A stretch of DNA of 64,000 nucleotides. Origin: Halopiger xanaduensis SH-6 (GTDB lineage: Archaea; Halobacteriota; Halobacteria; Halobacteriales; Natrialbaceae). The stretch lies in NCBI RefSeq assembly GCF_000217715.1, contig NC_015666.1:1934270-1998269 (forward strand), read 5' to 3'. Below the pieces are notes generated by a model. That model was not told the origin of the DNA, searched no databases, and saw only the letters and a list, made by a program, of their open reading frames with translations. Numbering within the stretch: position 1 is the stretch's first letter; each line of letters begins with the position of its first letter. This document shows, in pieces, positions 1 through 64,000 of this stretch. Made by a program: the position numbers and the translations under genes.

Positions 1-1
1 G

Positions 2-418
2 TACTGTTCCGGGAACGGGATCCCGGACTACGTCCGACTACTCGCTGAAGACGACCCGACGATTTCGACCGACCTACCCCTCGACGACCCTGATTTTACC
101 GCGAAAGACGTCTTCGAACTCGCCGGCGAGGACGAACTGGCCGACTACGCGATCGACCAACTGGCCCACTGGAACGCGATGGGTGTAGCGAACGTCGTCC
201 ACTCCTTCGCCCCGATCGTCGTCTCCTTCGGCGGCGCCGTCGCGCTCAACAACGAGGAACTGGTCGTAAAGCCGATCCGCGAGCGCGTCTCGGAGATGGT
301 GATGAGCAACGTCCCCGAGATCCGCGTGACCGATCTCGGCGACGACGTCGTTCTCGAGGGGGCGCTCGCGAGCGCGATGACCGAGGGAACCGGCGACCGG
401 CGGCGGTTCCAGGGGTAA
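2..418 (+). CDS. ROK family sugar kinase, C-terminal part (5' truncated by window edge)
   Basis: This is the last 138 codons of an open frame that enters from the left edge and stops with TAA. The segment begins YCSGNGIPDY, which matches the conserved Ser-Gly-x-x-Ile element of ROK (repressor/ORF/kinase) proteins. It continues with GVANVVHSFAPIVVSFGGAV, the typical second glycine-rich phosphate-binding region near the C terminus of ROK glucokinases, and ends with the ALASAMTEG helix. The family phosphorylates glucose or related sugars with ATP in the cytoplasm. The N-terminal ATP-binding motif lies outside the window, so substrate and full length cannot be judged. It stops 92 bp before the next gene. 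Confidence 0.85.
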   Translation, partial: YCSGNGIPDYVRLLAEDDPTISTDLPLDDPDFTAKDVFELAGEDELADYAIDQLAHWNAMGVANVVHSFAPIVVSFGGAVALNNEELVVKPIRERVSEMVMSNVPEIRVTDLGDDVVLEGALASAMTEGTGDRRRFQG

Positions 419-510
419 CTGCGGGCGACGATCGGACGGCCGCGCCCGAGCAACGTCGGCCACCGAACCGACGACCGACGTTATTTGTCGCCGGGAATCG
501 AACGGCGAGT

Positions 511-2067
511 ATGCGCCGACGAGCCCTCCTTCGCGCCGGAAGCCTGAGCGCGGCCGCGCTGGCCGCACCCGGGATCGCCGCCGGCCGAGCGCGAGTTGCG
601 CCGATGCAAGACGGAGACGCCTACGAGCCCCTCGCACGCCTGCCGATCGACAACGCCGCCGAGGTCGTGGTCGGCGACGGCGGCGAAACGGCCTACGTCG
701 CCGCGACGACCGGCTTCGTCACCGTCGACGTCAGCGATCCCGGCGAACCCGAAATCCTCGCCGAGGAACGGCGACTCTCGTTCGACGACGCGAGCGCGAA
801 CGAACTCCTCGATCTCGAGGTCGACGGCGACCGCATGGTCGTCGCCGGCCCGGCGAACCCGTCCGCGGACACGTTCTTCCACGGCTTCGCCGTCTACGAC
901 GTGAGCGATCCAAGCGAGCCCGAACTGCTCGATACGTACGAAACCGGCGCACACATCCACAACTGCTACCTCGAGGGCGACTACTGCTATATCGTCGGGA
1001 ACGGACAGGAAGCGAATCCGCTCGTCATCTACGACGTCGCCGACGGCATCGAGGAGGTCGGCCGCTGGTCGCTGCTCGAGCGCGAACCCGACTGGGGGGA
1101 CGTGTACTGGCTCGCGCGGTACTTACACGACGTCTACGTACAGGAGGGGATCGCGTACCTCTCCCACTGGGACGCCGGCACCTATCTGGTCGACGTGAGC
1201 GACCCTGCCGAGCCCGAGTTCATCTCCCGGGTTCAGCAGGAGAGCCTCGAGGAACAACTCGATCGCGAGGCCGAGAGCGGAAACAACGGACAGGTCGGCT
1301 TGCCGGGGAACGACCACTACGCCGCGGTCGACGAGACCGGCGATCTGCTGGCGGTCGGCCGCGAGGCGTGGGCGACGGGAAGCGGCGAGCCCGACCGCCC
1401 CGGCGGCATCGACCTCTACGACGTGAGCGATCCCGCGGAGCCGACCCATCGGGCGACGATCGACGCGCCGCGGGCGGTCAACGAGCAGTACCGCGGCGGG
1501 CTCTGGACGACCGCACACAACTTCGAACTCCGGAACGGCAGGCTCTACTCGGCCTGGTACCAAGGCGGCGTGAAGATCCACGACGTGAGCGATCCCGCCG
1601 CACCCGAGGAGATCGCCTCGTGGCGCGACCCCGCCGAGGCCGGGTTCTGGACGGCGCGCGTCCTCGAGCCCGAGGACGAAGACGCGGAGACGTTCGTCGC
1701 GACCAGTACGCCGCTGATCCCGAACTCGCCGACGACGGGCGCGCTCTACACGTTCCCGATCGAGGCCGGCGAGCAGGCCGATCCGCCGTCATTGACCGAT
1801 CCCGAGGACCTCGAGTTCGACGTCCAGACGCCGACGGAAGACAACGAGACCAACGAATCGACGACCGGCGGGCCGAGTGGTCCGAGTGCTGACGGTACCG
1901 GTAACGGAACGTCGACCGATGGGACCAACAGTTCCAACGCGACCGACGACACCGCTGACGAGAGCGACGATTCGATTCCCGGATTCACCGCCGGACTCGG
2001 TCTCGCCGGCGGCGCCGGGGCGGTCGCGCTCGAGTGGCTGCGTCGCCGAGACGACGACCGAGACTGA
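511..2067 (+). CDS. Secreted, C-terminally anchored LVIVD repeat protein
   Basis: This is a 518-residue protein. The N terminus (MRRRALLRAGSLSAAALAAP) is a Tat-like signal with an arginine cluster, a hydrophobic stretch and Ala-rich cleavage region. The body carries six beta-propeller-like LVIVD units; the signature DVSDPxEPE recurs five times and a degenerate DVADG unit once. After about residue 430 comes a Ser/Thr/Asn/Asp-rich linker with several N-glycosylation sequons. Then a hydrophobic helix (GFTAGLGLAGGAGAVALEWL) and an RRRDDDRD tail anchor it in the membrane. The role is unknown; cell-surface binding or a choice-of-anchor type protein is inferred from the architecture. The ATG at 511 gives a complete signal peptide. 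Confidence 0.85.
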   Translation: MRRRALLRAGSLSAAALAAPGIAAGRARVAPMQDGDAYEPLARLPIDNAAEVVVGDGGETAYVAATTGFVTVDVSDPGEPEILAEERRLSFDDASANELLDLEVDGDRMVVAGPANPSADTFFHGFAVYDVSDPSEPELLDTYETGAHIHNCYLEGDYCYIVGNGQEANPLVIYDVADGIEEVGRWSLLEREPDWGDVYWLARYLHDVYVQEGIAYLSHWDAGTYLVDVSDPAEPEFISRVQQESLEEQLDREAESGNNGQVGLPGNDHYAAVDETGDLLAVGREAWATGSGEPDRPGGIDLYDVSDPAEPTHRATIDAPRAVNEQYRGGLWTTAHNFELRNGRLYSAWYQGGVKIHDVSDPAAPEEIASWRDPAEAGFWTARVLEPEDEDAETFVATSTPLIPNSPTTGALYTFPIEAGEQADPPSLTDPEDLEFDVQTPTEDNETNESTTGGPSGPSADGTGNGTSTDGTNSSNATDDTADESDDSIPGFTAGLGLAGGAGAVALEWLRRRDDDRD

Positions 2068-2110
2068 CGCAGCACGTCCGGCGGCCGACGTACCGACTAC
2101 CTGCGGTTCC

Positions 2111-2542
2111 TTACTCGTACTCGCGGCCGCGGGTGACGACGTGCTCGGCGGGAATCCGAACGATGACGCGCGACTCGTCTTCTTCGTCGTGGTGCGGGTA
2201 CTCCTCGACGTCGAGGTACTGGCGGGCCAGTTCGTCGATGTGTTCGTCGGCGCCCTCCTCGGTGAGTTCCGCGCGGCCGCGAACGGAGACGTAGCGGTAG
2301 GGATCGTCGGGATCGACGACCGAGATCGAGACCCTCGAGTCCGATCGAATGTTCCGCTCCTTAGTGCGACCGCGAAGCGTGTTGAACAGCACGGCCTCCC
2401 CGTCGTCGTGGTCGACCCACACGGGACTGCTGTGGGGGTGACCGTCCGATCCGAGTGTCGCGACGTGGCCGAACGATTCCGTCTCGAGGATGTCCAGATA
2501 CGGGTCGGGTATCCGTCCGCTGTGGGTTTCGAAGGCTCCCAT
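2111..2542 (-). CDS. Pyridoxamine 5'-phosphate oxidase-like split-barrel protein (FMN or F420 binding)
   Basis: The protein has 143 residues. It starts MGAFETHSGRIPDPYLDILE and shows the split beta-barrel pattern of the PPOX superfamily: GHVATLGSDGHPHSSPVWVDHD, then VLFNTLRGRTKERNIRSDSRV and YVSVRGRAEL. Members bind FMN or the deazaflavin F420 and reduce diverse substrates. Haloarchaeal homologues of this length are usually called PPOX class F420-dependent oxidoreductases, but the cofactor is not decided by what I see. A longer frame runs upstream through leuS on the opposite strand; the ATG at 2542 is the first start that begins with family-like sequence. It converges with the LVIVD gene and diverges from leuS. 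Confidence 0.85.
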   Translation of the reverse strand: MGAFETHSGRIPDPYLDILETESFGHVATLGSDGHPHSSPVWVDHDDGEAVLFNTLRGRTKERNIRSDSRVSISVVDPDDPYRYVSVRGRAELTEEGADEHIDELARQYLDVEEYPHHDEEDESRVIVRIPAEHVVTRGREYE

Positions 2543-2646
2543 CGTCGGTACCGAACCGCGGGATCGGGTTCGGACTTTCGATGTAGCCGATCGCGTCCGG
2601 CATCGCCGCCCCTCGAGCCGATCGGCCCTCCCGGCGGCCGAACAAT

Positions 2647-2652
2647 GATATA
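2647..2652 (+). promoter_or_regulatory. TATA-like element upstream of leuS
   Basis: GATATA lies about 45 bp before the ATG at 2696. Transcription starting about 26 bp downstream would begin near 2676. This argues against the in-frame GTG at 2666 as the translation start. Confidence 0.4.
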
Positions 2653-2695
2653 GCGGGCGCGCCCAGTGGGAGACAACGGAACGGACCCCACGCCA

Positions 2696-5344
2696 ATGAC
2701 GAGTCACTACGATCACGCGCAGGTGCAGGAGTTCTGGCAGTACGTCTGGGAGCGCGACGACGTCTACGAGCTCGACGAGGACGCCGCGGATCCGACCTAC
2801 GTCCTCGGAATGTTCCCCTACACGTCGGGGACGCTCCACATGGGCCACGTCCGCAACTACGCGATCACGGACGCCTACGCCCGCTACCGACGAATGCAGG
2901 GCGACGACGTCCTCCACCCGATGGGGTGGGACGCGTTCGGCCTCCCCGCCGAAAACGCCGCCTACGAGCGGGCGAGCGATCCCGAGTCGTGGACCCAGGC
3001 CTGCATTCGACGGATGCGCGAGGAACTCGAGACGATGGGCTTCGGCTACGATTGGTCGCGGGAGATTACCACCTGCGAGCCCGAGTACTACCAATGGAAC
3101 CAGTGGCTCTTCAAGCGGTTCTACGAGGAGGGGCTGGTCGAGTACGAGGCGGCGTCGGTCAACTGGTGTCCGGACTGTGAGACGGTGTTGGCGGACGCCC
3201 AAGTTGCAGAGCAGGAAACCGGCGACCGCGTCTGCTGGCGCTGCGAAACCCCCGTGGGCCGCCGCGAACTCGACCAGTGGTTCTTCACGATCACCGACTA
3301 CGCCGACGAGCTCTACGAGGGACTAGACGACCTCGAGGGCTGGCCCGACGGCGTTCGCGAGATCCAGCGCAACTGGATCGGCCGGCAGGAGGGGGTTCGA
3401 ATCACGTTCGACGTGCAGCGGGGGGAGACGACCGATGCCGTCGACGTGTTCAGTACCCGCCCCGACACCATCTACGGCGCGACCTACCTCGCGGTGTCGC
3501 CGGGCCACGAACTGGCGCGCGACCTCGCCGACGCGGACGAGGACGTCGCGGAGTACGTCGAACGCGTCCGTGAGCAGGATCCCGACGAGGTCGGCTTCTC
3601 GGGCGTCGAAACCGACGCGACGGCGGTCCACCCGCTGACCGGCGAGGAGTTGCCGGTCTACGTCGCCGGCTACGTCTTGGAGGACGTCGGCACCGGCGCG
3701 GTGATGGGCGTCCCCGCGCACAACGAGCGCGACCACGCGTTCGCCCGCGAGCACGACCTGCCGATCGAGGGCGTGATCGCGCCGACGGACGCCACCCGCG
3801 AGGTCGACCTCGAGAGCGAACCCTACACCGGCGAGGGAATCCTCGAGGACAGCGGCGACTACTCGGGACTCGAGAGCGAGACCGCCCGCGAGCGCCTCGT
3901 GGCCGACCACGACGCGCTCGAGGAGGACGTCACCTACCGCCTGCGCGACTGGCTGATCTCCCGGCAGCGCTACTGGGGGACGCCGATCCCGGTCGTCCAC
4001 TGCGACGACTGCGGCCCCGTGCTGGTGCCCGACGAGGACCTGCCCGTCGAACTGCCGGAGTTCGTCCGCACGACGGGGAACCCGCTCGAGGAACACGATT
4101 CGTTCCGCGAGACGGAGTGCCCCGAGTGCGGCGGGCCGGCGCGCCGCGAGACGGACACGATGGACACCTTCGTCGACTCCTCGTGGTACTACCTGCGGTT
4201 CCTCTCGCCCGACTACGACGACGGACCGTTCGACACCGAGCGGGCCGAGGAATGGATGCCGATCGACGTCTACGTCGGCGGCGACGAACACGCCGTGCTC
4301 CACCTGCTGTACATCCGGTTTTTCGCCCGGGCGCTGTCGGATCTCGGCCTGTTGGACTGCCGGGAGCCCGTCGAGGAACTCGTCAGCCAGGGGACGGTGC
4401 TGTACGACGGCGAGAAGATGTCCAGTTCGAAGGGGAACTCCGTCACGCCCCGGGAGTACGGCGCGGAGACCACGCGGCTGTTCGTCCTCTCGGCGGCCCA
4501 CCCCGAACAGGACTTCGAGTGGACCGCGAACAACGTTCGGGGCGCCTACGACCTCCAGCAGGACCTCTACTCGATGGCGACCGCGTTCGTCGAGGACGGC
4601 GACACCCGCCTCGAGCGCCGCCCCCACGACGAGTACCTCGCTCGAGAGATCGATCGGACGATCGCGGCGGTCACGGAGGAGTACGAGCGGTTCCGCTTCC
4701 ACCGCGCCGCGACAGAGATCCGGGAACTCGCGCAACTGCTCCGGCGCTACCGCGAGTACGACCGGCCGCACGACGAGACCTACCGCCGCGGGCTGCTGAC
4801 CTTGGCGGCGCTGATCGCGCCGATGGCGCCCCACCTCGGCGAGGAGTGCTGGAACAAGCTCCGTGGCGAAGGGCTGGTCGTCGAGGCCGACTGGCCCGAA
4901 CCCGAGCGTGAGGTCGACGACTACCGCCGCGAGCGTCGGCTGGTTGAACGCACCCTCGAGGACGTTCGCGACATCGTCGACGTCGCGGCGATCGACGAAC
5001 CCGAGCGGATCGAACTGGTCGTCGCGGAGGAGTGGAAGTACCGCGCGGCCGACCACCTCCGCGAACGGGAGGAAAGCGACGCCGACCTCGAAAGCGTCCT
5101 CGAGGCCGTCGACGCCGACGTCGACCGCGACGCGGTCGCGACCTTCCTCGCGGAGCGGGCCGATCGGACGGGCCGGGGAACCGAACCGGCGCTCGAGGCC
5201 GACCGCGAGCGGAACCTGCTCGAGCGCGCCGCGTGGCTCGTGACCGACGAGTTCGGCGCCGACGTCACGGTTCGGCGGGCGACCGGCGACGACGAGTTGG
5301 CGACGAAGGCCCGACCCGGAAAGCCGGCGATCCGCATCACCTAA
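2696..5344 (+). CDS. leuS: Leucyl-tRNA synthetase
   Basis: This cytoplasmic enzyme charges tRNA-Leu with leucine. The protein has 882 residues. The class I signatures are plain: HMGH at residues 48-51 inside [13 protein letters not shown] and the KMSKS-type loop [10 protein letters not shown] near 575. Between them are a Cys4 zinc-type ribbon (WCPDC...CWRC, about 160-185) and the CP1 editing domain (about 220-430, with [16 protein letters not shown]). A second CxxC pair (CDDCG, then CPECGGP) precedes the catalytic half. The C-terminal anticodon-binding region is complete. An in-frame GTG at 2666 would add ten residues, but the upstream TATA position favours ATG 2696. The gene stands alone. 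Confidence 0.97.
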
Positions 5345-5353
5345 CAGCCGCTG

Positions 5354-5362
5354 TTTTTGTCT
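5354..5362 (+). terminator. Oligo-T terminator after leuS
   Basis: A run of five T followed by GTCT starts 10 bp after the leuS stop codon, with another TTT about 10 bp further on. Archaeal RNA polymerase terminates at such T tracts. No strong hairpin precedes it. Confidence 0.4.
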
Positions 5363-5429
5363 GCTTTCTAGTACGATCGTGTAGGGAGCAACTTTTCTAA
5401 ATAGTCCCTCATTCGAAAACAGTGGCGTG

Positions 5430-5466
5430 AGCGGGCTTTCCCGCTTACCTTCGATATCGAAGGTAA
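5430..5466. promoter_or_regulatory. Hairpin plus 22-bp perfect palindrome upstream of the HalOD1 gene
   Basis: Two adjoining dyads are visible. AGCGGG-CTTT-CCCGCT (5430-5445) is a 6-bp stem with a 4-nt loop. A perfect 22-bp palindrome (5445-5466) has the half-site TTACCTTCGAT. The palindrome ends about 42 bp before a TATA-like CTTTATT (5507-5513), which itself is about 28 bp before the HalOD1 ATG. This position suits an activator or operator site. The binding protein is unknown. Confidence 0.5.
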
Positions 5467-5539
5467 ACGGATCGTACGTGTCAGGGGGTCGACCTCGGAA
5501 GGACAGCTTTATTCGATCGGACTGGGAATTGGGTCGTAT

Positions 5540-5836
5540 ATGAAGGGTGGCGGCGATAGTGTTGACGGGACGGTTCGCAAAACGCCGAGTCGTGCGGTCG
5601 TCGAAGCTGTCGCGGACGCTGAAGGGGTGTCGCCGACCGAACTGCGGCCACCCGAGTACGAGCCGTTACACGCGGCGGTCGACCCGGAAGCGCTCGATTC
5701 GCTGTTCGCCGACCGGGCCGACGGCTCGCCGCGATCGCACGGTTCCACCTCGTTTCACTACTGCGGTTACCGCGTCACCGTCGGCGCCGACGGCTCGGTC
5801 TCCCTCGAGTCGCTCGAGGACGACGACTCCGAGTGA
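5540..5836 (+). CDS. HalOD1 output domain protein
   Basis: This is a small acidic 98-residue protein. The segment SRAVVEAVADAEGVSPTELR followed by PLHAAVDPEALDSLF and then FHYCGYRVTVGADGSVSL matches the HalOD1 domain. That family of halobacterial output domains is found alone or fused to response regulators and is presumed to act in signalling. The ATG at 5540 has CTTTATT centred about 28 bp upstream, so the mRNA is probably leaderless. The palindrome at 5445-5466 may control it. Its partner and output are unknown. Confidence 0.85.
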   Translation: MKGGGDSVDGTVRKTPSRAVVEAVADAEGVSPTELRPPEYEPLHAAVDPEALDSLFADRADGSPRSHGSTSFHYCGYRVTVGADGSVSLESLEDDDSE

Positions 5837-5913
5837 CGAGACCGGCGTCGGGCCGCCGTCGGCTGGGTTCCGGAACAGCAAGACAGATACGACGACTCTC
5901 CTAACGTCCCACA

Positions 5914-6516
5914 ATGGCAACCGCGGACGCGAGACGACGACTTCGGAATCGGCCGATCGGCGCAACGATTCTGTTGACGATAGTCGGCTACGCGCTGGTT
6001 ATCGGTACGTTCGTGCTCGACGTACCGATCTACCCCGATCTGACGACCGCACAGATCAATCTCCTTTCGCACGCGATCGCGGTGATCAACTCGACGACGA
6101 CGGTGCTGCTCGTGCTTGGCTGGTACTGGATCCGACGGGGTGACGTCGGGAAGCACCGGCTGGCGATGATCGGTGCGTTCGCGCTGATCATGCTGTTCCT
6201 GGTCACGTACCTGATCAAGGTCGGCGGCGGGGGCGAGAAGCACTTCGTCGGCCCGGATCCGGTCTACTACGCGTACCTCGCGATGCTCGCGATCCACATC
6301 GTGCTGTCGGTCGTCTCCGTGCCGGTGGTGCTCTACGCGCTGATCCTCGGACTTACCCACACGCCGGCGGAGCTGCGAAACACCGCCCACGCCCGCGTCG
6401 GCCGGATCGCCGCCGCCTCGTGGATCCTCAGCCTCGTCCTCGGCGTCGTCACCTACGTCCTGCTCAACCACGTCTACGAGTACGAGTTCGCGGCGGTGCT
6501 CGTTCCCGCGCTGTAG
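5914..6516 (+). CDS. DUF420 (CtaM-like) membrane protein
   Basis: The protein has 200 residues with about five hydrophobic helices. The pattern FVLDVPIYPDLTTAQINLLSH, then STTTVLLVLGWYWIRRGDVGKHRLAM and the His-containing AIHIVLSVVSVPVVLY helix is that of DUF420. Bacterial relatives (CtaM/YozB) help mature heme A-containing cytochrome oxidases. Conserved His residues (in LLSH, KHR, IHI and NTAHARVG) could bind heme. A role in haem-copper oxidase assembly is inferred from the family; the heme A/O synthase fusion lies 19 kb away in this window. Confidence 0.85.
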   Translation: MATADARRRLRNRPIGATILLTIVGYALVIGTFVLDVPIYPDLTTAQINLLSHAIAVINSTTTVLLVLGWYWIRRGDVGKHRLAMIGAFALIMLFLVTYLIKVGGGGEKHFVGPDPVYYAYLAMLAIHIVLSVVSVPVVLYALILGLTHTPAELRNTAHARVGRIAAASWILSLVLGVVTYVLLNHVYEYEFAAVLVPAL

Positions 6517-6582
6517 ACGCGTTCCGTCTCCGGAAAGGCTTCGGCTCGGCGTATTTTACCGCTCGGCGTCGTGGCCTTCGGT

Positions 6583-7095
6583 ATGGACCTCCGTGGCACA
6601 CTCAGCCGAGACGAAATCGAGACGTTTCTCGAGGAATCGACCGTTCCGGTTCGGCTCGCCTGCCGGACGCCGTCGGATCAGCTCTGGATGGTCTCGCTGT
6701 GGTATCGGTACCGATCCGGCGGGGACGACGACTGGCGCCTGCAGTGTGCGACCGCCGCGGACGCCGACATCGCGTCGCTGCTGTCCGCGGATCCCGCCGT
6801 CGCGTTCGAGGTCTCGACGAACGAGCCGCCGTACGCTGGTGTGCGCGGCCAGGGGACCGCGTCGATCGAGCGCGATTCGGACAAGGAGATCCTGCGGACT
6901 CTCGTAGAGCGGTATCTCGGCGGCACGGAGTCGCAACTCGCGCGAACCTTGCTCCGCGAGGATCGCGAGGAGGTGACGATCACGATCGACCCGGCGGTCG
7001 TCTCCGGTTGGGACTACACGGATCGAATGACGGACTCGGAGTCGGAGACGAAGACGGAGGCGGACGCGGGCGACGATCAGACCGAGAAGAAGTAG
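6583..7095 (+). CDS. Pyridoxamine 5'-phosphate oxidase family protein (general stress-like split barrel)
   Basis: The protein has 170 residues. LSRDEIETFLEESTVPVRLAC followed by DQLWMVSLWYRYR, AVAFEVSTNEPPYAGVRGQG and a final VTITIDPAVVSGWDY matches FMN-binding split-barrel proteins. The last 15-20 residues are an acidic Glu/Asp tail (DSESETKTEADAGDD). A GTG four codons upstream (6571) is possible. However, GTATTTTACC (about 6551-6560) lies about 27 bp before ATG 6583, which fits a leaderless start there. The gene is convergent with the ABC permease. The substrate is unknown. Confidence 0.8.
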   Translation: MDLRGTLSRDEIETFLEESTVPVRLACRTPSDQLWMVSLWYRYRSGGDDDWRLQCATAADADIASLLSADPAVAFEVSTNEPPYAGVRGQGTASIERDSDKEILRTLVERYLGGTESQLARTLLREDREEVTITIDPAVVSGWDYTDRMTDSESETKTEADAGDDQTEKK

Positions 7096-7123
7096 GAAAC
7101 GGACGACTCGAGCCGGCGCAGTC

Positions 7124-7897
7124 TCAGTCCGTCCGCGGAATCGATCGCGCGCCGAGCGCGAACGTGACGACGGCGAGCACCGCCAGTATCGCGAGGTTCG
7201 CCAGCGTCGCATCGACGCCGGCCACGGCGGCCGCGTCGGCTTCGGGGAACGTCGCCGCGCGCACGCCGCGGGCGAAGTACGTCAGCGGCGAGAGGTTCAC
7301 CAGCGGTTCGAACCAGCCGGGCAACTGCTCGAGCGAGATGAACGTCTCCGAGAGAAAGAGCAGGGGGAGGCCGATGGCGTTGCTCGCGGTGACCGCACCG
7401 TCCTGGGAGTCGGTGTAGCTGCCCAACATTGCGCCGATCCCGCAGAAACAGACGACGCCGACGAGCACGTACGGCACCAACAGCGGCGAGAACGCGATCT
7501 CGGCGCCGGTCAGAAGGACCACGAGCGCGAGGATCAGCAGGCTCGCCAGTCCGATGATGGCCGCGTTGACGACCGTCTGGGCGAGCAGCCACTCGGCTCG
7601 CGTCAGCGGCGTCGTCGCGAGCTTCTCGAAGCGGTTCCCCTCGCGGTGGCGCGCCACCTCGCTGCCCATCCGCGAGAGCGGCGTGAAGAGGACGACGACG
7701 GCGAGGTAGCCGGGGACGTAGTAGGCCGGCGGCTCCGTGAACAGTCCCTCGCCGGTCGGGTCCGTCCGGACCAGCGCGCCGAAGATGACGATCAGGATGA
7801 CGGGGAAGAAGAACGTGAAGAAGACCGCCGTTCGCCGGCGGATAAAGGAGCGCCAGCCGGCGTTCGTCTCGGCGCCGACGCGACCGAGTCGGCTCAC
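7124..7897 (-). CDS. ABC-2 type transporter permease
   Basis: This is a 257-residue integral membrane protein with about six helices. After a basic start and the FFTFFFPVILIVIFGALV helix comes the ABC-2 element RHREGNRFEKLATTPLTRAEWLLAQ. The C-terminal half holds the LPLLFLSETFISLEQLPGWF and NLSPLTYFARGVRAATF motifs typical of ABC-2 drug, lipid or polysaccharide exporters. The start is GTG, overlapping the stop of the upstream ATPase gene by four bases (GTGA), so the two are translationally coupled. The substrate is unknown. In some haloarchaea such a pair lies beside cytochrome oxidase assembly genes, which I recall only generally. Confidence 0.9.
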   Translation of the reverse strand: MSRLGRVGAETNAGWRSFIRRRTAVFFTFFFPVILIVIFGALVRTDPTGEGLFTEPPAYYVPGYLAVVVLFTPLSRMGSEVARHREGNRFEKLATTPLTRAEWLLAQTVVNAAIIGLASLLILALVVLLTGAEIAFSPLLVPYVLVGVVCFCGIGAMLGSYTDSQDGAVTASNAIGLPLLFLSETFISLEQLPGWFEPLVNLSPLTYFARGVRAATFPEADAAAVAGVDATLANLAILAVLAVVTFALGARSIPRTD

Positions 7898-8877
7898 GCC
7901 GTCTCACCCGCTCGAGGGCGGTCCGCGTCGGCGGTCGCGTCGCCGTTATCGAGTCGCCCCGTCCGCTCGCGTTCCGTCGCGTCCGCCAGTTCGAGGTAGA
8001 CCGTCTCGAGGTCGGGTTCGGCCCACGAGAGGCCGGTGTACGCGAGGTCGTTCGCCTCGAGGTAGTCGACGACGATCCCGATCGCCTCGGGGTCGATCTC
8101 GCGGACGACGACGCCGGCGTCCCGGTTCCGGCCGCGGTCCGCTGCCTGGTCGACCGGATACTCGAGGTCGTCGAACGCCGCCGGCTCGGCGTCGGTGTCG
8201 ATCGTCAGCCGGCTCGAGCCGCCGTGCTCGGCGATGAGCGCCTCGGGCGTGCCCTGCGCGACGAGCGAGCCGTCGGCGAGCAGGCCGACGCGGTCGGCCA
8301 GCCGCTCGGCCTCGGCCATGTCGTGGGTGGTGAGCACGACGGTCGTCCCGCCGGCCGCCAGCTCCTCGATGAGCCGCCAGACGGTCCGTCTACCGGCGGG
8401 ATCGATCCCCGTCGTCGGCTCGTCCAGGAAGAGGAGGTCCGGGTCGTTGACCAGCGTCGCGCCGACGCAGGCCCGGCGCTGCTGGCCGCCCGAGAGGTCC
8501 TCGTACCAGGTGTCGGCGCTGTCGACGAGCCCGACGTCGGCGAGCACGTCCGCCGGGTCGCGGGCGTCGTCGTAGAGGCCGGCGTAGTAGTCGAGCAGTT
8601 CGCGAGCGGTGAGCCGGTCCGGCGGCGAGAAGTCCTGCGGGAGCACGCCGAGCCGGTCGCGATCGACGGCGCGGGGTGCATCGCCGAGAATGCGGGCCTC
8701 CCCCGCGTCGGGGTCGGTCGTCCCCGTCAGCGCGCGGACGAGCGTCGTCTTCCCGGCCCCGTTCGGACCGATCAGCGCGAAGACCTCGCCGCGCTCGATC
8801 GTCAGGGTGGCCCCCGACAGCGCGACGGTCTCGCCGTAGGTCTTCTCGAGTTCTGTCGCCTCGACTACGGCTTCCAT
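7894..8877 (-). CDS. ABC transporter ATP-binding protein
   Basis: The protein has 327 residues and forms an exporter with the overlapping permease gene. Walker A is GPNGAGKTT (37-45), the Q-loop is VLPQDFSPPDRLTARE, the signature LSGGQ (128-132), Walker B LLFLDEP (148-154) and the switch His is in LTTHDMAEAERLADRV. The region after about 215 is an extension typical of CcmA/DrrA-type exporters (DUF4162-like), ending with GLSWAEPDLETVYLELAD and a disordered tail. The ATG at 8877 is directly followed by family-like sequence. The following 263 bp up to the divergent GNAT gene hold no convincing gene. Confidence 0.93.
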   Translation of the reverse strand: MEAVVEATELEKTYGETVALSGATLTIERGEVFALIGPNGAGKTTLVRALTGTTDPDAGEARILGDAPRAVDRDRLGVLPQDFSPPDRLTARELLDYYAGLYDDARDPADVLADVGLVDSADTWYEDLSGGQQRRACVGATLVNDPDLLFLDEPTTGIDPAGRRTVWRLIEELAAGGTTVVLTTHDMAEAERLADRVGLLADGSLVAQGTPEALIAEHGGSSRLTIDTDAEPAAFDDLEYPVDQAADRGRNRDAGVVVREIDPEAIGIVVDYLEANDLAYTGLSWAEPDLETVYLELADATERERTGRLDNGDATADADRPRAGETA

Positions 8878-9140
8878 ACCGGCGATTTCGACGCGTCGCG
8901 GGTAAGGCGTTCGATTCCGGCATTCGGTTCGTGGGTTCGTTCAGGTGCTTCGGTTCGGTCGGCCCGCTCGAGTCTGCGACTCCGCTGGTTGACCCGAGTC
9001 GTCTCGCCGAACCGTTCGGCGTCCGGTACTGTGTCGATCTGCGCTCTGTCTCGAGGTACGTCGTATCTACGGCCAGTATTTCGGCAGTACACCGCGCGTG
9101 TAGCGGGCGGTTACGTCCGGATACCGCGCTCGAATCAACA

Positions 9141-10283
9141 ATGGATCCGCATAACGAAGGGGCGATCCGTCGCCGTTGGATCGAAATGGCGTCCCAGCAG
9201 CAATCCGTCGAGTCGGACGAGTACCGAGTGAGATCGTACGAGCCGGGCGATCGGGACGGCGTGCTCTCGCTGTTCGAACGCCAGTGGGGGTATCGGCCCG
9301 GCACCGACTGGTTCGACTGGAAGTACGTCGACGATCCGTACCTCTCGCACGTCCCGATTACGCTCGCCGAACAAGGCGGCGAGATCGTCGCCGTCCAGGG
9401 GTACGTTCCCTGCCGGCTCCGGCGCGGCGGGCGGATCGTCCGGGCGCTGAAACCGGTGGACGCGGTCGTTCACCCGGACCACCGCCGACAGGGGCTGTAC
9501 TCCCGGATCACGGAACTCGGGATCGAACGGTACCGCGACCGGGAGGCGGCGCTGTTCTTCAACTTCCCGAACGAGGCGTCGCTGGGCGCACAGGAGAAAC
9601 TCGGCTGGTCGGAGGTGACGGTGGTTTCGATGTACTACCGGGTCCAGCGACCCGGCGAGTTGCTGCCGGCGGAGCGGTCGGCCGGACCGCTTTCGGACGC
9701 GGCCGACGCCATCGCACAAACCGCGCTGGGGGTGTACGATCGCCTCTCGCCCTCCGACGGCGACTACGAGATCGAGCGGTACGCGTCGCCGCCAGCCGAC
9801 CTCCTCGCGTCGGTCTACGACTCCCGCGTCCCGAACGCGTTCCACGCCCACCGCGAGGCGCGGTACTACCGCTGGCTCCTCGAGGCGCCGTCGGTCGACC
9901 ATACAGCGTACGTCGCCAGACAGGGCGGCCGCCCCGTCGCCGCGCTCGTCACGCGGTCGGACGACGACGGCGTACTGGTCTTCGATGCGGTGCCGCTCGG
10001 ATCGGCCCACGAGGCCTTCGCCGACCTGCTCGCGGCGGTCGTCGCCGACAACGCGGACGCCTGCGTGCTGTCGGTGACCGCCCGCACCCTTCCCTCAAAG
10101 CTGCTCGCCCGCTTCGGCTTCGTGAGCTACGAGACGGCGGTCGTCTCGCGGTTCTGTGACCCCACGTACATGGCGGTGCGGCCGCTTGCAGGCGACGACG
10201 AGGACGAATCGATCCCGTTCTCGCGCCGAGCGCTCGCCGACCCGTCGAACTGGTGTCTCTCCTTCCTCGAGGTGAAGGATTGA
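9141..10283 (+). CDS. GNAT family N-acetyltransferase, two-domain
   Basis: The protein has 380 residues from the ATG at 9141. The N-terminal acetyltransferase domain shows YRVRSYEPGDRDGVLSLF, then VVHPDHRRQGLYSRITELGI, the acetyl-CoA-binding motif A with Arg/Gln-x-x-Gly, and FFNFPNEASLGAQEKLGWSE. The C-terminal half (from about residue 220) resembles a second degenerate GNAT fold (YYRWLLEAP, RQGGRPVAALVTR, ARFGFVSYETAVVSRF). The acceptor substrate is unknown. An internal ATG at 9186 would remove 15 residues and may be the true start, since homologous sequence begins only around SDEYRVRSYEPGD. Confidence 0.8.
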   Translation: MDPHNEGAIRRRWIEMASQQQSVESDEYRVRSYEPGDRDGVLSLFERQWGYRPGTDWFDWKYVDDPYLSHVPITLAEQGGEIVAVQGYVPCRLRRGGRIVRALKPVDAVVHPDHRRQGLYSRITELGIERYRDREAALFFNFPNEASLGAQEKLGWSEVTVVSMYYRVQRPGELLPAERSAGPLSDAADAIAQTALGVYDRLSPSDGDYEIERYASPPADLLASVYDSRVPNAFHAHREARYYRWLLEAPSVDHTAYVARQGGRPVAALVTRSDDDGVLVFDAVPLGSAHEAFADLLAAVVADNADACVLSVTARTLPSKLLARFGFVSYETAVVSRFCDPTYMAVRPLAGDDEDESIPFSRRALADPSNWCLSFLEVKD

Positions 10284-10346
10284 GACTACTGCTCTTGCCC
10301 TCGCAGGGTCAACCGTTACCCGCCGGTTCGTGGTAGCGAGCCGGGA

Positions 10347-11309
10347 ATGCCACGGACACGGATCGGATACACCCTCTCGAGCGAGGAACACGGCCCGCAG
10401 CGGCTCGTCGAGATCGCCGAACGCGCCGAGGACGCCGGCTTCGACTTCCTATCGATCTCGGACCACTTCCACCCCTGGGTGTCGGCCCAGGGCGAGTCGC
10501 CGTTCGTCTGGTCGACGCTGGGTGCGATCGCGAACGCGACCGACGAGATCGAGGTCGGCGTCGGCGTCACCTGCCCGACGATCCGAATCCACCCGGTCAA
10601 CGTCGCCCACGCCGTCGCGACGGTCGACGAGCTGTTCGGCGACCGCTTCACGTTCGGCGTCGGCACCGGCGAGAACCTGAACGAACACGTCACCGGCGAG
10701 CGCTGGCCCGAACACGACGTGCGCCTCGAGATGTTGGACGAGGCGATGGACGTGATGCGGAAGCTGTGGACGGGACAGACGACGAGCCACCACGGGAAAC
10801 ACTACACGGTCGAGAACGCGCGCCTCTACACCTGTCCCGACGAGCAGCCGACGACGATCGCGAGCGCCTTTGGCCCGCAGACCGCCGAGTGGGTGGCCGA
10901 CAACGCCGACGGCCTCTGGTGCTCCGGGCCGAAGGGAGAGCCGGTCGAGGCCTACGAGGACGCCGGCGGCGACGGGCCGAAATACACGCAACTGCACGGC
11001 TGCTACGCCGACAGCGAGGAGGAAGCCGTCGAGACGGTCTACGAGAAGTGGCCGAACGGCTCGATTCCGGGCGAACTCGGGCAGGAACTTCCGACGCCGG
11101 CCCACTTCGAGCAGGCCGCGCAGATGGTCGAGAAGGAGGACATCGCCGAAGCGGGGACTACGACGAGTCCGGATCCACAGGACCACATCGACAGCCTCGA
11201 GCAGGCCGTCGACGCGGGCTACGACCACGTCTACTTCCACCAGATCGGCGACGAGCAGGAGAAGGCGATCGAGTTCTACGAGGAGGAAGTGCTGCCGTCG
11301 TTCCGCTGA
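10347..11309 (+). CDS. F420-dependent LLM class oxidoreductase
   Basis: The protein has 320 residues with a TIM-barrel luciferase-like monooxygenase fold. It has IGYTLSSEEHGPQRLVEIAE at the N terminus, FDFLSISDHFHPW, FVWSTLGAIANATD, then VGVGVTCPTIRIHP, and FGVGTGENLNEHVTGERWP. These motifs match the TIGR03557-type group near F420-dependent glucose-6-phosphate dehydrogenase. The enzyme is cytoplasmic and hydride transfer with F420 is expected. The physiological substrate is not evident, and haloarchaeal members are not proven to act on glucose 6-phosphate. The ATG is 63 bp after the GNAT gene. Confidence 0.9.
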   Translation: MPRTRIGYTLSSEEHGPQRLVEIAERAEDAGFDFLSISDHFHPWVSAQGESPFVWSTLGAIANATDEIEVGVGVTCPTIRIHPVNVAHAVATVDELFGDRFTFGVGTGENLNEHVTGERWPEHDVRLEMLDEAMDVMRKLWTGQTTSHHGKHYTVENARLYTCPDEQPTTIASAFGPQTAEWVADNADGLWCSGPKGEPVEAYEDAGGDGPKYTQLHGCYADSEEEAVETVYEKWPNGSIPGELGQELPTPAHFEQAAQMVEKEDIAEAGTTTSPDPQDHIDSLEQAVDAGYDHVYFHQIGDEQEKAIEFYEEEVLPSFR

Positions 11310-11393
11310 CGCTGCTGTCGTCGTTCCGTTGCTGTGAGGACGCGAACGCCGACCGCACGCTGCCTCACGGAGATTCGATCACCGGACGGTTCC

Positions 11394-12509
11394 TCACCGC
11401 GACTCGATCTCGATCGCCGACGCGGACACCGCCGTCACTTCGCCGGCGATCGAGGCGTGCTGCGGGTTACTGATCCCGTCGGGACTCGGGCTCGCGATCC
11501 GATCGCCGACGTCGACGCGGTCGCCGATCTCGACCGTCGGTTCGGCGGGTTCCACGACGTCGAGCTCCGGGTTCGTGACGAGCGGAATCCGGACGCGAGA
11601 CGGCTCGAGCGTCGCGGTCGGCTCGGATTCTACCTCCCGGTCGGTCCACTCGTCCGCCTCGAGCACGTCGATTCGTCCCTCGCCGTACGCGTTTTCCGCG
11701 ACGGTATCCTCGTCGAGCACGAGCAGACAGTTCGTGTGCTTGCGGACGCCGTAGTCCGCCGCCGGCGCATCGACGGGGAAACACCAGCCCGGTCCGCCGT
11801 CGGCGAGCACGGCGTCCGCTGGCAGCGACTCGGGTGGGCGGCCAGCCGCTCGCAGCAGTTCGCTCGCCGGCGTTCCGACGGGGACCTCGAGGAAGCGATC
11901 GCGCGGTACGTCGCCGCTGACGTGGACGTACTTGCGGGTGACAGGTGTTCCGTTCGAAAGCGCACGAGAGATGTTGTACAGCGTTTCCGTGTTCTGGACG
12001 AGCCAACCGTAGTCGGTGGGGAGGTCGTTTCCGATGACCGTCCCGTCGACGGTCTTGAGGAGGACGCTTTCCATCCCGTACTGGTACGTGTTCTCCGTGT
12101 AGGCGAACACGACGCCGGATTCCGCGTTCCGGTCGAGCGGCAGCTCGTCCGGCGGGATCACCGTGCCGTCAGTTTCGGCCTCGAGCTCCCGCACGTACTC
12201 GTCGCGGTCCTTCCACTTCGCGCTGACGACGATCAGGTCGAACGCCTGTGCGAGCAGGGCGTCGAACAGCGCGGCGAACGTCTCCGCCTTCGTTTTCCCG
12301 AGCCACTTGTCGATGCGGTAGTTCGGCTCGCTCTCCTGGTGGTTCACGAGGAGGGAATCGACGGCTTCGAGGTCCGTCCACTTCGCGTAGGACGGAAAGC
12401 CGGCGCCGCCCGCGCCCGCGACGCCGGCCGCGCGGATCAGGTCGCTCCCCTGTCGTCGAATATCGGGCCACTCCGCGGCTCGAGTCGGCTGCACGCGTGG
12501 AGTCGTCAT
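11394..12509 (-). CDS. RnfC/PduS-like SLBB-domain flavoprotein lacking iron-sulfur cysteines
   Basis: The protein has 371 residues. LIRAAGVAGAGGAGFPSYAKW (near residue 25) is the glycine-rich FMN/NADH-binding start shared by NuoF, RnfC and the cobalamin reductase PduS. It is followed by NHQESEPNYRIDKWL. A GTPVTRKYVHVSGDVP-like SLBB segment lies in the middle, and GDRVDVGDRIASPSPDGISN near the C terminus is a barrel-sandwich hybrid. RnfC and PduS carry two ferredoxin-type 4Fe-4S clusters, but here only two isolated Cys occur (GWCFP and TNCLL), so clusters are absent. It probably moves electrons between NADH and an unknown partner. It is divergent from the HTH gene at 12663. Confidence 0.75.
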   Translation of the reverse strand: MTTPRVQPTRAAEWPDIRRQGSDLIRAAGVAGAGGAGFPSYAKWTDLEAVDSLLVNHQESEPNYRIDKWLGKTKAETFAALFDALLAQAFDLIVVSAKWKDRDEYVRELEAETDGTVIPPDELPLDRNAESGVVFAYTENTYQYGMESVLLKTVDGTVIGNDLPTDYGWLVQNTETLYNISRALSNGTPVTRKYVHVSGDVPRDRFLEVPVGTPASELLRAAGRPPESLPADAVLADGGPGWCFPVDAPAADYGVRKHTNCLLVLDEDTVAENAYGEGRIDVLEADEWTDREVESEPTATLEPSRVRIPLVTNPELDVVEPAEPTVEIGDRVDVGDRIASPSPDGISNPQHASIAGEVTAVSASAIEIESR

Positions 12510-12564
12510 GGCACGCGGAGAGTGGTTCGGAACGATAGTCCGCCTTGATCCGCAGCTATGAGGG

Positions 12565-12577
12565 GTGTTTATAACAC
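12565..12577. promoter_or_regulatory. TATA-containing dyad between divergent genes
   Basis: GTGTT-TAT-AACAC is a 5-bp inverted repeat enclosing TTTATAA in the 153-bp gap between the RnfC-like gene and the HTH gene. It may be the core promoter of either gene, with a leader of about 30-60 nt. Confidence 0.35.
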
Positions 12578-12662
12578 ACCGTCGCGGCGTTCGGTCCGCG
12601 CGCCAGCGGTCCGTCGAGGCGGTAGCTTTGTAGGCGCCAGCGGACGTATCTCGAGCAGGGAC

Positions 12663-13325
12663 ATGCGCTACCTCGAGGTGACCCTGCAGCGACCGCCGGC
12701 CGAGCAGCATCCGATGCACCGGTTCATCGTCGAACACGAGGGATACACCGCATCGCGGCTGCTCTACGGCCACCAGTACGGCGACGAGTACGCGATGCTG
12801 TTCTACATCGACGGGCCGCGACTCCCCTACGAGCCCGCCCTCGAGGACGCGCCGACGGTGCTCGACTACGAACTCGCACCGTGTCGCGACGATTCGTTCT
12901 ACCTGTACGTCCGAGAGTCGTTGACGGGCGCCGACCGAACGTTCGTGGACGCGGTCGAACAACCGGGGCTGATCATCATCCCGCCGGTAGAGTTCCGCGC
13001 AGACGGGACGATACGACTGGCTGCGGTCGGTCCCGACGAGGCGATCCAGACGGCGGTCGACGACGTGGCCGATACGGCGCGCGTCGACGTCCGCTCGGTC
13101 GGCGAGTACTGCGCCGGGCGAATCGACGCGCGGGTGGACCTGACCCGGCGCCAGTTCGAAGCCGTCTCGGCGGCCGTCGACTGCGGCTACTACCGCGCGA
13201 CCCGAAACGGGTCCCTCGAGGACGTCGCCGAGCGACTCGACTGCTCGAGCGGGACGGCGGGGGAGTTGCTCCGACGGGCCGAACGAACGGTCATGGCAGG
13301 GGTCGTTGACGGCGGGCCGTTCTGA
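12663..13325 (+). CDS. HTH_10 (Bat-like) transcriptional regulator
   Basis: The protein has 220 residues. The C-terminal 60 residues (VDLTRRQFEAVSAAVDCGYY, then ATRNGSLEDVAERLDCSSGTAGELLRRAE) are the bacterio-opsin-activator-type helix-turn-helix domain common in haloarchaea. The N-terminal part (MRYLEVTLQRPPAEQHPMHR) is a likely sensor domain with no ligand I can name. The ATG at 12663 starts with this family-like segment; the frame is open upstream to 12558 but covers a probable promoter. The gene is divergent from the RnfC-like gene, so it may regulate it. Confidence 0.85.
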   Translation: MRYLEVTLQRPPAEQHPMHRFIVEHEGYTASRLLYGHQYGDEYAMLFYIDGPRLPYEPALEDAPTVLDYELAPCRDDSFYLYVRESLTGADRTFVDAVEQPGLIIIPPVEFRADGTIRLAAVGPDEAIQTAVDDVADTARVDVRSVGEYCAGRIDARVDLTRRQFEAVSAAVDCGYYRATRNGSLEDVAERLDCSSGTAGELLRRAERTVMAGVVDGGPF

Positions 13326-13427
13326 GGGCGCCGCCCTCTCTTGGATCGATCGCGGGCTCGCGGAATCGAGGTCGTGCGGATTGCCCCGAAGGCAAGGCAT
13401 ACCCGAGACTATCCGCATCGATCACAC

Positions 13428-14417
13428 ATGAACCATCGACGACTCGGTTCGACGGGATACGACGTTTCGGAAGTCGGACTCGGCACGTGGAACATCGGCG
13501 GCGACTGGGGCGACGTCGACGACGAAACCGGCCGCGAGGTCGTCCGCGCCGCGCTCGAGTCGGGCATCGACTTCATCGACACCGCGGACGTCTACGGCGA
13601 CGGGCGCAGCGAGCGCCACATCGGCCACGTCCTCGACGAGCGCGAGGCCCACGACGACGTCACCGTTGCGACAAAGGCCGGCCGCCGGCTCGACCCTCAC
13701 GAGGCCGACCGGTATAACTACGATAACCTCTCACAGTTCGTCGACCGAAGCCGCGAGTACATCGGCGAGGACACCCTCGATCTCGTCCAACTGCACTGTC
13801 CGCCCACCGAGGCGTACTACCAGCCAGACACCTTCGAGGCCCTCGAACGCCTCAAAGACGAAGGCAAGATCGCCCGCGCGGGCGTCAGCGTCGAGAAGGT
13901 CGAGGAGGCGCTGAAGGCCGTTGAGTACGACGTCGTCGAGACGGTCCAGATCATCTTCAACCCGTTCCGCCAGCGCCCGAAGGAGCTGTTCTTCGAGCAG
14001 GCCAAGAAAAACGATATCGGCGTCATCGTCCGCGTCCCCTACGCCTCCGGCCTGTTGACCGGCGCGCTCGAGCGCGAGCAGGAGTTTCCCGAGGACGACC
14101 ACCGCAACTTCAACCGCCAGGGCGAGGCCTTCGACGTCGGCGAGACGTTCGCCGGCGTCCCCTACGAGACCGGTCACGACGCCGTCGAGGCGCTCGAGCC
14201 CCACGTTCCCGAGGATCTGACGATGGCCGAGTTCACGCTGCGCTGGATCCTCGACCACGAGGCGGTCTCGACGGTCATTCCGGGGACGACCTCGCCGGAC
14301 CACGTCGAGTCCAACGCCGCAGTCTCGGATCTCGATTCGCTCTCGCACCAGACCGACGGTGCGGCGCAGGACGTCTACGAGGAGTACGTCGCGGAGCACG
14401 TCCACCACCGCTGGTAG
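13428..14417 (+). CDS. Aldo/keto reductase
   Basis: The protein has 329 residues and an (alpha/beta)8 barrel that reduces carbonyls with NADPH. The catalytic tetrad is visible: Asp51 and Tyr56 in DFIDTADVYGDG, Lys83 in VATKAG and His123 in VQLHCPPTE. The cofactor-binding end VSTVIPGTTSPDHVESNAAV is intact. The start MNHRRLGSTGYDVSEVGLGT is canonical. A second, more distant aldo/keto reductase lies at 22612. The substrate is unknown. Confidence 0.93.
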   Translation: MNHRRLGSTGYDVSEVGLGTWNIGGDWGDVDDETGREVVRAALESGIDFIDTADVYGDGRSERHIGHVLDEREAHDDVTVATKAGRRLDPHEADRYNYDNLSQFVDRSREYIGEDTLDLVQLHCPPTEAYYQPDTFEALERLKDEGKIARAGVSVEKVEEALKAVEYDVVETVQIIFNPFRQRPKELFFEQAKKNDIGVIVRVPYASGLLTGALEREQEFPEDDHRNFNRQGEAFDVGETFAGVPYETGHDAVEALEPHVPEDLTMAEFTLRWILDHEAVSTVIPGTTSPDHVESNAAVSDLDSLSHQTDGAAQDVYEEYVAEHVHHRW

Positions 14418-14447
14418 CTTCTCCGGCGGCGTCGAACGGAGTTCGAC

Positions 14448-15713
14448 TCACTCGCTCTCGTCGACGGGCTCCGAATCGACCGACTGACGGCGTTTTTTCT
14501 CGGCTTGGTCCGCTCGAAGCGGCTGCCACTGCTCGTAGGTGAGCGAGCGCCAGAGCCACTCGAGCGGTCCGTACCGGAAGTACCGCAGCCAGCACACCGA
14601 CAGCGGCACCTGCACCGCCCAGATGGCGACGACGACGCCGAGCAACTCGAGGCGGGTCAGCCGGCCGAACAGTCCGAGCCCGTGGCCGTAGAAGATCGAC
14701 GTCGCGAGGACGGTCTGGAGAATGTAGTTGCTGAAGGCGGTCCGACCGACGGCGGCAAGCGCCCGGGTGACGGGACCGTCGGGTCGCCGCCGGCAGTACA
14801 GCATCACCAGGCCGACGTACGCGCCGGCGAGCGCGAAACTGCCCCAGTAGTTGAACTGCCGCCAGAGCAGCGCGACGCCGGCCCCCCAGTCGTTCGCCTC
14901 GATGTACCAGACGCCGACGAGGATCACGGCGAGCCCGCTACTCGCGCCGACGGCGACCAGCCGGCGGTAGAATCGGGTCGACCGATCGTTCATCAGCACG
15001 CCCCGCTCGAACAGCGCCATCCCGAGCAGCATCGACCCGCTCACGCGCCAGCCGGTGTAGCCGAGCAGCCCGGTGGTCTGCCGGCGCAGCGACGTCGGCA
15101 CGCGGTGAGTCAGCTGCTCGAGCCAGCCGCCGCGGTAGGCCTCGAGTTCCGCCCGAATCGCCGCATCGGGCGGGCGCCACGTGCTCGCGATCGCGGCCGG
15201 GTCCATGGCGAGCCCGGCCAGCCCCTCGATGAGCGAGGGGACGGCCACCAGGACGAGTCCGAGGCCGGCCAGCGTGCGGGGCTCGAGGTCCCGCAGGAGG
15301 ACGACGCCGAACGCGCAGACGCCGTACGCGACGAGGATGTCGCCGTACCACAGGAGGTAGGCGTGTGCGAGGCCGAAGACGACGAGCCAGCCGTTGCGGC
15401 GGGCGTACAGCCCGAAGACGGATTGCCCGCGCTGTTCGGCTTTCCGCGTGAACAGCACGACCCCGCCGCCGAACAGGAGCGTGAAGATCGTGATAAACTT
15501 CTGCTCGGCGAAGACGTGGCCGACGAACCAGGCCCAGTAGTTGCCGCCGGTGAAATCGCCGTACACCGTCGGATTGCCGAGCGTCGCCTCCGGCATCGCG
15601 AACACGCGGACGTTGATGATGAGGATGCCGAGCAGCGCGAAGCCCCGCAGCGCGTCGAGCGCGACGATCCGCTCGGACGGCGCGGTCGGGCCAGTGCCGC
15701 CGGCGTCGCTCAT
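14448..15713 (-). CDS. DUF418 (YeiB-like) membrane protein
   Basis: This is a 421-residue polytopic membrane protein. It opens with RIVALDALRGFALLGILIIN, the DUF418/acyltransferase-3-like first helix, and has AEQKFITIFTLLFGGGVVLF and GLAHAYLLWYGDILVAYGV. The DUF418 domain itself is the C-terminal half, ending CWLRYFRYGPLEWLWRSLTY. About ten helices can be counted. The family is found widely in bacteria and haloarchaea and is thought to be a transporter or acyl-transfer membrane protein; nothing in the neighbourhood decides this. It is convergent with the upstream aldo/keto reductase. Confidence 0.88.
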   Translation of the reverse strand: MSDAGGTGPTAPSERIVALDALRGFALLGILIINVRVFAMPEATLGNPTVYGDFTGGNYWAWFVGHVFAEQKFITIFTLLFGGGVVLFTRKAEQRGQSVFGLYARRNGWLVVFGLAHAYLLWYGDILVAYGVCAFGVVLLRDLEPRTLAGLGLVLVAVPSLIEGLAGLAMDPAAIASTWRPPDAAIRAELEAYRGGWLEQLTHRVPTSLRRQTTGLLGYTGWRVSGSMLLGMALFERGVLMNDRSTRFYRRLVAVGASSGLAVILVGVWYIEANDWGAGVALLWRQFNYWGSFALAGAYVGLVMLYCRRRPDGPVTRALAAVGRTAFSNYILQTVLATSIFYGHGLGLFGRLTRLELLGVVVAIWAVQVPLSVCWLRYFRYGPLEWLWRSLTYEQWQPLRADQAEKKRRQSVDSEPVDESE

Positions 15714-15907
15714 CGGTTCCTCGCGGCGACGGCGGACGAGCGCGCTCGAGTTCGAGCCCTGGTCCAGCGGTCGATTCTCCGGTAGCGCATCCTACACGAC
15801 ACACGTCGGGCGGTCGATACAAAAGTGTAGTCGACGAGTGGCGGTGGCGGCGACGGTGCGGTGGGGTGACGGTGGCCGGGACGGTCCGGTGGCGGCGGTA
15901 GAAGCGG

Positions 15908-18406
15908 CTACCACTCGAAGCGATCCGGATTCCGCGTCGCGAGCGCCGTCCGGACCGCGGCGACGTTCTCGGGAACGTCGTGGACGCGGACGAGGTCGGC
16001 CCCGCGGTCGGCCGCGAGCGCGCTCGCCGCGACCGTCGCGTCGAGGCAGTCGCCGGCCTCGCTGCCGACGTGCTCGAACATCGACTTGTGGGAGTGCCCG
16101 AAGAGAACCGGACAGCCCAGCGCGCGGAACTCCTCGAGCCGGTCGAGAATCTCGAAGCTCTCGCGGGCCGACTTGCCGAAGCCGATGCCGGGATCGACGA
16201 CGATGTTCTCGCGGTCGACGCCCGCCTTCTCCGCGAGCAGCACCCGCTCGGAAAGCTGGTCGATGACGTCCTCGACGACGTCGTCGTAGGTCACCTCCTG
16301 TCCCGGGACGACCGGCGCGTTGATGCTGTGCATCACGATCAGCCCCGCGTCGTGGTCGGCCGCGACGAACCGCATTTCGGGGTCCTCGAGCCCCGAGACG
16401 TCGTTGATGATATCGGCGCCGGCTTCGAGGGCCGCGTCGGCGACGGCGGCCTTGCGGGTGTCGATCGAGATCGGGATGTCGAAGTCTCGGACCCGCTCGA
16501 GGACGGGCACGACGCGGTCGATCTCCTCCTCGGTCGAAACGGGGTCGGCGCCGGGACGGGTCGACTCGCCGCCGACGTCGAGCACATCGGCGCCGGCCTC
16601 GACCATCGCCTCCGCGCGGGCGACGGCGTCCTCGACGGCGTCGTACTCGCCGCCGTCGTGGAAGCTGTCGGGCGTGACGTTCAGGATGCCCATCACGGCG
16701 GTGCGATCGAACCACGGCCACGGCGACCGCGACAGCGGCGACTGATTGGCTACGAACTCGTTTGGAGGGGCGCCAGCGTCGCTGATCTCGAGCGTTCCCC
16801 GCAGTTCCGCGGCGAGTTCGGCGAGCCCCAGCGACCGCGCGTCGGCGTCCGACTCGAGGCGGTCGACGAGGCGTTCGAACTGCGCGAACGTCCCCATCAG
16901 GAGGGTGTCGACGGGTTCGTCGTCCCGCTGGAGCCCTGAGAGCGCACACTCGCCGCCGACGCGCAGCAATTCCTCCTTCACCAGCGTCGCTTGCCGTCGC
17001 TGCAAGCGCGTGCGCACGACGCGGTGGACGCCCTGCCCGCTCAGTTGCCGGACGCTGGCCTCGGGAACGTTCGCACCTGCGAGCGCCTCGCGGGCGTCCG
17101 AGCGGTCGCGGATGCGCTTCGAAATCTCGGTGCGAGTCCACCGCCGGCGCGCCTCGGCGACCGCGAACAGCGAGCCGGTGACGAGCACGCAGTCGGATCG
17201 ATCGGCCTCGGAAAGGGCCGTCTCGAGGGCGGCCTGCACGGCACCCTCGATGCGGACGTCTTCGACGCCGGCGTCGTCGAACACGTCGGCGAGGACGGCC
17301 GGATCCTCGGCGCGGTCGAGGGAGGGTTCCGTCGCGACGACCGCGTCGGGGGTCGGCAGCGCCGCGGCCATCTCCCGGTGGTCCTTGTCGTGCATCGCGC
17401 CGAAGACGACGCGGAGGTCGTCGTACTCGTAGCTGCCGAGCGTCGACGCGAGCGTCTCGCAGGCGCCGGGATTGTGCGCGCCATCGAGGACGACCAGCGG
17501 CTCGGTGTCGATCACCTCGAACCGGCCCGGCCAGTGGGCGCTGCGCAGCCCGCGGGCGATGTCGTCGGTCGAAACGCCGGCGACCTGCCGCGCGAGCGTC
17601 GCGGCGATCCCGGCGTTCTCGGCCTGGTGCTCGCCCGGTAGCGGCACGCGCGTCTCGACACCCCACTCGTCGGCGTCGATCGAGACGGCCGCTTCGGTGT
17701 GGTTCGTCCGGCCGCCGTACTCGACGCGGACGTCGGGTTCGGGGTCCTCGTCGGCGAAGCCGACCGTGACGACGTCGCCGGCAACGTCTCGGACCGCCTC
17801 GAGCGGGTCGCCCGAGACGCCGGTCACGAGCGGCGCCTCGTCCGGGGCGACGTGGGCTTTGTCGCGGGCGATCTCTTCCTCGGTGTCGCCGAGGATGCCC
17901 GTGTGCTCGAGGGTGACGCTGGTGACCGCGCTCGCGATCGGATCGACGACGCTCGTGGCGTCGAACTTCCCGCCGATGCCGACCTCGAGGACGGCCACGT
18001 CGACGTCCTCGCGGTCGAACTGCCAGAGCGCCAGCGCGGTCATCGTCTCGAAGAAGGTGGGCGACTCCCCGTCGGCGGCCCGGTCCGTGAGGTAGTCCTG
18101 CGTCGAGTCGACGAACTCGCAGACGGCCGACCGGGGGATCTTGCGCCCGTCGACCCGCACCCGCTCGCGCAGTTCCTCGAGGTGCGGCGAGGTGTACAGT
18201 CCCACCGAGAGCCCGGCTTCCCGGAGCGTCCGCTCGAGCATCCGCGCCGTGCTCCCTTTCCCGTTGGAGCCGGCGACCTGCACGAAATCGACGTCCTCGT
18301 GTGGGTTCCCGAGGTGGGCGAGGAGCCGCGCGGTCGACTCCGTCCCCGGTTTCGGGCGGAACCGTCGCAGACCGAAGAGCGCGTCCGCCGCCTCGTGATA
18401 CTCCAT
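15908..18406 (-). CDS. folCP: Bifunctional dihydrofolate synthase / dihydropteroate synthase (FolC-FolP fusion)
   Basis: The protein has 832 residues and two enzymes of folate synthesis. Residues about 1-430 form the Mur ligase-like FolC part. Its P-loop is GSNGKGS (46-52), followed by GLYTSPHLEELRERVRVDG, LEVGIGGKFDATSV and LDGAHNPGACETL. It adds glutamate to dihydropteroate and folates. Residues about 560-832 form FolP: VMGILNVTPDSFHDGGEY, then DVLDVGGESTRPGADPVS, PISIDTRKAAVADAAL, GADIINDVSGL and VLFGHSHKSM. It joins p-aminobenzoate to pterin pyrophosphate. The connecting 430-560 region has no assigned domain. Such a fusion is known from Haloferax volcanii. The ATG at 18406 is the first family-like start. 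Confidence 0.93.
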   Translation of the reverse strand: MEYHEAADALFGLRRFRPKPGTESTARLLAHLGNPHEDVDFVQVAGSNGKGSTARMLERTLREAGLSVGLYTSPHLEELRERVRVDGRKIPRSAVCEFVDSTQDYLTDRAADGESPTFFETMTALALWQFDREDVDVAVLEVGIGGKFDATSVVDPIASAVTSVTLEHTGILGDTEEEIARDKAHVAPDEAPLVTGVSGDPLEAVRDVAGDVVTVGFADEDPEPDVRVEYGGRTNHTEAAVSIDADEWGVETRVPLPGEHQAENAGIAATLARQVAGVSTDDIARGLRSAHWPGRFEVIDTEPLVVLDGAHNPGACETLASTLGSYEYDDLRVVFGAMHDKDHREMAAALPTPDAVVATEPSLDRAEDPAVLADVFDDAGVEDVRIEGAVQAALETALSEADRSDCVLVTGSLFAVAEARRRWTRTEISKRIRDRSDAREALAGANVPEASVRQLSGQGVHRVVRTRLQRRQATLVKEELLRVGGECALSGLQRDDEPVDTLLMGTFAQFERLVDRLESDADARSLGLAELAAELRGTLEISDAGAPPNEFVANQSPLSRSPWPWFDRTAVMGILNVTPDSFHDGGEYDAVEDAVARAEAMVEAGADVLDVGGESTRPGADPVSTEEEIDRVVPVLERVRDFDIPISIDTRKAAVADAALEAGADIINDVSGLEDPEMRFVAADHDAGLIVMHSINAPVVPGQEVTYDDVVEDVIDQLSERVLLAEKAGVDRENIVVDPGIGFGKSARESFEILDRLEEFRALGCPVLFGHSHKSMFEHVGSEAGDCLDATVAASALAADRGADLVRVHDVPENVAAVRTALATRNPDRFEW

Positions 18407-18580
18407 ATCCGAACCACAGAGTCCGCCCGCTTTAGGGTGTCGGACTCGGGTTTCGGCCGCCACTGCGGTTGCGCCGGGCCCGGTCGGGTCGGACGCGATC
18501 CGCCCGATTCCCGCTATCGAGCGGCGACGAACGTGTTCGGGAGAAGGACGATCCGGTCGGAGCGAGCAGTCTCACACAAA

Positions 18581-18602
18581 CGGTTTAGGATAGCCTAAAC
18601 CG
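18581..18602. promoter_or_regulatory. DtxR/IdeR-like iron-box palindrome on the cupin promoter
   Basis: Perfect 9-bp arms CGGTTTAGG and CCTAAACCG are separated by ATAG. The core TTAGGATAGCCTAA matches the first 14 positions of the classical DtxR/IdeR box TTAGGTTAGSCTAA with one mismatch. It ends 13 bp before the cupin ATG, overlapping the place where the TATA box of a leaderless gene should be. A bound metalloregulator would block transcription. Confidence 0.65.
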
Positions 18603-18615
18603 CAGCGATCCACCC

Positions 18616-18993
18616 ATGTCAAAGACAGACTTCGACACCGAACGGGAGTTCAACGACGCCAAATTCTCCGCACGCACCGTCTTCGAAACCGACCGCATGA
18701 AGGTCGTCTGCGGCTACTTCGAACCGGGGCAGTTCATCCCCGTCCACGCGCCGGGCAGCGACGTCGCTATCCACGTTCGCTCCGGGACCGGCGTCGTCCG
18801 CGACGGCGACGACGAACACGCGGTCGAACCCGGGGACGTCGTCACCGTGCCCGCAGACGTCGACCGTGGAGTGCGGGCGAGCGAGGACGAGCGCCTCGAG
18901 GCGCTGCTCGTGACCGGGCCACCGCCGACCGACGCCGAACACGACCCCGTCCGAGAGGGATTGAAACGCGGCGTGTTCGATCCGAGCGCGTAG
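18616..18993 (+). CDS. Cupin domain protein, probably iron-responsive
   Basis: This is a single-domain cupin of 125 residues. Cupin motif 1 appears as PGQFIPVHAPGSDVAIHVRSG and motif 2 as HAVEPGDVVTVPADVDRGVRA. The usual HxH...E...H metal ligands are only partly kept (HAPGSDVAIH), so metal binding is uncertain. The gene stands alone on the plus strand, divergent from folCP. Its promoter carries a DtxR-like palindrome, suggesting regulation by iron or manganese. Its function is unknown; a role in the metal-stress response is inferred only from the operator. Confidence 0.85.
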   Translation: MSKTDFDTEREFNDAKFSARTVFETDRMKVVCGYFEPGQFIPVHAPGSDVAIHVRSGTGVVRDGDDEHAVEPGDVVTVPADVDRGVRASEDERLEALLVTGPPPTDAEHDPVREGLKRGVFDPSA

Positions 18994-19035
18994 CCGTCGG
19001 GCGACGCTGGTCACGTCTCGAGAGCTGATATCCAA

Positions 19036-19842
19036 TTACGCCGGCTCTCGGCCAGCGAACCGACCGCCGTCCCAGCCGCCCAGTCGCGAACGGATCGCTT
19101 CCTCGAGCACCCACGCGAGTGCGAGGACGATGGCGTAGGGGCCGAACAGGAGAATATGAAGCGGGCTGTCGGTCGTGACGAACACCTCGTAAACCAGCGT
19201 GTAGGGGACGAGCGCGAACAGCACCGTCGGCACGACGATACCGCGAGCGAGCAGCGCCGCGAGCGGGACAGCGGTGACGGCGGCGGCGAAGAGGAACACG
19301 ACGGCTGCGGCAGCGGGGGGTCGGATGCCGGCCCGCAGCACCAGCAGCGTCGCCGCGAGGCCGACGAGGGCGGCAACGCTGCCGACCGTTCGGACGAGCC
19401 GATCGCGCGAGAACGGCAGCGTCGGAAGGTTCCGGAGCCGGTCGCCGCCGATCCCGTACCCGCGGCGGATCGCGAACTCGAGGACGCCGGCGACCGTCAA
19501 CAGGGCCAGCCAGACGTCCCAGGCGTTCGCGTAACTCGAGACGTGCGTCGGTCCGTCCACGACGACGTACTCGCCCAGTTGGCCCCATTCGGGAGGCGGC
19601 GTCGCGAACTCGAGATAGGCGGTACCGGAGAGTGCCGCAAGGAAGCCGATCGCGGGCGTCAGTAGCCGCGTATACGCCGTAGCGAACCAAGGAAGGAACC
19701 CGACGAGGAATGCGGTCACCGCGAGGACGGCGACTTCGGGGGCGGGATAGTCCCCGCGGGCGTACAATCCGAGCACGACAGCGACGTTCGCGAGACCGCC
19801 GAGCGCTGCGATCGCGACCGTCGTCGGTGATGGACGGGTCAT
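19036..19842 (-). CDS. Haloarchaeal polytopic membrane protein of unknown function
   Basis: The protein has 268 residues with about seven hydrophobic segments, starting MTRPSPTTVAIAALGGLANV. It ends with LAWVLEEAIRSRLGGWDGGR on the cytoplasmic side. I do not recognise a named domain. A TTG one codon upstream is possible but the ATG at 19842 is preferred. It starts 22 bp after the stop of the ABC ATPase gene on the same strand, so the two may be cotranscribed, and the protein could be an accessory subunit of that exporter. Confidence 0.7.
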   Translation of the reverse strand: MTRPSPTTVAIAALGGLANVAVVLGLYARGDYPAPEVAVLAVTAFLVGFLPWFATAYTRLLTPAIGFLAALSGTAYLEFATPPPEWGQLGEYVVVDGPTHVSSYANAWDVWLALLTVAGVLEFAIRRGYGIGGDRLRNLPTLPFSRDRLVRTVGSVAALVGLAATLLVLRAGIRPPAAAAVVFLFAAAVTAVPLAALLARGIVVPTVLFALVPYTLVYEVFVTTDSPLHILLFGPYAIVLALAWVLEEAIRSRLGGWDGGRFAGREPA

Positions 19843-19864
19843 CAAAAACAGCGCGTCCGCGTCG

Positions 19865-20650
19865 CTACTCCAGCGGCGGTTCCGCCGTCGCCGCGTCGTG
19901 TTGGGGTTCCTCGCGGGTCACCTCGAGGAAGGCGTCCTCGAGGCTCCGCGCGTCGCCGGTCTCGGCTCGGGACTTGAGCGTCTCGGGGTCGCCCTCGGCG
20001 ACGAGTTCCCCGTCGTGGAGGACGCCGATCTCGTCGGCCAGTTCGTCGACCACGGGGAGGATGTGCGTCGAGAGGAAGATCGTCATCTCCCGGTCCGCGA
20101 GGTCGGCGATGGTGTCCCGCATCGTCCGCGCGGCGCGGGGATCGAGCCCGCTGGTCGGCTCGTCGAGGAAGGCGACGGCCGGTTCGTGGAGCACGGCCTG
20201 GATGACCCCGACCTTCTGGCGCATCCCCTTCGAGTAGTCCTCGATGCGCTTGTTGGCGTCGGCCAGCAGGTCGAACCGCTCGAGCAATGATTCGATCCGC
20301 TCGTCGGCCTCGTCCTCCGGAATATCTCGGAGCCCGGCGGCGTACTCGAGCTGTTCGCGGCCGGTGAGTTCGTCGTAGACCGGCGGATCTTCGGGGAGGT
20401 AACCGATGTAGGGCGCGACGGCCTCGCGCTCGGCGATCGAGTGGCCGGCGACGCGGGCGGTCCCCGACGTGGGCTTCGTCAGCGTCGTCAGCATCCGCAT
20501 CGTCGTCGTCTTGCCGGCCCCGTTTGGACCGAGGAAGCCGTAGACGGTTCCCCGATCGACGGACATCGTCAGGTTCGAGACGGCGGTCGTCTCGCCGTAG
20601 CGTTTCGTCAGGCCGTCGGTCTCGATAGCGGGGGCGTCGGCGGGGCGCAT
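19865..20650 (-). CDS. ABC transporter ATP-binding protein
   Basis: The protein has 261 residues. Walker A is GPNGAGKTT (41-49), the signature reads YSKGMRQKVG (the diverged LSGGQ form of many ABC-2 exporters), and Walker B is AVAFLDEPTSGLDP. The switch His sits in FLSTHILPVVDELADEI. A TATA-like TTTAATA (complement of 20673-20679) is about 26 bp before the ATG at 20650, so I chose this over the ATG nine bases upstream. It faces the divergent permease-like gene at 20837 and probably works with it in export of an unknown substrate. Confidence 0.92.
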   Translation of the reverse strand: MRPADAPAIETDGLTKRYGETTAVSNLTMSVDRGTVYGFLGPNGAGKTTTMRMLTTLTKPTSGTARVAGHSIAEREAVAPYIGYLPEDPPVYDELTGREQLEYAAGLRDIPEDEADERIESLLERFDLLADANKRIEDYSKGMRQKVGVIQAVLHEPAVAFLDEPTSGLDPRAARTMRDTIADLADREMTIFLSTHILPVVDELADEIGVLHDGELVAEGDPETLKSRAETGDARSLEDAFLEVTREEPQHDAATAEPPLE

Positions 20651-20836
20651 ACCGGCCATTCCGGACGAATAGTATTAAACCCGTGTCATTTTCTGCGCCG
20701 TGATGACAAGGATCCAAAGTGTTTACTACCAGCGCGGTGCGGATTCGACCATGTACTTCCCGTTCGCTCGTCTTCGGCCCCGTTCCCGTCTCCGTTTCCG
20801 TGCGCCTCGCTCGAGTGCCACTCGAGGTGAGCTCTG

Positions 20837-22498
20837 ATGCGCGCCGCACCCGCCACCGTCGCGCACCTCGAACTCCGACGGACCGTTCGGACCTTCGTCG
20901 GGAACAAGACGAAACTGCTCATGATGGCCGCGGTCGCCCTGTTCGCGCTCGGGCCGATCACGTTTCTCGGCCTCTCGATTCTTCCCTCGCTGGGCGAGGA
21001 AGCGGTCGCCGGGACAGTAACCCCCGAGACGGCCGAGACGATCACCGGCTACGTCACCGGCGGCACGGCGGTCGTGTGGCTGTTTCTGACCTTCATGGCG
21101 ATACTTCGGACGGTGACGACGGTCGGCGACATCGATAAGCCGGCGTTCCTCCTGCTATCGACGCCGGTTCGCAACACCGTCGTCGGCGTTATCGCCGCCG
21201 AAACCGTGCTGCTCGGCGTCTGGGTGGTTCCGCCCGCGATCCTGTTTGCCACCGCGTTCGCCTACGGCGCGGGGACGATCCTGCCGGTTCTCGCGGCGCC
21301 GCTGCTGATCGTCTGCCTGCTCGTCACCGCCGTCCCCGTGGCGTTCGTCGTCGGGATCGCGATTCGCCACCTGATCACCGTCTACGAGCCGGTCGCCCGA
21401 TACCGACTGGTGCTGTTCGCCGCGTTCTGGCTCGTCTACTTCGGCGCGATCGCGACCGGGGGCCTCGACGCCGTCATGACGACGCTGTTTACCCACCTGC
21501 AGGCCAGTCCGTTAGGCTGGCCCGGCCACCTCCTGTTGCTCGGTATCCCCGGAATCGACGCCTCGATGCTCGGCGTCGGCGGCGCGCTCGTCGGCTCGGC
21601 GCTGCTGGTCGGCGTCGCGGTCGCCGTCGGGGTTCCCTCGGCGCGGCTGCACTGGTTCGCCGATCCGGCTCGGTTCGAAGACGAAGAAATCGACGAGGAA
21701 ACCTCCTCCGACCGGCTCGCCGATCTCCTCTCCGGGACGGTCTCGCGGCCCGTCCGGACGGAGACCGTAACCGCGATCCGCCGCGCGAAGCGCTCGCCGA
21801 TCCGGCTGGCCTACGCCGGCTACCCGCTGCTCGGGACGCTCGGGTTCGTCCAGCAGATCACGGAACTGGGGACGGTGCCGTCGTACCTGGCCGTCCTGTT
21901 CAGCCTGTACGTCGTCTGGGCGGCCGGCGTCCTCTTTACGCTCAACCCGCTGGGCGATCTCGGTCCGGGACTGCCCGCCGTCCTGACCTCGACGCTGACC
22001 GGCCGGCAGGCGATTCGCGGCCGAATCCTCGCCGGCGCGCTCGTCGGCGTTCCGGTCGCGATCGTGGCGTCCGCGGCGCTCGGCCTCGTGAGCCCGCTCT
22101 CGCTCGAGCACACCGCCGCGCTGATCGCGGGTACCGCCGTCGGCGCGGTCGCCACGCCGGCGCTGGCGACCGGCGTCGGCTCAGCGTTCCCCCGCTTCGG
22201 CAGCGTCAAGGTGACGAACAACCGCGAGGCCGTGATGCCGAGCAAGACGGCGTTCCTCGTCTACACGCTCTCGATCGCGCTGCCCGCCGTCGCCGCCGTC
22301 GTGCTCTACCTCGAGGCCCCGGAGTTGATCGCCGATCTCGTCGCGTCGGTGTCCGCGTGGACGCCGGGGCCGGAACTGGCGATCTCGGCGGGGTCGATCA
22401 CCGTCGCGGCCTGGCTCGTGCTGGTCGTCGGGCTGGCCGCGCCGCTGGTCTCCTACCGCTACGCGGTCGAGCGGTTCGACTGGTATTACCTCGACTGA
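20837..22498 (+). CDS. Large ABC-2-like exporter membrane subunit
   Basis: This 553-residue protein has about twelve hydrophobic segments. It starts MRAAPATVAHLELRRTVRTF, with a cytoplasmic N terminus followed by GNKTKLLMMAAVALFALGPI. The segment DIDKPAFLLLSTPVRNTVVG resembles the coupling-helix region of ABC-2 permeases, repeated in the second half as VLTSTLTGRQAIRGRILAG. Two similar halves suggest an internally duplicated permease. A soluble loop (RLHWFADPARFEDEEIDEE) links them. It is divergent from the ABC ATPase at 19865, its likely partner. The substrate is unknown. Confidence 0.75.
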   Translation: MRAAPATVAHLELRRTVRTFVGNKTKLLMMAAVALFALGPITFLGLSILPSLGEEAVAGTVTPETAETITGYVTGGTAVVWLFLTFMAILRTVTTVGDIDKPAFLLLSTPVRNTVVGVIAAETVLLGVWVVPPAILFATAFAYGAGTILPVLAAPLLIVCLLVTAVPVAFVVGIAIRHLITVYEPVARYRLVLFAAFWLVYFGAIATGGLDAVMTTLFTHLQASPLGWPGHLLLLGIPGIDASMLGVGGALVGSALLVGVAVAVGVPSARLHWFADPARFEDEEIDEETSSDRLADLLSGTVSRPVRTETVTAIRRAKRSPIRLAYAGYPLLGTLGFVQQITELGTVPSYLAVLFSLYVVWAAGVLFTLNPLGDLGPGLPAVLTSTLTGRQAIRGRILAGALVGVPVAIVASAALGLVSPLSLEHTAALIAGTAVGAVATPALATGVGSAFPRFGSVKVTNNREAVMPSKTAFLVYTLSIALPAVAAVVLYLEAPELIADLVASVSAWTPGPELAISAGSITVAAWLVLVVGLAAPLVSYRYAVERFDWYYLD

Positions 22499-22611
22499 CG
22501 GGCCGTCGCGCGTCTCGAGGGCGTCGGAGGCGGCGCCCGAGCGGTCGAAAGGCCGACCGACTCGCCGGTTCCCGATCCATTTTAGCGGTCGCTCGAGAAC
22601 GCCGACACGAG

Positions 22612-23610
22612 ATGGAGTACACGACACTCGGCAACACGGGCACGACGGTATCGAAGCTCTGTTTCGGCACCTGGCGCTTCGCCATGGAGAGCGACGGCGT
22701 GGTCGAAACCGACCGCGAGGAGGCCCACGAGCTGCTCGATACCGCCTGGGAGAACGGGATCAACTTCATCGACACGGCCAACGTCTACGGCGATCCCAAC
22801 GGCACCAGCGAGGAGTGGATCGGCGAGTGGCTCGAGGATCACGACCGCGAGGACGTCGTCATCGCCTCGAAGGTGTACTTCCCCTTCGACGGCTGGGGCG
22901 AGCCCGGGCCGAACGACTCCGGGCTGGGGCGCAAGCACATCCGCGCCCAGATCGAGGGGACTCTCGACCGGCTGGGAACTGACTACCTCGACGTCTACTA
23001 CATCCACCGCTGGGACGAGGACACGCCGATTCGGGAGACCCTGCGAACGCTGACCGAACTCGTCGAGGAGGGGAAGGTCCACTACCTCGGCGCCTCGTCG
23101 ATGGCCGCCTGGCAGCTGACCAAGGCGCTCTGGAAGAGCGATGTCGAGGGCCTCGAGCGGTTCGACGTCACCCAGCCGATGGTCAACGCGGTCCAGTACG
23201 ACGAGGTGAGCGATTACCTCGACGTCTGCGCGGATCAGGATCTGGCGGTCTGTCCGTACTCGCCGCTCGCGGGCGGGTTCCTCACCGGCAAGTACGAGCG
23301 CACCGAGGACGGCGGCATCGAAGCCCCCGACGGCTCCCGCGGCAGTCTGGACGAGATGTTCGACGAGTGGTACGTCCAGGAGAACGCCTGGGACGTCCTC
23401 GAGGCCGTCGAGGGCGTCGCCGACGAACTCGACGCGACGCCGGCGCAAGTCTCGCTGCGCTGGCTGATGGAGCAGGACCGCTTTACGTGCGTCCCGATCG
23501 TCGGCGCGCGAACGTCCGACCAGCTCGAGGAGAACGTCGGCGCGGTCGACCTCGACCTCTCCGACGAGCAGTTCGAGCGGATCGAGGCGGCCCGAGGGAC
23601 GGACGAGTAA
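22612..23610 (+). CDS. Aldo/keto reductase
   Basis: The protein has 332 residues. The catalytic residues are Asp54 and Tyr59 in NFIDTANVYGDPNG, Lys87 in VIASKVYF and His132 in YYIHRWDED. The NADPH site end is CVPIVGARTSDQLEENVGAV. The start MEYTTLGNTGTTVSKLCFGT and the WGEPGPNDSGLGRKHI loop resemble the YajO/Kv-beta-like AKR branch. The last 25 codons have a partial duplicate about 0.9 kb downstream (see the remnant at 24430). The substrate is unknown. Confidence 0.93.
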   Translation: MEYTTLGNTGTTVSKLCFGTWRFAMESDGVVETDREEAHELLDTAWENGINFIDTANVYGDPNGTSEEWIGEWLEDHDREDVVIASKVYFPFDGWGEPGPNDSGLGRKHIRAQIEGTLDRLGTDYLDVYYIHRWDEDTPIRETLRTLTELVEEGKVHYLGASSMAAWQLTKALWKSDVEGLERFDVTQPMVNAVQYDEVSDYLDVCADQDLAVCPYSPLAGGFLTGKYERTEDGGIEAPDGSRGSLDEMFDEWYVQENAWDVLEAVEGVADELDATPAQVSLRWLMEQDRFTCVPIVGARTSDQLEENVGAVDLDLSDEQFERIEAARGTDE

Positions 23611-23646
23611 CGGTCGGTAAGAAAGGGGCGGACCGGCTGACGGCGG

Positions 23647-23823
23647 TTACGAGTCGGCGGTTTCGTTTTCGTCTTCGTCGCGCCCGTCGTCCGCGTCGTC
23701 CTCGCGGTCAGCGTCCGGTTCGGCTTCGTCGGTGCGGTCGATCGCCTCCTCGAGTTCTCGGTCTCGCTGGCGGTCTTCCTCGTCGCGCGCTTGCTTGTCT
23801 CGCCCTTGTTTCGTGTCTCCCAT
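23647..23823 (-). CDS. Small highly charged haloarchaeal protein
   Basis: This 58-residue frame starts MGDTKQGRDKQARDEEDRQR and ends DENETADS before TAA. It is almost entirely charged (Asp, Glu, Arg, Lys) with no hydrophobic core. The first half is a predicted charged helix and the tail is acidic and disordered. I recall similar small MGDTK-type proteins beside unrelated genes in haloarchaea, but cannot name the family. It is convergent with the aldo/keto reductase gene (36 bp apart) and divergent from the next gene. It could act as a nucleic-acid or protein-binding peptide; this is speculation. Confidence 0.6.
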   Translation of the reverse strand: MGDTKQGRDKQARDEEDRQRDRELEEAIDRTDEAEPDADREDDADDGRDEDENETADS

Positions 23824-23995
23824 GTCGCGAACGACGAGCGTGAGCGGGATAACGCTGCGGCCGGCACGCGCGAGACGGTCCGAGCGCAGAGTTCTGGCCA
23901 GGAATCAGGACGTAGTACAGGACGATATCATCGCAGAGTGGACAGTCTATTCGTCCCGGACAAACGTTGATTGGGCTGGCTGCCGGTAGTACTGT

Positions 23996-24424
23996 ATGGT
24001 CGAGGCTCCGGCGGAACGCCAACTGGTCGTGCGAGCCCGCTCCAACCTGGAGCGGTGGACGAACAGCGCCCGAACGGCGGCCTACCGCGACCTGTTCGAG
24101 GGAGACGATCCGGTGCTTACACCGGACGAACTGCAACTGCTCGATGCGATCGACTCGGAACTGGAGCGCCACGGCGGCGACGGGGTCTGGGGAACCGATC
24201 AGTACGGAATCCACACCGCCGGCCCGGCGGGGTCGGATCGCTCGCTCGGCGTCGTCTGCGTGTACCACCCGCAGATCACCGACGACTCCGTCCTTCGAGG
24301 CGGGGACGGGCTCGACGACGAGACCGAGGAGCGACTCAACGCGGCCCTCTGGCAGTACGGGGAGCGCGTCGCGACGCTCATCGAGGACGAACTCGAGGAG
24401 TTCGTTCGATCGACCCAGCAGTAA
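23996..24424 (+). CDS. Conserved haloarchaeal protein of unknown function
   Basis: The protein has 142 residues, is soluble and acidic. It starts MVEAPAERQLVVRARSNLER, with DDPVLTPDELQLLDAIDSEL and a conserved-looking GTDQYGIHTAGPAGSDRSLG core, then RLNAALWQYGERVATLIEDE at the end. No domain is recognised. The ATG at 23996 is the first start; the 170 bp upstream hold the promoter shared with the divergent small protein. It lies between an aldo/keto reductase and a remnant of such a gene, so it may have been inserted or left after deletion. Confidence 0.65.
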   Translation: MVEAPAERQLVVRARSNLERWTNSARTAAYRDLFEGDDPVLTPDELQLLDAIDSELERHGGDGVWGTDQYGIHTAGPAGSDRSLGVVCVYHPQITDDSVLRGGDGLDDETEERLNAALWQYGERVATLIEDELEEFVRSTQQ

Positions 24425-24429
24425 GCGCC

Positions 24430-24530
24430 CGCGGCGAGCGGCTGATCGACGTCGAGGAGAACGTCGGCGCAGTCGAGCGCGATCGCGCCGACGATCAGTT
24501 CGAGCGCATCGAGACGGCGCTCGAGTCGCT
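24430..24530 (+). pseudogene. C-terminal remnant of an aldo/keto reductase gene
   Basis: Read in frame, this stretch gives ARGERLIDVEENVGAVERDR then ADDQFERIETALES. The aldo/keto reductase at 22612 ends GARTSDQLEENVGAVDLDLS and DEQFERIEAARGTDE. At DNA level 19 bases are identical in a row (23525-23543 and 24452-24470) and about 80 percent of the following 50 match. No start codon, catalytic residues or in-frame stop belong to it. It is probably the tail of a duplicated reductase gene whose body was lost. Confidence 0.6.
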
Positions 24531-24549
24531 CCGCGCGACCGCGGTGTCC

Positions 24550-25190
24550 CTACGCGAGCGCGTCTTCAATGGCCGAGACGACCGACTCCTCGTCCTGCGA
24601 ATCGTCGACCTGTTCGCCGTCCACGAACACCGTCGGGGTCGCCTCGACTCCCGCTTCGTCGCCGCGCTCCCAGTCCGCCACCAGCGTCGGGTAGTAGGTG
24701 TCGTCCTCGAGCGCCGCCGTCACGGCCGACGGGTCGGCGCCGACGTCCTCTGCGGTCGCGGCCAGTTCGTCCGGGCCGCCGATGTCGTCGCTCATCACGC
24801 GCGCTTGTACTCGAAGAAGCGGCCGTTAGGATCGTCGTCGGCGCGGGTGTCCGCCTGAACCGCGCGGGCGGCGTTCGCCCGCGCCGCGGAGGTATCCGAC
24901 GCCATCACGACGAAATCTCGGTGGCGGTACTCGATCTCACCCGGCTCGATGTAGTCGGACTCGAGCGTGGGGAACACCTCGGCCTGAAAGTCCTGACAGT
25001 GCGGACAGCCGAAATCCTCGTAGACGTCGACCGCGACCGGTCCGTCGCCGAGCGTCGGGACCGGTAGCTGGCGGTCGGGATCGACGCCGGCGAGTTCTTC
25101 GGGCATGGACGCTTCCAAAAACGAGGTACAGCCGGCGAGGCCGATCGCGGACGCGCCGGCGGTCGCAGCGAGAAACGAGCGGCGATGCAT
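24550..25190 (-). pseudogene. DsbA-like thioredoxin-fold lipoprotein, split by a frameshift
   Basis: Two abutting frames together make one protein. The first (24795-25190, 131 residues) starts MHRRSFLAATAGASAIGLAG followed by the lipobox Cys, a Tat-lipoprotein signal. It carries the active site FGCPHCQDF and breaks off after FFEYKRA. The second (from 24798 or 24795 down to 24550) continues DDIGGPDELAATAEDVGADP and has the cis-proline segment ATPTVFVDGEQV. The junction lacks a few residues normally joining these parts and changes frame, so a small deletion is likely. It would be an extracellular disulfide oxidoreductase, and its neighbour is the heme A/O synthase fusion. A sequencing error is the alternative. 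Confidence 0.75.
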
Positions 25191-25263
25191 GACCGGTGCT
25201 TACGGGCGAAGCGAGTTAGGGACATCGCAACGGCGGTCGGAGCAGCCGACTGTGCCGCCCGAC

Positions 25264-26709
25264 CTACAGCACGAGCGCGTCGACCAGCACGGCGACCAGC
25301 ACCGCCCCGAGGAAGGCGTTCGAGGCGTGGAACGAGCGGAACGCCGCGCGTTCGGTCTGCTCGAAGTGGAGGACGACGGCGGCCCAGAGGAAGACCCCGC
25401 CGAAGATCGCGACCGTCGCGGCGTAGATCGCCCCGAGGTCGGTCAGCCACGCGAGCGCGACCGTGCTCACGAGCGTCGCCGCGAGGTAGTAGACGATGTG
25501 TTTGCGGGTCTCGGTCTCGCCGCGGACGACCGGCATCATCGGGAAGCCGCCGCGAGCGTAGTCGTCCTTGTACGCCAGCGCGAGGTTGTAGAAGTGCGCC
25601 GGCGTCCAGAGGAAGATGACGCCCGCGAGCGCGAGCGCCGGAACCCCGATCTCGTTGGTGACGGCCGCCCAGCCGATCAGCGCCGGGAGCGCGCCGGCGA
25701 AGCCGCCGATGACCGTGTTTTGAACCGTATTCGGCTTGAGCAGCAGTGTGTAGACGACGCTGTAGAACAAGATTGCGGCTAGCCCAAGCGCCGCCGCGAG
25801 CCGGTTGATCGTCAGGAAGACGCCGAGCGAGGCGACCGTCAGCAGCCCGCCGAAGGCCAGCGCGTTCCGAACCGGCACCAGATCCGTCGCCAGCGGCCGG
25901 TCCGCGGTCCGGGACATCCGCCGGTCGATATCGCGCTCTAAGACGTGGTTGAACGTCCCCGACGCGCCGATCGCGAGGACGCCCCCGCCGAGCGTGGCGA
26001 CGATGGTGTACGCGTCGAGGGCCGGACCGGCGGCCAGCGCCATCCCCGCGGCGGCGACGAGACAGAGCAGCCACATCAGCCGCGGCTTCATCATCTTGAA
26101 GTAGGCGAAGGCGGTCAGCCGGGCGCGAGCGAGCGGGCTCGAGGGGAGTTCGCGCTCCTCCGTTCCGTCGGCCTCGAGCGGTTCGGCCGCCATGCTCGGC
26201 TCGGCCGCGATCGCGTCGTCCGCCTGGCCGGTGGTGAGCTCGAGGTCCCAGGCCAGCGCGAGGACGACGCCGGCGAAGATGACGACGCCGAGCCCGAGGT
26301 GGAGCCCGGGCGCGACGGCGTCGGCGCCGAGCGTCGCGGTCGCCGCGCCGACGCCGACCTGGATCACGTAGAGGGCGGCCGACGCGAGCAGCGTCCGCCG
26401 AACGCGGGCGGTGGCGTCGCCGAGCGCGGCGACGGCGGCCGTCGCGGCGACGAGCAGGCCGACGACGACGGCCGCGATGCGGTGGCCCCAGACGATCGCG
26501 AGTTGCGTCTCGTTCAGCGGATCGGTCGGCGCGTGGCAGGTCGGCCACGTCGAACACGCCGACGCGGCGTCCGTGATCGACGTCGTCGCGCCGACGATCA
26601 GCAGGAGGTAAACGCCCAGTGCGGTCGCTGTCAGGAGTCCGGAAAAGCGTCGATGAGTCCCGATCGGTCGGGGAAACGAGTCGGTTGCCACGGCTATTCT
26701 CGTCTGCAT
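25264..26709 (-). CDS. ctaB: Heme A synthase-like/protoheme IX farnesyltransferase fusion (CtaA-CtaB)
   Basis: This is a 481-residue membrane protein with two parts. Residues about 20-160 resemble half of CtaA/COX15: a Cys pair in ACSTWPTC (51-58), His76 in VWGHRIAA and His137 in GLHLGLG, which are candidate heme ligands. After a linker (160-195) comes the UbiA-type CtaB domain. Its first prenyl-diphosphate motif is NHVLERDIDRRMSRT (Asn254, Asp260, Asp262), and YKDDYARGGFPMMP supplies the second. It converts heme B to heme O for cytochrome oxidases. Fusions like this are known in haloarchaea. It sits 73 bp upstream of the broken DsbA-like gene on the same strand. Confidence 0.92.
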   Translation of the reverse strand: MQTRIAVATDSFPRPIGTHRRFSGLLTATALGVYLLLIVGATTSITDAASACSTWPTCHAPTDPLNETQLAIVWGHRIAAVVVGLLVAATAAVAALGDATARVRRTLLASAALYVIQVGVGAATATLGADAVAPGLHLGLGVVIFAGVVLALAWDLELTTGQADDAIAAEPSMAAEPLEADGTEERELPSSPLARARLTAFAYFKMMKPRLMWLLCLVAAAGMALAAGPALDAYTIVATLGGGVLAIGASGTFNHVLERDIDRRMSRTADRPLATDLVPVRNALAFGGLLTVASLGVFLTINRLAAALGLAAILFYSVVYTLLLKPNTVQNTVIGGFAGALPALIGWAAVTNEIGVPALALAGVIFLWTPAHFYNLALAYKDDYARGGFPMMPVVRGETETRKHIVYYLAATLVSTVALAWLTDLGAIYAATVAIFGGVFLWAAVVLHFEQTERAAFRSFHASNAFLGAVLVAVLVDALVL

Positions 26710-26809
26710 CCTTCGGCTCTGCGTATTTAGGGTTCCCGCTTTTTCCCACGCCCGTCGGCGAGCTGACGGGTGATTCGTCGTCGATTTCGGACGTCGGCAG
26801 CAGTTACAG

Positions 26810-27178
26810 TTACATCCCCATGTCCGCGGCCGCGTCCGGCACCGGCAGGTCGCCGGGCGAGACGCCGAGCAACTCCGCGGCGTGGTCGAGCGCCATGTCG
26901 AACCCGTAGTAGCGCTCGAGTTCGTCGCCGTCGGGCGTCGGGCGGACCTTCAGCATGGCGTACCCCTCCGTATTCTGTGCGATGGCGGCGGTCGCGCTCG
27001 GCCCGGTGCCGGCGCCGCCCGTGCGTTCGAACGCGAGGATTCGCTCGGCGTCGGTTTCCTCGTAGGTCGCCGCGATCCCGTCGCTTTCGGCGGTTCGCGC
27101 GTCGTCGCCGTTCGACTCGCCTTCGGCAGCCGTTCCCGTCTCCGTACCAGATTCCGCCTCGCCCTCCGGTTCGGTCAT
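26810..27178 (-). CDS. Conserved haloarchaeal acidic protein of unknown function
   Basis: The protein has 122 residues. The first 45 are low-complexity (Glu, Gly, Thr, Ser), beginning MTEPEGEAESGTETGTAAEG. The conserved part follows: ATYEETDAERILAFERTGGA, then STATAAIAQNTEGYAM-like sequence, LKVRPTPDGDELERYYGFD and LGVSPGDLPVPDAAADMGM at the end. The pattern is familiar from haloarchaeal genomes but has no function I know. It is divergent from the DUF3267 gene with only about 90 bp between them. The 100 bp on its 3' side lead to the ctaB promoter. Confidence 0.75.
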   Translation of the reverse strand: MTEPEGEAESGTETGTAAEGESNGDDARTAESDGIAATYEETDAERILAFERTGGAGTGPSATAAIAQNTEGYAMLKVRPTPDGDELERYYGFDMALDHAAELLGVSPGDLPVPDAAADMGM

Positions 27179-27268
27179 GGATCGTACTCGCGAGTCCAGA
27201 ACCGGGAAGCTATCGGTTTCCGAGCCGAGACCGATACCGCTTTTTCGCCGCCGTCGGGAGTGACAGGC

Positions 27269-28186
27269 GTGTCCCGGACGGCGTCCGCCAGGTCCCGCCC
27301 GCTCGCCGAGTTCCGCCTCACGCGGCGGGTCGCCCTCCAGTGGCTCGGAACCGCAGTAGTCGGCTTCTTCGTCTTCGCGTACTGCTTCGCCCGCCTCCTC
27401 GCGGCGATTCGGGGGGAGGCGCTCGAGCCGATCGTGATCCGGGCGACGCCGCCGACCGTCCACTTCTGGCTCGTCGTCTCGCTGGGGCTCGTCGCGCTCG
27501 TCGTGGTGCTCCACGAAGCGCTCCACGGGCTAGTCATGACGCGGTACGGCGACTCGCCCGGGTTCGGACTCGGGGTCTCCTACTTCGTACTGCCGTACGC
27601 GTACGCCGAAACGCGGGGCGAGTTCACCCGGAATCAGCTGCTCGCGATGTTGCTCGCGCCGTTCGTCGCGATTACGATCCTCGGCGTCGCCGCCATGCTG
27701 GTCTACCCGTCGTCGGTGTGGCTGATCCCGCTCGCGACGAACGCGGCCGGCTCGATCGGCGACCTCTGGATGGCCGCGACGCTGCTGCAGTACCCCGCGA
27801 CCGTTCGCGTTACCGAACTCCCGACCGGCGGCGTGCAGGGCTTTGCGATCTACGGTCCGGAAGCCGACCAGCACGCGGACGGGCAGCGGGGACCCCTAGA
27901 GCGCCGACCCCCCGCCATCTTCCTCACGACGGTGCTCGCGGGCGCCGCCGGCACGCTCGCCGTCCTCGTCGGCCTCGGCATCGTCGCCGTGCTGGCCTCG
28001 CTCGCGTTCGGCTCCGGCGACGTCGTGATCGGCCACCCCGACGGTCGGTGGTTCCTCTTCCGGCACGAACTCGGCGTCCGCGGGGACGCACACCTCGAGA
28101 TCGGCGCGGCGTCCGTGCTGGCAGTCGCCGCCGTCGGCGGGATCGCGTGGACGCTCGCGGCGGCCGTTCGCGGCGGACTCGAGTGA
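27269..28186 (+). CDS. DUF3267 putative membrane zinc metalloprotease
   Basis: The protein has 305 residues. It has about six transmembrane helices and the zincin motif HEALH in VVVLHEALHGLVMTRYGD, with the adjacent FGLGVSYFVLPYAYAETRGE. This pattern is that of DUF3267, a family related to site-2 type and other membrane zincins. A loop around 200-225 (EADQHADGQRGPLERR) is hydrophilic. The start codon is probably GTG at 27269 (MSRTASARSRPLAEF); GTG at 27260 is possible. The substrate is unknown. Confidence 0.8.
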   Translation: MSRTASARSRPLAEFRLTRRVALQWLGTAVVGFFVFAYCFARLLAAIRGEALEPIVIRATPPTVHFWLVVSLGLVALVVVLHEALHGLVMTRYGDSPGFGLGVSYFVLPYAYAETRGEFTRNQLLAMLLAPFVAITILGVAAMLVYPSSVWLIPLATNAAGSIGDLWMAATLLQYPATVRVTELPTGGVQGFAIYGPEADQHADGQRGPLERRPPAIFLTTVLAGAAGTLAVLVGLGIVAVLASLAFGSGDVVIGHPDGRWFLFRHELGVRGDAHLEIGAASVLAVAAVGGIAWTLAAAVRGGLE

Positions 28187-28277
28187 CGGGCGGAGGATGA
28201 CGGTCGGTCGTCTCGAGCCGGGCAGCCGAAACCGGAAACCGTAACGCTCGATGCGATACCCGCGCGAGTTGCCCACC

Positions 28278-28574
28278 ATGAGCAAGTGGCTCCAGAGCGG
28301 CCGCCGCCGGGACATGTGCGTCCTGCTGGCCGCCGCCGAAGACGGCGAACTCCGCGGGCAGCAGCTGAAGTCGCGCCTCGAGTCCCACTACGACGACCGC
28401 ATCGACCCGAAGTCGTTCTACGGCTCGCTGTCGGCGCTGGTCGAGGCCGGCTTCGTCGAGGAACGAACCGAAGGAATTCACGACGTTTATCGGCTCACCG
28501 AGAGCGGCCAGCGGCGCGTACGAGACCACTACGAGTGGCTTCGGGAGCGTCTCGAATCTGGAGACGAGGCGTAA
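28278..28574 (+). CDS. PadR-like winged-helix transcriptional regulator
   Basis: The protein has 98 residues. MSKWLQSGRRRDMCVLLAAA, then GELRGQQLKSRLESHYDDRI, FYGSLSALVEAGFVEERTEG and HDVYRLTESGQRRVRDHYEW give the helix-turn-helix plus beta-wing pattern of small PadR-type regulators, similar to the haloarchaeal phage phiH1 repressor group. An ATG nine codons upstream (28251) is possible but the family starts near MSKW. The gene lies between the zincin gene and the convergent acyl-CoA dehydrogenase. Its target is unknown. Confidence 0.82.
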   Translation: MSKWLQSGRRRDMCVLLAAAEDGELRGQQLKSRLESHYDDRIDPKSFYGSLSALVEAGFVEERTEGIHDVYRLTESGQRRVRDHYEWLRERLESGDEA

Positions 28575-28611
28575 CGGAGGAACGAATCGAGTAATCGTCG
28601 CCCGGTCGGCG

Positions 28612-29757
28612 TCACTCCTCGAGCAACTGATCGCCGATCGTGTTCCGCAGCACCTCGCTGGTCCCCTCGTAGATCTCGTTGAGTTTGGCGTCCCGGTAGA
28701 ACCGCTCGGCGGGGAAGTCCTTCGTGTAGCCGTAGCCGCCGTGGATCTGGATGCCCTCGTTGGCGACCTCGCGGCTCACCTCGCTGGCGTAGAGCTTGGC
28801 CTGCGCGGCGTCCTTGATGTAGTTCTCCCCGCGGATCTTCTTGTCTGCGGCCTTGTGCATGAGCATTTTCGCGGCCTGGATCTTCGTGTCCATGTCCGCC
28901 AGCTTGTGTTTGATCGACTGGAACTCGCCGATCGGCTGGCCGAACTGCTCGCGCTCGTTGGCGTAGTCTCGAGCGGCCTCGAACGCGGCGCGGGCGATGC
29001 CGACCCCGCGGGCGGCGATGGTGATGCGGCCGCCGTTCAAAGTCTTCAGCGCCTGGACGAAGCCTTCGCCCTCCTCGCCGATGAGTCGATCCTCGGACAG
29101 GCGCATGTCGTCGAACCGGAGTTCGGCCGTGGGACACCCCTTGTCGCCGAGTTTCTCCTCCGTTCCCTCGACGATGAAGCCGTCGTCCTCCTCGGGCCGA
29201 ACGACGAACGACGAGATGCCCTTGTTGCCCGCCTCGGGGTCGGTCTTCGCAAAGAGGGTGATCGTATCGGCGACGGAGCCGTTGGAGATCCAGAGCTTGC
29301 CGCCGTTGACGACGTACTCGTCCCCGTCTTTCTCCGCGGTGGTTTCCATCGCCGGCACGTCGCTACCAGCCCCCGCCTCCGAGAGCGCGAACGCGCCGAT
29401 GTCGGTCCCTTCGGCGAGCGGGACGAGATACTCCTCCTTCTGTGCCTCCGTGCCGAAATCGTAGAGCATGTTCCCGGCTAAGGAGGTGTGGGCCGCGACG
29501 ATCGTTCCCAGCCCGCCCGAGCCGCGAGAGATCTCCTCGAGGCCGATCGCGTAGGAGTGGTAGTCGAGGCCGGCGCCGCCGTACTCCTCGGGAAACGGCA
29601 TTCCCATGAGGCCGAGGTCGGCCATCTCGTCGATCAGGTCGCGCGGGAACTCGTCGTCGTGGTCGATCTCGTCGGCGATGGGAACGACCTCCTCGTCGAC
29701 GAACTCGGCGACCATATCCCGGATCTGTTGCTGCTCGGGGGAGAGCGCGAAGTCCAT
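28612..29757 (-). CDS. Acyl-CoA dehydrogenase
   Basis: The protein has 381 residues and is a soluble FAD enzyme that makes 2-enoyl-CoA in beta-oxidation. MDFALSPEQQQIRDMVAEFV starts the N-terminal helical domain. FALSEAGAGSDVPAMETTAE and WISNGSVADTITLFAKTD form the FAD and substrate loops. The C-terminal QIHGGYGYTKDFPAERFYRD, with the catalytic Glu in IYEGTSEVLRNTIGD, is complete. A CoA ligase gene follows upstream on the same strand (29865), separated by 107 bp. The two could supply successive steps of fatty-acid breakdown. A close paralogue is at 60218. Confidence 0.95.
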   Translation of the reverse strand: MDFALSPEQQQIRDMVAEFVDEEVVPIADEIDHDDEFPRDLIDEMADLGLMGMPFPEEYGGAGLDYHSYAIGLEEISRGSGGLGTIVAAHTSLAGNMLYDFGTEAQKEEYLVPLAEGTDIGAFALSEAGAGSDVPAMETTAEKDGDEYVVNGGKLWISNGSVADTITLFAKTDPEAGNKGISSFVVRPEEDDGFIVEGTEEKLGDKGCPTAELRFDDMRLSEDRLIGEEGEGFVQALKTLNGGRITIAARGVGIARAAFEAARDYANEREQFGQPIGEFQSIKHKLADMDTKIQAAKMLMHKAADKKIRGENYIKDAAQAKLYASEVSREVANEGIQIHGGYGYTKDFPAERFYRDAKLNEIYEGTSEVLRNTIGDQLLEE

Positions 29758-29864
29758 ACTGTGGTATTTGGAACCGTGGCCCTTTACTGTTCGTTCCGTT
29801 ATCTGTCCGTTCCCATCGAGGGCGATCCGTCCGCCGCTAACCGAACGCCGACCGCGGGTTCGGT

Positions 29865-31517
29865 TCAGTCGCTATCCGGTGCAGCCTCTTCCGGAACCCG
29901 TCCTTCGACGAGCGATTCGTCGGCGTACTCCTCGCGAATGTCCTTCTTCGAGAATTTCCCGGTCGCCGTCTTCGGAATCTCCTGGATGAACTCGATATCG
30001 TCCGGGAGCCACCACTTCGGGTACTCGTCGGCGAGGTGGTCGGTTATCTCGTCGACGAGCGTCTCGCGGTCGGCCCCCTCTACGGGGACGACGAACGCGA
30101 CCGGCCGCTCCTGCCACCGCTCGTGGGGTACGCCGACGACCGCCGCCTCGGCGACGCCGTCGTGGGCCATGATCGCGTTCTCGAGTTCGACCGACGAGAT
30201 CCACTCGCCGCCGGACTTGATCACGTCCTTCTCCCGGTCGACGATCTTGACGTAGCCGTCCCCGTCGACGGTGACGACGTCGCCGGTCTTGAGCCAGCCG
30301 TCCTCGAACTCCGCCTCGTTGGCCTGCGGTCGCTCGAAGTACTCCGTGGCCACCCACGGGCCGCGGATCCACAGCTCGCCGAAGTCCTCGCCGTTCCAGG
30401 CGACCTCCTCGCCGTCGTCGCCGACAACCCTGAACTCGAGGCCGGGCATCACGAGCCCCTGTTTGCTGCGCTTGTCGACCCGCGTCTCGTAGTCGGCGTC
30501 CCGCAGGTCGGCTCGGAGGTGCGAGACCGTCCCGATCGGCGCCGTCTCGGTCATTCCCCAGGCGTGCAGCACCTCGACGTCCCGGTCGTCGAACCACTCG
30601 ATCATCGACTTCGGCGCCGCCGAGCCGCCGACGATCACGGTCTCGAGCGCCGAGAGGTCCACCTGGTTCTCCGAGCAGTACTCCATCAGCCCGAGCCAGA
30701 CGATCGGCACGCCCGCGGTGATCGTCACGCCCTCGGTTTCGATGAGGTCCGCGAGGTCCGCGGGCTCCGGAGATGGACCGGGGAAGACCTGTTTCGCGCC
30801 GCCCGCCGTCGCCGTAAACGGCATCCCCCAGGCGTTGACGTGGAACATCGGGACGACAGGCATGACGACGTCGTCGTCGGCCATCGGGATCCCCTGCGGC
30901 GTCTGGGAGGCCATCGTGTGGCTCCAGAGCATCTGCTGGGTGTACTCGACGCCCTTCGGATCGCCGGTCGTGCCCGAGGTGTAACACATCCCGGCGGGCT
31001 GTTCCTCGTCGACGTCGGGCCAGTCGTACTCCGCGTCGCGGCCCTCGATGAACGACTCGTAGGGCGTCGCCTCGAGGTCGTCCGACTCCTCGCGCCCCAT
31101 GACGACGAAGTCGACGTCGTCGAACTCGCCCTCAGCATCGGCGACCGCGCCGGCGAGTTTCCCCGCGAACGAGTGATCGACGAAGATCAGTTCGTCGTCG
31201 GCGTTGTCGACGATGTACCGAATGTGCGCGTCGGGGAGGAGGGGATTGATCGTGTGCAGTTGCGCCCCCATCGACGGGACGGCGAAGTACGTCTCGAAGT
31301 GCCGCGAGTGATTCCAGCAGAACGTCCCGACGCGGTCGCCCTGCTCGATGCCGTACTCCTCGAGGGCGTTCGCGAGTCGACTCGTCCGGTCCGCGTACTC
31401 GCCGTACGTGTACCGTTGCATCCCGTCGTGGTTCCGCGAGACGATCTCCGTGTCGGCGTACAGTTTGCTCGCGCGCCACAGAAACGGCCGAAGGGTTTGA
31501 TCTGTTCCCGCTGGCAT
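29865..31517 (-). CDS. AMP-dependent acyl-CoA synthetase (fatty-acid CoA ligase)
   Basis: The protein has 550 residues and activates a carboxylic acid to its CoA thioester with ATP. The P-loop is CYTSGTTGDPKGVEYT (about 175-190), then WGMTETAPIGTVSHL, GWLKTGDVVTVDGDGYVKIV and DREKDVIKSGGEWISSVELE with a final PKTATGKFSKKDI carrying the catalytic Lys. The length and motifs fit long- or medium-chain ligases of the FadD/alkK type. The start ATG at 31517 has TATATT (complement of 31537-31542) about 23 bp upstream, so it is leaderless. It is next to an acyl-CoA dehydrogenase gene. Confidence 0.94.
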   Translation of the reverse strand: MPAGTDQTLRPFLWRASKLYADTEIVSRNHDGMQRYTYGEYADRTSRLANALEEYGIEQGDRVGTFCWNHSRHFETYFAVPSMGAQLHTINPLLPDAHIRYIVDNADDELIFVDHSFAGKLAGAVADAEGEFDDVDFVVMGREESDDLEATPYESFIEGRDAEYDWPDVDEEQPAGMCYTSGTTGDPKGVEYTQQMLWSHTMASQTPQGIPMADDDVVMPVVPMFHVNAWGMPFTATAGGAKQVFPGPSPEPADLADLIETEGVTITAGVPIVWLGLMEYCSENQVDLSALETVIVGGSAAPKSMIEWFDDRDVEVLHAWGMTETAPIGTVSHLRADLRDADYETRVDKRSKQGLVMPGLEFRVVGDDGEEVAWNGEDFGELWIRGPWVATEYFERPQANEAEFEDGWLKTGDVVTVDGDGYVKIVDREKDVIKSGGEWISSVELENAIMAHDGVAEAAVVGVPHERWQERPVAFVVPVEGADRETLVDEITDHLADEYPKWWLPDDIEFIQEIPKTATGKFSKKDIREEYADESLVEGRVPEEAAPDSD

Positions 31518-31536
31518 ACCGATTGTTTAATCATGA

Positions 31537-31542
31537 ATATAT
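31537..31542 (-). promoter_or_regulatory. TATA box of the acyl-CoA synthetase gene
   Basis: On the minus strand GATATATT lies 20-27 bp before the ATG at 31517, within an AT-rich stretch (31520-31560) that stands out from the surrounding GC-rich DNA. Confidence 0.55.
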
Positions 31543-31671
31543 CGTATTACTCTTTCCATATGTGGATTGATAGACAGGAACACACCACGGGTTGCGGCAG
31601 CCGCTGCGGACCGCTGGGTGCGGATAAACTGCGAAAGCGCAGCGCTCGCCGCCGATAGCGGGAACGCGACG

Positions 31672-32322
31672 CTATCCGTTCGTCCCGGCCGCCTCGAGCG
31701 CGTCCTCGATCGACTCGTCGCCCGAGAGGATCTCGAACGTCTTGCCGGAGACCGGTTCGAAGTCGATCGCGGTCACGAGCACGCGGGCGACGTCTTCGCG
31801 CGGGATGTCGCCAGATGCCATCTCGAGGCTGTCAGCGGCACGAAGCTCTCCCGAGCCATCCTCGGTCGTCAATTCGCCCGGACGGACGATTGTAGAGGAG
31901 AGATCGCTCTGCCGAAGGTACTCGTCAGCTTCGGCCTTCGCGATGAGGTAGTCCCGAAGGGCGTCGGGGCCCGATTCGGGGTCGTCGGCGCCCATCGAAC
32001 TGAGCATGACGAACCGGTCGACCCCCTCTGCCTCGGCGGCGTCGATCAGGTTGATCGCCCCGTCGCGGTCGACGCCGTAGACGTCCTCGCCGTTCGAGCC
32101 CGCGGCGAAGACGATCGCGCCGCAGCCCTCGACGGCGGACTCGAGCGAGTCGGGCTCGGTCAGGTCGGCGACGACCGGTTCGCCGCCGAGCGACTCCATT
32201 TCGTCGGCCTGCGATTCGTCGCGGATCATCGCCCGCGGCTCGGCGTCGCGCTCGGCGAGCAGCCGCGTGACGTGCTGTCCGGTCGGACCGTGCGATCCGG
32301 CGACGAGTACGGTGTCGTTCAT
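31672..32322 (-). CDS. NAD(P)-binding SDR-like (atypical short-chain) protein
   Basis: The protein has 216 residues and a single Rossmann fold. The dinucleotide motif is GSHGPTGQHVTRLL, followed by AMIRDESQADEM and VVADLTEP. The downstream FVMLSSMGADDPESGPDALR and YLIAKAEADEYLRQS give the Ser/Lys-type positions seen in NmrA-like and YtfG/ycf39-like atypical SDRs, without a clear YxxxK. The C terminus is VSGKTFEILSGDESIEDALE. It is divergent from the squalene synthase gene. The substrate is unknown; a redox-sensing or sugar epimerase-like role is possible. A 7-bp hairpin (GATAGCG/CGCTATC) overlaps the stop. Confidence 0.85.
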   Translation of the reverse strand: MNDTVLVAGSHGPTGQHVTRLLAERDAEPRAMIRDESQADEMESLGGEPVVADLTEPDSLESAVEGCGAIVFAAGSNGEDVYGVDRDGAINLIDAAEAEGVDRFVMLSSMGADDPESGPDALRDYLIAKAEADEYLRQSDLSSTIVRPGELTTEDGSGELRAADSLEMASGDIPREDVARVLVTAIDFEPVSGKTFEILSGDESIEDALEAAGTNG

Positions 32323-32461
32323 ATGCACGGTTCGGTCCTGCTCAGAAAAGAGGTTTCCCCGGTCCGTGCCGGCACCCCCCGACGAAGGACCGGATCGGCG
32401 CGTCACGTCCGATTCTATCGTCGACGTATCGGTCGAGACGAGTATCGGTATCCCCGACATG

Positions 32462-32477
32462 TGTAGGTCGGCCTACA
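32462..32477. promoter_or_regulatory. TAGG-N4-CCTA palindrome upstream of the squalene synthase-like gene
   Basis: TGTAGG-TCGG-CCTACA forms a perfect 6-bp inverted repeat in the 206-bp divergent region. It lies about 15 bp before a TATA-like GTATTTTT (32491-32498). The TAGG-N4-CCTA core equals that of the iron box at 18581. Confidence 0.4.
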
Positions 32478-32528
32478 TAAACCGACCACGGTATTTTTCC
32501 GGCGTGGCGACAAAGAAAACGCGAGTAG

Positions 32529-33575
32529 ATGACCACCGGCCAGCACGATTGCACAACTGACGCCGACCTGGAGTGGTGTTACGACGCGGTTCACGGTGTT
32601 TCGCGGACCTTCTCGATCACGATCGACCGGCTCGAGGAGCCGATGTCCAGACACATCTGCGTGGGCTATCTCCTCTGCCGTGTTGCGGACACTATCGAGG
32701 ACGCGGGCCACATTCCGCCGGAAACGCAGACCGACCTCCTCGAGACGTACGATCGGCTCCTCGATCCCGACGCGGAGCAGCCGGTGGACGCGTTCATGGA
32801 CGAGGTCGAACCCTGGATCCCCGACGAGCGAACCGACGACTGGGAGGTCGTCGCCCAGACGCCCCGCGTCCTGCGCACCTTCGACTCGCTCGAGGAGGAA
32901 CCCCGCGAGATCATGCGCGAACCCGTCCGCGAACTCGTCGACGGGATGGCCATGTTCACCGACCGCTACGCCGACGAGGGCGGGCTGCGCCTGCAGACGC
33001 TCGAGGAACTCGAGGAGTACTGCTGGTACGCCGCCGGCACCGTCGGCACCTTGATCACGGGGCTGGTCGCTCGCGGCGCCTCCGAGGAGCGAGCCCGGGA
33101 AATGCGCGACAACGCCCGCTCCTTCGCCCTCCTGCTCCAACTGGTCAACATCGCCAAGGACGTCGAGGACGACTACCGCGAGGAGAACAACGTCTACCTC
33201 CCCGCGGAGTGGCTCGCCGAGGAGAACGTCGACGCCGAGGCGGTGACCCACGAGGCGAACCACGGCGGCGTCACGAACGTCATCAAACGCGTCACGAACC
33301 GCGCGGAGACCTACCTCGACGACGCCCAGCGCTACCTCGAGATCGTGCCGGAGCGACACGGCAACCGCCTCTCGGCGTGGGCGATCCCCTTCCTGCTCGC
33401 GGTCGGGACGATGCGCGAACTCCAGAACCGGCCCGAGGACGTCGTCCGCGAGGGCGACGTGAAGGTGTCGCGAGCGGAAGTGTTCGCGCTCATCCAGCAG
33501 TTCGAGGACGGCGTCTCGCGCAGTCGGCTCGAGGAGTTGCGCCGGAAGATGGCGGAACAGCCGCTCCATCAGTAA
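32529..33575 (+). CDS. Squalene/phytoene synthase family protein, probably squalene synthase
   Basis: The protein has 348 residues and condenses two prenyl diphosphates head to head. The first Asp-rich motif is DTIED (54-58) in YLLCRVADTIEDAGHI. The second is in NIAKDVEDDYREENNVYLP (about 205-223). The C-terminal half is NHGGVTNVIKRVTNRAETYL and HGNRLSAWAIPFLLAVGTMR. It lacks the sequence start typical of haloarchaeal phytoene synthase CrtB, and its NVYLP motif fits the squalene synthase branch. That product would feed squalene of the membrane rather than bacterioruberin. The ATG at 32529 is about 33 bp after a TATA-like element. Confidence 0.85.
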   Translation: MTTGQHDCTTDADLEWCYDAVHGVSRTFSITIDRLEEPMSRHICVGYLLCRVADTIEDAGHIPPETQTDLLETYDRLLDPDAEQPVDAFMDEVEPWIPDERTDDWEVVAQTPRVLRTFDSLEEEPREIMREPVRELVDGMAMFTDRYADEGGLRLQTLEELEEYCWYAAGTVGTLITGLVARGASEERAREMRDNARSFALLLQLVNIAKDVEDDYREENNVYLPAEWLAEENVDAEAVTHEANHGGVTNVIKRVTNRAETYLDDAQRYLEIVPERHGNRLSAWAIPFLLAVGTMRELQNRPEDVVREGDVKVSRAEVFALIQQFEDGVSRSRLEELRRKMAEQPLHQ

Positions 33576-33608
33576 GCTGCTCGAAACGCCTCGTGTTCTG
33601 TCCGATCC

Positions 33609-34904
33609 CTACATCGATCCGTCAGCCGGGTCTGCATCGGTCGCCAGGAGCCGGCCGACGAGTGCCAGCGGATAGCCGAAGACCGCGACCATCACGGCCC
33701 AGCCGACCAGGACGAACCAGAAGACGAACACGCCGAGTCCGGCCGGCGCGACGAACAGCGACAGCACGACGGCGCCGCCGATCAGGAAAATCGCCGTGAA
33801 CGCGGCGAGAGCGAGCGGGACGACGCTCGAGCGACGCTCGGCGGCGTACCCCAGCGGGAGGAAGCAGGCGGCGGCCAGTCCGAACGGAAGCGCGGTCAGC
33901 GACCCCGGACCGCCGAGCACCCACAACAGCGCGCCGGTCGCCAGCGAGACGAGCGCCGCGAGGGCGATCACGCCGCGAGTGCTGCGGCGGCGGCCGCGGC
34001 GAACGGCGATCCCGAGCGCGGCGTACCCGACTCCCAACGCACTCAGCGCGCCGAGCGCGGGATTGAACGGCCGGCCGGTCGCGGCCGTGCTCACGACGAC
34101 CAAGCCGACCGCACCGATCGCACCGACGCCGACGAGCAATCGCTCGAGCGCGGCGAGATCGAACGCGTCGCGGCCCCAGTCGACGCGACCGGCGGCGATT
34201 CCGGCGAACGCGAGCAGCGCACCCGGAACGAGGCCGGCGCGTACGCCCTGCTCGAGCGCGTCGGGACCGATCTCGAGTCCGATCGTCGCGTAGGCGCTCG
34301 CGGCGCCGACGAGCGCGGACTCGTCGCTCGAGCCGTACGTGACGTAGGTTCGGTCGCCGAACTCGCTCTCGCCGTCCCACGTCGCCGTATTCCCGTCGAC
34401 GGTCGCCCCCGACGGATCGTTCGTCACGACGGTTCCCTCGGGCGTGTGGATCGTCACGCGGTCGGCCTCCAGCCAGTATCGATCCCGCGGATTCTCGAGC
34501 GCGAAGTAGTCGACGACTCGGGCGTCCCGAACGCCGGTCCGGGCGACGCTTTCGACGGCGTAGGTCACCGTGACGGTGCCGTTCTCGAGCGCGATCGTCC
34601 GGTCGACGCCCTCGCCGACGACGTGGTAGTAGGTCCCCGTCGGGTCGACTTCGCGCTCGAGGGCGGTGGCGTTCTCGCGGTACCGATCGGCGGCGGAGTC
34701 GTTCACGGGGACGCGCTCGATCCACCGGGAATCGCCGTCGCCGTCGACGTACACGTCGAGCGTCCCGGGTTCCGTCGCGCCGGGGACGCCGTCGGCGCAG
34801 CTACCGCAGAGCGTCGTCGGCGGGGGCGCGCCCGCGACGACGGCGACGGTTGCGAGCCCGATTAGACAGCAGAGGACGATCGCGGCGAAGCGGGGACGGG
34901 CCAT
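33609..34904 (-). CDS. Haloarchaeal secreted-domain plus membrane protein of unknown function
   Basis: The protein has 431 residues. A signal or first helix (MARPRFAAIVLCCLIGLATV) is followed by an extracellular part with the Cys-containing PTTLCGSCADGVPG. A beta-rich region (DGDSRWIERVPVNDSAADRY, then VTVTYAVESVARTG, HTPEGTVVTNDPSGAT) follows. From about residue 210 there are six or more hydrophobic helices up to the C terminus. I do not recognise a domain. It converges with the squalene synthase gene; its promoter contains an AT-rich AATACATAAAATTTT (34926-34940). Confidence 0.75.
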   Translation of the reverse strand: MARPRFAAIVLCCLIGLATVAVVAGAPPPTTLCGSCADGVPGATEPGTLDVYVDGDGDSRWIERVPVNDSAADRYRENATALEREVDPTGTYYHVVGEGVDRTIALENGTVTVTYAVESVARTGVRDARVVDYFALENPRDRYWLEADRVTIHTPEGTVVTNDPSGATVDGNTATWDGESEFGDRTYVTYGSSDESALVGAASAYATIGLEIGPDALEQGVRAGLVPGALLAFAGIAAGRVDWGRDAFDLAALERLLVGVGAIGAVGLVVVSTAATGRPFNPALGALSALGVGYAALGIAVRRGRRRSTRGVIALAALVSLATGALLWVLGGPGSLTALPFGLAAACFLPLGYAAERRSSVVPLALAAFTAIFLIGGAVVLSLFVAPAGLGVFVFWFVLVGWAVMVAVFGYPLALVGRLLATDADPADGSM

Positions 34905-34985
34905 CTCTTCGGCGTTCGAATGTCAAATACATAAAATTTTGCCGCCGTTCTCATTATCGGCTCTCGGCCGGTCGCGCGGCGTCGA

Positions 34986-36230
34986 TCACTCGTCGTCCGG
35001 TTCGGTCCGAACCATCTCCTCGAGCCGATCCAGTCCCGTCTCGAGCCGCGCCATATCGTTCGCGAAACTGAGCCGGAGGTGGCCCTCGCCGCCGGCGCCG
35101 AAGGCCGTTCCCGGCGCCGCGACGACCTCGTGATCGTAGAGCAGTCGCTTCGCGACTTCGGTGCTCGAGCCCTCGAGCGCGCTCATGTCGACGAACGCGT
35201 AGAAGGCGCCCTCGGGTTCGGCAGCGGCGACGCGGGGGATCGACTCGAGGCGGTCGACGACGTAGTCGCGGCGCTCGCGGAAGGCCGCCTGCATCTCATC
35301 GAACGGCTCCTGCGGGCCGGTCAGCGCCTCGATGGCGGCGTACTGGGCGGGCGTGTTCACGCAAGAGGTCGTACTCTCGTGGATCGTCTCGACCTGCGAG
35401 AGGACGTCTTCGGGGCCGGAGAGCCAGCCGACGCGCCAGCCGGTCATCGCGTAGGTCTTCGAGCAGGAGTTGATCGAGAGCACCCAGTCGTCGCGCTCGT
35501 TGCGCTCGGCGAGGCTGACGGCGCGGGGCGGCAGCTCCTCGTAGGCCAGTTCGCGGTAGACCTCGTCGGCGATCACGTAGGCCCCGCGGTCGGCCGCGGC
35601 CGCGACGACGCGCTCGACGGCCTCCGCGGGGAACACCCGGCCGGTCGGGTTCGACGGCGAGGTCAGCAGGACGGCCGCGGTGTCCGGTCCGATCGCGTCG
35701 ACGATCCGCTCGGGGTCGGGCTCGAACCCCTCGTCGGCGGGCATCGGCACCTCGACGGGAACCGCGTCGGCGAGTTTCGCCTGCGAGATCGGGTTCGGCC
35801 ACGCGGGCGTGGGGACGACGATCTCGTCGCCGGGGTCGGCGACCGCGTGGATCGCGAGGTGCAGCGCCTCGACGCCGCCGTTCGTGACCACGATCTCCGA
35901 GTTCGGGTCGACGGGACGGTCCCGCTCGCTCGAGAGCGTTTCCGCGATCGCTTCCCGGAGTTTCGGCATCCCCGCGTTCGAGGTGTAGTTCGTCGCCCCG
36001 TTCCGGGCGGCCTCGACTGCCGCCTCGACGACGTGGTCCGGCGTGTCGAAGTCGGGTTCGCCGAACTCGAGGTGGACGAGGTCGCTGTCGGCCGTCTCGC
36101 GTTCGTACTCGGACGCGAGTTCGAACATCACGCGAATCTGCTGGGGCTCGATCTCGCGGACGCGTTCGGAGAGCCGATCCGCTTCGGGTTCGGTTTCGGT
36201 ATCGGTGTCGGCGGCGGACGACCGGGTCAT
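34986..36230 (-). CDS. Pyridoxal-phosphate-dependent aminotransferase (class I/II, AspC-like)
   Basis: The protein has 414 residues. The PLP Lys is in SINSCSKTYAMTGWRVGWLS (about 235-255). The substrate Arg region is GGEGHLRLSFAND near the C terminus. LEFGEPDFDTPDHVVEAAVE is the usual N-terminal fingerprint. It probably transfers an amino group from aspartate, alanine or a related acid to 2-oxoglutarate. The first 20 residues are a Thr/Glu-rich tail of low complexity. It lies 57 bp downstream of the 3-hydroxyacyl-CoA dehydrogenase on the same strand, so the two may share a transcript, though their pathways differ. Confidence 0.94.
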   Translation of the reverse strand: MTRSSAADTDTETEPEADRLSERVREIEPQQIRVMFELASEYERETADSDLVHLEFGEPDFDTPDHVVEAAVEAARNGATNYTSNAGMPKLREAIAETLSSERDRPVDPNSEIVVTNGGVEALHLAIHAVADPGDEIVVPTPAWPNPISQAKLADAVPVEVPMPADEGFEPDPERIVDAIGPDTAAVLLTSPSNPTGRVFPAEAVERVVAAAADRGAYVIADEVYRELAYEELPPRAVSLAERNERDDWVLSINSCSKTYAMTGWRVGWLSGPEDVLSQVETIHESTTSCVNTPAQYAAIEALTGPQEPFDEMQAAFRERRDYVVDRLESIPRVAAAEPEGAFYAFVDMSALEGSSTEVAKRLLYDHEVVAAPGTAFGAGGEGHLRLSFANDMARLETGLDRLEEMVRTEPDDE

Positions 36231-36287
36231 TGCTCGAGACGAGGACGGTGAGCGGCAAGAAGATTCGGAGTCGAGGCCGGTCGGCGA

Positions 36288-37148
36288 TTACTCGTCCTCG
36301 TACTCGTAGAATCCCTTGCCGGTCTTCTTCCCGAGGTCGCCGGCTTCGACCTTCCGCTTGAGCAGGTAGGCGGGCTGGTACCGGTCGCCGAGTTCCTCGT
36401 GGAGCGTCTCGGAGGCGTGCAGGCAGACGTCCAGACCGATATGGTCCGCGAGCCGCAGCGGCCCCATCGGGACGTTCGTCCCGAGTTCCATCCCGCGGTC
36501 GATGTCGCCCTTCGCGGCGACGCCCTCGTCGAAGGCGCGGATCCCCTCGTTGATCCACGGCATCAGGATGCGGTTCGTGACGAAGCCGGGCTTGTCGTCG
36601 GCCTCCCAGGTCGTTTTCTCGAGGTCTTCGGCGATCCGGTGGGCCAGATCGGTCGCTTCGTCGCTCGTCTTCTCGCCGACGACGACCTCGACGCCCTCCA
36701 TGATCGGGACGGGGTTCATGAAGTGCAGGCCGATCACGCGTTCGGGATGCTCGAGGTCGGCGGCGATCGACGTGATCGAGAGCGTGCTCGTGTTCGTCGC
36801 GAGCGGGACGTCGTCGTCGCAGACGCGCTCGAGATCGGCGAACACCTCCCGCTTCACGTCGAGATCCTCGAGGACGGCCTCGACCACGAGATCGCAGTCG
36901 GCGAACGCCTCGAGGTCCGTCGTCCCCTCGATTCGCCCTCGGATCGTCTCGGGGTCCTCCTCGAGGTCGTCGCGGTTTTCGAGTCGCTCGAGGCTCTCCC
37001 GGATGCTCTCGAAGCCGCTCTCGACGAACTCCTCCTCGACGTCGCGCATGCGCACGTCGTAGCCGCCGGTGGCGGCGACCTGTGCGATGCCGCTGCCCAT
37101 CGTCCCCGCGCCGACGACGCCGATCCGGTCGATCTGATCGCGTACCAT
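36288..37148 (-). CDS. 3-hydroxyacyl-CoA dehydrogenase
   Basis: The protein has 286 residues. NAD-binding GAGTMGSGIAQVAATGG is at residues 13-29. The catalytic His lies in GLHFMNPVPIMEGVEVV, and the domain 2 signature is KPGFVTNRILMPWINEGIRA. It oxidises 3-hydroxyacyl-CoA (as in FadB or 3-hydroxybutyryl-CoA dehydrogenase) in the cytoplasm. The C terminus GKKTGKGFYEYEDE is the normal family ending. Its neighbours are an aminotransferase and the divergent SGNH hydrolase. It fits the beta-oxidation genes at 28.6-31.5 kb. Confidence 0.95.
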   Translation of the reverse strand: MVRDQIDRIGVVGAGTMGSGIAQVAATGGYDVRMRDVEEEFVESGFESIRESLERLENRDDLEEDPETIRGRIEGTTDLEAFADCDLVVEAVLEDLDVKREVFADLERVCDDDVPLATNTSTLSITSIAADLEHPERVIGLHFMNPVPIMEGVEVVVGEKTSDEATDLAHRIAEDLEKTTWEADDKPGFVTNRILMPWINEGIRAFDEGVAAKGDIDRGMELGTNVPMGPLRLADHIGLDVCLHASETLHEELGDRYQPAYLLKRKVEAGDLGKKTGKGFYEYEDE

Positions 37149-37261
37149 ACCGCGCGTTCGACGGTGTGCGTGGTAAACGTGGGGGCTGGGGCCGGTCGGG
37201 GCCGCTCGAGCGTCCCCGCAGCGGCGCCAGACCTATAAGCGATTGCGAACGTCGGTAGCGC

Positions 37262-38299
37262 ATGCAACGAGACGGCATCCAGTTCCACAACGTCGCCGAG
37301 GCCCGACCGGCCGAGGACCGAGACGGTCTCCTGCTGCAACGCGTTCCGGAGGCGATCCGGCGCGAACTCAACGAGGGCGCGCAGTCGCGGATGCGCCACC
37401 CCGCGGGCGTCGAACTCCGGTTCGTCCCCGACGGCCCCGCGTCGGTGACGCTCTCGACGGTCCCCGGCGGCAGCGCCTCGGAGGAAACCGTCCGGGTCTT
37501 CTGGGGCCCGATCCAGGGCTCGACGGCGGTCGTCGTCGGTTCGGAGCCGACGACGATCGAGGTCGAACCCCCCGAGAAGCTCGCCGACCTCGAGCCGTCG
37601 GCCCGCGAGGACCTCGCGTTCGATCCCCGCGTCTGCCGGATCCGGCTGCCGGGCGAACACCGCGGCGGGCCGACGGTCTACCACGGCCTCGAGGGCGACG
37701 TCCGTCCGCCTCGCGAGGACGAGTTGCCCGACCGACGCTACCTCGCCTACGGAACCTCGATCACCGAGGGCGAGGCCCCGTCGGCGGAGCACCTGACCTA
37801 CGTCGGACAGACGGCTCGGCGGCTCGACGCTGACCTGATCAATCTCGGCTCCTGTGGCACGGCCTACTGCGACGCCGCGATCGCGGACCACATCGCCGCG
37901 CGCGACGACTGGGACGTCGCGACGCTGTCGATCTCCGTCAACATGGTCGGCACGTTTTCCGCCGACGAGTTCCGGGAACGAGCCGCGCGGATGGTCGAGT
38001 GCGTCGCGAGCGCCCACCCCGAGAAGCCGGTCGTCCCGATCACCATCTTCCGGAACGGGTGGGACGTCAGCCAGGGTGCCAGCGAGTCGGGCGACGCCGA
38101 CGAGTGCGAGCGGTTCCGCGAGGAACTGCGCGCGGTCGTGGATCAGACGCCCCACGACAACGTCCACCTGCTCGAGGGGCCCGAGCTGCTGCCGACGATC
38201 GAGGGTCTCACGACCGATTTGGTCCACCCCGGCGACAACGCGATGATCACGATGGGCGAGCACCTCGCGGCGGAACTCGAGGCGCTGCTCGAGGCGTAA
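37262..38299 (+). CDS. SGNH/GDSL-type hydrolase
   Basis: The protein has 345 residues in two parts. Residues about 1-150 are a beta-rich carbohydrate-esterase-like domain. Residues 155-345 are the SGNH fold. The nucleophile Ser is in YLAYGTSITEG, Gly in NLGSCGTAYCD, Asn in SISVNMVG, and the catalytic Asp/His in TTDLVHPGDNAM. Such two-domain proteins resemble acetylxylan-esterase type 2-like enzymes. There is no signal peptide, so it acts inside the cell unless exported with another route. The substrate is unknown. It is followed after 95 bp by an HhH protein gene. Confidence 0.88.
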   Translation: MQRDGIQFHNVAEARPAEDRDGLLLQRVPEAIRRELNEGAQSRMRHPAGVELRFVPDGPASVTLSTVPGGSASEETVRVFWGPIQGSTAVVVGSEPTTIEVEPPEKLADLEPSAREDLAFDPRVCRIRLPGEHRGGPTVYHGLEGDVRPPREDELPDRRYLAYGTSITEGEAPSAEHLTYVGQTARRLDADLINLGSCGTAYCDAAIADHIAARDDWDVATLSISVNMVGTFSADEFRERAARMVECVASAHPEKPVVPITIFRNGWDVSQGASESGDADECERFREELRAVVDQTPHDNVHLLEGPELLPTIEGLTTDLVHPGDNAMITMGEHLAAELEALLEA

Positions 38300-38394
38300 C
38301 AGGACGTCTCGAGCGCTCGCGCATTCGACGCCGAGAACGACGGGACAAGTTTCAAGACCGGACGGTGAGAGCTACCGATAACCGGTGGAATTGC

Positions 38395-39159
38395 GTGAGT
38401 AAGAAAGAGGTCGTCAGCGACACGGGTGTGGACGTGGGGAGCGCCGACGAGAGCGACGACGGCAGCGGCGAGCCCGTCGATATCGGTATCGGGATCAAGG
38501 TCGATATCGACCCCGCGGCCGTCGACGCCGACCACGTCGAGCTCACGTACGACGAGGACGAACTGCTCGAGGCCGACGCCGACACTGACGCCGGCCCGTT
38601 CGACGACTCGGCCGCCGCCGACGGCGAGCGAGGGCGCGAGCTCGAGGCCGACGAACGGGCGGCCCTCGAGGCGGCCGACGTCGACCCAGATGCCGTTCTA
38701 GAGAAGGAATACTCCTACCGAATGCTGCTGGACGAGGGCGTCGCGGAGTCGACCGCCGACGCCCTGCGCCGGCGGTTCTCTCTGCCGTGGTCGTTCGAGG
38801 GCGACGGGGACGACGACCTCGAGCGCCGCTCGAACGAGATCCGCGGCCTCGGCGCCGCCGAACGGGAGTGGATCGCCGTCAGCGGCGACGAGGAGTGGCA
38901 GGCGTTCGAGTACGAGGCCGTCAGCGAGAGCACCGACGACCGTTCGGACGCCGAGGACGACGAACGTCCGTGGCCGCGACCGACTCCAATTACGGCCGTC
39001 ACCGGCGTCGGGCCCGACGACGCCGAGACGCTGGCCGAGGCCGGGGTCGTCTCGGCGGAGCGGCTGGCGACGATCAACGCCTTCGAGGTCGCGAAGGCGC
39101 TCGACCTGAACGTCCTGCACGTTCGGACGTGGCGGCACAACGCGCGGGAATTGCTCTGA
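38395..39159 (+). CDS. Acidic protein with C-terminal helix-hairpin-helix domain
   Basis: The protein has 254 residues. The first 90 are very acidic and low in complexity. A middle region (EYSYRMLLDEGVAESTADAL, LPWSFEGDGD) and LGAAEREWIAV follow. The C terminus ITAVTGVGPDDAETLAEAGV then LATINAFEVAKALDLNVLHV is a helix-hairpin-helix/SAM-like DNA-binding motif. The start is GTG at 38395 (MSKKEVVSDTGVDVG) from the Ser/Lys-rich onset; the frame is open further upstream through the SGNH gene, so this start is inferred. Such HhH proteins are common in haloarchaea and may act in DNA repair or transcription, but no partner is seen. Confidence 0.75.
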   Translation: MSKKEVVSDTGVDVGSADESDDGSGEPVDIGIGIKVDIDPAAVDADHVELTYDEDELLEADADTDAGPFDDSAAADGERGRELEADERAALEAADVDPDAVLEKEYSYRMLLDEGVAESTADALRRRFSLPWSFEGDGDDDLERRSNEIRGLGAAEREWIAVSGDEEWQAFEYEAVSESTDDRSDAEDDERPWPRPTPITAVTGVGPDDAETLAEAGVVSAERLATINAFEVAKALDLNVLHVRTWRHNARELL

Positions 39160-39205
39160 TTTCTGCCCAGTCGGTTTTCGTTCAAAACTCGTCTCGAGGC
39201 CGAGT

Positions 39206-39240
39206 CCGCCGCTCGAGCGATACTGACACTCGAGCGGCGG
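39206..39240 (+). terminator. 12-bp stem-loop after the HhH gene
   Basis: CCGCCGCTCGAG and CTCGAGCGGCGG form a perfect 12-bp stem with an 11-nt loop, 46 bp after the stop codon. There is no T tract behind it, so it may be a processing or attenuator hairpin instead of a true terminator. Confidence 0.45.
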
Positions 39241-39276
39241 CGAGTAACCGAATCGACGTTCGCGACCAGATTCTAC

Positions 39277-39292
39277 GTAACTCGAGAGTTAC
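39277..39292. repeat. Short palindrome in the aldolase upstream region
   Basis: GTAACTC-GA-GAGTTAC is a perfect 7-bp inverted repeat, 142 bp before the aldolase ATG. Its role is unknown. Confidence 0.3.
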
Positions 39293-39345
39293 CGACGGGT
39301 AGCAGATCGCTTTCGGATCGGGCCAAAATCGCTACCCGAGACGCT

Positions 39346-39362
39346 TACTACTAAAATAAGTA
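39346..39362 (+). promoter_or_regulatory. TrmB-like operator upstream of the class I aldolase gene
   Basis: TACT-ACTAAAAT-AAGTA matches the Halobacterium TrmB motif TACT-N7/8-GAGTA except for one base. It ends about 27 bp before the TATA box, the position from which TrmB activates gluconeogenic genes when glucose is absent. Flanking TTACT/AGTAA gives a wider dyad. Confidence 0.55.
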
Positions 39363-39388
39363 ATTTCGATAATTTGGATCACCAGAGA

Positions 39389-39394
39389 TTTATA
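39389..39394 (+). promoter_or_regulatory. TATA box of the class I aldolase gene
   Basis: TTTATA is centred about 27 bp before the ATG at 39419, as expected for a leaderless haloarchaeal transcript. Confidence 0.65.
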
Positions 39395-39418
39395 CTCGCC
39401 TGTTGGACGATTCATCAG

Positions 39419-40258
39419 ATGCTTCCCATCGACGACTCCCCGATCGTCCGCGACGGCAAATCACTGATTCTCGCGATGGACCACGGGCTGGAACACGGAC
39501 CGGTCGACTTCGAGGAGGTCCCCGAGAAGCTCGACCCGTCGACGGTCTTCGAGACGGCGACCCACGACGCCGTCACCGCGATGGCCGTCCAGAAGGGGAT
39601 CGCCGAGGGGTACTACCCGAGCTACGAGGACGACGTGAACCTGCTGGCGAAGCTGAACGGCACCTCGAACATGTGGATGGGCGAACCCGACTCGGCGGTC
39701 AACTGGTCGGTCGACTACGCGGCCGAGGTCGGCGCCGACGCGATCGGCTTCACCGTCTACAGCGGGTCGAACCACGAGGTCGAGATGTTCGAGGAGTTCC
39801 GCGACGTCCAGGAGAAGGCCCGCGAGTACGACCTCCCCGTCGTCATGTGGTCCTACCCCCGCGGCCAGGGGCTGAAAAACGACACCAAGCCGGGTACCAT
39901 CTCCTACGCGACCCGCATCGGCCTCGAGCTCGGGGCCGACATCGCGAAGGTCAAGTACCCCGGCGACCCCGAGGCGATGGCCCACGCCTGCAAGGCCGCC
40001 GGCGACATGAACGTCGTCATGAGCGGCGGCTCGAAGACCTCCGACTACGACTTCCTCTCGACTGTCGAGGCCGCCGTCGACGCCGGTGCTAAGGGCCTGG
40101 CCGTCGGCCGCAACGTCTGGCAGCGCGAGGACCCCACGCGGATCCTCGACGCCCTCGAGAAGGTCATCTACGAGGAGGAATCCGCCGAGGCTGCGCTCGA
40201 GTCGGTCTCCGACGAGGACGAGGAGCCGACCGACGCGGCGGTCGAGGCGGCCGAATAG
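39419..40258 (+). CDS. Class I fructose-bisphosphate aldolase (archaeal DhnA type)
   Basis: The protein has 279 residues and is a TIM barrel. LILAMDHGLEHGPVDFEEVP is the N-terminal signature of archaeal class I aldolases. The Schiff-base Lys is in GADIAKVKYPGDPEAM (about 175-177). VVMSGGSKTSDYDFLSTVEA and GLAVGRNVWQREDPTRIL form the phosphate-binding barrel end. It cleaves or forms fructose 1,6-bisphosphate. The last 25 residues are an acidic tail. The ATG at 39419 fits the TATA box. Six bases separate it from the fructose-bisphosphatase gene, so this is an operon for gluconeogenesis with a TrmB-like site upstream. Confidence 0.93.
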   Translation: MLPIDDSPIVRDGKSLILAMDHGLEHGPVDFEEVPEKLDPSTVFETATHDAVTAMAVQKGIAEGYYPSYEDDVNLLAKLNGTSNMWMGEPDSAVNWSVDYAAEVGADAIGFTVYSGSNHEVEMFEEFRDVQEKAREYDLPVVMWSYPRGQGLKNDTKPGTISYATRIGLELGADIAKVKYPGDPEAMAHACKAAGDMNVVMSGGSKTSDYDFLSTVEAAVDAGAKGLAVGRNVWQREDPTRILDALEKVIYEEESAEAALESVSDEDEEPTDAAVEAAE

Positions 40259-40264
40259 CGACCG

Positions 40265-41140
40265 ATGACGGTCTCCGATCCGGTCGTCGAGTCGGTCGTC
40301 GCGACGATCGGCCGCTCGGCGACGGAGATCCGCCAGGGACTAATCGGTCGCCGCGGCGCGGTCGAGGAGTCCGAGAATCCGACCGGCGACACCCAGCTGG
40401 AGGCCGACGTCTGGGCGGACGACCTGCTCGGCGACCGCCTCGCTTCGCTCGAGGGCGTCGGGCAGTACGCCAGCGAGGAGCGCGCCGAGGTCGTCGACTG
40501 CGGCGGCGATCCCGAGGCCGACGACGGCGTCTACGCGGTCGCGGTCGACCCGCTCGACGGCTCCTCGAACCTCGAGTCGAACAACGCGATGGGGACGATC
40601 TTCGGCGTCTACGACGCCGCCCTGCCGGCCCGGGGCGAGCGGCTGGTCGCCGCCGGCTACGTGCTCTACGGACCGATCACGACGCTGGTGATCGCGACCG
40701 AGGAAACGGTCGCCGAGTACGAGCTGACCGGCGGCGAGCGCCGACTCGTCGAGCGCGACCTCGAACTCCCAGAAGACCCGGTCGTCTACGGGTTCGGCGG
40801 TCGCGTTCCCGACTGGCCCGCCGACTTCGAGTCGTACGCCCGCGAGATCGAACGGGAACTGAAACTGCGCTACGGCGGCGCGATGATCGGCGACGTCAAC
40901 CAGGTGCTCACCTACGGCGGCATCTTCGGCTACCCCGGTCTCGAGTCCCGTCCCGAGGGGAAGCTCCGGCTCCAGTTCGAGGGGAACCCGATCGGCTACG
41001 TCGTCGAGCGGGCGGGCGGACGCTCCTCGAACGGGGACCGGTCGCTGCTGACCGTCGATCCCACGGAGATTCACCAGCGGACGCCGGTCCACGTCGGCAA
41101 CGGGGACCTGATCGAGCGCCTCGAGGACGCTCTGGCGTAG
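40265..41140 (+). CDS. fbp: Fructose-1,6-bisphosphatase, class I
   Basis: The protein has 291 residues. The metal site is VDPLDGSSNLESNNAMGTIF and the substrate-binding element LRYGGAMIGDVNQVLTYGGI. It removes the 1-phosphate from fructose 1,6-bisphosphate, committing carbon to gluconeogenesis. Class I length is usual (about 290-340). It is directly behind the aldolase gene in the same operon, so both products act in sequence. The start ATG at 40265 is 4 bases after the aldolase stop plus spacer; no own promoter is visible. Confidence 0.94.
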   Translation: MTVSDPVVESVVATIGRSATEIRQGLIGRRGAVEESENPTGDTQLEADVWADDLLGDRLASLEGVGQYASEERAEVVDCGGDPEADDGVYAVAVDPLDGSSNLESNNAMGTIFGVYDAALPARGERLVAAGYVLYGPITTLVIATEETVAEYELTGGERRLVERDLELPEDPVVYGFGGRVPDWPADFESYAREIERELKLRYGGAMIGDVNQVLTYGGIFGYPGLESRPEGKLRLQFEGNPIGYVVERAGGRSSNGDRSLLTVDPTEIHQRTPVHVGNGDLIERLEDALA

Positions 41141-41185
41141 GCGCCCGCGTCGCGGTTCTTTTCGGGGGAATGGCAAACCCGCCGC

Positions 41186-41410
41186 TCAGCCGCGCTTCGT
41201 CCAGGCCGCCGTGACGGAGACGTAGCCGCCGACGCCGAGCAGCAACAGCGCGTAGAACAGCCACCGCGGCCACGCGGTCTCGAGGAACAGCACCGTCAAG
41301 AAGACGACCCACAGCGTCACGACGAGGAGGTCGGCGCCGAGGCGAGCGACGGCGCGGACGGCCGTCTCGGCGCCGGACGTGGATCGGGTTCGGGTGGCAT
41401 CGTCGCTCAC
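41186..41410 (-). CDS. Small two-helix membrane protein
   Basis: The protein has 74 residues from a GTG start. After a soluble N terminus (MSDDATRTRSTSGAETAVRA) come two hydrophobic segments, LLVVTLWVVFLTVLFLETAW and LFYALLLLGVGGYVSVTAAW. It is a conserved-looking haloarchaeal small membrane protein with no known function. It lies 70 bp downstream of the secreted protease gene on the same strand and may be cotranscribed with it. Confidence 0.7.
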   Translation of the reverse strand: MSDDATRTRSTSGAETAVRAVARLGADLLVVTLWVVFLTVLFLETAWPRWLFYALLLLGVGGYVSVTAAWTKRG

Positions 41411-41480
41411 GATCGATCGCCTCCGGTGGAATTGTCGGGAGCAGACGGCTCGAGACGGTCGCGGGTTCTGGTTCGGTGCA

Positions 41481-42656
41481 TTAGAAGTGATACCCCTGCG
41501 TTTCGGTCAGTCGGTAGGCGCTGATTCCCCAGACGTAGCTCTGTCCGGGCCACCAGGTCCGGGCGTTGTTGAACCCGGCGACGAGCACGTCGTCGGGTTC
41601 GCCCTCGGGATCGGGATAGTAGCTGACGGAGCCGCTGTCGCCGTCCGTCAGGTCCATCTCGCCGCCCCAGCGGATCTGGCCGCGGCGACAGGACTGCTCG
41701 GTGAAACACGTCACGGCGTCGACGCCCTGGATGCGTCCCGTCGTGTGGCCGGTCAGTGCACCGACCTTCTCGAGGTGCTCGTCGCGCGCCGCGAGGTACG
41801 CCAGGCCGTACTTCGTGAGTTGCCCCCGGACGCGGACCGGCGACGGTGCGTCGATCCAGCTTGTCGGTTCGTACGCGCCGGTCGGTTCGACGGTCGCGAC
41901 GTCCTGGAGCTGGTGAATGCGGTTGACGGTACCCAACCTGACCGTCTCGCCGCGCTGGGTCGGCAGCAGCAACTGCTCGCCGTCGGCTTCGTCGCCCTCG
42001 AAGGCGTGGGCGGCGGTGACGAAGAACGATCGCTCGCCGTCGGGGTGGTACAGCGCCGGGGCCAGCGTCGCCATGCTCGAGGGCGTGTGGCAGGCGAATC
42101 CGCTCGGCGGGCCTGCGCCCGTGATCCCGTCGGCAATCCGCGGCTCGGCGTCGATCGCGTCCGGGCCGACCTCGATGTCGTCGATCTCGAGGATCGACTC
42201 GGTGTCGATCGAAACGTCGTCGGCGAACTCTCGGATCGCCTCCGGAACGGAGTTGCTGTCGCTCGAGACGCCGACGGAGACCGATGCGGTGCCGCTTTCG
42301 GGCTCGCCGGGGACGACCGCGCTGCCGAGGTACCCGGTGAAGGCGACGCGAGCGAGCAGATCGTTCACCTCGAAGGCCTTCTCGACGGCGGCGTACCAGT
42401 CGGCGGGGACGGTCGTCGTCCGCTCGGTCAGCGAGAACGGATCCGACGGATCCTCGCGGACCAGCGCGGTGACGACCGGCACCTCACCGTCCTCGGCTTC
42501 GAGGAAGTCGTCGACGCCGAGCCAGCGGGCCGTGCCGACTGCGAAGCCGCCGCTGACGAGGGTGCGAACGAACTCGCGACGATCCATCCCCGACTCGACG
42601 CGATCGCGAAGCGTCGCGAGCCGCCCGCCGGGACGGTCTGATTGCTCCTCTGACAT
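41481..42656 (-). CDS. Secreted trypsin-like serine protease with Tat signal
   Basis: The protein has 391 residues. The chymotrypsin-type triad is visible: His in FFVTAAHAFEG (about 216), Asp in LQDVATVEPTGAY (about 254) and Ser in DLTDGDSGSVSYYPD (about 340). A Tat-like segment MDRREFVRTLVSGGFAVGTA begins only about 24 residues from the N terminus. It is preceded by a hydrophilic lead MSEEQSDRPGGRLATLRDRV, and no clear A-x-A site follows. Two Cys (CFTEQSC) near 315 could form a disulfide. It is likely exported folded. About 100 residues between signal and protease core resemble a propeptide. Its target is unknown. Confidence 0.82.
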   Translation of the reverse strand: MSEEQSDRPGGRLATLRDRVESGMDRREFVRTLVSGGFAVGTARWLGVDDFLEAEDGEVPVVTALVREDPSDPFSLTERTTTVPADWYAAVEKAFEVNDLLARVAFTGYLGSAVVPGEPESGTASVSVGVSSDSNSVPEAIREFADDVSIDTESILEIDDIEVGPDAIDAEPRIADGITGAGPPSGFACHTPSSMATLAPALYHPDGERSFFVTAAHAFEGDEADGEQLLLPTQRGETVRLGTVNRIHQLQDVATVEPTGAYEPTSWIDAPSPVRVRGQLTKYGLAYLAARDEHLEKVGALTGHTTGRIQGVDAVTCFTEQSCRRGQIRWGGEMDLTDGDSGSVSYYPDPEGEPDDVLVAGFNNARTWWPGQSYVWGISAYRLTETQGYHF

Positions 42657-43147
42657 ACCCTCGAGACCGGTGCCGTGTAACGCTGCACCCCGTTACGTCA
42701 AAGCTAATGTTCACGTACACGGGGTATTCGGGAGTTACTCGAGCTACGACGATATCGAGGATAGCGATTCTGCCTGCACGTGCGATGCGCCGGACGGCCT
42801 GCGGGTGCCGATATACCCGGCCGCGAGGGACGCGATGGACGACCGCGTACCGATACCTGTCGGCCTACTAACCACCCCGTTATAATGGGCGAACGGGTGA
42901 ACGCGAGCGTTGGTGTGAGCGGCCGGCCCACGAGAAACTGTCTCCGTGTTGGTGACCACGGAGGCGACGACTCCCGACCGGTTCGCGCCGTCTCCCCGAC
43001 ACGCGATCCTCCTCATCCGTCCGCTCCTCGACCGCCGACCGCGGTGATCGACGCGGCGCGAACCGTTCTTCTCTGTGTCTTTCCGTTCGTTCTCTCCCGC
43101 TACGAGCGCGCGCTGGTTTTTTGCGACGGGCCGCCCCATACTGTGGC
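42657..43147. other. 491-bp region without a convincing gene
   Basis: The frames here have high-GC shadow character and no family-like sequence. The segment holds the promoter of the protease gene on the left and of the carboxyltransferase gene on the right. A short dyad GTAACG-N8-CGTTAC (42677-42696) lies 20-40 bp before the protease start. A TATA-like GTTATAATGG is at about 42879-42888, but no good gene follows it in 100 bp; a non-coding RNA is possible. Confidence 0.35.
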
Positions 43148-44941
43148 ATGAGAGTCCGTATCGCACCGGGGGCGACCGACGACGAGGCGTCGGCGATCGC
43201 CGCCGCGCTGGCCGAGCACCTCGGTGCTGCGGTCGAAGTCTACGTCGGGAACGCGGACGAACCGGCGGCGGTTCACGAGCACGACTCGAATGGGTCGGGA
43301 CGCGAGTCGATAGGTGAGACCGAGGCCAGCGCCGCGATCGCCGACGGAAACGATGACGACCTCGGTCCCACCGAACGCGAACAGCGCCTCCGCGCGGAGA
43401 TCGAGGACATCCTCGAGGGCGGTCCCGAGAAGTACCGCGAGCAACTCCCCGAGGAGGGCAAACTGTTCGTTCGGGACCGGCTCGAGCTGTGGTTCGGCGG
43501 CGAGGACGACGAGTTCCTCTTCGAGGACGGCAAGTTTGCAGCGTTCGACGACTGGCATCCCGACGGCGCCGGCGAGGAAACGGACGACCGGCTCCCGGCG
43601 GACGGACTCATCACCGGCGCGGCGACCTTCGAGGGGCGGGACGTCCACTTCATGGCCAACGACTACACGGTCAAGCGCGGCAGCATGGCCGCGAAGGGCG
43701 TCGAGAAGTTCCTGCGGATGCAACAGCGCGCCCTGAAGACCGGCCGCCCCGTCCTCTACCTGATGGACTCCTCGGGCGGCCGAATCGACCAGCAGACCGG
43801 CTTCTTCGCCAACCGCGAGGGGATCGGGAAGTACTACTACAACCACTCGATGCTCTCCGGGCGCGTCCCGCAGATCTGCGTCCTCTACGGGCCCTGCATC
43901 GCCGGCGCCGCCTACACGCCCGTCTTCGCGGACTTCACGATCATGGTCGAGGGGATGTCCGCCATGGCGATCGCCTCGCCGCGGATGGTGCAAATGGTAA
44001 CGGGCGAAGATATCGACCTCGAGGAGCTGGGCGGTCCGCAGGTCCACACTCGCGAATCCGGGTCGGCGGATCTCGTCGCGGAGGACGAGGAGCACGCTCG
44101 AGAGCTCGTCGCCCGGTTGATCACCTACCTGCCGGACAACGCCGACGAGACGCCGCCGCGACGGGAGGGGGTCCCGCCCGAGAAGTCGCCCGCCGGGATC
44201 GACGCCGTCGTGCCTCAGCGACCGAACAAGGGGTACGATATGACCGCCGTCATCGAGCGGGTCGTCGACGAGGGATCGTACTTCGAACTCCAGCCGGAGT
44301 ACGGCGCGGAGATCGTCACGGCCTTCGCCCGGATCGACGGCCGCCCGGTCGGCATCGTCGCGAACCAGCCGGCCAAGCGCGCGGGTGCGATCTTCCCGGA
44401 CGCCGCCGAGAAGGCCGCGGGATTCATCTGGAAGTGCGACGCGTTCAACGTGCCGCTGCTGTACCTCTGTGACACCCCCGGCTTCATGGCGGGCTCGGGG
44501 GTCGAGAAGGAGGGGATTCTGGAGCAGGGCAAGAAGATGATCTACGCCACGTCGGCGGCGACGGTGCCCCAGCAGACCGTCGTCGTCCGCAAGGCCTACG
44601 GCGCCGGCATCTACGCGATGGGCGGGCCGGCCTACGATCCCGAGAGCGTCATCGCGCTCCCCTCGGGCGAGATCGCCATCATGGGACCGGACGCGGCGAT
44701 CAACGCCGTCTACGCCCGCAAGCTCGCCGAAATCGACGACCCTGAGGAACGCGAGCGTCAGGAGCGGGAACTGCGCGAAGCGTACCGCGAGGACATCGAC
44801 GTCCACCGGATGGCCAGCGAGGTCGTCATCGACGAGATCGTCCCGCCGAGCACGCTCCGGGAGGAACTCGCCGCCCGGTTCGCCTTCTACGAGGACGTCG
44901 AGAAGTCCGTGCCGTCGAAAAAACACGGGACGGTACTGTAG
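43148..44941 (+). CDS. Acyl-CoA carboxylase carboxyltransferase subunit with N-terminal epsilon-like extension
   Basis: The protein has 597 residues. The C-terminal 510 are the biotin-dependent carboxyltransferase: VYLMDSSGGRIDQQTG-type oxyanion hole, then VPQICVLYGPCIAGAAYTPV, VIERVVDEGSYFELQPEYGA and LCDTPGFMAGSGVEKEGILE. It transfers CO2 from carboxybiotin to acetyl- or propionyl-CoA. The first 80 residues (MRVRIAPGATDDEASAIAAA, HLGAAVEVYVGNADE) resemble the small epsilon or PccX-like subunits of actinobacterial and haloarchaeal carboxylases, here fused to the subunit. The biotin carboxylase partner is not in the window. The gene stands alone; the start is the ATG at 43148. Confidence 0.92.
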   Translation: MRVRIAPGATDDEASAIAAALAEHLGAAVEVYVGNADEPAAVHEHDSNGSGRESIGETEASAAIADGNDDDLGPTEREQRLRAEIEDILEGGPEKYREQLPEEGKLFVRDRLELWFGGEDDEFLFEDGKFAAFDDWHPDGAGEETDDRLPADGLITGAATFEGRDVHFMANDYTVKRGSMAAKGVEKFLRMQQRALKTGRPVLYLMDSSGGRIDQQTGFFANREGIGKYYYNHSMLSGRVPQICVLYGPCIAGAAYTPVFADFTIMVEGMSAMAIASPRMVQMVTGEDIDLEELGGPQVHTRESGSADLVAEDEEHARELVARLITYLPDNADETPPRREGVPPEKSPAGIDAVVPQRPNKGYDMTAVIERVVDEGSYFELQPEYGAEIVTAFARIDGRPVGIVANQPAKRAGAIFPDAAEKAAGFIWKCDAFNVPLLYLCDTPGFMAGSGVEKEGILEQGKKMIYATSAATVPQQTVVVRKAYGAGIYAMGGPAYDPESVIALPSGEIAIMGPDAAINAVYARKLAEIDDPEERERQERELREAYREDIDVHRMASEVVIDEIVPPSTLREELAARFAFYEDVEKSVPSKKHGTVL

Positions 44942-45193
44942 CGAACCTCGAAGCGGCGCGCTCGCCATCGGTCTGCGAGCGGGCTCGAGCCGGGTTGGAG
45001 CCGAACCTACCACATTTCGTATCCGTATTACCCGCCGTTGACTCGGGTATGCCTCGTTTTCCGCCGCGGTTATCGCCGCTTAAATCGACCGCGACCGCCG
45101 CTACGGTTGTCATAACAATACACGGTGTGCTGGAAGCCGCGGGTGTTCCGGCGCTCCGATGGCCCCGGCCGGTTCGACTCCGGCGGAGCGTCT

Positions 45194-45544
45194 ATGGGTT
45201 CCGACGCCCCGTACTGGCACCACCGGCTCCCCGTCGACGTCACGTCGCTCGGGTTCGAGCGGCTGCTGTGGGTCGTCGTCGCGATCGCGCTCGTCGGCGA
45301 CGTCGCGACGACGTTCGCCGGGCTCTACCTGGGGCTGTCCGAATCGAATCCGGTCGCCCGCGGCGCGATCGACGGCTACGGGCTCGGCGGGATGCTCGCC
45401 CTGAAGGGGTTCGCCGTCGGCGTCGCCCTCCTCTGTCGGCCGCTGCTGCCGCAGGTCTACCGGCCGATCATCCCGGCCGGCCTCGCGCTCCCGTGGACGG
45501 TCGCCGTCTGCATCAACCTCTACATGATCTCGGTCGTCGCCTGA
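45194..45544 (+). CDS. Four-helix membrane protein (DUF5658-like)
   Basis: The protein has 116 residues. Three or four hydrophobic segments hold RLLWVVVAIALVGDVATTFA, the SNPVARGAIDGYGLGGMLAL loop and LKGFAVGVALLCRPLLPQVY. A family with a DxxxT...NP motif like this occurs in haloarchaea and bacteria as DUF5658; the assignment is from memory. The ATG at 45194 is chosen because the family-like sequence follows MGSDAPYW; 250 bp upstream of it contain only a TATA-like CATAACAATAC (45110-45120). Confidence 0.7.
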   Translation: MGSDAPYWHHRLPVDVTSLGFERLLWVVVAIALVGDVATTFAGLYLGLSESNPVARGAIDGYGLGGMLALKGFAVGVALLCRPLLPQVYRPIIPAGLALPWTVAVCINLYMISVVA

Positions 45545-45571
45545 CCGCGATTCGGTAACCGTTCTCACCCC

Positions 45572-46195
45572 TTAGTCGACGAACTCCACGGCGACGTCCG
45601 TCGAGTGTGCCTCCCACTCCGCCCGTGAAACGCTATAGCGGTAGCAGTCGACCGGATCGCCGTTCAGGACGACGTGGTTCCAGAAGCGACCCTCGCGGCT
45701 GCCGCCGTAGGCCTCGACGTACTTCTCGATCGCGCGGTTCGACCGCTCGTTGTCGACGTGGGCCGCGACGGCCACCAGCTCGAGGTCGAGCCGGTCGAAG
45801 GCCAGTTCGACGAACGCGGCGGCTCGCTCGCCGGAGTAGCCGCGGCCCCAGAACCGCTTGCGGAGCCAGACGCCGAGCGTCATCGTCCGTTTCTCCCAGT
45901 TGATCCCGAAACCGCCGGTACCGGCGATCTCGCTGGCCCCGTCTTCGTCCTCTCGAGGGCGGATCACGTACGACGCGCCGTCGTTCGACTCGTACTGCTC
46001 GCCCATGTGCTCGAGGAACTCGAGAGTGTCCTTCGGGGTCTCGTGGGGATCCCAGGTGAGGTACTCGGTGATCGCCTCGATGTCGGGATCTGACGAGCAG
46101 ATGTCGTACAACTCGAGCGTGTCGACCGACTCCGGTCGCAATGCCTCGAGTCGCAGGCGGTCGGTTTCGATGGTTTCGGGGAGCACATCGCCCAT
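45572..46195 (-). CDS. GNAT family N-acetyltransferase (RimJ/RimL-like)
   Basis: The protein has 207 residues. LPETIETDRLRLEALRPESV, then ASEIAGTGGFGINWEKRTMT, TLGVWLRKRFWGRGYSGERA and the acetyl-CoA-binding RGYSGERAAAFVELAFDRLD are typical of the RimJ/RimL branch. It ends VAVAAHVDNERSNRAIEKYV, the usual motif for acceptance of an amino group. The acceptor could be a ribosomal protein or other N terminus. The ATG at 46195 starts MGDVLPETIE. Confidence 0.9.
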   Translation of the reverse strand: MGDVLPETIETDRLRLEALRPESVDTLELYDICSSDPDIEAITEYLTWDPHETPKDTLEFLEHMGEQYESNDGASYVIRPREDEDGASEIAGTGGFGINWEKRTMTLGVWLRKRFWGRGYSGERAAAFVELAFDRLDLELVAVAAHVDNERSNRAIEKYVEAYGGSREGRFWNHVVLNGDPVDCYRYSVSRAEWEAHSTDVAVEFVD

Positions 46196-46274
46196 GCCCG
46201 TCGTGTCGACCGGTTGAATAAAAGTCGTGCTGGTGGTACGTGAAGCATCCGCATACGGGAATTCCGGGGTGCCG

Positions 46275-46895
46275 TCAGTTCGATTTCGACTCCGATCGCT
46301 CGAGTGTTCGCCGCCAGCCCCGGACTTCCTCGAGCACGGCCTCCCACTGCTCGATCGATCCCGGCACGTCGGCGACGGCGGAGCGCTCGGGGTCGGCACT
46401 GCGGCCGTGCTCTCGTGCGGACTCGAGACCAGCCTGAATTGACCCTGGATCGTCGACATTCCAGAAACGAAGGTCCGATCCGCCCGCGACCTCGACCGTC
46501 ACGGTTCCGTAGCCGACCAGTCGGCCGACCGCGTGCTGCGATCGCTGCGTGTTCTGGACGCACTCGAGTGGAACGGCGCGAACGGACACCCCGAGGACGC
46601 CGCTTCGAGTCGCGATCCGGTGCGTCGTAACTGCGAACGTCGTACGCGTGACGCGAGCGTACTGCCACGCCGCCGGCGCGACGACCGCCGGAATCAAGAC
46701 CACCCCGACTAGCGGCAGCAACTCGAGCGCAATGGCAGCGACAGCGGCGAGCGATCCGATGATCGCCAGTGCGAGCCACGGATAGACTGTCTGGATCCGC
46801 GGCCCGGCCTGCCACCGCAGCTCCTCGTCCGGCGCGAACACGAGCCACTCGAGGGGGCTTTCCGAAGCCGCGTCGGGCATCGCTTCCGCGGTCAT
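46275..46895 (-). CDS. Bacterial PH domain membrane protein (YdbS-like), second of a pair
   Basis: The protein has 206 residues. Two adjacent hydrophobic helices (PWLALAIIGSLAAVAAIALE and LLPLVGVVLIPAVVAPAAW) are followed by the bPH2 fold: VTRTTFAVTTHRIATRSGVL, VPLECVQNTQRSQHAVGRLV and GYGTVTVEVAGGSDLRFWNV. The C-terminal 50 residues are helical and charged. Its ATG overlaps the stop of the upstream PH gene (ATGA), so the two are coupled and probably form a heteromer at the membrane. In bacteria YdbS/YdbT-type proteins occur in such pairs. The function is unknown. Confidence 0.85.
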   Translation of the reverse strand: MTAEAMPDAASESPLEWLVFAPDEELRWQAGPRIQTVYPWLALAIIGSLAAVAAIALELLPLVGVVLIPAVVAPAAWQYARVTRTTFAVTTHRIATRSGVLGVSVRAVPLECVQNTQRSQHAVGRLVGYGTVTVEVAGGSDLRFWNVDDPGSIQAGLESAREHGRSADPERSAVADVPGSIEQWEAVLEEVRGWRRTLERSESKSN

Positions 46896-47533
46896 GATCG
46901 CCGGTCGTTGGATCCCGTCGTGATCCCGTCGGGATCAGCGTCGTGTTCCGGTTGCCGTCCGTGGTCCGATCGCGGTCGGTCTCGCTCCTCGAGCGTTGTG
47001 CGGATCGTCCGCAGTTCGGTGAGAATCTCCTCGAGCACATCGTCAGGCATGTGTTCGTCGCGGTCGTCCCGGCGAGTGTGGTCGCGCTCGCGCTGGTCGC
47101 TGATGACGTGCTGGACCGCTCGGGGATCCGCGACGGATTTGAACGCCATTTCGACGCCGGAGCCGCCTGCGGTACTGATTTCGACGGTTCCATAGCCGAA
47201 GTGGGCACCCAGCGCGGACTGGGAGTAGGAGATGTCCTGCACTTTCCCGTGTTCGATCCGCTTGACGTCTCGCGAGAGGACGCCGGTTTTCCGGTAGAGC
47301 GCGCGGTTCGTGACGACGTAGTGCGTGTTCGTCACGCGGAGGTACTCGCCGGCGATCACGAGGAGCCCGACCAGCACGATCGCGAGCGGGATCCCGACCA
47401 GCACCGCGGGCAGGAGCGTGCGTCGGTCCGGCCCGCCGGTCCAGACGAGTTCTTCGTCGTCGTCGAGCGACAGCCACTCGAGGTCGGCGGCGGTCGCCGA
47501 CGCGCTCGAGTCGGGCGTCGTATCGGTTGCCAT
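46892..47533 (-). CDS. Bacterial PH domain membrane protein, first of a pair
   Basis: The protein has 213 residues. After a Ser/Asp-rich start comes a helix pair (LLPAVLVGIPLAIVLVGLLV) and the PH domain: VTNTHYVVTNRALYRKTGVL, KRIEHGKVQDISYSQSALG and GYGTVEISTAGGSGVEMAFK. From about residue 145 a charged helical tail (EHMPDDVLEEILTELRTIRT) suggests a coiled coil. It is 8 bp downstream of the MaoC-like gene and overlaps the second PH gene by four bases. The three genes form one transcription unit. The role may be lipid binding or membrane scaffolding; that is inference. Confidence 0.85.
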   Translation of the reverse strand: MATDTTPDSSASATAADLEWLSLDDDEELVWTGGPDRRTLLPAVLVGIPLAIVLVGLLVIAGEYLRVTNTHYVVTNRALYRKTGVLSRDVKRIEHGKVQDISYSQSALGAHFGYGTVEISTAGGSGVEMAFKSVADPRAVQHVISDQRERDHTRRDDRDEHMPDDVLEEILTELRTIRTTLEERDRPRSDHGRQPEHDADPDGITTGSNDRRS

Positions 47534-47541
47534 ACGGCGGC

Positions 47542-48009
47542 TTACTCACTCCCCGCCGAAACGTGTTCCCGTTTTAACGAGAGGACCGTCCGATCGAACT
47601 CGCAGACGAGGTCGTCGTCCTGATTGAACGCCTCCACGTGCATCGTGACGACCCCGCGCTCGCCGTCGCTGGTCTCGCGCTTGTCGGCCACGGTCGACCG
47701 CGCGCGGATCGTGTCGCCGTGGAAGACCGGGTTCGGGTGCTCGACGTCGTCGTACGAGAGGTTCGCGACGATCGTCCCGTCGGTCGTCTCGGGGATCGAG
47801 ATACCGACGGCCAGCGACAGCGTATAGAGGCCGTTGACGACGCGCTCGCCGAACTCGGTGTCGGCGGCGAACTCGCTGTCGAGGTGCAGCGGCTGCTGGT
47901 TCATCGTCATGTCGCAGAAGCGCTGGTTGTCGCTCTCGGAGATCGTCCGCCGGCGCTCGTGCTCGATCGTCTCGCCAACTTCGAACTCCTCGTAGTACAG
48001 GCCCGTCAT
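47542..48009 (-). CDS. MaoC-like hot-dog dehydratase
   Basis: The protein has 155 residues and a single hot-dog domain. The hydratase-2 motif is RRRTISESDNQRFCDMTMNQ, with QPLHLDSEFAADTEFGERVV and NGLYTLSLAVGISIPET next. It probably hydrates an enoyl-CoA or a related thioester. The haloarchaeal mesaconyl-CoA hydratase is longer with two such domains, so this is a different single-domain member. It starts an operon with the two PH domain genes (8-bp gap). The ATG at 48009 begins MTGLYYEEFEVGETIE. No CoA genes adjoin it, which makes the partner unclear. Confidence 0.88.
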   Translation of the reverse strand: MTGLYYEEFEVGETIEHERRRTISESDNQRFCDMTMNQQPLHLDSEFAADTEFGERVVNGLYTLSLAVGISIPETTDGTIVANLSYDDVEHPNPVFHGDTIRARSTVADKRETSDGERGVVTMHVEAFNQDDDLVCEFDRTVLSLKREHVSAGSE

Positions 48010-48160
48010 ACCGTCATCGTCGACGATACGAACCAAAAACGTACTGCAGCCGACCCTCGAGCGGCGCGGTCGATCGAGGATCGAATCGAGGTCGGTCAAC
48101 CCGAACCGAAACTGTTTTCGTCGTTTACGTATTAGAACACTAATAATTCGGCCGTCGGCC

Positions 48161-48670
48161 GTGATCCCCGTGACCTGGTGGCTACAGTTCGTCGACGTCG
48201 GCACGACCCTCGAGGAGGCGACCGGCGTCTGGCAGTACGTACTCGTGTTCGTCCTGACGATGGTCCCCGCGATCGAGCCGTTTCTCGTGATCCCGGCCGC
48301 GATCGGCCTCGGGCTCGATCCGGTGCTGACAGGGCTGGCCGCGTTCGCCGGCAGCGTGACGGTCGTCAGCGCGATCGTCCTCGCGCAGCGGCGCCTCGTC
48401 GCGTGGTGGGCGCGTCGGTTCGGCGGGGATCCCGCCGACTCGAGCGACCGCTACGAGCGGGCGCGGCGGCTCTGGAATCGGTACGGGCTCGCCGGACTTG
48501 CCTTCGCCGGGCCGATACTCGCCGGGATCCACCTCACAGCGCTGCTGGCGGCGACCGCGGGCTCGAACAGTCGGACGGCGATAGCGTGGCTGACGGTCGG
48601 CCTCGGCGCGTGGACGGTCGCGCTCGTCGCCGGATCGGTCGCCGGCTTTTCGGTCCTCGGAATCGTCTAA
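48161..48670 (+). CDS. Small multidrug export-like membrane protein
   Basis: The protein has 169 residues. The helices VLVFVLTMVPAIEPFLVIPA, LTGLAAFAGSVTVVSAIVLA and ILAGIHLTALLAATAGSNSR have the pattern of the Sm_multidrug_ex family, with AIEPFLVIPAAIGLGLDP and AFAGPILAGIHLTALLA as its two signature stretches. The substrate is uncertain despite the family name. The start is GTG at 48161; a second GTG at 48170 (MTWWLQFVDVG) is equally possible. The promoter region is AT-rich (TAGAACACTAATAATTC, 48132-48148). The gene is divergent from the MaoC operon. Confidence 0.75.
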   Translation: MIPVTWWLQFVDVGTTLEEATGVWQYVLVFVLTMVPAIEPFLVIPAAIGLGLDPVLTGLAAFAGSVTVVSAIVLAQRRLVAWWARRFGGDPADSSDRYERARRLWNRYGLAGLAFAGPILAGIHLTALLAATAGSNSRTAIAWLTVGLGAWTVALVAGSVAGFSVLGIV

Positions 48671-48738
48671 GCGCGGCGCTTGGTGGCCGCTCGGCCGACC
48701 AGCACACTCGATAGCTCGATGTCCTGCCGCGAGTCCGC

Positions 48739-50145
48739 TTACTCCACCATTTCCGTCTCATCGCCCGCGTCCTGCTGCACCCAGATCATCTTCGTGTTCA
48801 CGAACTCGCGGATGCCGTGACGGGACAGTTCTCGGCCGTAGCCCGAGTCCTTCACGCCGCCGAAGGGCAGGCGCGGATCAGACTTGACGAGTTCGTTCAC
48901 GAACGCCATTCCCGATTCGAACTGCCGGGCGACCCGCTCGCCGCGCTCCAAGTCTTCGGTCCAGACGCTCGCGCCGAGGCCGAAGCGGGTGTCGTTGGCC
49001 TTCTCGATCGCCGCCTCCTCGTCGGGCACGCGGAAGACCGTCGCGACGGGGCCGAACAGTTCCTCCTCGTCAGCGGGCGCGTTCTCGGGAACGTCCGTGA
49101 GCACCGTCGGCGGGTAGAAGGCGCCCTCGCGGTCCATCGGCTCGCCGCCGAGTTCGATCTCGCCGCCCTGCTCGGCGGTCTCCTCGACTTGGTCGTGGAG
49201 TTCCTCCATGAGATCCTCACGAGCCTGCGGGCCGATGTCGGTGTCCTCGTCCATCGGATCGCCGACGGTCTGGGCGTCCATCTCCTCGATGAATCGGTCG
49301 ACGAACTCGTCGTAGACCTCGTCGACGACAATGAACCGTTTCGCCGCAATGCACGACTGGCCGTTGTTGATGAGCCGCGCCTGGGCCGCCGTCTCGACCG
49401 TTTCGTCCATGGGGGCGTCCTCGAGGACGACGAACGGATCGCTGCCGCCGAGCTCTAAGACGTTCTTCTTGAGCTGACTGCCGGCAGTTTCGGCGACCGA
49501 GCGGCCCGCGCCGTCGCTGCCGGTGAGGGTGACGCCGGCGATTCGCTCGTCCTCGATCACGGTATCGATCTCGCTCGAACTGATCAGCAGGGAGGTGAAC
49601 GCGCCCTCGGGAAAGCCCGCCTCATGAAAGACGTCCTCGATGGCCCGCGCGCAGCCGGGGACGTTCGAGGCGTGTTTCAGCAGGCCGACGTTTCCCGCGG
49701 CGAGATTCGGCGCGGCGAAGCGGAAGACCTGCCAGAACGGGAAGTTCCAGGGCATGATCGCCAGGATCGGGCCCAGCGGCTGGTAGGCGACGACGGTGCG
49801 GGCGCTCTCGTCGCCGGAGACGACGTCGTCCTGCAGGAACTCGGCCGCGTGCTCGGCGTAGTAGTCGCAGACCCACGCGCACTTCTCGACCTCGTCGCGG
49901 GCCTGTCCGATCGGTTTCCCCATCTCCCGCGTCATGAGTTCGGCGTACTCGTCTTCGTTCTCCCGGAGGATCTCGCCCGCTCGCGCGAGCAGTTGCTGGC
50001 GAGTTTCGATCGGCGTCTCGCTCCACTCCTCGAACGTCTCGTTGGCCCGCTCGAGTTGTTCCTCGCGCTCGTCGTCGGATTCCTCGTCGTAGGTGTCGAC
50101 GACCTCGCCGGTGGCCGGATTGGTGCTCTCGATGCTCACGCGCAC
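48739..50145 (-). CDS. Aldehyde dehydrogenase (succinate-semialdehyde dehydrogenase-like)
   Basis: The protein has 468 residues. The catalytic Cys is in [16 protein letters not shown] and the Glu in [37 protein letters not shown], the NAD(P) binding segment, is complete, as is the C-terminal [20 protein letters not shown]. The overall pattern, with [19 protein letters not shown] at the start and the compact length, resembles GabD-type succinate-semialdehyde dehydrogenases. The start is GTG at 50145; an internal GTG at 50139 is possible. A second aldehyde dehydrogenase starts at 63690. Confidence 0.93.
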
Positions 50146-50345
50146 GTCGACGACGAGCAGACGCTTAGAACGTCGGGCGGCTATCGAAGGGATCGCCGAA
50201 TCCGGGCGCCCGTGACAAGCGACGAGGCCCGATGCAGCGCCAAGCGTTTTCCCGGCGGGCCGGGTACCTCCGGCACCTGCGTACCCGGCCGTCGCCGTGA
50301 CGTACCGATGCGGTCGCGGTCGTCGCAGTAGCCTTCTACCCGATT

Positions 50346-51656
50346 ATGACATCAGCTAATTCCACGTCCGAATACGAATCCGTGTCCGAGTCCGAGTCCG
50401 AACGCGAGCGCGATCCGGAGAGCGCCGTCGAAACCGCCCGTCGCCAACTCGAGCGCGCGGCCGCCCACCTCGACGTCGACGACGGCATCATCGAGCGACT
50501 GCAGCACCCGACGAGCGTGTACCGGGTGTCGATCCCGCTCGAGCGCGACGACGGGAGCACGGAGATGCTCACGGGCTATCGCGCCCATCACGACAGCGTC
50601 CGCGGCCCGTACAAGGGCGGACTCCGCTACCATCCCGACGTGACCGAGGACGAGTGTATCGGCCTCTCGATGTGGATGACCTGGAAGTGTGCGGTGATGG
50701 ACATCCCCTTCGGCGGCGGCAAGGGCGGCGTCGTCGTCAACCCGAAGGACCTCAGTCGCGACGAGAAAGAGCGGCTCACCCGCCGGTTCGCGGAGGAACT
50801 GCGGCCGATAATCGGGCCGATGACGGACATCCCGGCCCCCGATATGGGAACCGATCCGCAGACGATGGCGTGGTTCATGGACGCCTACTCGATGCAGCAG
50901 GGCCAGACCGAGCCCGGCGTCGTCACCGGCAAACCGCCGGTCGTCGGCGGCTCCTACGGCCGCGAGGAAGCGCCCGGCCGAAGCGTCGGGATCATCACCC
51001 GGGAGACGATCGAGTACTACGACTGGGACCCCGAGGAGACGACCGTCGCCGTGCAGGGATTCGGCAGCGTCGGCGCGAACGCGGCCCGGTACCTCGACGA
51101 GCTGGGGACGTCCGTCGTCGCCGTCTCGGACGTCGACGGCGCGATCTACGACCCCGACGGCCTCGACACCACCGACGTCGAGGACCACGACGAGACGCCG
51201 GGGATGGTTTCGGGCTACGACGCCCCCGAAACGCTGTCGAACGAGGCCCTGCTCGAGTTGGACGTCGACGTGCTCATCCCCGCGGCCGTCGGCAACGTCC
51301 TGACGGCCGAGAACGCTCGCGACGTGCAGGCCGGGATGATCGTCGAGGGTGCGAACGGCCCGACGACCTCGAGGGCCGACGAAATCTTCGAGGAGCGCGG
51401 GGTGCCGGTCGTGCCCGACATCATCGCCAACGCCGGCGGCGTCACCGTGAGCTACTTCGAGTGGCTGCAGGACATCAACCGCCGCTCGTGGCGCCACGAG
51501 CGGGTCAACGAGGAACTCGAGACGGAGATGCTCCGAGCCTGGAACGCCGTCCGGTCGGAGTACGAGGACCGGGACGTCACCTGGCGGGACGCGACCTACA
51601 TCGTCGCGCTCTCGCGGATCGCCGCGGCGCACGAGGCGCGCGGGCTCTGGCCGTAG
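50346..51656 (+). CDS. gdhB: Glutamate dehydrogenase (Glu/Leu/Phe/Val family), copy 1
   Basis: The protein has 436 residues and interconverts glutamate and 2-oxoglutarate. Catalytic Lys residues are in [18 protein letters not shown] (Lys90), [10 protein letters not shown] (Lys114) and [10 protein letters not shown] (Lys126). The nucleotide-binding GFGSVG is at 238-243. The first 25 residues are a Ser-Glu dipeptide repeat ([12 protein letters not shown]). It shares about half its residues with copy 2 at 55085, from which it is separated by the replication origin. Whether it uses NAD or NADP cannot be fixed by eye. The gdhB symbol only follows the paralogue order used in other haloarchaea. Confidence 0.92.
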
Positions 51657-51696
51657 CTTGCTCGGCGGGCCGCTGCCGGTCCTCGCCGATCCCCCA

Positions 51697-51717
51697 CACC
51701 CCTCGTTCAGAGTGAAA
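51697..51717 (+). repeat. Origin recognition box, copy a
   Basis: A 21-bp match to the repeat found in the origin region (complement of core TTCACTCTGAACGAGGGG followed by TG). It lies between the gdhB stop and the orc1/cdc6 stop, 1.4 kb from the other copies. Confidence 0.7.
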
Positions 51718-51884
51718 ACGGCCCGGCGGGAAGGGGACCCCCGTCTCGGGTCTGCGAGATGGGTCCTGGGACTAGCGGTCGATAGACCGAGTCGCGATCG
51801 AGGTCGGAATAGAGGATCGGTCGGCGGTTCAAGAGACGAAAGACGTCGCGAGACAGCGGACGCCGCCCGGATACCGAATCGGGA

Positions 51885-53171
51885 TCAGGAGAACGACGAG
51901 AGATCCACGTCTCGGTTCTGCACCTCGCTGCTGCGATCGACGAGCTGATCGTACGTCGGGAGGTCCTCGAGCGAGGAATCCCGACGGACGGCCTTGACGA
52001 TGTGTTTCGGATCGGTGACGAGCCGGTGCAGCAGGTAGCTGCCCTGCGAGCGGCCGCCGCCGGTCTTCTCGGACTCGATGACCCCGAGGAACGCCTGCTC
52101 CTTGAGCTGGCGGTAGAGCCCGTTCTCGGTGATCGGATCGTTTGCGACCAGTTCGCAGATACCGACGTAGCGCTCGTAGATCTCGCGGGTCTTGTACGTC
52201 TCGCGGTCGCCGGTGATGATCCGGCTCGCGAGCGCGTACAGCGCGAGCTTCGCGTGGACGGTCGCGCCGCTGGTGAGCTCCTCGATCCGGTTGATCTCCG
52301 CGACCTCCTGTGCCTGCTGGATGTGGTCCTCCGAGACGATTTCTGAGCCGGTCCGGCGCGCGAGTTCGCCGGCCTCCTTCAGGATCTCGATCGCCTTGCG
52401 CGCGTCGCCGTGTTTCTTTGCGGCTAGGGCCGCGCAGAGCTCGATCGTCCCGTCCTCGAGGACGTCCGGCTGGAAGGCGTCCTCGCGGTTGCGCATGATC
52501 TCCCGCAGCTGGGAGGCGTCGTAGGGGTGGAAGAACAGTTCGCGGTGGCCGAAGCTGCTGTCGATGCGCTCGTCCAGGGTTTCCCGGTACTGGATCTTGT
52601 TGCTGATGCCGATCACGCCGATGTAGGCGTCGGTCTTCTGGGCCTCGCGGGCCCGCGAGAGTTGCATCAGGATGTTGCTGTTGTCCAGTTTATCGATCTC
52701 GTCCAGAATAACTACGATCGAATCGAAGCACTCGTCGAGGATGCGCCAGATGTGCTGGTAGTACTCCATCGTGCCGACGCCCCGGAGGGGGATGTGCTCC
52801 TGGTAGCCGGTCTCCTCCTTGAGATTGAGGGCTAACTGGCGGGTCGCCCGCGTCTCGGTGTTGGCTTCGGAGCAGTCGACGTAGAGGACGCTGCAGTCGA
52901 TGTCGTTGCGCTGTGCGGCGTCGCGAGCGCGGGTCGCGACGTGGCGGGAGATGAGGCTCTTTCCGGTGCCGGTCTTGCCGTAGATCATCACGTTGTTCGG
53001 CGGATCGCCCCGCGTGATCGCCCCGACCTCGGCCGCGACCGATTGAATCTCGTCGTCGCGACCGACGATCCGGTCCTCGTCGGGGACGTGACCGACGTGG
53101 AGGAGCTCCTTCCGATTGAAGATCGGATCGTGAGATTGAAAGAGCGGATCCCCACCAGCCTGATCGGACAT
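51885..53171 (-). CDS. orc1: Orc1/Cdc6 replication initiator
   Basis: The protein has 428 residues and is an AAA+ ATPase that recognises origin boxes and loads the MCM helicase. Walker A is GKTGTGKS (65-72), Walker B VVILDEID (153-160), and the sensor-1 segment IGVIGISNKIQYRE follows. The C-terminal winged helix (about 320-410) includes TYKTREIYERYVGICELVAN and SYLLHRLVTDPKHIVKAV. Length and motifs are complete. Its TATA box is on the minus strand at 53193-53202 with the ATG about 26 bp on, so it is leaderless. A CGGACA-TGTCCG palindrome (53165-53176) covers the start codon. The gene is transcribed away from the origin, as is usual for haloarchaeal oriC-linked orc genes. Confidence 0.96.
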   Translation of the reverse strand: MSDQAGGDPLFQSHDPIFNRKELLHVGHVPDEDRIVGRDDEIQSVAAEVGAITRGDPPNNVMIYGKTGTGKSLISRHVATRARDAAQRNDIDCSVLYVDCSEANTETRATRQLALNLKEETGYQEHIPLRGVGTMEYYQHIWRILDECFDSIVVILDEIDKLDNSNILMQLSRAREAQKTDAYIGVIGISNKIQYRETLDERIDSSFGHRELFFHPYDASQLREIMRNREDAFQPDVLEDGTIELCAALAAKKHGDARKAIEILKEAGELARRTGSEIVSEDHIQQAQEVAEINRIEELTSGATVHAKLALYALASRIITGDRETYKTREIYERYVGICELVANDPITENGLYRQLKEQAFLGVIESEKTGGGRSQGSYLLHRLVTDPKHIVKAVRRDSSLEDLPTYDQLVDRSSEVQNRDVDLSSFS

Positions 53172-53192
53172 GTCCGCATTCTCGAAGACGTG

Positions 53193-53202
53193 TATTATAA
53201 AA
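53193..53202 (-). promoter_or_regulatory. TATA box of orc1
   Basis: TTTTATAATA on the minus strand is centred about 26 bp before the orc1 ATG at 53171. It lies directly at the origin side of the gene. Confidence 0.65.
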
Positions 53203-53289
53203 CCACGTGAAGGCGTTCAGACTGATAACGTTCAAGTATGGCGACGAATACGCGGTAAATCGCTCGGTCGACGGTTCTCGAGTTCAACG

Positions 53290-53309
53290 CCCCGTGCAGA
53301 CTGAAATCG
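53290..53309 (+). repeat. Degenerate origin recognition box
   Basis: CCCCGTGCAGACTGAAATCG equals copy b (CCCCTCGTTCAGAGTGAAAT and on to CG) with a two-base deletion and two substitutions. It lies about 120 bp upstream of the orc1 start. Confidence 0.4.
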
Positions 53310-53352
53310 CACTCTGCCTGCGGGTTCAGACCGGATTCGTCATACCTACCCA

Positions 53353-53373
53353 CACCCCTCGTTCAGAGTGAAA
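53353..53373 (+). repeat. Origin recognition box, copy b
   Basis: A 21-bp perfect copy with the C4 on the left (G4 on the minus strand), pointing away from the AT-rich element. Confidence 0.8.
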
Positions 53374-53514
53374 TCGGTCGAACGGGTGGGCGGACTCGAG
53401 TAGGTGTGGTGTCGGGGTAGATCACAGGTCCACACCGACGGAAGAGACTCGTCGAACGGACTCGACGATATTCGACTCCTCCTAGAACAGACTTGAAACC
53501 GCCACAACCGCCGT

Positions 53515-53622
53515 TTAGCCATCCGATTTCTCGTCCTCTCTTCTCTTCTCTCTTCACCAACCTAGCTAGTAGTATTGTATCTTACGAATGAAGAAATATT
53601 ATCTTGATCCTATCCGAACTCG
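53515..53622. other. Candidate DNA unwinding element
   Basis: This is the most AT-rich stretch of the region: TAGTATTGTATCTTACGAAT and GAAGAAATATTATCTTGATC, preceded by a 22-nt all-pyrimidine run at 53534-53555. Inverted boxes b and c flank it. It also holds two CTAG sites, rare in this GC-rich DNA. Confidence 0.6.
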
Positions 53623-53689
53623 AGAACGATCGGACCGGTTCGGACGAGATCCCAGCGTAGCCGGCTACCGGCTCCCCCTTCGATCGGCC

Positions 53690-53710
53690 TTTCACTCTGA
53701 ACGAGGGGTG
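53690..53710 (-). repeat. Origin recognition box, copy c
   Basis: A perfect 21-bp copy in the opposite orientation to copy b, with its G4 end facing away from the AT-rich element. Confidence 0.8.
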
Positions 53711-53791
53711 GGGCCCTCCGCAGTCACTAACGGGCCGCCCTCGAGGGACTGAGCCAGTCGTTCCGATACGGTTCGCGTTTCGTCCGGACAC

Positions 53792-53812
53792 CACCCCTCG
53801 TTCAGAGTGAAT
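53792..53812 (+). repeat. Origin recognition box, copy d
   Basis: 20 of 21 bases match copies a and b; only the last differs. Confidence 0.75.
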
Positions 53813-53884
53813 TCCGCCGCGCTATCTCATCCTCCGAATCCGGTGCATCTCCGCCGAATTGCGCCCGATACACCGATTTTCCTG

Positions 53885-53902
53885 TTCACTCTGAACGAGG
53901 GG
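53885..53902 (-). repeat. Origin recognition box, copy e
   Basis: The 18-base core TTCACTCTGAACGAGGGG is intact, but the flanking TTT and TG are altered. Confidence 0.7.
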
Positions 53903-53992
53903 ACTGACTCTATCCACGACGGCCGTCGCTCTCGGGCCCGATCGGTAGACGGTTCGAACGGATTTGCCCCTTACACACTCTCGACGACACCG

Positions 53993-54013
53993 TTTCACTC
54001 TGAACGAGGGGTG
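53993..54013 (-). repeat. Origin recognition box, copy f
   Basis: A perfect 21-bp copy, 71 bp before the ATG of the CitE-like gene. Copies c, d, e and f are spaced by about 90-110 bp. Confidence 0.8.
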
Positions 54014-54084
54014 TCCCTGAGCGAACCGTCCAGCAGCTCGAGGCGAACCCTACTTTCACGGTCGTCGCCCGCGTGTGAGTGGAC

Positions 54085-54966
54085 ATGGCACGGCGAAGCG
54101 TTCTTTTCACCCCCGGAGATCGGCCCGAAATGCTCCGGGCGGCCCCCGAATCCGGCGCCGATGTGATCGTGTTCGACCTCGAGGACGCCGTCTCGCCAGA
54201 CCGGATAGACGAAGCGCGGACTGCCGTCCGGGACGTCCTGACTGATCCCGATTTCGATCCCGACTGCGAGGTCTGCGTGCGGGTCAACGCCGCTCCGAGG
54301 CAGTTCGCGACCGACCTCGAGGCCGTGATCGGCGACGTCGATTCGGACGCCGGTTCGAATGCCGCTTCCCAACTGGACGCCATCGCGCTTCCGAAGGTCG
54401 CCGGTCCGGCGGACGTCCGCGAACTCGTCGCCGAGCTCGAGGCGATCGACGACGCCAACACGGTGCCCATATTCGCGCTGCTCGAGACCGCGGCCGGCGT
54501 GCTCGCGGCACCGGAGATCGCCGCGGTCCCCGCGGCCGACGCGCTCGTATTCGGGGCCGAAGATCTCGCGGCGGACATCGGCGCGACCCGCACGGCGGAG
54601 GGGACGGAAGTGCTCTACGCGCGGGAACGCGTCGTGCTCGCGGCGGCAGCCCACGACTGCACGGCGATCGACACGCTCGTCACCGACTACGAGGACGAAG
54701 CCGCGCTCCGGGCGGATACCGAGTTCGCGATCGAACTCGGCTACGACGGCAAACTGGCGATCCACCCCGCACAGGTCGGGCCGATCAACGAGGCGTTCAC
54801 GCCGACGGCCGACGACCGGGAATGGGCCGAACGCGTCCTCGAGGCCAAACGCGAGGCCGACGCCGAGGGACGGGGCGTCTTCGAGGTCGACGGCGAGATG
54901 ATCGACGCGCCGTTGGTCGCCCAGGCCGAGCGGATCCGGTCCCGGGCGGACGCCGCAGACGAGTGA
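54085..54966 (+). CDS. CitE-like HpcH/HpaI aldolase/CoA-ester lyase
   Basis: The protein has 293 residues. [20 protein letters not shown], then [20 protein letters not shown] with metal-binding Asp/Glu residues, [49 protein letters not shown] and [20 protein letters not shown] are the CitE family sequence. The C-terminal [20 protein letters not shown] is intact. Members cleave or form CoA esters such as malyl-, citramalyl- or methylmalyl-CoA. In haloarchaea related enzymes act in the methylaspartate cycle, but the other genes of that cycle are not in this window, so the substrate is open. A GTG two codons upstream (54079) is possible. Confidence 0.9.
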
Positions 54967-55053
54967 TACCGAGGCTTTTCAATCGTACAGTATTCCTATA
55001 TCTCCATATTCCTTATATTGTTGTTTTATGTCCTACCAGGGATCTTCGCTACG

Positions 55054-55061
55054 TTTATTTT
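55054..55061 (+). promoter_or_regulatory. TATA box of gdh copy 2
   Basis: TTTATTTT is centred about 28 bp before the ATG at 55085. The 118-bp gap is AT-rich, unlike the rest of the window. Confidence 0.6.
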
Positions 55062-55084
55062 GCAGACTTCAGAATCGTCACGTA

Positions 55085-56341
55085 ATGGCAAGCCAAGTCA
55101 ACCCATTCGAGAGCCTCCAGTCCCAGATCGACGAGGCCGCCACCTACCTCGACGTCAGCGACGACGTCATCGAACGGCTCAAACACCCCGAGCGGGTGCT
55201 CGAGACCAACCTCACCGTCGAACTCGACGACGGCAGCCTCGAGCGCTTCAAGGCCTTTCGGTCGCAGTTCAACGGCGACCGCGGGCCGTACAAGGGCGGC
55301 ATCCGCTACCACCCGGACGTCTCCCGCGACGAGGTCAAGGCGCTGTCCGGCTGGATGACCTACAAGACCGCCATCGTAGACATCCCGCTGGGCGGCGGCA
55401 AGGGCGGCATCATCGTCGACCCCGACGACTACTCAGAGAGCGAACTCGAGCGGCTTACCCGCGCGTTCGCGAAGGAACTCACGCCGCTGATCGGCGTGGA
55501 TCGGGACGTTCCCGCGCCCGACGTGAACACGGGCCAGCGGGAGATGAACTGGATCAAGGACACCTACGAGACCTTCGAGAATACGACCGAGCCGGGCGTC
55601 ATCACCGGGAAGGCGCCCGACTCCGGCGGCAGCGCGGGCCGGGTCGAGGCGACCGGCCGCTCGACGGTCATCGCCGCCCGCGAGGCCTTCGACTACCTCG
55701 ACAAGGACCTCGAGGGCGCGACGGTCGCCGTCCAGGGCTACGGGAACGCCGGCTGGATCGCCGCGAAGCTGATCGACGAGATGGGCGCGACTGTCGTCGC
55801 GGCCAGCGACTCGAGCGGCGGCATCTACAACCCCGACGGCTTCGATCCAGTCGCGGCCAAGGAGCACAAGAACGAGACCGGCAGCGTCGTCGGATACGAG
55901 GAAGTCGAGGAGGAGATCACAAACGAAGACGTACTCACGCTCGACGTCGACCTGCTGATCCCCGCGGCGCTCGAGAACGCCATCGACGGCGACCTCGCGG
56001 CGGACGTCGAGGCCGACGTCATTTCGGAGGCCGCGAACGGGCCGCTAACCCCCGACGCCGACGCGGTGCTCGAGGACAAGGACGTCTTCGTCATCCCGGA
56101 CATCCTCGCGAACGCGGGCGGCGTCACCGTCAGCTACTTCGAGTGGGTCCAGAACCGCCAGCGCTTCTACTGGGACGAGGAGCGCGTCAACGAGGAACTC
56201 GAGGCGATCATCGTCGACGCGTTCGACGCGCTCGTCGAGACGTACGAGGAGCACGACCTCGAGAATCCCCGCACCGCGGCCTACGTCGTGGCGATCCAGC
56301 GGGTCGCCGACGCGTTCGACGAAGCGGGCTCGTTCCCGTGA
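55085..56341 (+). CDS. gdhA: Glutamate dehydrogenase (Glu/Leu/Phe/Val family), copy 2
   Basis: The protein has 418 residues. Catalytic Lys residues: Lys70 in [16 protein letters not shown], Lys94 in [10 protein letters not shown] and Lys106 in [10 protein letters not shown]. The nucleotide fold has [17 protein letters not shown]. It links glutamate to 2-oxoglutarate in nitrogen metabolism. It lacks the Ser-Glu repeat of copy 1. The ATG at 55085 fits the TATA box. A longer upstream frame begins [12 protein letters not shown] but is not family-like. The two copies flank the origin, both on the plus strand. Confidence 0.94.
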
Positions 56342-56598
56342 GCTGAAGGTTGTCGTTCCGACTTGCCGATTTTCCGTTCTATCTGCGTACCCATCCGCTT
56401 GGTCCTCGCTTGGTCGCGCTTTGTCGCTGAACTCGTCGATCAGTTCACGGATCTGCGGGTCGCAGTCACGGGTTGACTCGAGTAGGGATTCCGTACTTTC
56501 CGATCGACCCTGACAATCCGATATCCGTGGAGGGAGCGAGCGTTTCCGCATGTGGGCCCCTTTTCTACGACAGCCCTGAAGGCCGACTGGACTGCGTC

Positions 56599-58593
56599 AT
56601 GGCTGGGTCCGATCCGCACGGCAGTTTCGAGGACATCCGCGACGAACTCGAGGGAAATCCGATGGCGAAGCTGATTCGGTACGCGCTCCCATACTGGGTA
56701 CCGCTGTGCGTCGGGTTCGTCTCGACGATGATCAACCGCGCCGCGCGGCTGTTTCCGGCGCTGATGCTCGCGGCCGCGATCGATCTGGTGATCACTCAGT
56801 CGGGCAGCGTCGATCAGTTGCTCGCGGCGACCGGCCTCGTGCCGACCGAGCCGATCCCCGCGGACCGCACCGGCGAACGGCTCTCGCTGCTGTACTACCT
56901 GGGGACGTTGACGGTCGGCGCCTACGTCGTCCAGTCGATCACCCACTACCTGTCGCGGTACTTCTTCCAGACGACCGCCCAGCGCATCCAGCACGACCTG
57001 CGGCTGGACACGTACGACCACATGCAGCGGCTCTCGCTATCCTTCTTCAACGACCACCAGACCGGCGGAATGATGGCGATCTTGAACAGCGACGTCAACC
57101 GTCTCGAGGACTTCTTCAACACGGAACTCCGACAGATCACGGAGGCGGTGATGATCTTCGGGCTGGTCGGCGGCTACATGCTCTACACCGAACCCTGGCT
57201 GGGGGCGCTGGTGTTGCTCCCGGTGCCGCTGATCGCCCTCGCGACGGCGAAGTTCATCATCTGGATCGAGCCGAAGTACAAGCGCATCCGCGAGCGGGTC
57301 GCCCAGTTGAACACGCGGCTCTCGAACAACCTCGGCGGCGCGGCCATCGTGAAGTCGTTCGATCGCTATGACGTGGAGCGCGGCCGCGTCGCGGAGCAGA
57401 GCCGCGGCTACCGCGACGAGAAGATCGGCGCGATCACGGTCCGGAAGGCGTTTTTCGCCTCGCTGCGGCTGCTGGTCGGCGCGATGTTCGTCTCGATCCT
57501 CGTCGCCGGCGGCTACTCCGTCGTCACCGCGGGCGGGCTCACCGCCGGCACGTTCGTCGTCTACTTCATGTACCTGCGGGAGCTCGACGGCCCGATGACC
57601 CGGATCGGCAAGACGGCCAACAACTACCAGAAGGCCAAATCCAGCGCCGAGCGCGTCTTCGGCATCCTGGCGACCGCCGCCGACGTCCAGTCGCCGCCGG
57701 ACGCCGAGTCCCCCGACGCGGTCGCGGGCGACGTCGCGTTCGACGACGTCCGGTTCAGCTACGGCGAGGGCGGCGAGCGCATCCTCGAGGGCGTCGACCT
57801 CGAGGTCGAGGCCGGCGAGACGGTCGGCTTCGCGGGGACCAGCGGCTCCGGGAAGTCGACGCTGCTGAAGCTCCTTCCTCGCTTCTACGACGTCGACGAT
57901 CGTCACGCCTTAGCAGACGGCGGCGTCGACGCCGAACGCGGCGGCGACGCGGCCGTGCGGATCGACGGCGTCGATGTCCGGGACTACGACCTCCAGACGC
58001 TCCGGGATCGGATCGGCGTCGTCGAGCAGGATCCGTACATGTTCTCCGGGACGATCCGCGAGAACATCGCCTACGGCGACGGCGAGGCGTTCCGGACGGT
58101 GCTCGAGGCCGGCGAGGACGGCGGCGACGTGCCGGCCGACGTGGACCGGCGAATCCGCGAAGCGGCGATCGCCGCGGGCGCCCACCAATTTATCGAGGAG
58201 TTGCCCGAGGGCTACGACACGATGGTCGGCGAACGCGGGGTCAAGCTCTCGGGTGGCCAGCGCCAGCGGGTCTCGATCGCGCGGACGATCCTCAACGACC
58301 CCGACCTCATCGTCCTCGACGAGGCGACCAGCGACGTCGACACCGAGACGGAGGAGGTCATCCAGCGCAACCTCGACGAACTCACCGCGGATCGGACCGC
58401 GTTCGTCATCGCGCACCGACTCTCGACGATCCGGGACGCCGACCGGATCGTCGTCATGGACGACGGCGAGATCATCGAGACCGGGACCCACGAGGGGCTC
58501 ATCGGCAGGGACGGCACGTACGCCGACCTCTGGGACTCGCAGACGGGGACCGACGACGGTCCCGGTGGCCGGTCGCTCGAGGCGGACGACTGA
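56599..58593 (+). CDS. ABC exporter, fused membrane and ATPase domains
   Basis: The protein has 664 residues and is a half-transporter. Residues about 30-340 hold six helices (LYYLGTLTVGAYVVQSITHY, MLYTEPWLGALVLLPVPLIA). The ATPase has Walker A GTSGSGKST, a Q-loop VVEQDPYMFSGTIRENIAYG, signature LSGGQRQRVSIART and Walker B LIVLDEATSDVD. It has an unusually long region between Walker A and Q-loop (about 20 extra residues rich in Gly and Asp, ADGGVDAERGGDAAVRIDG). It exports lipids or drugs as a homodimer in most members. The ATG at 56599 is chosen; the frame is open upstream without family sequence. The 257 bp before it hold nothing convincing. Confidence 0.92.
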   Translation: MAGSDPHGSFEDIRDELEGNPMAKLIRYALPYWVPLCVGFVSTMINRAARLFPALMLAAAIDLVITQSGSVDQLLAATGLVPTEPIPADRTGERLSLLYYLGTLTVGAYVVQSITHYLSRYFFQTTAQRIQHDLRLDTYDHMQRLSLSFFNDHQTGGMMAILNSDVNRLEDFFNTELRQITEAVMIFGLVGGYMLYTEPWLGALVLLPVPLIALATAKFIIWIEPKYKRIRERVAQLNTRLSNNLGGAAIVKSFDRYDVERGRVAEQSRGYRDEKIGAITVRKAFFASLRLLVGAMFVSILVAGGYSVVTAGGLTAGTFVVYFMYLRELDGPMTRIGKTANNYQKAKSSAERVFGILATAADVQSPPDAESPDAVAGDVAFDDVRFSYGEGGERILEGVDLEVEAGETVGFAGTSGSGKSTLLKLLPRFYDVDDRHALADGGVDAERGGDAAVRIDGVDVRDYDLQTLRDRIGVVEQDPYMFSGTIRENIAYGDGEAFRTVLEAGEDGGDVPADVDRRIREAAIAAGAHQFIEELPEGYDTMVGERGVKLSGGQRQRVSIARTILNDPDLIVLDEATSDVDTETEEVIQRNLDELTADRTAFVIAHRLSTIRDADRIVVMDDGEIIETGTHEGLIGRDGTYADLWDSQTGTDDGPGGRSLEADD

Positions 58594-58609
58594 TGCCCAC
58601 CGGTCCGGA

Positions 58610-58675
58610 CCGGCGGCTGACGACCGCCCGATCGCGGGACGCTCCGGCGGCTGACGACCGCCCGGTCGCGGGACG
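58610..58675. repeat. Imperfect 32-bp tandem duplication
   Basis: Two 32-bp copies (58610-58641 and 58644-58675) differ at one base; the period is 34. Each begins CCGGCGGCTGACGACCGCCC. It lies between the ABC exporter stop and the DUF2062 start, where nothing is coded. Confidence 0.7.
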
Positions 58676-58763
58676 ATCGCCCGGCGGTTCCGCCGTCTCT
58701 GGGGTACTCGGACGCGGCTACTCGGTATCTTTTTCCTGCTCGAGTTCGACCGACGGATAAACC

Positions 58764-59261
58764 GTGAGGCTTCGGGAACGGCTCGGTCGGTACCGGGAAC
58801 GCGCCCGCGAGGAACTGACGGCCGCGTTCCGCGAGGAGCGCACGCCGCACCAGATCGCGGCCAGTTTCGCAACCGGCGTCTTCGTGACGGCGCTCCCGAC
58901 CGGCGGCTTCGGCGTCGGTCTGTTCTTCGTCTTCTGTTCGCTGTGGTCGTGGGTCAGCAAACCGGCCATCTTCGCGTCGGTCGCCGTCCTCAATCCGTTC
59001 GTCAAACCCGCCGTCTACGTCGCGAGCTTCCAACTCGGCGGGCTGGTACTCGGCACCGGGCCGGTCCCCTCGAGCGAGGTTTCGGTCGATCAAGCCGGAA
59101 CGGCGGCCCGGCAACTGCTCGTCGGCAACGTCGTCGTCGCACTCGCGCTGGCGGCGATCGGCTACGTGCTCCTGTTGCGGGTGACGCAACTTTACCGCCG
59201 GCGCGACGGGCAGTTGGACCTGCACCGAGCGTCGGCCCTGCCGAACTACTTCCGGCGCTGA
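58764..59261 (+). CDS. DUF2062 membrane protein
   Basis: The protein has 165 residues. The DUF2062 core is PHQIAASFATGVFVTALPTG, then FGVGLFFVFCSLWSWVSKPA, SVAVLNPFVKPAVYVASFQL and GTGPVPSSEVSVDQAGTAAR. It has three or four hydrophobic helices and basic ends. The family is widespread and not understood. The start is GTG at 58764 (MRLRERLGRYRERAREEL); a TATA-like TATCTTTTTC lies about 30 bp upstream. Confidence 0.85.
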   Translation: MRLRERLGRYRERAREELTAAFREERTPHQIAASFATGVFVTALPTGGFGVGLFFVFCSLWSWVSKPAIFASVAVLNPFVKPAVYVASFQLGGLVLGTGPVPSSEVSVDQAGTAARQLLVGNVVVALALAAIGYVLLLRVTQLYRRRDGQLDLHRASALPNYFRR

Positions 59262-59338
59262 CGGGCCGGTCCTATCGGGCCCCTAACTATTCAGCAAACG
59301 AACAAACACTTATGAACTGACTCTCGATTGTCGCGGTG

Positions 59339-60151
59339 ATGCAACGCAGATCCTTCATCGCCGGTCTCGGAATCGGCGGACTCGCCGCCCTGTCCGGCTG
59401 CCTCGGCGTAATCGGCATGGACGAACATACGTCGACGCCGGCCGGCGTCGATCCCGGCGTCCGCGAGGACGCGGGCTACGAAGCTCCGACGCTCGAGGAA
59501 CTGGTCGTCGAGCGGGCGGTCGGAACCGACGCCTACTCGGAGACGATCACGGTCACCAACCACCAGACGCAGTACGAGAAGGTCGTCGACATGGGCCCGC
59601 TGGGCGAGCAGCGCGGGGCCGTCTTCTCCGTGCTCTCGACGCCGCAGATCGAACTGGCGGGCCGGCAGTTCAACCCCGTCGAGGAGATGTCCACGACGGA
59701 ACTCGTCGAACTCATCGCGAGCAACTACGAGGGCATCGGTAACGTGACCCTCGAGGAGGAAGCGGCGATTCAGGTCCTCGACCAGGCGACGACGCGCTCG
59801 CGGTTCACCGCGGACGCGGAGTTCGAGGGCCGGAGCGTCGAGGTGGACCTGCACGTCACCGAAGCCGTAGAAACCGACTCGGACCTGCTCGTCACCGTCG
59901 GCGTCTATCCGCAGCGACTCCGCAGCCAAGAGGAAGACGACGTGCTGGCGCTGATGGAGGGCGTGACCGAAACGCTCGAGGAGGACGCGTCGACCCCGAA
60001 CGACGGCGATGCCGAGAGCGGGGAGGGAGACGGCGAGAACAACGAGAGCGACGGTTCCGGCGGGAACGAGACGCAGGACGGAAACGAAAGCGGCGACGGT
60101 AACAGTGGCGCCGACAACGACAGCGACGACGGCGGTCTCTTCGGCGAGTAA
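59339..60151 (+). CDS. DUF6517 family Tat lipoprotein
   Basis: The protein has 270 residues. The signal peptide MQRRSFIAGLGIGGLAALSG ends with the lipobox Cys. The core has TNHQTQYEKVVDMGPLGEQR, GAVFSVLSTPQIELAGRQFN, SRFTADAEFEGRSVEVDLHV and LLVTVGVYPQRLRSQEEDD, as in the haloarchaeal DUF6517 family. The last 50 residues are a Gly/Asn/Asp-rich disordered tail. It is anchored outside the cell and has no known function. An ACTTATG element about 27 bp before the ATG at 59339 fits a leaderless transcript. Confidence 0.87.
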   Translation: MQRRSFIAGLGIGGLAALSGCLGVIGMDEHTSTPAGVDPGVREDAGYEAPTLEELVVERAVGTDAYSETITVTNHQTQYEKVVDMGPLGEQRGAVFSVLSTPQIELAGRQFNPVEEMSTTELVELIASNYEGIGNVTLEEEAAIQVLDQATTRSRFTADAEFEGRSVEVDLHVTEAVETDSDLLVTVGVYPQRLRSQEEDDVLALMEGVTETLEEDASTPNDGDAESGEGDGENNESDGSGGNETQDGNESGDGNSGADNDSDDGGLFGE

Positions 60152-60217
60152 CTCGCGGTTCGATTACTCCCTTCGTACTCGAGCCCGGCGAGCGGAGGCC
60201 GCGACCAGTAACCGCCG

Positions 60218-61360
60218 CTACAGACCCAGTTCCCGCCCGATGACGAGGTGTTGGATCTCGCTGGTCCCCTCGCCGATCTCCATGAGCTTCGCGTCCCGGT
60301 AGAACCGCTGGGGCGCGAAGTCGGTGGTGTAGCCGTAGCCGCCCAGCACCTGCACGGCGTCCTCGGCGACCTCGCGGGCGGCCTCGCTCGCCTCGAGTTT
60401 TGCGAGGGCTGATTCCCGGGTGACCGGCTCACCTGCATCGTACGTCCTGGCGGCCCGGTAGGTGAGCAGCCGCGATCGCTCGGTCTTGCGGTGCATGTCG
60501 ACGATCTTGTCGCGCACGGCGTCGAACTTCGAGATCGGCTGCCCGAACTGCTCGCGCTCCGTGCTGTAGGCCTTCGCACTCTCGTAGGCTCCCTGCGCCA
60601 GCCCCGTCGAGAGCGCCGCGATCGAGATGCGTCCCCCATCGAGGGTCTTCTTCGTCTGCTCCCAGCCCTCTCCTTCCTCGCCGAGCAGGCGGTCTTCGGG
60701 GAGGCGGACGTTCTCGAGGCGGATCTCGCAGGTCGGCGAGGCGTTCAGCCCCATCTTGTCCCAGATCGTCGAGACCTCGAAGCCGTCGTCCTCGCGCGGG
60801 TCGACGATGAACGTCGAGATGCCGTCGTAACCCGCGCCGGGGTCCGTCACGGCCTTGACGAGGATCGAGCCGGCCTCGCTCGCGTTCGTGATGAACTGCT
60901 TGGTGCCGTTGAGTACCCACTCGTCGCCCTCCTTCACCGCAGTTGTGTCCATATCAGAGGCGTCCGAGCCGCTCTCCGGTTCGGTCAGCGCCCAGCCGCC
61001 GAGGTACTCCCCGTCGGCGAGCGGCCGCAGCCAGCGATCCTTCTGCGCCTCTGTACCGAACCGCTCGATCGGCTTCGAGGCCAGCGAGACGTGGGCAACG
61101 TAGGAGAGGCCGATCGCGCCCGAGACGCGACCGAGTTCCTCGGCGACCAGCGCGTACATGAGCGTGTCGCCGCCGAGCCCGCCGTACTCCTCGCCGATCG
61201 GGACGCCGAGCATGTCCAAGTCGGCGAGCTGGTCGAAGATCTCCTCGGGGAACCGGTGCTCGTCCTCGATCTCCTGCGCGATCGGCTCGATCTCCCGCTC
61301 GCAGAAGTCCCTGACGGTCTCCCGAATCATCCGGTGTTCGTCGGGCAGCTCGAACTCCAT
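60218..61360 (-). CDS. Acyl-CoA dehydrogenase, second copy
   Basis: The protein has 380 residues. MEFELPDEHRMIRETVRDFC starts the helical domain, and GGWALTEPESGSDASDMDTT, TKQFITNASEAGSILVKAVT and SKFDAVRDKIVDMHRKTERS follow. The C terminus QVLGGYGYTTDFAPQRFYRD, GTSEIQHLVIGRELGL carries the catalytic acid region. It oxidises an acyl-CoA to the enoyl-CoA with FAD. It is related to the copy at 28612 but diverged, so it probably acts on a different chain length or branched substrate. The start at 61360 is chosen over an upstream extension without family sequence. Confidence 0.94.
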   Translation of the reverse strand: MEFELPDEHRMIRETVRDFCEREIEPIAQEIEDEHRFPEEIFDQLADLDMLGVPIGEEYGGLGGDTLMYALVAEELGRVSGAIGLSYVAHVSLASKPIERFGTEAQKDRWLRPLADGEYLGGWALTEPESGSDASDMDTTAVKEGDEWVLNGTKQFITNASEAGSILVKAVTDPGAGYDGISTFIVDPREDDGFEVSTIWDKMGLNASPTCEIRLENVRLPEDRLLGEEGEGWEQTKKTLDGGRISIAALSTGLAQGAYESAKAYSTEREQFGQPISKFDAVRDKIVDMHRKTERSRLLTYRAARTYDAGEPVTRESALAKLEASEAAREVAEDAVQVLGGYGYTTDFAPQRFYRDAKLMEIGEGTSEIQHLVIGRELGL

Positions 61361-61463
61361 GCCGCAATACTTGCCGGCACGTGGGATAAACGCACCGCCG
61401 GTACTCACATCGCGCCGGCGAAGCTCGCATTTCTAATCGTCGGTCGACTCGAGAAGGTAGAAC

Positions 61464-61476
61464 TAGAGAGAAAAAC
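61464..61476 (-). terminator. Oligo-T terminator of the membrane protein gene
   Basis: On the minus strand GTTTTTCTCTCTA follows the stop codon at 61490 by 14 bp. Confidence 0.45.
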
Positions 61477-61489
61477 GCCCGTCTCGAGG

Positions 61490-62692
61490 CTACCAGCCGC
61501 GGTCGCGGTCGTCTTCGCCGTCCCCGTCTCCGTCGTCCGACCGCGAGTTGCCCCAGTCGTCCGACTCGTCGGAATCCCACCGGTCCGCGTCCTGATCGTC
61601 GGAGCGACCGTTATCCCACCGATCGTCGCGGTCCTCGTCGACAGCGCCGTTCCGTCCGCGCTGGTCCCGGTCGTCGCTCGAATAGGGCGACTCGAGGCCG
61701 TTCCGTCCACCCGAATCGGCGGTTCGGATCTCCCGTCGCAGGTCAGAAACGAGATCGAGGTCGGCGTTGGTGTCGCCGAGCAGCAACAGCGCGTAGTACT
61801 GGAAGTACGTCCGGACCGGCATCTGGACGAGCGCGAAGAACAGCAAGAGCGTGAGCGCGCCGAGGATCGCCACGCCGCCCGCGATCCAGACCCCGATTTC
61901 GCCGATCGAGACGAGCACGAACCCGATCACGAGGAAGGGGATCGCGACGACGATCGCCCCGAAGACGAGCACCACGCCGACGCCGATATTGACGACGAGG
62001 CCGAGGATCCAGACCAGCACCAGGTAGACCGCGTACTCCGCCAGGTTCGATCGTAGCGTCGGCCAGAACCGCCCCCACGCGCCGAGGACGCCTCGCTCCT
62101 CGAGCAGCATGATCGGGACGACGAACTCGGATGTAAGGCGCATCACGAGCGCGGTGACGAGAAGGAGGGGGACCGCGAGGAGGAAGACCGGCGCCAGCGA
62201 GACCAGCGCGCTCTCGAGGGTCGAGACGCCGGCCAGGAGAAGCGCCGTCGGAATCCCGAGGATCGCGAGCACGACGATGCCGACGGCCACTCGAAAGCCG
62301 AACAGCCGGAGCCCGCGGCCGAGGTTCGTCCGCGCGTACCGGCGAACGTGGACCGCCCTCGAGCGGAGGGATTCGATGAAGACGAACTCCATGATCGCGC
62401 CGATGAGCGCGAACAGCAGCCCGAGCAGGAGGATCGCCCCGATCACGATCGCGGCGATGACGAGGATATCGTCGGGAAGCTCGCCGGTGATCGGCTCCGT
62501 CGACGGATTCTGCGGCGCCATCTCGGGGTTGTTGGACGCGGTCAGCCCGGGGTTGTTCACGCCGAACCCGCCGACGAAGAAGACGACGACCGCAAGCTTG
62601 AGCCACAGTACTGGTCGGACCGGGAGCAACAAGGTTCGCGTTGCATCGATCGCGTCGCTTAAGTTGTCGACAGCATCCATCACTGCGGACAT
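61490..62692 (-). CDS. Haloarchaeal multi-helix membrane protein with acidic tail
   Basis: The protein has 400 residues. It begins MSAVMDAVDNLSDAIDATRT and has about six hydrophobic segments (VLWLKLAVVVFFVGGFGVNN, IAAIVIGAILLLGLLFALIG, LVLVWILGLVVNIGVGVVLV). This matches a haloarchaeal family I recall as DUF7544-like; the number is from memory. The last 90 residues are a disordered Asp/Arg/Ser-rich tail (DDRWDNGRSDDQDADRWDSD). The function is unknown. It is divergent from the RIO kinase gene. Confidence 0.7.
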   Translation of the reverse strand: MSAVMDAVDNLSDAIDATRTLLLPVRPVLWLKLAVVVFFVGGFGVNNPGLTASNNPEMAPQNPSTEPITGELPDDILVIAAIVIGAILLLGLLFALIGAIMEFVFIESLRSRAVHVRRYARTNLGRGLRLFGFRVAVGIVVLAILGIPTALLLAGVSTLESALVSLAPVFLLAVPLLLVTALVMRLTSEFVVPIMLLEERGVLGAWGRFWPTLRSNLAEYAVYLVLVWILGLVVNIGVGVVLVFGAIVVAIPFLVIGFVLVSIGEIGVWIAGGVAILGALTLLLFFALVQMPVRTYFQYYALLLLGDTNADLDLVSDLRREIRTADSGGRNGLESPYSSDDRDQRGRNGAVDEDRDDRWDNGRSDDQDADRWDSDESDDWGNSRSDDGDGDGEDDRDRGW

Positions 62693-62794
62693 ACTCTTGT
62701 CGAGTTGAAAATAATACTGTTCGACAGAGGCCGAACACCTCTCACCGGCAACACTTCGGGATGCATTTAACGCTGAAACGAGTCTTTCCTCCGT

Positions 62795-63604
62795 ATGGAC
62801 CTCCGCCAGCTAGCCCGCGGGTCGATCGAGTGGGGCCGGATCGAGCGCGTCGTGCGGACGCTGGCGGACCGGTACGACCGCGAGGTCGTCCGCGTCGAGT
62901 TCCTCGAGGCCGACAACTGGCTGTCGACCCCCTGCGTCATCGACGACGAGTGGTTCGTCAAGATCGTCTCGCGCCAGAACGCGTTCGTTCACGCCTTGCT
63001 TACGACCGGCCGGAACGTCGGCGCGGTCTCGGCGGGGACCGGCGGCTTCTTCGACCGGTTTAGCACGCCCCGCGAGATGGTCGAACACGAGTACGAGGCC
63101 ACCCAGCGGATGCGCGAGATCGGCGTCAACGCGCCCCGACCGATCGAAGCCTTCGAAGTCAACGGCCTCGGCGTGCTGGTGCTCGAGTACCTCCCCGAGT
63201 TCGAGTCGTTCGGCACGGTGTCCGACGCCGTCGTCGACGAGCGAGCCGCGGACCTGTTCGATATGCTCGCGACGCTGCACGAGCACGGCCTCGCCCACGG
63301 CGACCTGCGCGCGGAGAACATCTTGCTCTGCGACGGCGAGATCTACTTCATCGACGCCACCAGCGTCCACGAGGACCGCGTCGCCGAGACGACGGCCTAC
63401 GACCTCGCGTGCGCGCTGGCCGTCCTCGAGCCCCGGATCGGGGCGCGGCGGTCCGTACAGGCGGCGTCGACGGCCTACGACCCGGAACAGCTACTCTCGG
63501 CGCGGCGCTTCCTCGATTTCGTCCGGCTGCGTCCCGACCACGAGTTCGACTCGACGCAACTGCGGGGCGAACTCGAGAAGGCGGCGGATCTCGGCGGGCA
63601 GTGA
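62795..63604 (+). CDS. RIO-type serine/threonine protein kinase
   Basis: The protein has 269 residues. The catalytic loop is EHGLAHGDLRAENILLCDGE (HGDLRAEN) and the metal loop is YFIDATSVH, a DFG replacement as in RIO and Bud32 proteins. An ATP-binding Lys is in WFVKIVSRQNAF. There is no glycine-rich loop, also as in RIO kinases. The C-terminal YDPEQLLSARRFLDFVRLRP is a helical extension. It may act in ribosome maturation or protein-kinase signalling. The ATG at 62795 has a TATA-like CATTTAACG about 27 bp upstream. Confidence 0.82.
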   Translation: MDLRQLARGSIEWGRIERVVRTLADRYDREVVRVEFLEADNWLSTPCVIDDEWFVKIVSRQNAFVHALLTTGRNVGAVSAGTGGFFDRFSTPREMVEHEYEATQRMREIGVNAPRPIEAFEVNGLGVLVLEYLPEFESFGTVSDAVVDERAADLFDMLATLHEHGLAHGDLRAENILLCDGEIYFIDATSVHEDRVAETTAYDLACALAVLEPRIGARRSVQAASTAYDPEQLLSARRFLDFVRLRPDHEFDSTQLRGELEKAADLGGQ

Positions 63605-63689
63605 GCGAACCGTCGTCACCAACTCGCCGATGGGCCGCCGCGTGTGAACTACCATCAGGGTTTTCACGGTTCTCGTCGTACGATTTTCC

Positions 63690-64000
63690 ATGAGTCAGCA
63701 AGCCTCAGAGCAGGCGTACGGCCACTACATCGGCGGCGAGTGGACCGACGGCAGCGGCTCCGACACGTTCGAGAGCGAGAACCCTGCGACGGGCGAGACC
63801 CTGGCGACGTTCCGCCGCGGCACGGAGGACGACGTCGACGCCGCCCTCGAGGCCGCGGAGGACGCCTTCGAGGAGTGGCGCGAGCTGTCCTACATCGACC
63901 GCGCGGAGTACCTCTGGGACATCTACCACGAACTTCGGGATCGCCACGAGGAGTTGGGCGAGATCGTCACGAAGGAGTGCGGCAAGGAGATTTCCGAAGG
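63690..64000 (+). CDS. Aldehyde dehydrogenase, N-terminal part (3' truncated by window edge)
   Basis: The first 103 codons give MSQQASEQAYGHYIGGEWTD, then SENPATGETLATFRRGTEDD, VDAALEAAEDAFEEWRELSY and IDRAEYLWDIYHELRDRHEE. This is the start of an NAD(P)-dependent aldehyde dehydrogenase. The catalytic Cys is beyond the window. The ATG at 63690 is 85 bp after the RIO kinase stop. Confidence 0.9.
   Translation, partial: MSQQASEQAYGHYIGGEWTDGSGSDTFESENPATGETLATFRRGTEDDVDAALEAAEDAFEEWRELSYIDRAEYLWDIYHELRDRHEELGEIVTKECGKEISE

Follow-up and report, generated by a model that had tools for sequence, protein, structure and literature searches.

A conserved 16-bp dyad ahead of a stand-alone HalOD1 gene in Halopiger xanaduensis as a putative operator, with mch as a candidate second target

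The window analysed here is a 64,000-nucleotide stretch of the Halopiger xanaduensis SH-6 genome (C3:1934270-1998269 of 4,355,268 bases on four contigs). A palindrome lies in it between leuS and a short gene for a HalOD1 protein, and the features around this palindrome are as follows.

2666-5344, plus strand: leuS, the upstream neighbour, in the same direction
5427-5448, plus strand: second hairpin of the first-pass annotation, arms 5427-5435 and 5440-5448, 8/9 paired
5441-5470, no strand: imperfect extension of the palindrome, 14/15 pairs
5445-5466, no strand: perfect 22-bp palindrome in the own genome, that is, the core plus 3 bp on either side
5448-5463, no strand: putative operator core CCTTCGATATCGAAGG, 16 bp, conserved in 38/91 HalOD1 upstream regions; 21/23 exact sites in the family genomes are at this promoter
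5464-5497, no strand: spacer, nearly fixed in length, unconserved in sequence
5498-5514, plus strand: conserved core promoter GAAGGACAGCTTTATTC, including the TATA-like TTTATT at 5508
5540-5836, plus strand: HalOD1 gene, 98 aa, the presumed target (PF18545, E 1e-24; NF053557 DdfA, 85.8 bits)
5914-6516, plus strand: DUF420 gene, the downstream neighbour (PF04238, E 6e-38)

The first-pass annotation had described a perfect 22-bp palindrome about 42 bp ahead of the TATA box, and both statements hold: TTACCTTCGATATCGAAGGTAA is perfect over 5445-5466, and 41 bases separate its end from TTTATT, which starts at 5508. If one mismatched pair is allowed, the palindrome stretches to 5441-5470. Within its own genome the 22-mer occurs a single time, even when up to three mismatches are tolerated. 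The further statement that its length lies far beyond chance for this window proved too strong. Because perfect palindromes with arms of at least 11 arose in 5/60 dinucleotide shuffles of the window, and because a second perfect 22-bp palindrome lies at 51482-51503, palindrome length by itself is weak evidence against chance. (The second palindrome falls within an open frame of 384 codons, presumably a glutamate dehydrogenase gene.) Conservation, rather than length, is what raises the palindrome near leuS above chance. In the sister species (G001, L003) it is perfect only over the 16-bp core, not over the whole 22 bp. The proposed operator stands as a well-supported putative site before HalOD1, but with the 16-bp core and not the full 22 bp as its conserved unit. 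The overlapping hairpin is present in the window but missing from the sister species; it gains no support as part of the element and probably does not belong to the operator.

The gene behind this site does encode, as had been claimed, a stand-alone HalOD1 protein: PF18545 covers residues 14-89 of its 98 amino acids (86.9 bits against a cut-off of 26.3). It also passes the NCBIfam DdfA model NF053557 (85.8 against a cut-off of 70, with the window protein alone scored). The ddfA gene order with sph3 and rdfA is missing here, the neighbours being leuS, DUF420 and a PNPOx-like gene. According to the excerpted text of PMC5847659, the HalOD1 signalling domain is very widespread among haloarchaea, with more than 2,000 proteins and up to 49 copies per genome; its stand-alone members are numerous and uncharacterised, and the mechanism of the domain is described there as unknown. 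We found 23 HalOD1 matches in the H. xanaduensis genome. Of two other HalOD1 proteins, DdfA is required for the disk shape of Haloferax volcanii (HVO_2176; PMC10869688, in part), and HVO_0777 increases roughly tenfold when salt is low (PMC12852389, in part). The structure model of the window protein is weak (pLDDT 65.2, pTM 0.49) and consists of helices followed by a beta hairpin. Compared with the PDB, it had no match at E 0.001 or better, and a sequence search of structures returned just two designed proteins at E 0.02-0.06.

We searched for HalOD1 relatives in 61 genomes (24 from other families) and in 125 Natrialbaceae genomes, and collected 91 upstream regions (L002-L031 and L061-L121), roughly one best match per genome, with a few distant paralogs among them (L027, L028, L030 and L031). 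The alignment gave estimated start codons, and the best match to the core was sought in a 270-base stretch reaching slightly beyond the start, position playing no part in the choice. In 38 of these 91 Natrialbaceae regions, 12-16 of the 16 core positions were matched, and in all 38 the core starts 84-97 bp before the start codon. The remaining 53 regions reach just 9-11/16, at scattered places. The first-pass annotation had staked its reading on the presence of the palindrome in orthologous promoters, and these turn out to be divided: 38/91 keep the core, in a narrow position, which leaves that reading unrefuted, but 53/91 lack it. Positive regions come from 16 of 26 genera, and the core is complete (16/16) in seven named loci, from Halopiger goleimassiliensis, H. 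djelfimassiliensis, Haloterrigena salina, Natronorubrum texcoconense, two Natronolimnohabitans and Natrialba swarupiae. With leuS upstream, 32/73 regions are positive; without it, 6/18. Because 6/38 positives have no leuS within the upstream DNA examined, the element belongs with the HalOD1 promoter.

The negative regions are concentrated in certain genera (g9, 25/25; g8, 5/5; g3, 6/8), the all-negative g9 including Natrinema regions and one Haloterrigena sp. H1. Other genera are mixed, with 7/10 regions positive in g5, 5/6 in g28 and 3/4 in g29. The absence of the core from 53/91 regions suggests that, where it is missing, the control is dispensable or has been replaced. Close to where the operator would stand, the operator-negative Natrinema regions L089 and L094 have a shorter TCGATATCGA-like dyad, perhaps a decayed copy of it; L092 carries this dyad with a single change.

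The distance between the core and the downstream promoter is nearly fixed. Among the 38 positives, TTAT follows the core after 45 bases in 23 regions, 44 in five, 47 in five, 46 in two, 43 in one and 36 in two; in 36/38 the offset thus falls within 43-47 bases, a constrained position of the kind an operator would occupy. Over the 23 positive regions with an offset of 45, mean pairwise identity reached 0.96 for the palindrome (a value partly built in, since the regions were selected by that very match) and 0.88 for the core promoter, against 0.65 for the stretch from TATA to start, 0.35 for the spacer and 0.31 for the 5' flank. Such a near-constant distance over a spacer of variable sequence suggests a protein acting jointly with the basal machinery.

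The conservation of the core promoter, for its part, is independent of the palindrome, because a match to GAAGGACAGNTTTATT with at most two mismatches (of the form GAAGGACAG-N-TTTATT) is kept in 33/53 operator-negative regions as well as in 33/38 operator-positive ones. The stretch GAAGGACAG-N-TTTATTC (window 5498-5514) is unusually conserved even in regions without the palindrome. Its zero-mismatch match in the own genome lies only at HalOD1. As a marker for a regulon we rejected it: GAAGGACANNTTTATT with at most two mismatches gave five matches in the own genome against six for a reversed control. At HalOD1 some 30 bp separate the TATA box from the start codon, so transcription would probably begin close to it, and the dyad would lie near -80. 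The dyad is centred about 52 bp upstream of the TATA box.

The site is rare. Across the 125 Natrialbaceae genomes the exact 16-mer occurs 23 times, in 22 genomes; 21 of these sites are at the HalOD1 promoter, and the two others (in G030, and a second site in G137) fall in open frames. Order-wide, 20/392 genomes carry it (96 of the 392 being Natrialbaceae by our own count). Outside Natrialbaceae, it is found among the 392 only in G049 and G161, before homologous 217-aa BAT/HTH_10 genes. Relaxed to a 14-mer, the search of the 125 family genomes returned 46 sites: 25 at HalOD1, 4 at mch and 17 elsewhere, the last comprising 9 in coding frames and 8 intergenic or undetermined, which we left out of the regulon. 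The best reading of these counts would give the factor bound at the dyad one or two targets per genome. At three of the loci (L271, L278 and L279, from G135 twice and G139) the 14-mer stands 23 bp before a sugar-nucleotidyltransferase-like gene (best model TIGR03992, below its cut-off); G135 and G139 are both without the HalOD1 operator. In viral contigs, the exact 16-mer turned up in 22 stretches, mostly in phage coding frames, and these look coincidental.

In its own genome the 14-mer CTTCGATATCGAAG occurs twice, at HalOD1 and 101 bp before mch, the gene for methenyltetrahydromethanopterin cyclohydrolase (TIGR03120, 287.9 bits against a cut-off of 228.8). The latter copy lies at L246:1501-1514 (G000:C3:348056-348069), and corresponding copies stand in L273, L276 and L277, all 100-101 bp before mch and, in two genera, between a CopZ-like HMA gene and mch. 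Of the 124 genomes with an mch match, 91 had their mch promoters examined. Four contain the 14-mer (G000, which is the own genome, G001, G020 and G132; genera g1 and g20); in the other 87 the site is absent, with at most 11/14 positions matched. All four sites begin 72 bp before GTTTTA, an identical spacing, and all four genomes carry the HalOD1 operator at 16/16. The flanks of the mch site differ between g1 and g20. A 27-row mch tree does not place the two genera side by side and requires two changes, of which well-supported branches force only one. The dyad-to-TATA distance is 14 bp longer at mch than at HalOD1, which does not fit a geometry common to both sites. The first-pass annotation had hoped that the operator would open a route to the HalOD1 pathway; this is borne out only in part, by one candidate co-regulated gene, mch, in four genomes.

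In our view, a dimeric activator of HalOD1, and probably of mch too, likely uses the 16-bp dyad as its operator. The observations behind this reading are the conservation of the dyad, its position, its rarity in the genome and the mch sites; from them we infer that a dimer binds the dyad and that one factor is common to both genes. In this model, a homodimeric transcription factor would control one HalOD1 gene and, bound upstream of the basal promoter, would most likely help TBP/TFB and RNA polymerase to start; the same factor would probably also control mch, in the own genus and one other. Activation is moderately favoured over repression because the dyad lies upstream of BRE and TATA, as TrmB activation sites generally do. 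The operator is new as a site, and as a putative transcription-factor operator it is an element of an ordinary kind. No description of it appeared in the parts of the literature surveyed on core sub-strings, haloarchaeal dyad motifs and transcription factors, and no title matched by core sub-strings concerned archaea.

The main competitor keeps the operator and reverses its sign: a repressor dimer might loop over the promoter, perhaps with the help of a weaker copy between TATA and start. The TATA-to-start stretch is indeed rather conserved (identity 0.65), and in several negatives the best, poor match lies there (for example 11/16 in L219, 27 bp ahead of the start). This presumed second copy, however, is weak and forms no clean dyad, and the main dyad is clear of the TATA box and BRE, unlike the sites of TrmB-repressed genes generally (PMC10817205, in the text available), so that we regard repression as doubtful, if the most credible of the alternatives. 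Autoregulation, with the HalOD1 protein bound to the palindrome before its own gene, would explain why the exact core is nearly limited to the HalOD1 promoter in each genome, and helices followed by a beta hairpin, in a weak model, would suit it. Yet half of the orthologous HalOD1 genes are without the site, mch carries it in four genomes, and the protein is acidic, its low-confidence model (pLDDT 65) resembling nothing in the PDB at E 0.001 or better; autoregulation is hence improbable.

Nor does an RNA element account well for the data. The RNA of 5420-5475 folds as two hairpins (-20.6 kcal/mol, z -2.3), which could act on the leuS transcript, at its 3' end, as a terminator or stabiliser. 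But 5300-5600 holds no terminator-like site (stem plus T-run), a feature that archaeal termination may not need, and the spacing is held to the downstream TATA box, leuS is absent from the examined upstream DNA of 6/38 positives and the mch sites come after a different gene, all of which makes this reading very improbable. A functionless chance palindrome, whose length 5/60 shuffles equal or exceed, can be practically set aside given a core at one position in 38/91 regions and 16/26 genera with the TTAT spacing conserved too.

Related dyads bear on the class of the factor. The HalOD1 site shares the form TTCGANNTCGAA, and in this respect of sequence form only it has the HTH_10/Bat-type form. 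Paired TTCGANNTCGAA dyads stand before a 217-aa BAT/HTH_10 gene, C3:210340, at L150:1386-1440 (G000:C3:210225-210279). Similar pairs, one partner sometimes mismatched, were seen in L148, L149, L151-L154, L124 and L125, and one more copy stands 115 bp ahead of the next gene. The seven closest family relatives (own genome included), together with G049 and G161, have at least one exact TTCGANNTCGAA within 200 bp upstream, and in all nine a partner dyad with at most one mismatch is found at a distance of 41-44 bp; upstream of the seven relatives that come next, such dyads are absent. The paired dyads are probably this gene's own operator, a view well supported by their presence in all nine, set against 58 copies of TTCGANNTCGAA in the whole own genome.

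The presence of this HTH_10 gene does not follow the HalOD1 operator: close matches are found in 7/125 family genomes, of which five are operator-positive and two negative (G094 and G139), and most operator-positive genomes are without a relative that close. The gene thus possibly hints at the class of the regulator and not at the regulator itself. An HTH_10/Bat-type factor is a tentative assignment that we hold at less than even confidence; otherwise the factor may be of the Lrp/AsnC or another winged-helix type. The own genome has 52 HTH_10 domain matches. Among the 30 whose loci were scanned, TTCGANNTCGAA precedes the C3:210340 gene only and is in-frame in three others; 8/30 loci extend less than 160 bp upstream of the first start, which places those promoters outside the scan. 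In the first 30 kb of the window, an acid-index ORF scan found no regulator beside HalOD1, though it overlooked an HTH_10 gene at 13140-13298. The 258-aa frame with this match (E 2e-11) lies roughly 7 kb downstream of HalOD1.

For the regulator of one HalOD1 protein, a conserved operator makes a concrete bait; presence or absence of the site within genera offers natural pairs in which that regulator could be sought by comparison, and the mch sites supply a second target. More speculatively, and in our view with rather low probability, a near-single-target regulator may act on one HalOD1 paralogue through a position-locked upstream site and have been recruited a second time to mch in two genera, which would connect one-carbon metabolism carried by methanopterin with an orphan signalling module.

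Among known systems, DdfA has the same domain as the window protein, which passes the NCBIfam DdfA model; the ddfA gene of Haloferax volcanii differs in its neighbours, sph3 and rdfA as against leuS and DUF420, and the available portion of its description mentions no operator (PMC10869688). The C3:210340-group dyads resemble the HalOD1 operator in having the same TTCGANNTCGAA form, and the exact 16-mer occurs there in two other-family genomes. They are, however, usually paired 41-44 bp apart with variable flanks and centre, whereas the HalOD1 dyad is single. The denitrification motif CGAAYATDKTYG of Haloferax mediterranei, for which Bat-type regulators such as NarO and DmsR are discussed as candidates (PMC11218638, excerpted), is likewise a promoter dyad of CGAA/TTCG letters; its half-sites and spacing differ, and a TTCG-ATAT-CGAA core does not fit that consensus. 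In Haloarcula hispanica, TrmB sites upstream of BRE/TATA are generally associated with activation and those over BRE with repression, with one exception (PMC10817205), and CsmR of Haloferax volcanii recognises TATCA(N4)TGATA, a motif present in 50/65 CsmR peaks (PMC13286277), as far as the consulted sections of both reports go. Both are, like the HalOD1 operator, promoter dyads placed relative to the TATA box, but they differ from it in sequence and serve many targets, in contrast to the one or two HalOD1-type sites per genome.

Follow-up and report, generated by a model that had tools for sequence, protein, structure and literature searches.

The window analysed here is a stretch of 64,000 nucleotides of the Halopiger xanaduensis SH-6 genome (NC_015666.1, here C3, positions 1934270-1998269; the assembly comprises 4 contigs and 4,355,268 bases). 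It contains an orc1/cdc6 initiator gene, upstream of which lies a gap of 913 bp (53172-54084), where the 18-mer TTCACTCTGAACGAGGGG occurs five times, in both orientations and always exactly. Five copies of an 18-bp element in both orientations, and an orc1/cdc6 gene directed away from them, had been the core of the original prediction, and both are present as described; that list of elements was incomplete, since it overlooked a sixth box downstream of the gene, a promoter box and a mid box. The features, in window coordinates, are as follows (ORB, origin recognition box):

51699-51716, minus strand: sixth exact ORB, between the convergent orc and glutamate dehydrogenase genes, outside the region first described
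51885-53171, minus strand: orc1/cdc6 initiator gene, 428 aa (TIGR02928), with Walker A GKTGTGKS, Walker B ILDEID and a matched winged helix
53192-53202, minus strand: TTTTATAATAC, TATA box of orc, located about 30 bp upstream of the start codon and conserved as TTTAT/TTTAA
53215-53227, minus strand: promoter box TATCAGTCTGAAC, the box dyad lacking the G-string, located 26 bp ahead of the TATA box and conserved in position; putative operator
53290-53305, minus strand: mid box TTCAGTCTGCACGGGG, degenerate, at the conserved position -134
53355-53372, minus strand: proximal ORB, exact 18-mer, G-string directed away from the AT-rich core
53519-53557, plus strand: pyrimidine-rich stretch adjoining the AT-rich core, read directly from the sequence
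53526-53605, no strand: putative duplex unwinding element (DUE), 65% AT, between inverted boxes
53570-53584, minus strand: TAAGATACAATACTA, a copy of the motif TAAAATATAATACTA with 2 mismatches
53691-53708, plus strand: ORB, exact 18-mer, on the other side of the AT-rich core from the proximal ORB and inverted relative to it
53794-53811, minus strand: ORB of the distal cluster, exact 18-mer
53885-53902, plus strand: ORB of the distal cluster, exact 18-mer
53994-54011, plus strand: ORB of the distal cluster, exact 18-mer, adjoining a citE-like gene

The initiator matches TIGR02928 with 393 bits (cut-off 181; E=1.2e-117), and its residues 17-403 align to Sulfolobus Cdc6-1 (2qby_A) with E=1.7e-53; at the level of sequence matches, the Orc fold is settled. 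Two hallmarks of an origin are thus found side by side: an adjacent, intact orc1/cdc6 gene with both AAA+ and winged-helix parts, and repeated, inverted ORBs with a terminal G-string. The box is specific to this place. When up to 3 mismatches were allowed, the window contained 6 matches to TTCACTCTGAACGAGGGG, every one of them exact, compared to 0.03 in window shuffles. In the whole 4.36-Mb genome the six exact copies all belong to the orc1/cdc6 locus, so that the genome-wide search suggested with the original prediction returned no exact copy elsewhere; the remaining matches are five scattered single sites with 2-3 mismatches, and the reversed control gives two. The exact TTCACTCTGAACGAGGGG box had no match in a text search of the literature, a result that carries little weight.

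The AT-rich and pyrimidine-rich segment that had been placed between inverted boxes is confirmed. The stretch 53526-53605 has 65% AT, compared to a window mean of 33%, and ranks third among the 80-bp stretches of the 64 kb; within the gap upstream of orc, the most AT-rich stretch is the one between the inverted boxes. The motif TAAAATATAATACTA occurs in the AT-rich core of 13/36 orthologous loci at up to 1 mismatch, with no hits in reversed and shuffled controls. It was also considered as a general DUE motif and rejected: once 4 mismatches are allowed, hits in the reversed control are almost equally frequent, and for this reason no generality is claimed. The rare tetramer CTAG is found at 53482, 53562 and 53566, i.e., three times in 913 bp; at oriC1 of the same genome (L098, 10049 onward) there are 9 copies within 300 bp, the densest group in about 440 kb examined, and orthologous loci carry 3.3 CTAG per kb upstream vs 0.26 elsewhere. 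A high CTAG density at origins was proposed earlier (Blow 2016, as cited in PMC5867850). As an origin mark, CTAG clustering was discarded, AT-richer tiles of the own genome reaching 1.0 per kb; the enrichment partly tracks AT content.

A scan of the genome collection identified 35 loci from Natrialbaceae whose orc shares 86-92% identity with that of the window (counts of 36 include the window itself), three Haloferacaceae loci at 73-77% orc identity and another family with about 53%. One locus, from Natronorubrum bangense, is counted twice among the 35: the chromosome (NZ_CP031305.1, L046) and an 828-kb plasmid (NZ_CP031306.1, L047) carry the same origin locus of 9,281 bp, identical to the letter, which is either a recent duplication or an assembly fault. 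Boxes were found in 35/35 orthologous Natrialbaceae loci, and their order and the AT-rich core are also kept. In 33/36 loci the highest AT content falls between the proximal ORB and the closest distal ORB of inverted orientation, and in 34/36 a box is found no further than about 400 bp from the orc stop codon. Two glutamate dehydrogenases, a citE-like gene and an aldehyde dehydrogenase flank most loci; the citE-like match is missing from many Natrinema and Natronococcus loci. Individual loci show their own variations: in Natronococcus pandeyae (L042, 2196-2375) an exact box is followed by six degenerate boxes spaced every 27 bp, and in Natrinema gari (L038, 3064-3798) an ORF of 244 codons lies between the distal and proximal boxes, the origin gap being split or enlarged. 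The predicted origin architecture of inverted boxes, AT-rich core and adjoining orc is conserved over the 36 loci.

Alignment of 17 upstream regions revealed further conserved elements. TTTAT or TTTAA is present at -30/-29 from the orc start codon in 36/36 loci, and TATCAGTCTG is likewise found in 36/36, in 33 of them at -56 and in three at -55. A longer form, TATCAGTCTGAACTACCTTCCATAG, was detected in 29/36 loci when up to 6 mismatches were allowed (0-4 were seen), with 0 in the reversed control; the window copy retains its first 13 bases, and this 13-mer is unique in the genome. The mid box, T[TA]CAGTCTG, occurs at -131 to -135 in 30/36 loci (reversed control 0). Both promoter and mid boxes are devoid of the G-string. 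The other boxes drift in position among loci (the proximal box from -167 to -337), whereas the promoter box keeps its place, which indicates a promoter function; its position at -56/-55, ahead of the TATA box at -30/-29, suggests that the initiator may repress its own gene through this box. By eye, a box near the start codon was also recognized in 2/3 Haloferacaceae relatives and in the sister family; likewise by eye, oriC1 and four other orc loci of the Halopiger genome (L013, L014, L015 and L017) show a box, degenerate or not, no more than about 75 bp from the orc start codon. A literature search returned no report of autoregulation of a haloarchaeal orc, which does not imply that none exists. 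It is an even chance that the locus uses boxes of two grades, the G-tailed ones to start replication and the G-string-less ones at -56 and -134 to shut the initiator's own promoter.

The relation between box and initiator was studied in 61 genomes of the family, sampled evenly, with up to one mismatch allowed in the box. The box is present in 20/20 genomes with the orthologous orc and in 5/41 without it (Fisher 8.5e-12, a value that is too small, since related genomes are not independent). The five orc-negative, box-positive genomes are G014, whose orc belongs to the sister family, G043 and G059, which retain box relics at the same gene junction while orc is absent, and G019 and G046, whose single box copies are likely due to chance. 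In the orc tree, the clade of the window locus, with box TCTGAAC, is supported by 100/100, the sister clade, with TCT(G/T)GAC, by 96/95, and their sister relation by 99/96; the two box types differ mainly in one place, and box type maps on the tree without homoplasy. The genome's other orc genes sit on very long branches, and their placement in this tree is unsure. The specificity residues could not be named, as 62 fixed differences separate the two initiator clades, too many for the purpose. As at other origins, box sequence is thus linked to initiator family, and the original suggestion of an own initiator-box pair gains from the co-occurrence, from the match of tree and box, and from the different boxes of the other orc genes. 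Together, these data strongly support an origin architecture with a family-specific initiator-box pair.

Haloarchaea have many initiator genes, each of which is thought to serve its own origin. The Halopiger genome contains about 10 further orc relatives; at least five of these genes, L013, L014, L015, L016 and L017, show clear repeats, and each has its own, different ones nearby. The boxes of L014 are preceded on the upstream side by a 28-bp repeat (CTAGTTGCGGTTTCACAGC...) in three tandem copies (614-697). The oriC1 of this genome is located on the same chromosome (C3, a 3.67-Mb contig) at about 730.2-730.7 kb, approximately 1.26 Mb from the orc locus at 51885-53171, with box TTCCACCTGAAACGAAGGGG and an Orc of 564 residues. 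An assignment of the window locus itself as oriC1 was rejected, as it has neither a Cdc6A-type initiator nor the canonical ORB; with oriC1 at another place and with another box, the locus is an additional candidate origin.

In its structure, the locus is a further example of a known origin type, conserved among related species. It shares the adjacent orc1/cdc6, the inverted ORBs with the halophile G-string, the AT-rich core and the link of box sequence to initiator family with the haloarchaeal origins of Wu 2012 (PMC3528665), which names oriC1, oriCa and oriCb; a place in oriCa or oriCb would call for an orc at least 80% identical to family members. The general design is that of oriC1-cdc6A, the universal archaeal origin, although gene, box and place are all different; as at oriC1 of Haloarcula hispanica, the G-strings point outward from the core (PMC3936714). 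At oriC2-cdc6E with oriC2D of the same species, the initiator gene is likewise flanked by boxes, of which the downstream ones could titrate the initiator, and a downstream ORB cluster restrains oriC2 (PMC3936714); oriC2D has 11 boxes, unlike the single downstream box of the window locus, which by analogy may act in the same way. The sister orc family (about 53% orc identity) has an almost identical box, also near the orc promoter; it differs in one near-fixed box base and in being mostly plasmid-borne.

The distribution of the locus suggests a history of gains or losses. Between the dehydrogenase gene and the citE-like gene, G057 and G001 have a gap of about 95 and 53 bp, respectively, with neither orc nor box. 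At the same junction, G043 (L123) and G059 (L125) have about 340-370 bp that contain two or three boxes, without orc; G018, the congener in this comparison, has kept it. Moreover, 5/11 orc-bearing genera of the family sample also include a member without orc. The orc-less congeners, together with the box relics in two genomes, indicate that the origin is dispensable. This pattern is best read as an insertion, or as an ancestral presence followed by losses. Of the 106 plasmid records that match the orc, 104 are less than 60% identical, and the closer family accounts for just two; the sister orc family is mainly found on plasmids. An extrachromosomal source of the locus is plausible, in agreement with the model in PMC4441112.

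Taken together, we consider it highly probable that the locus is a chromosomal, orc1/cdc6-adjacent origin of Natrialbaceae, distinct from oriC1, with its own box family and probable self-repression. The Orc1/Cdc6 encoded at 51885-53171 would bind the G-tailed boxes flanking the AT-rich core, their G-strings outward, and would then open the core and load the helicase there, as at characterised archaeal origins. Phylogeny suggests that it would recognise its own box family, to the exclusion of those that belong to the genome's other orc genes. Through the G-string-less boxes at -56 and -134 it would probably act as a repressor of its own gene. The lone box downstream may titrate the initiator or damp initiation.

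As for activity, the proposed check by GC skew showed no switch at the locus, the GC, AT and keto skews showing no difference between its two sides at 50, 100 or 195 kb. At oriC1, the control, the signal was likewise weak (GC p = 0.03 at 100 kb; AT p = 0.006 at 195 kb, both uncorrected); skew being so weak even there, the test is nearly uninformative, and activity is neither supported nor excluded. The Natrinema J7 ARS plasmids were considered as activity evidence and set aside, as the forward primers of ARS-2, ARS-4 and ARS-5 lead to oriC1, L017 and L015, respectively, and none to this locus. In Natrinema J7 pFJ3, for which the result is weak, the 5+1 box count resembles that of the locus. 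The absent skew switch, the several origin candidates on one chromosome and the loss of orc in relatives would also suit a dormant or reserve origin, complete and selected for yet normally silent, with oriC1 or another origin replicating the chromosome. Dormant origins are known in haloarchaea (PMC4595724, PMC3528665), including Haloferax mediterranei (PMC4595724). However, boxes, order and promoter box are strictly conserved over the clade, suggesting regular use, and we regard dormancy as possible, though rather unlikely. It is improbable that the boxes are mainly transcriptional, with Orc regulating its own, the citE-like and the glutamate dehydrogenase genes in place of any origin activity. 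The invariant box beside the TATA box, the distal boxes upstream of the citE-like gene and the precedent of Orc1-2, a non-initiator regulator in archaea (PMC9738581), speak for such a role; regulation, however, would not need an AT-rich core flanked by inverted G-tailed boxes, boxes persist in several loci of Natrinema and Natronococcus without the citE-like match, and the downstream box sits between convergent genes. A non-functional remnant of an integrated plasmid replicon, as the mostly extrachromosomal sister family and the uninterrupted host gene cluster of some relatives might suggest, is very improbable, because orc is intact, the architecture is conserved in 36 loci and the true remnants in G043 and G059 differ in appearance.

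Two sister initiator families are about one box base apart (TGAAC vs [GT]GAC), so that their recognition code is directly testable by swaps. One family contains clusters without origin, with origin and with box relics only, a natural series in which the gain and loss of an origin can be followed. Bacterial DnaA controls its own level; whether archaeal initiators do so too could be tested simply with the fixed promoter box. If the two-grade reading is true, the orc gene would be a built-in level sensor, and feedback circuits of this kind may be general among haloarchaeal origins.
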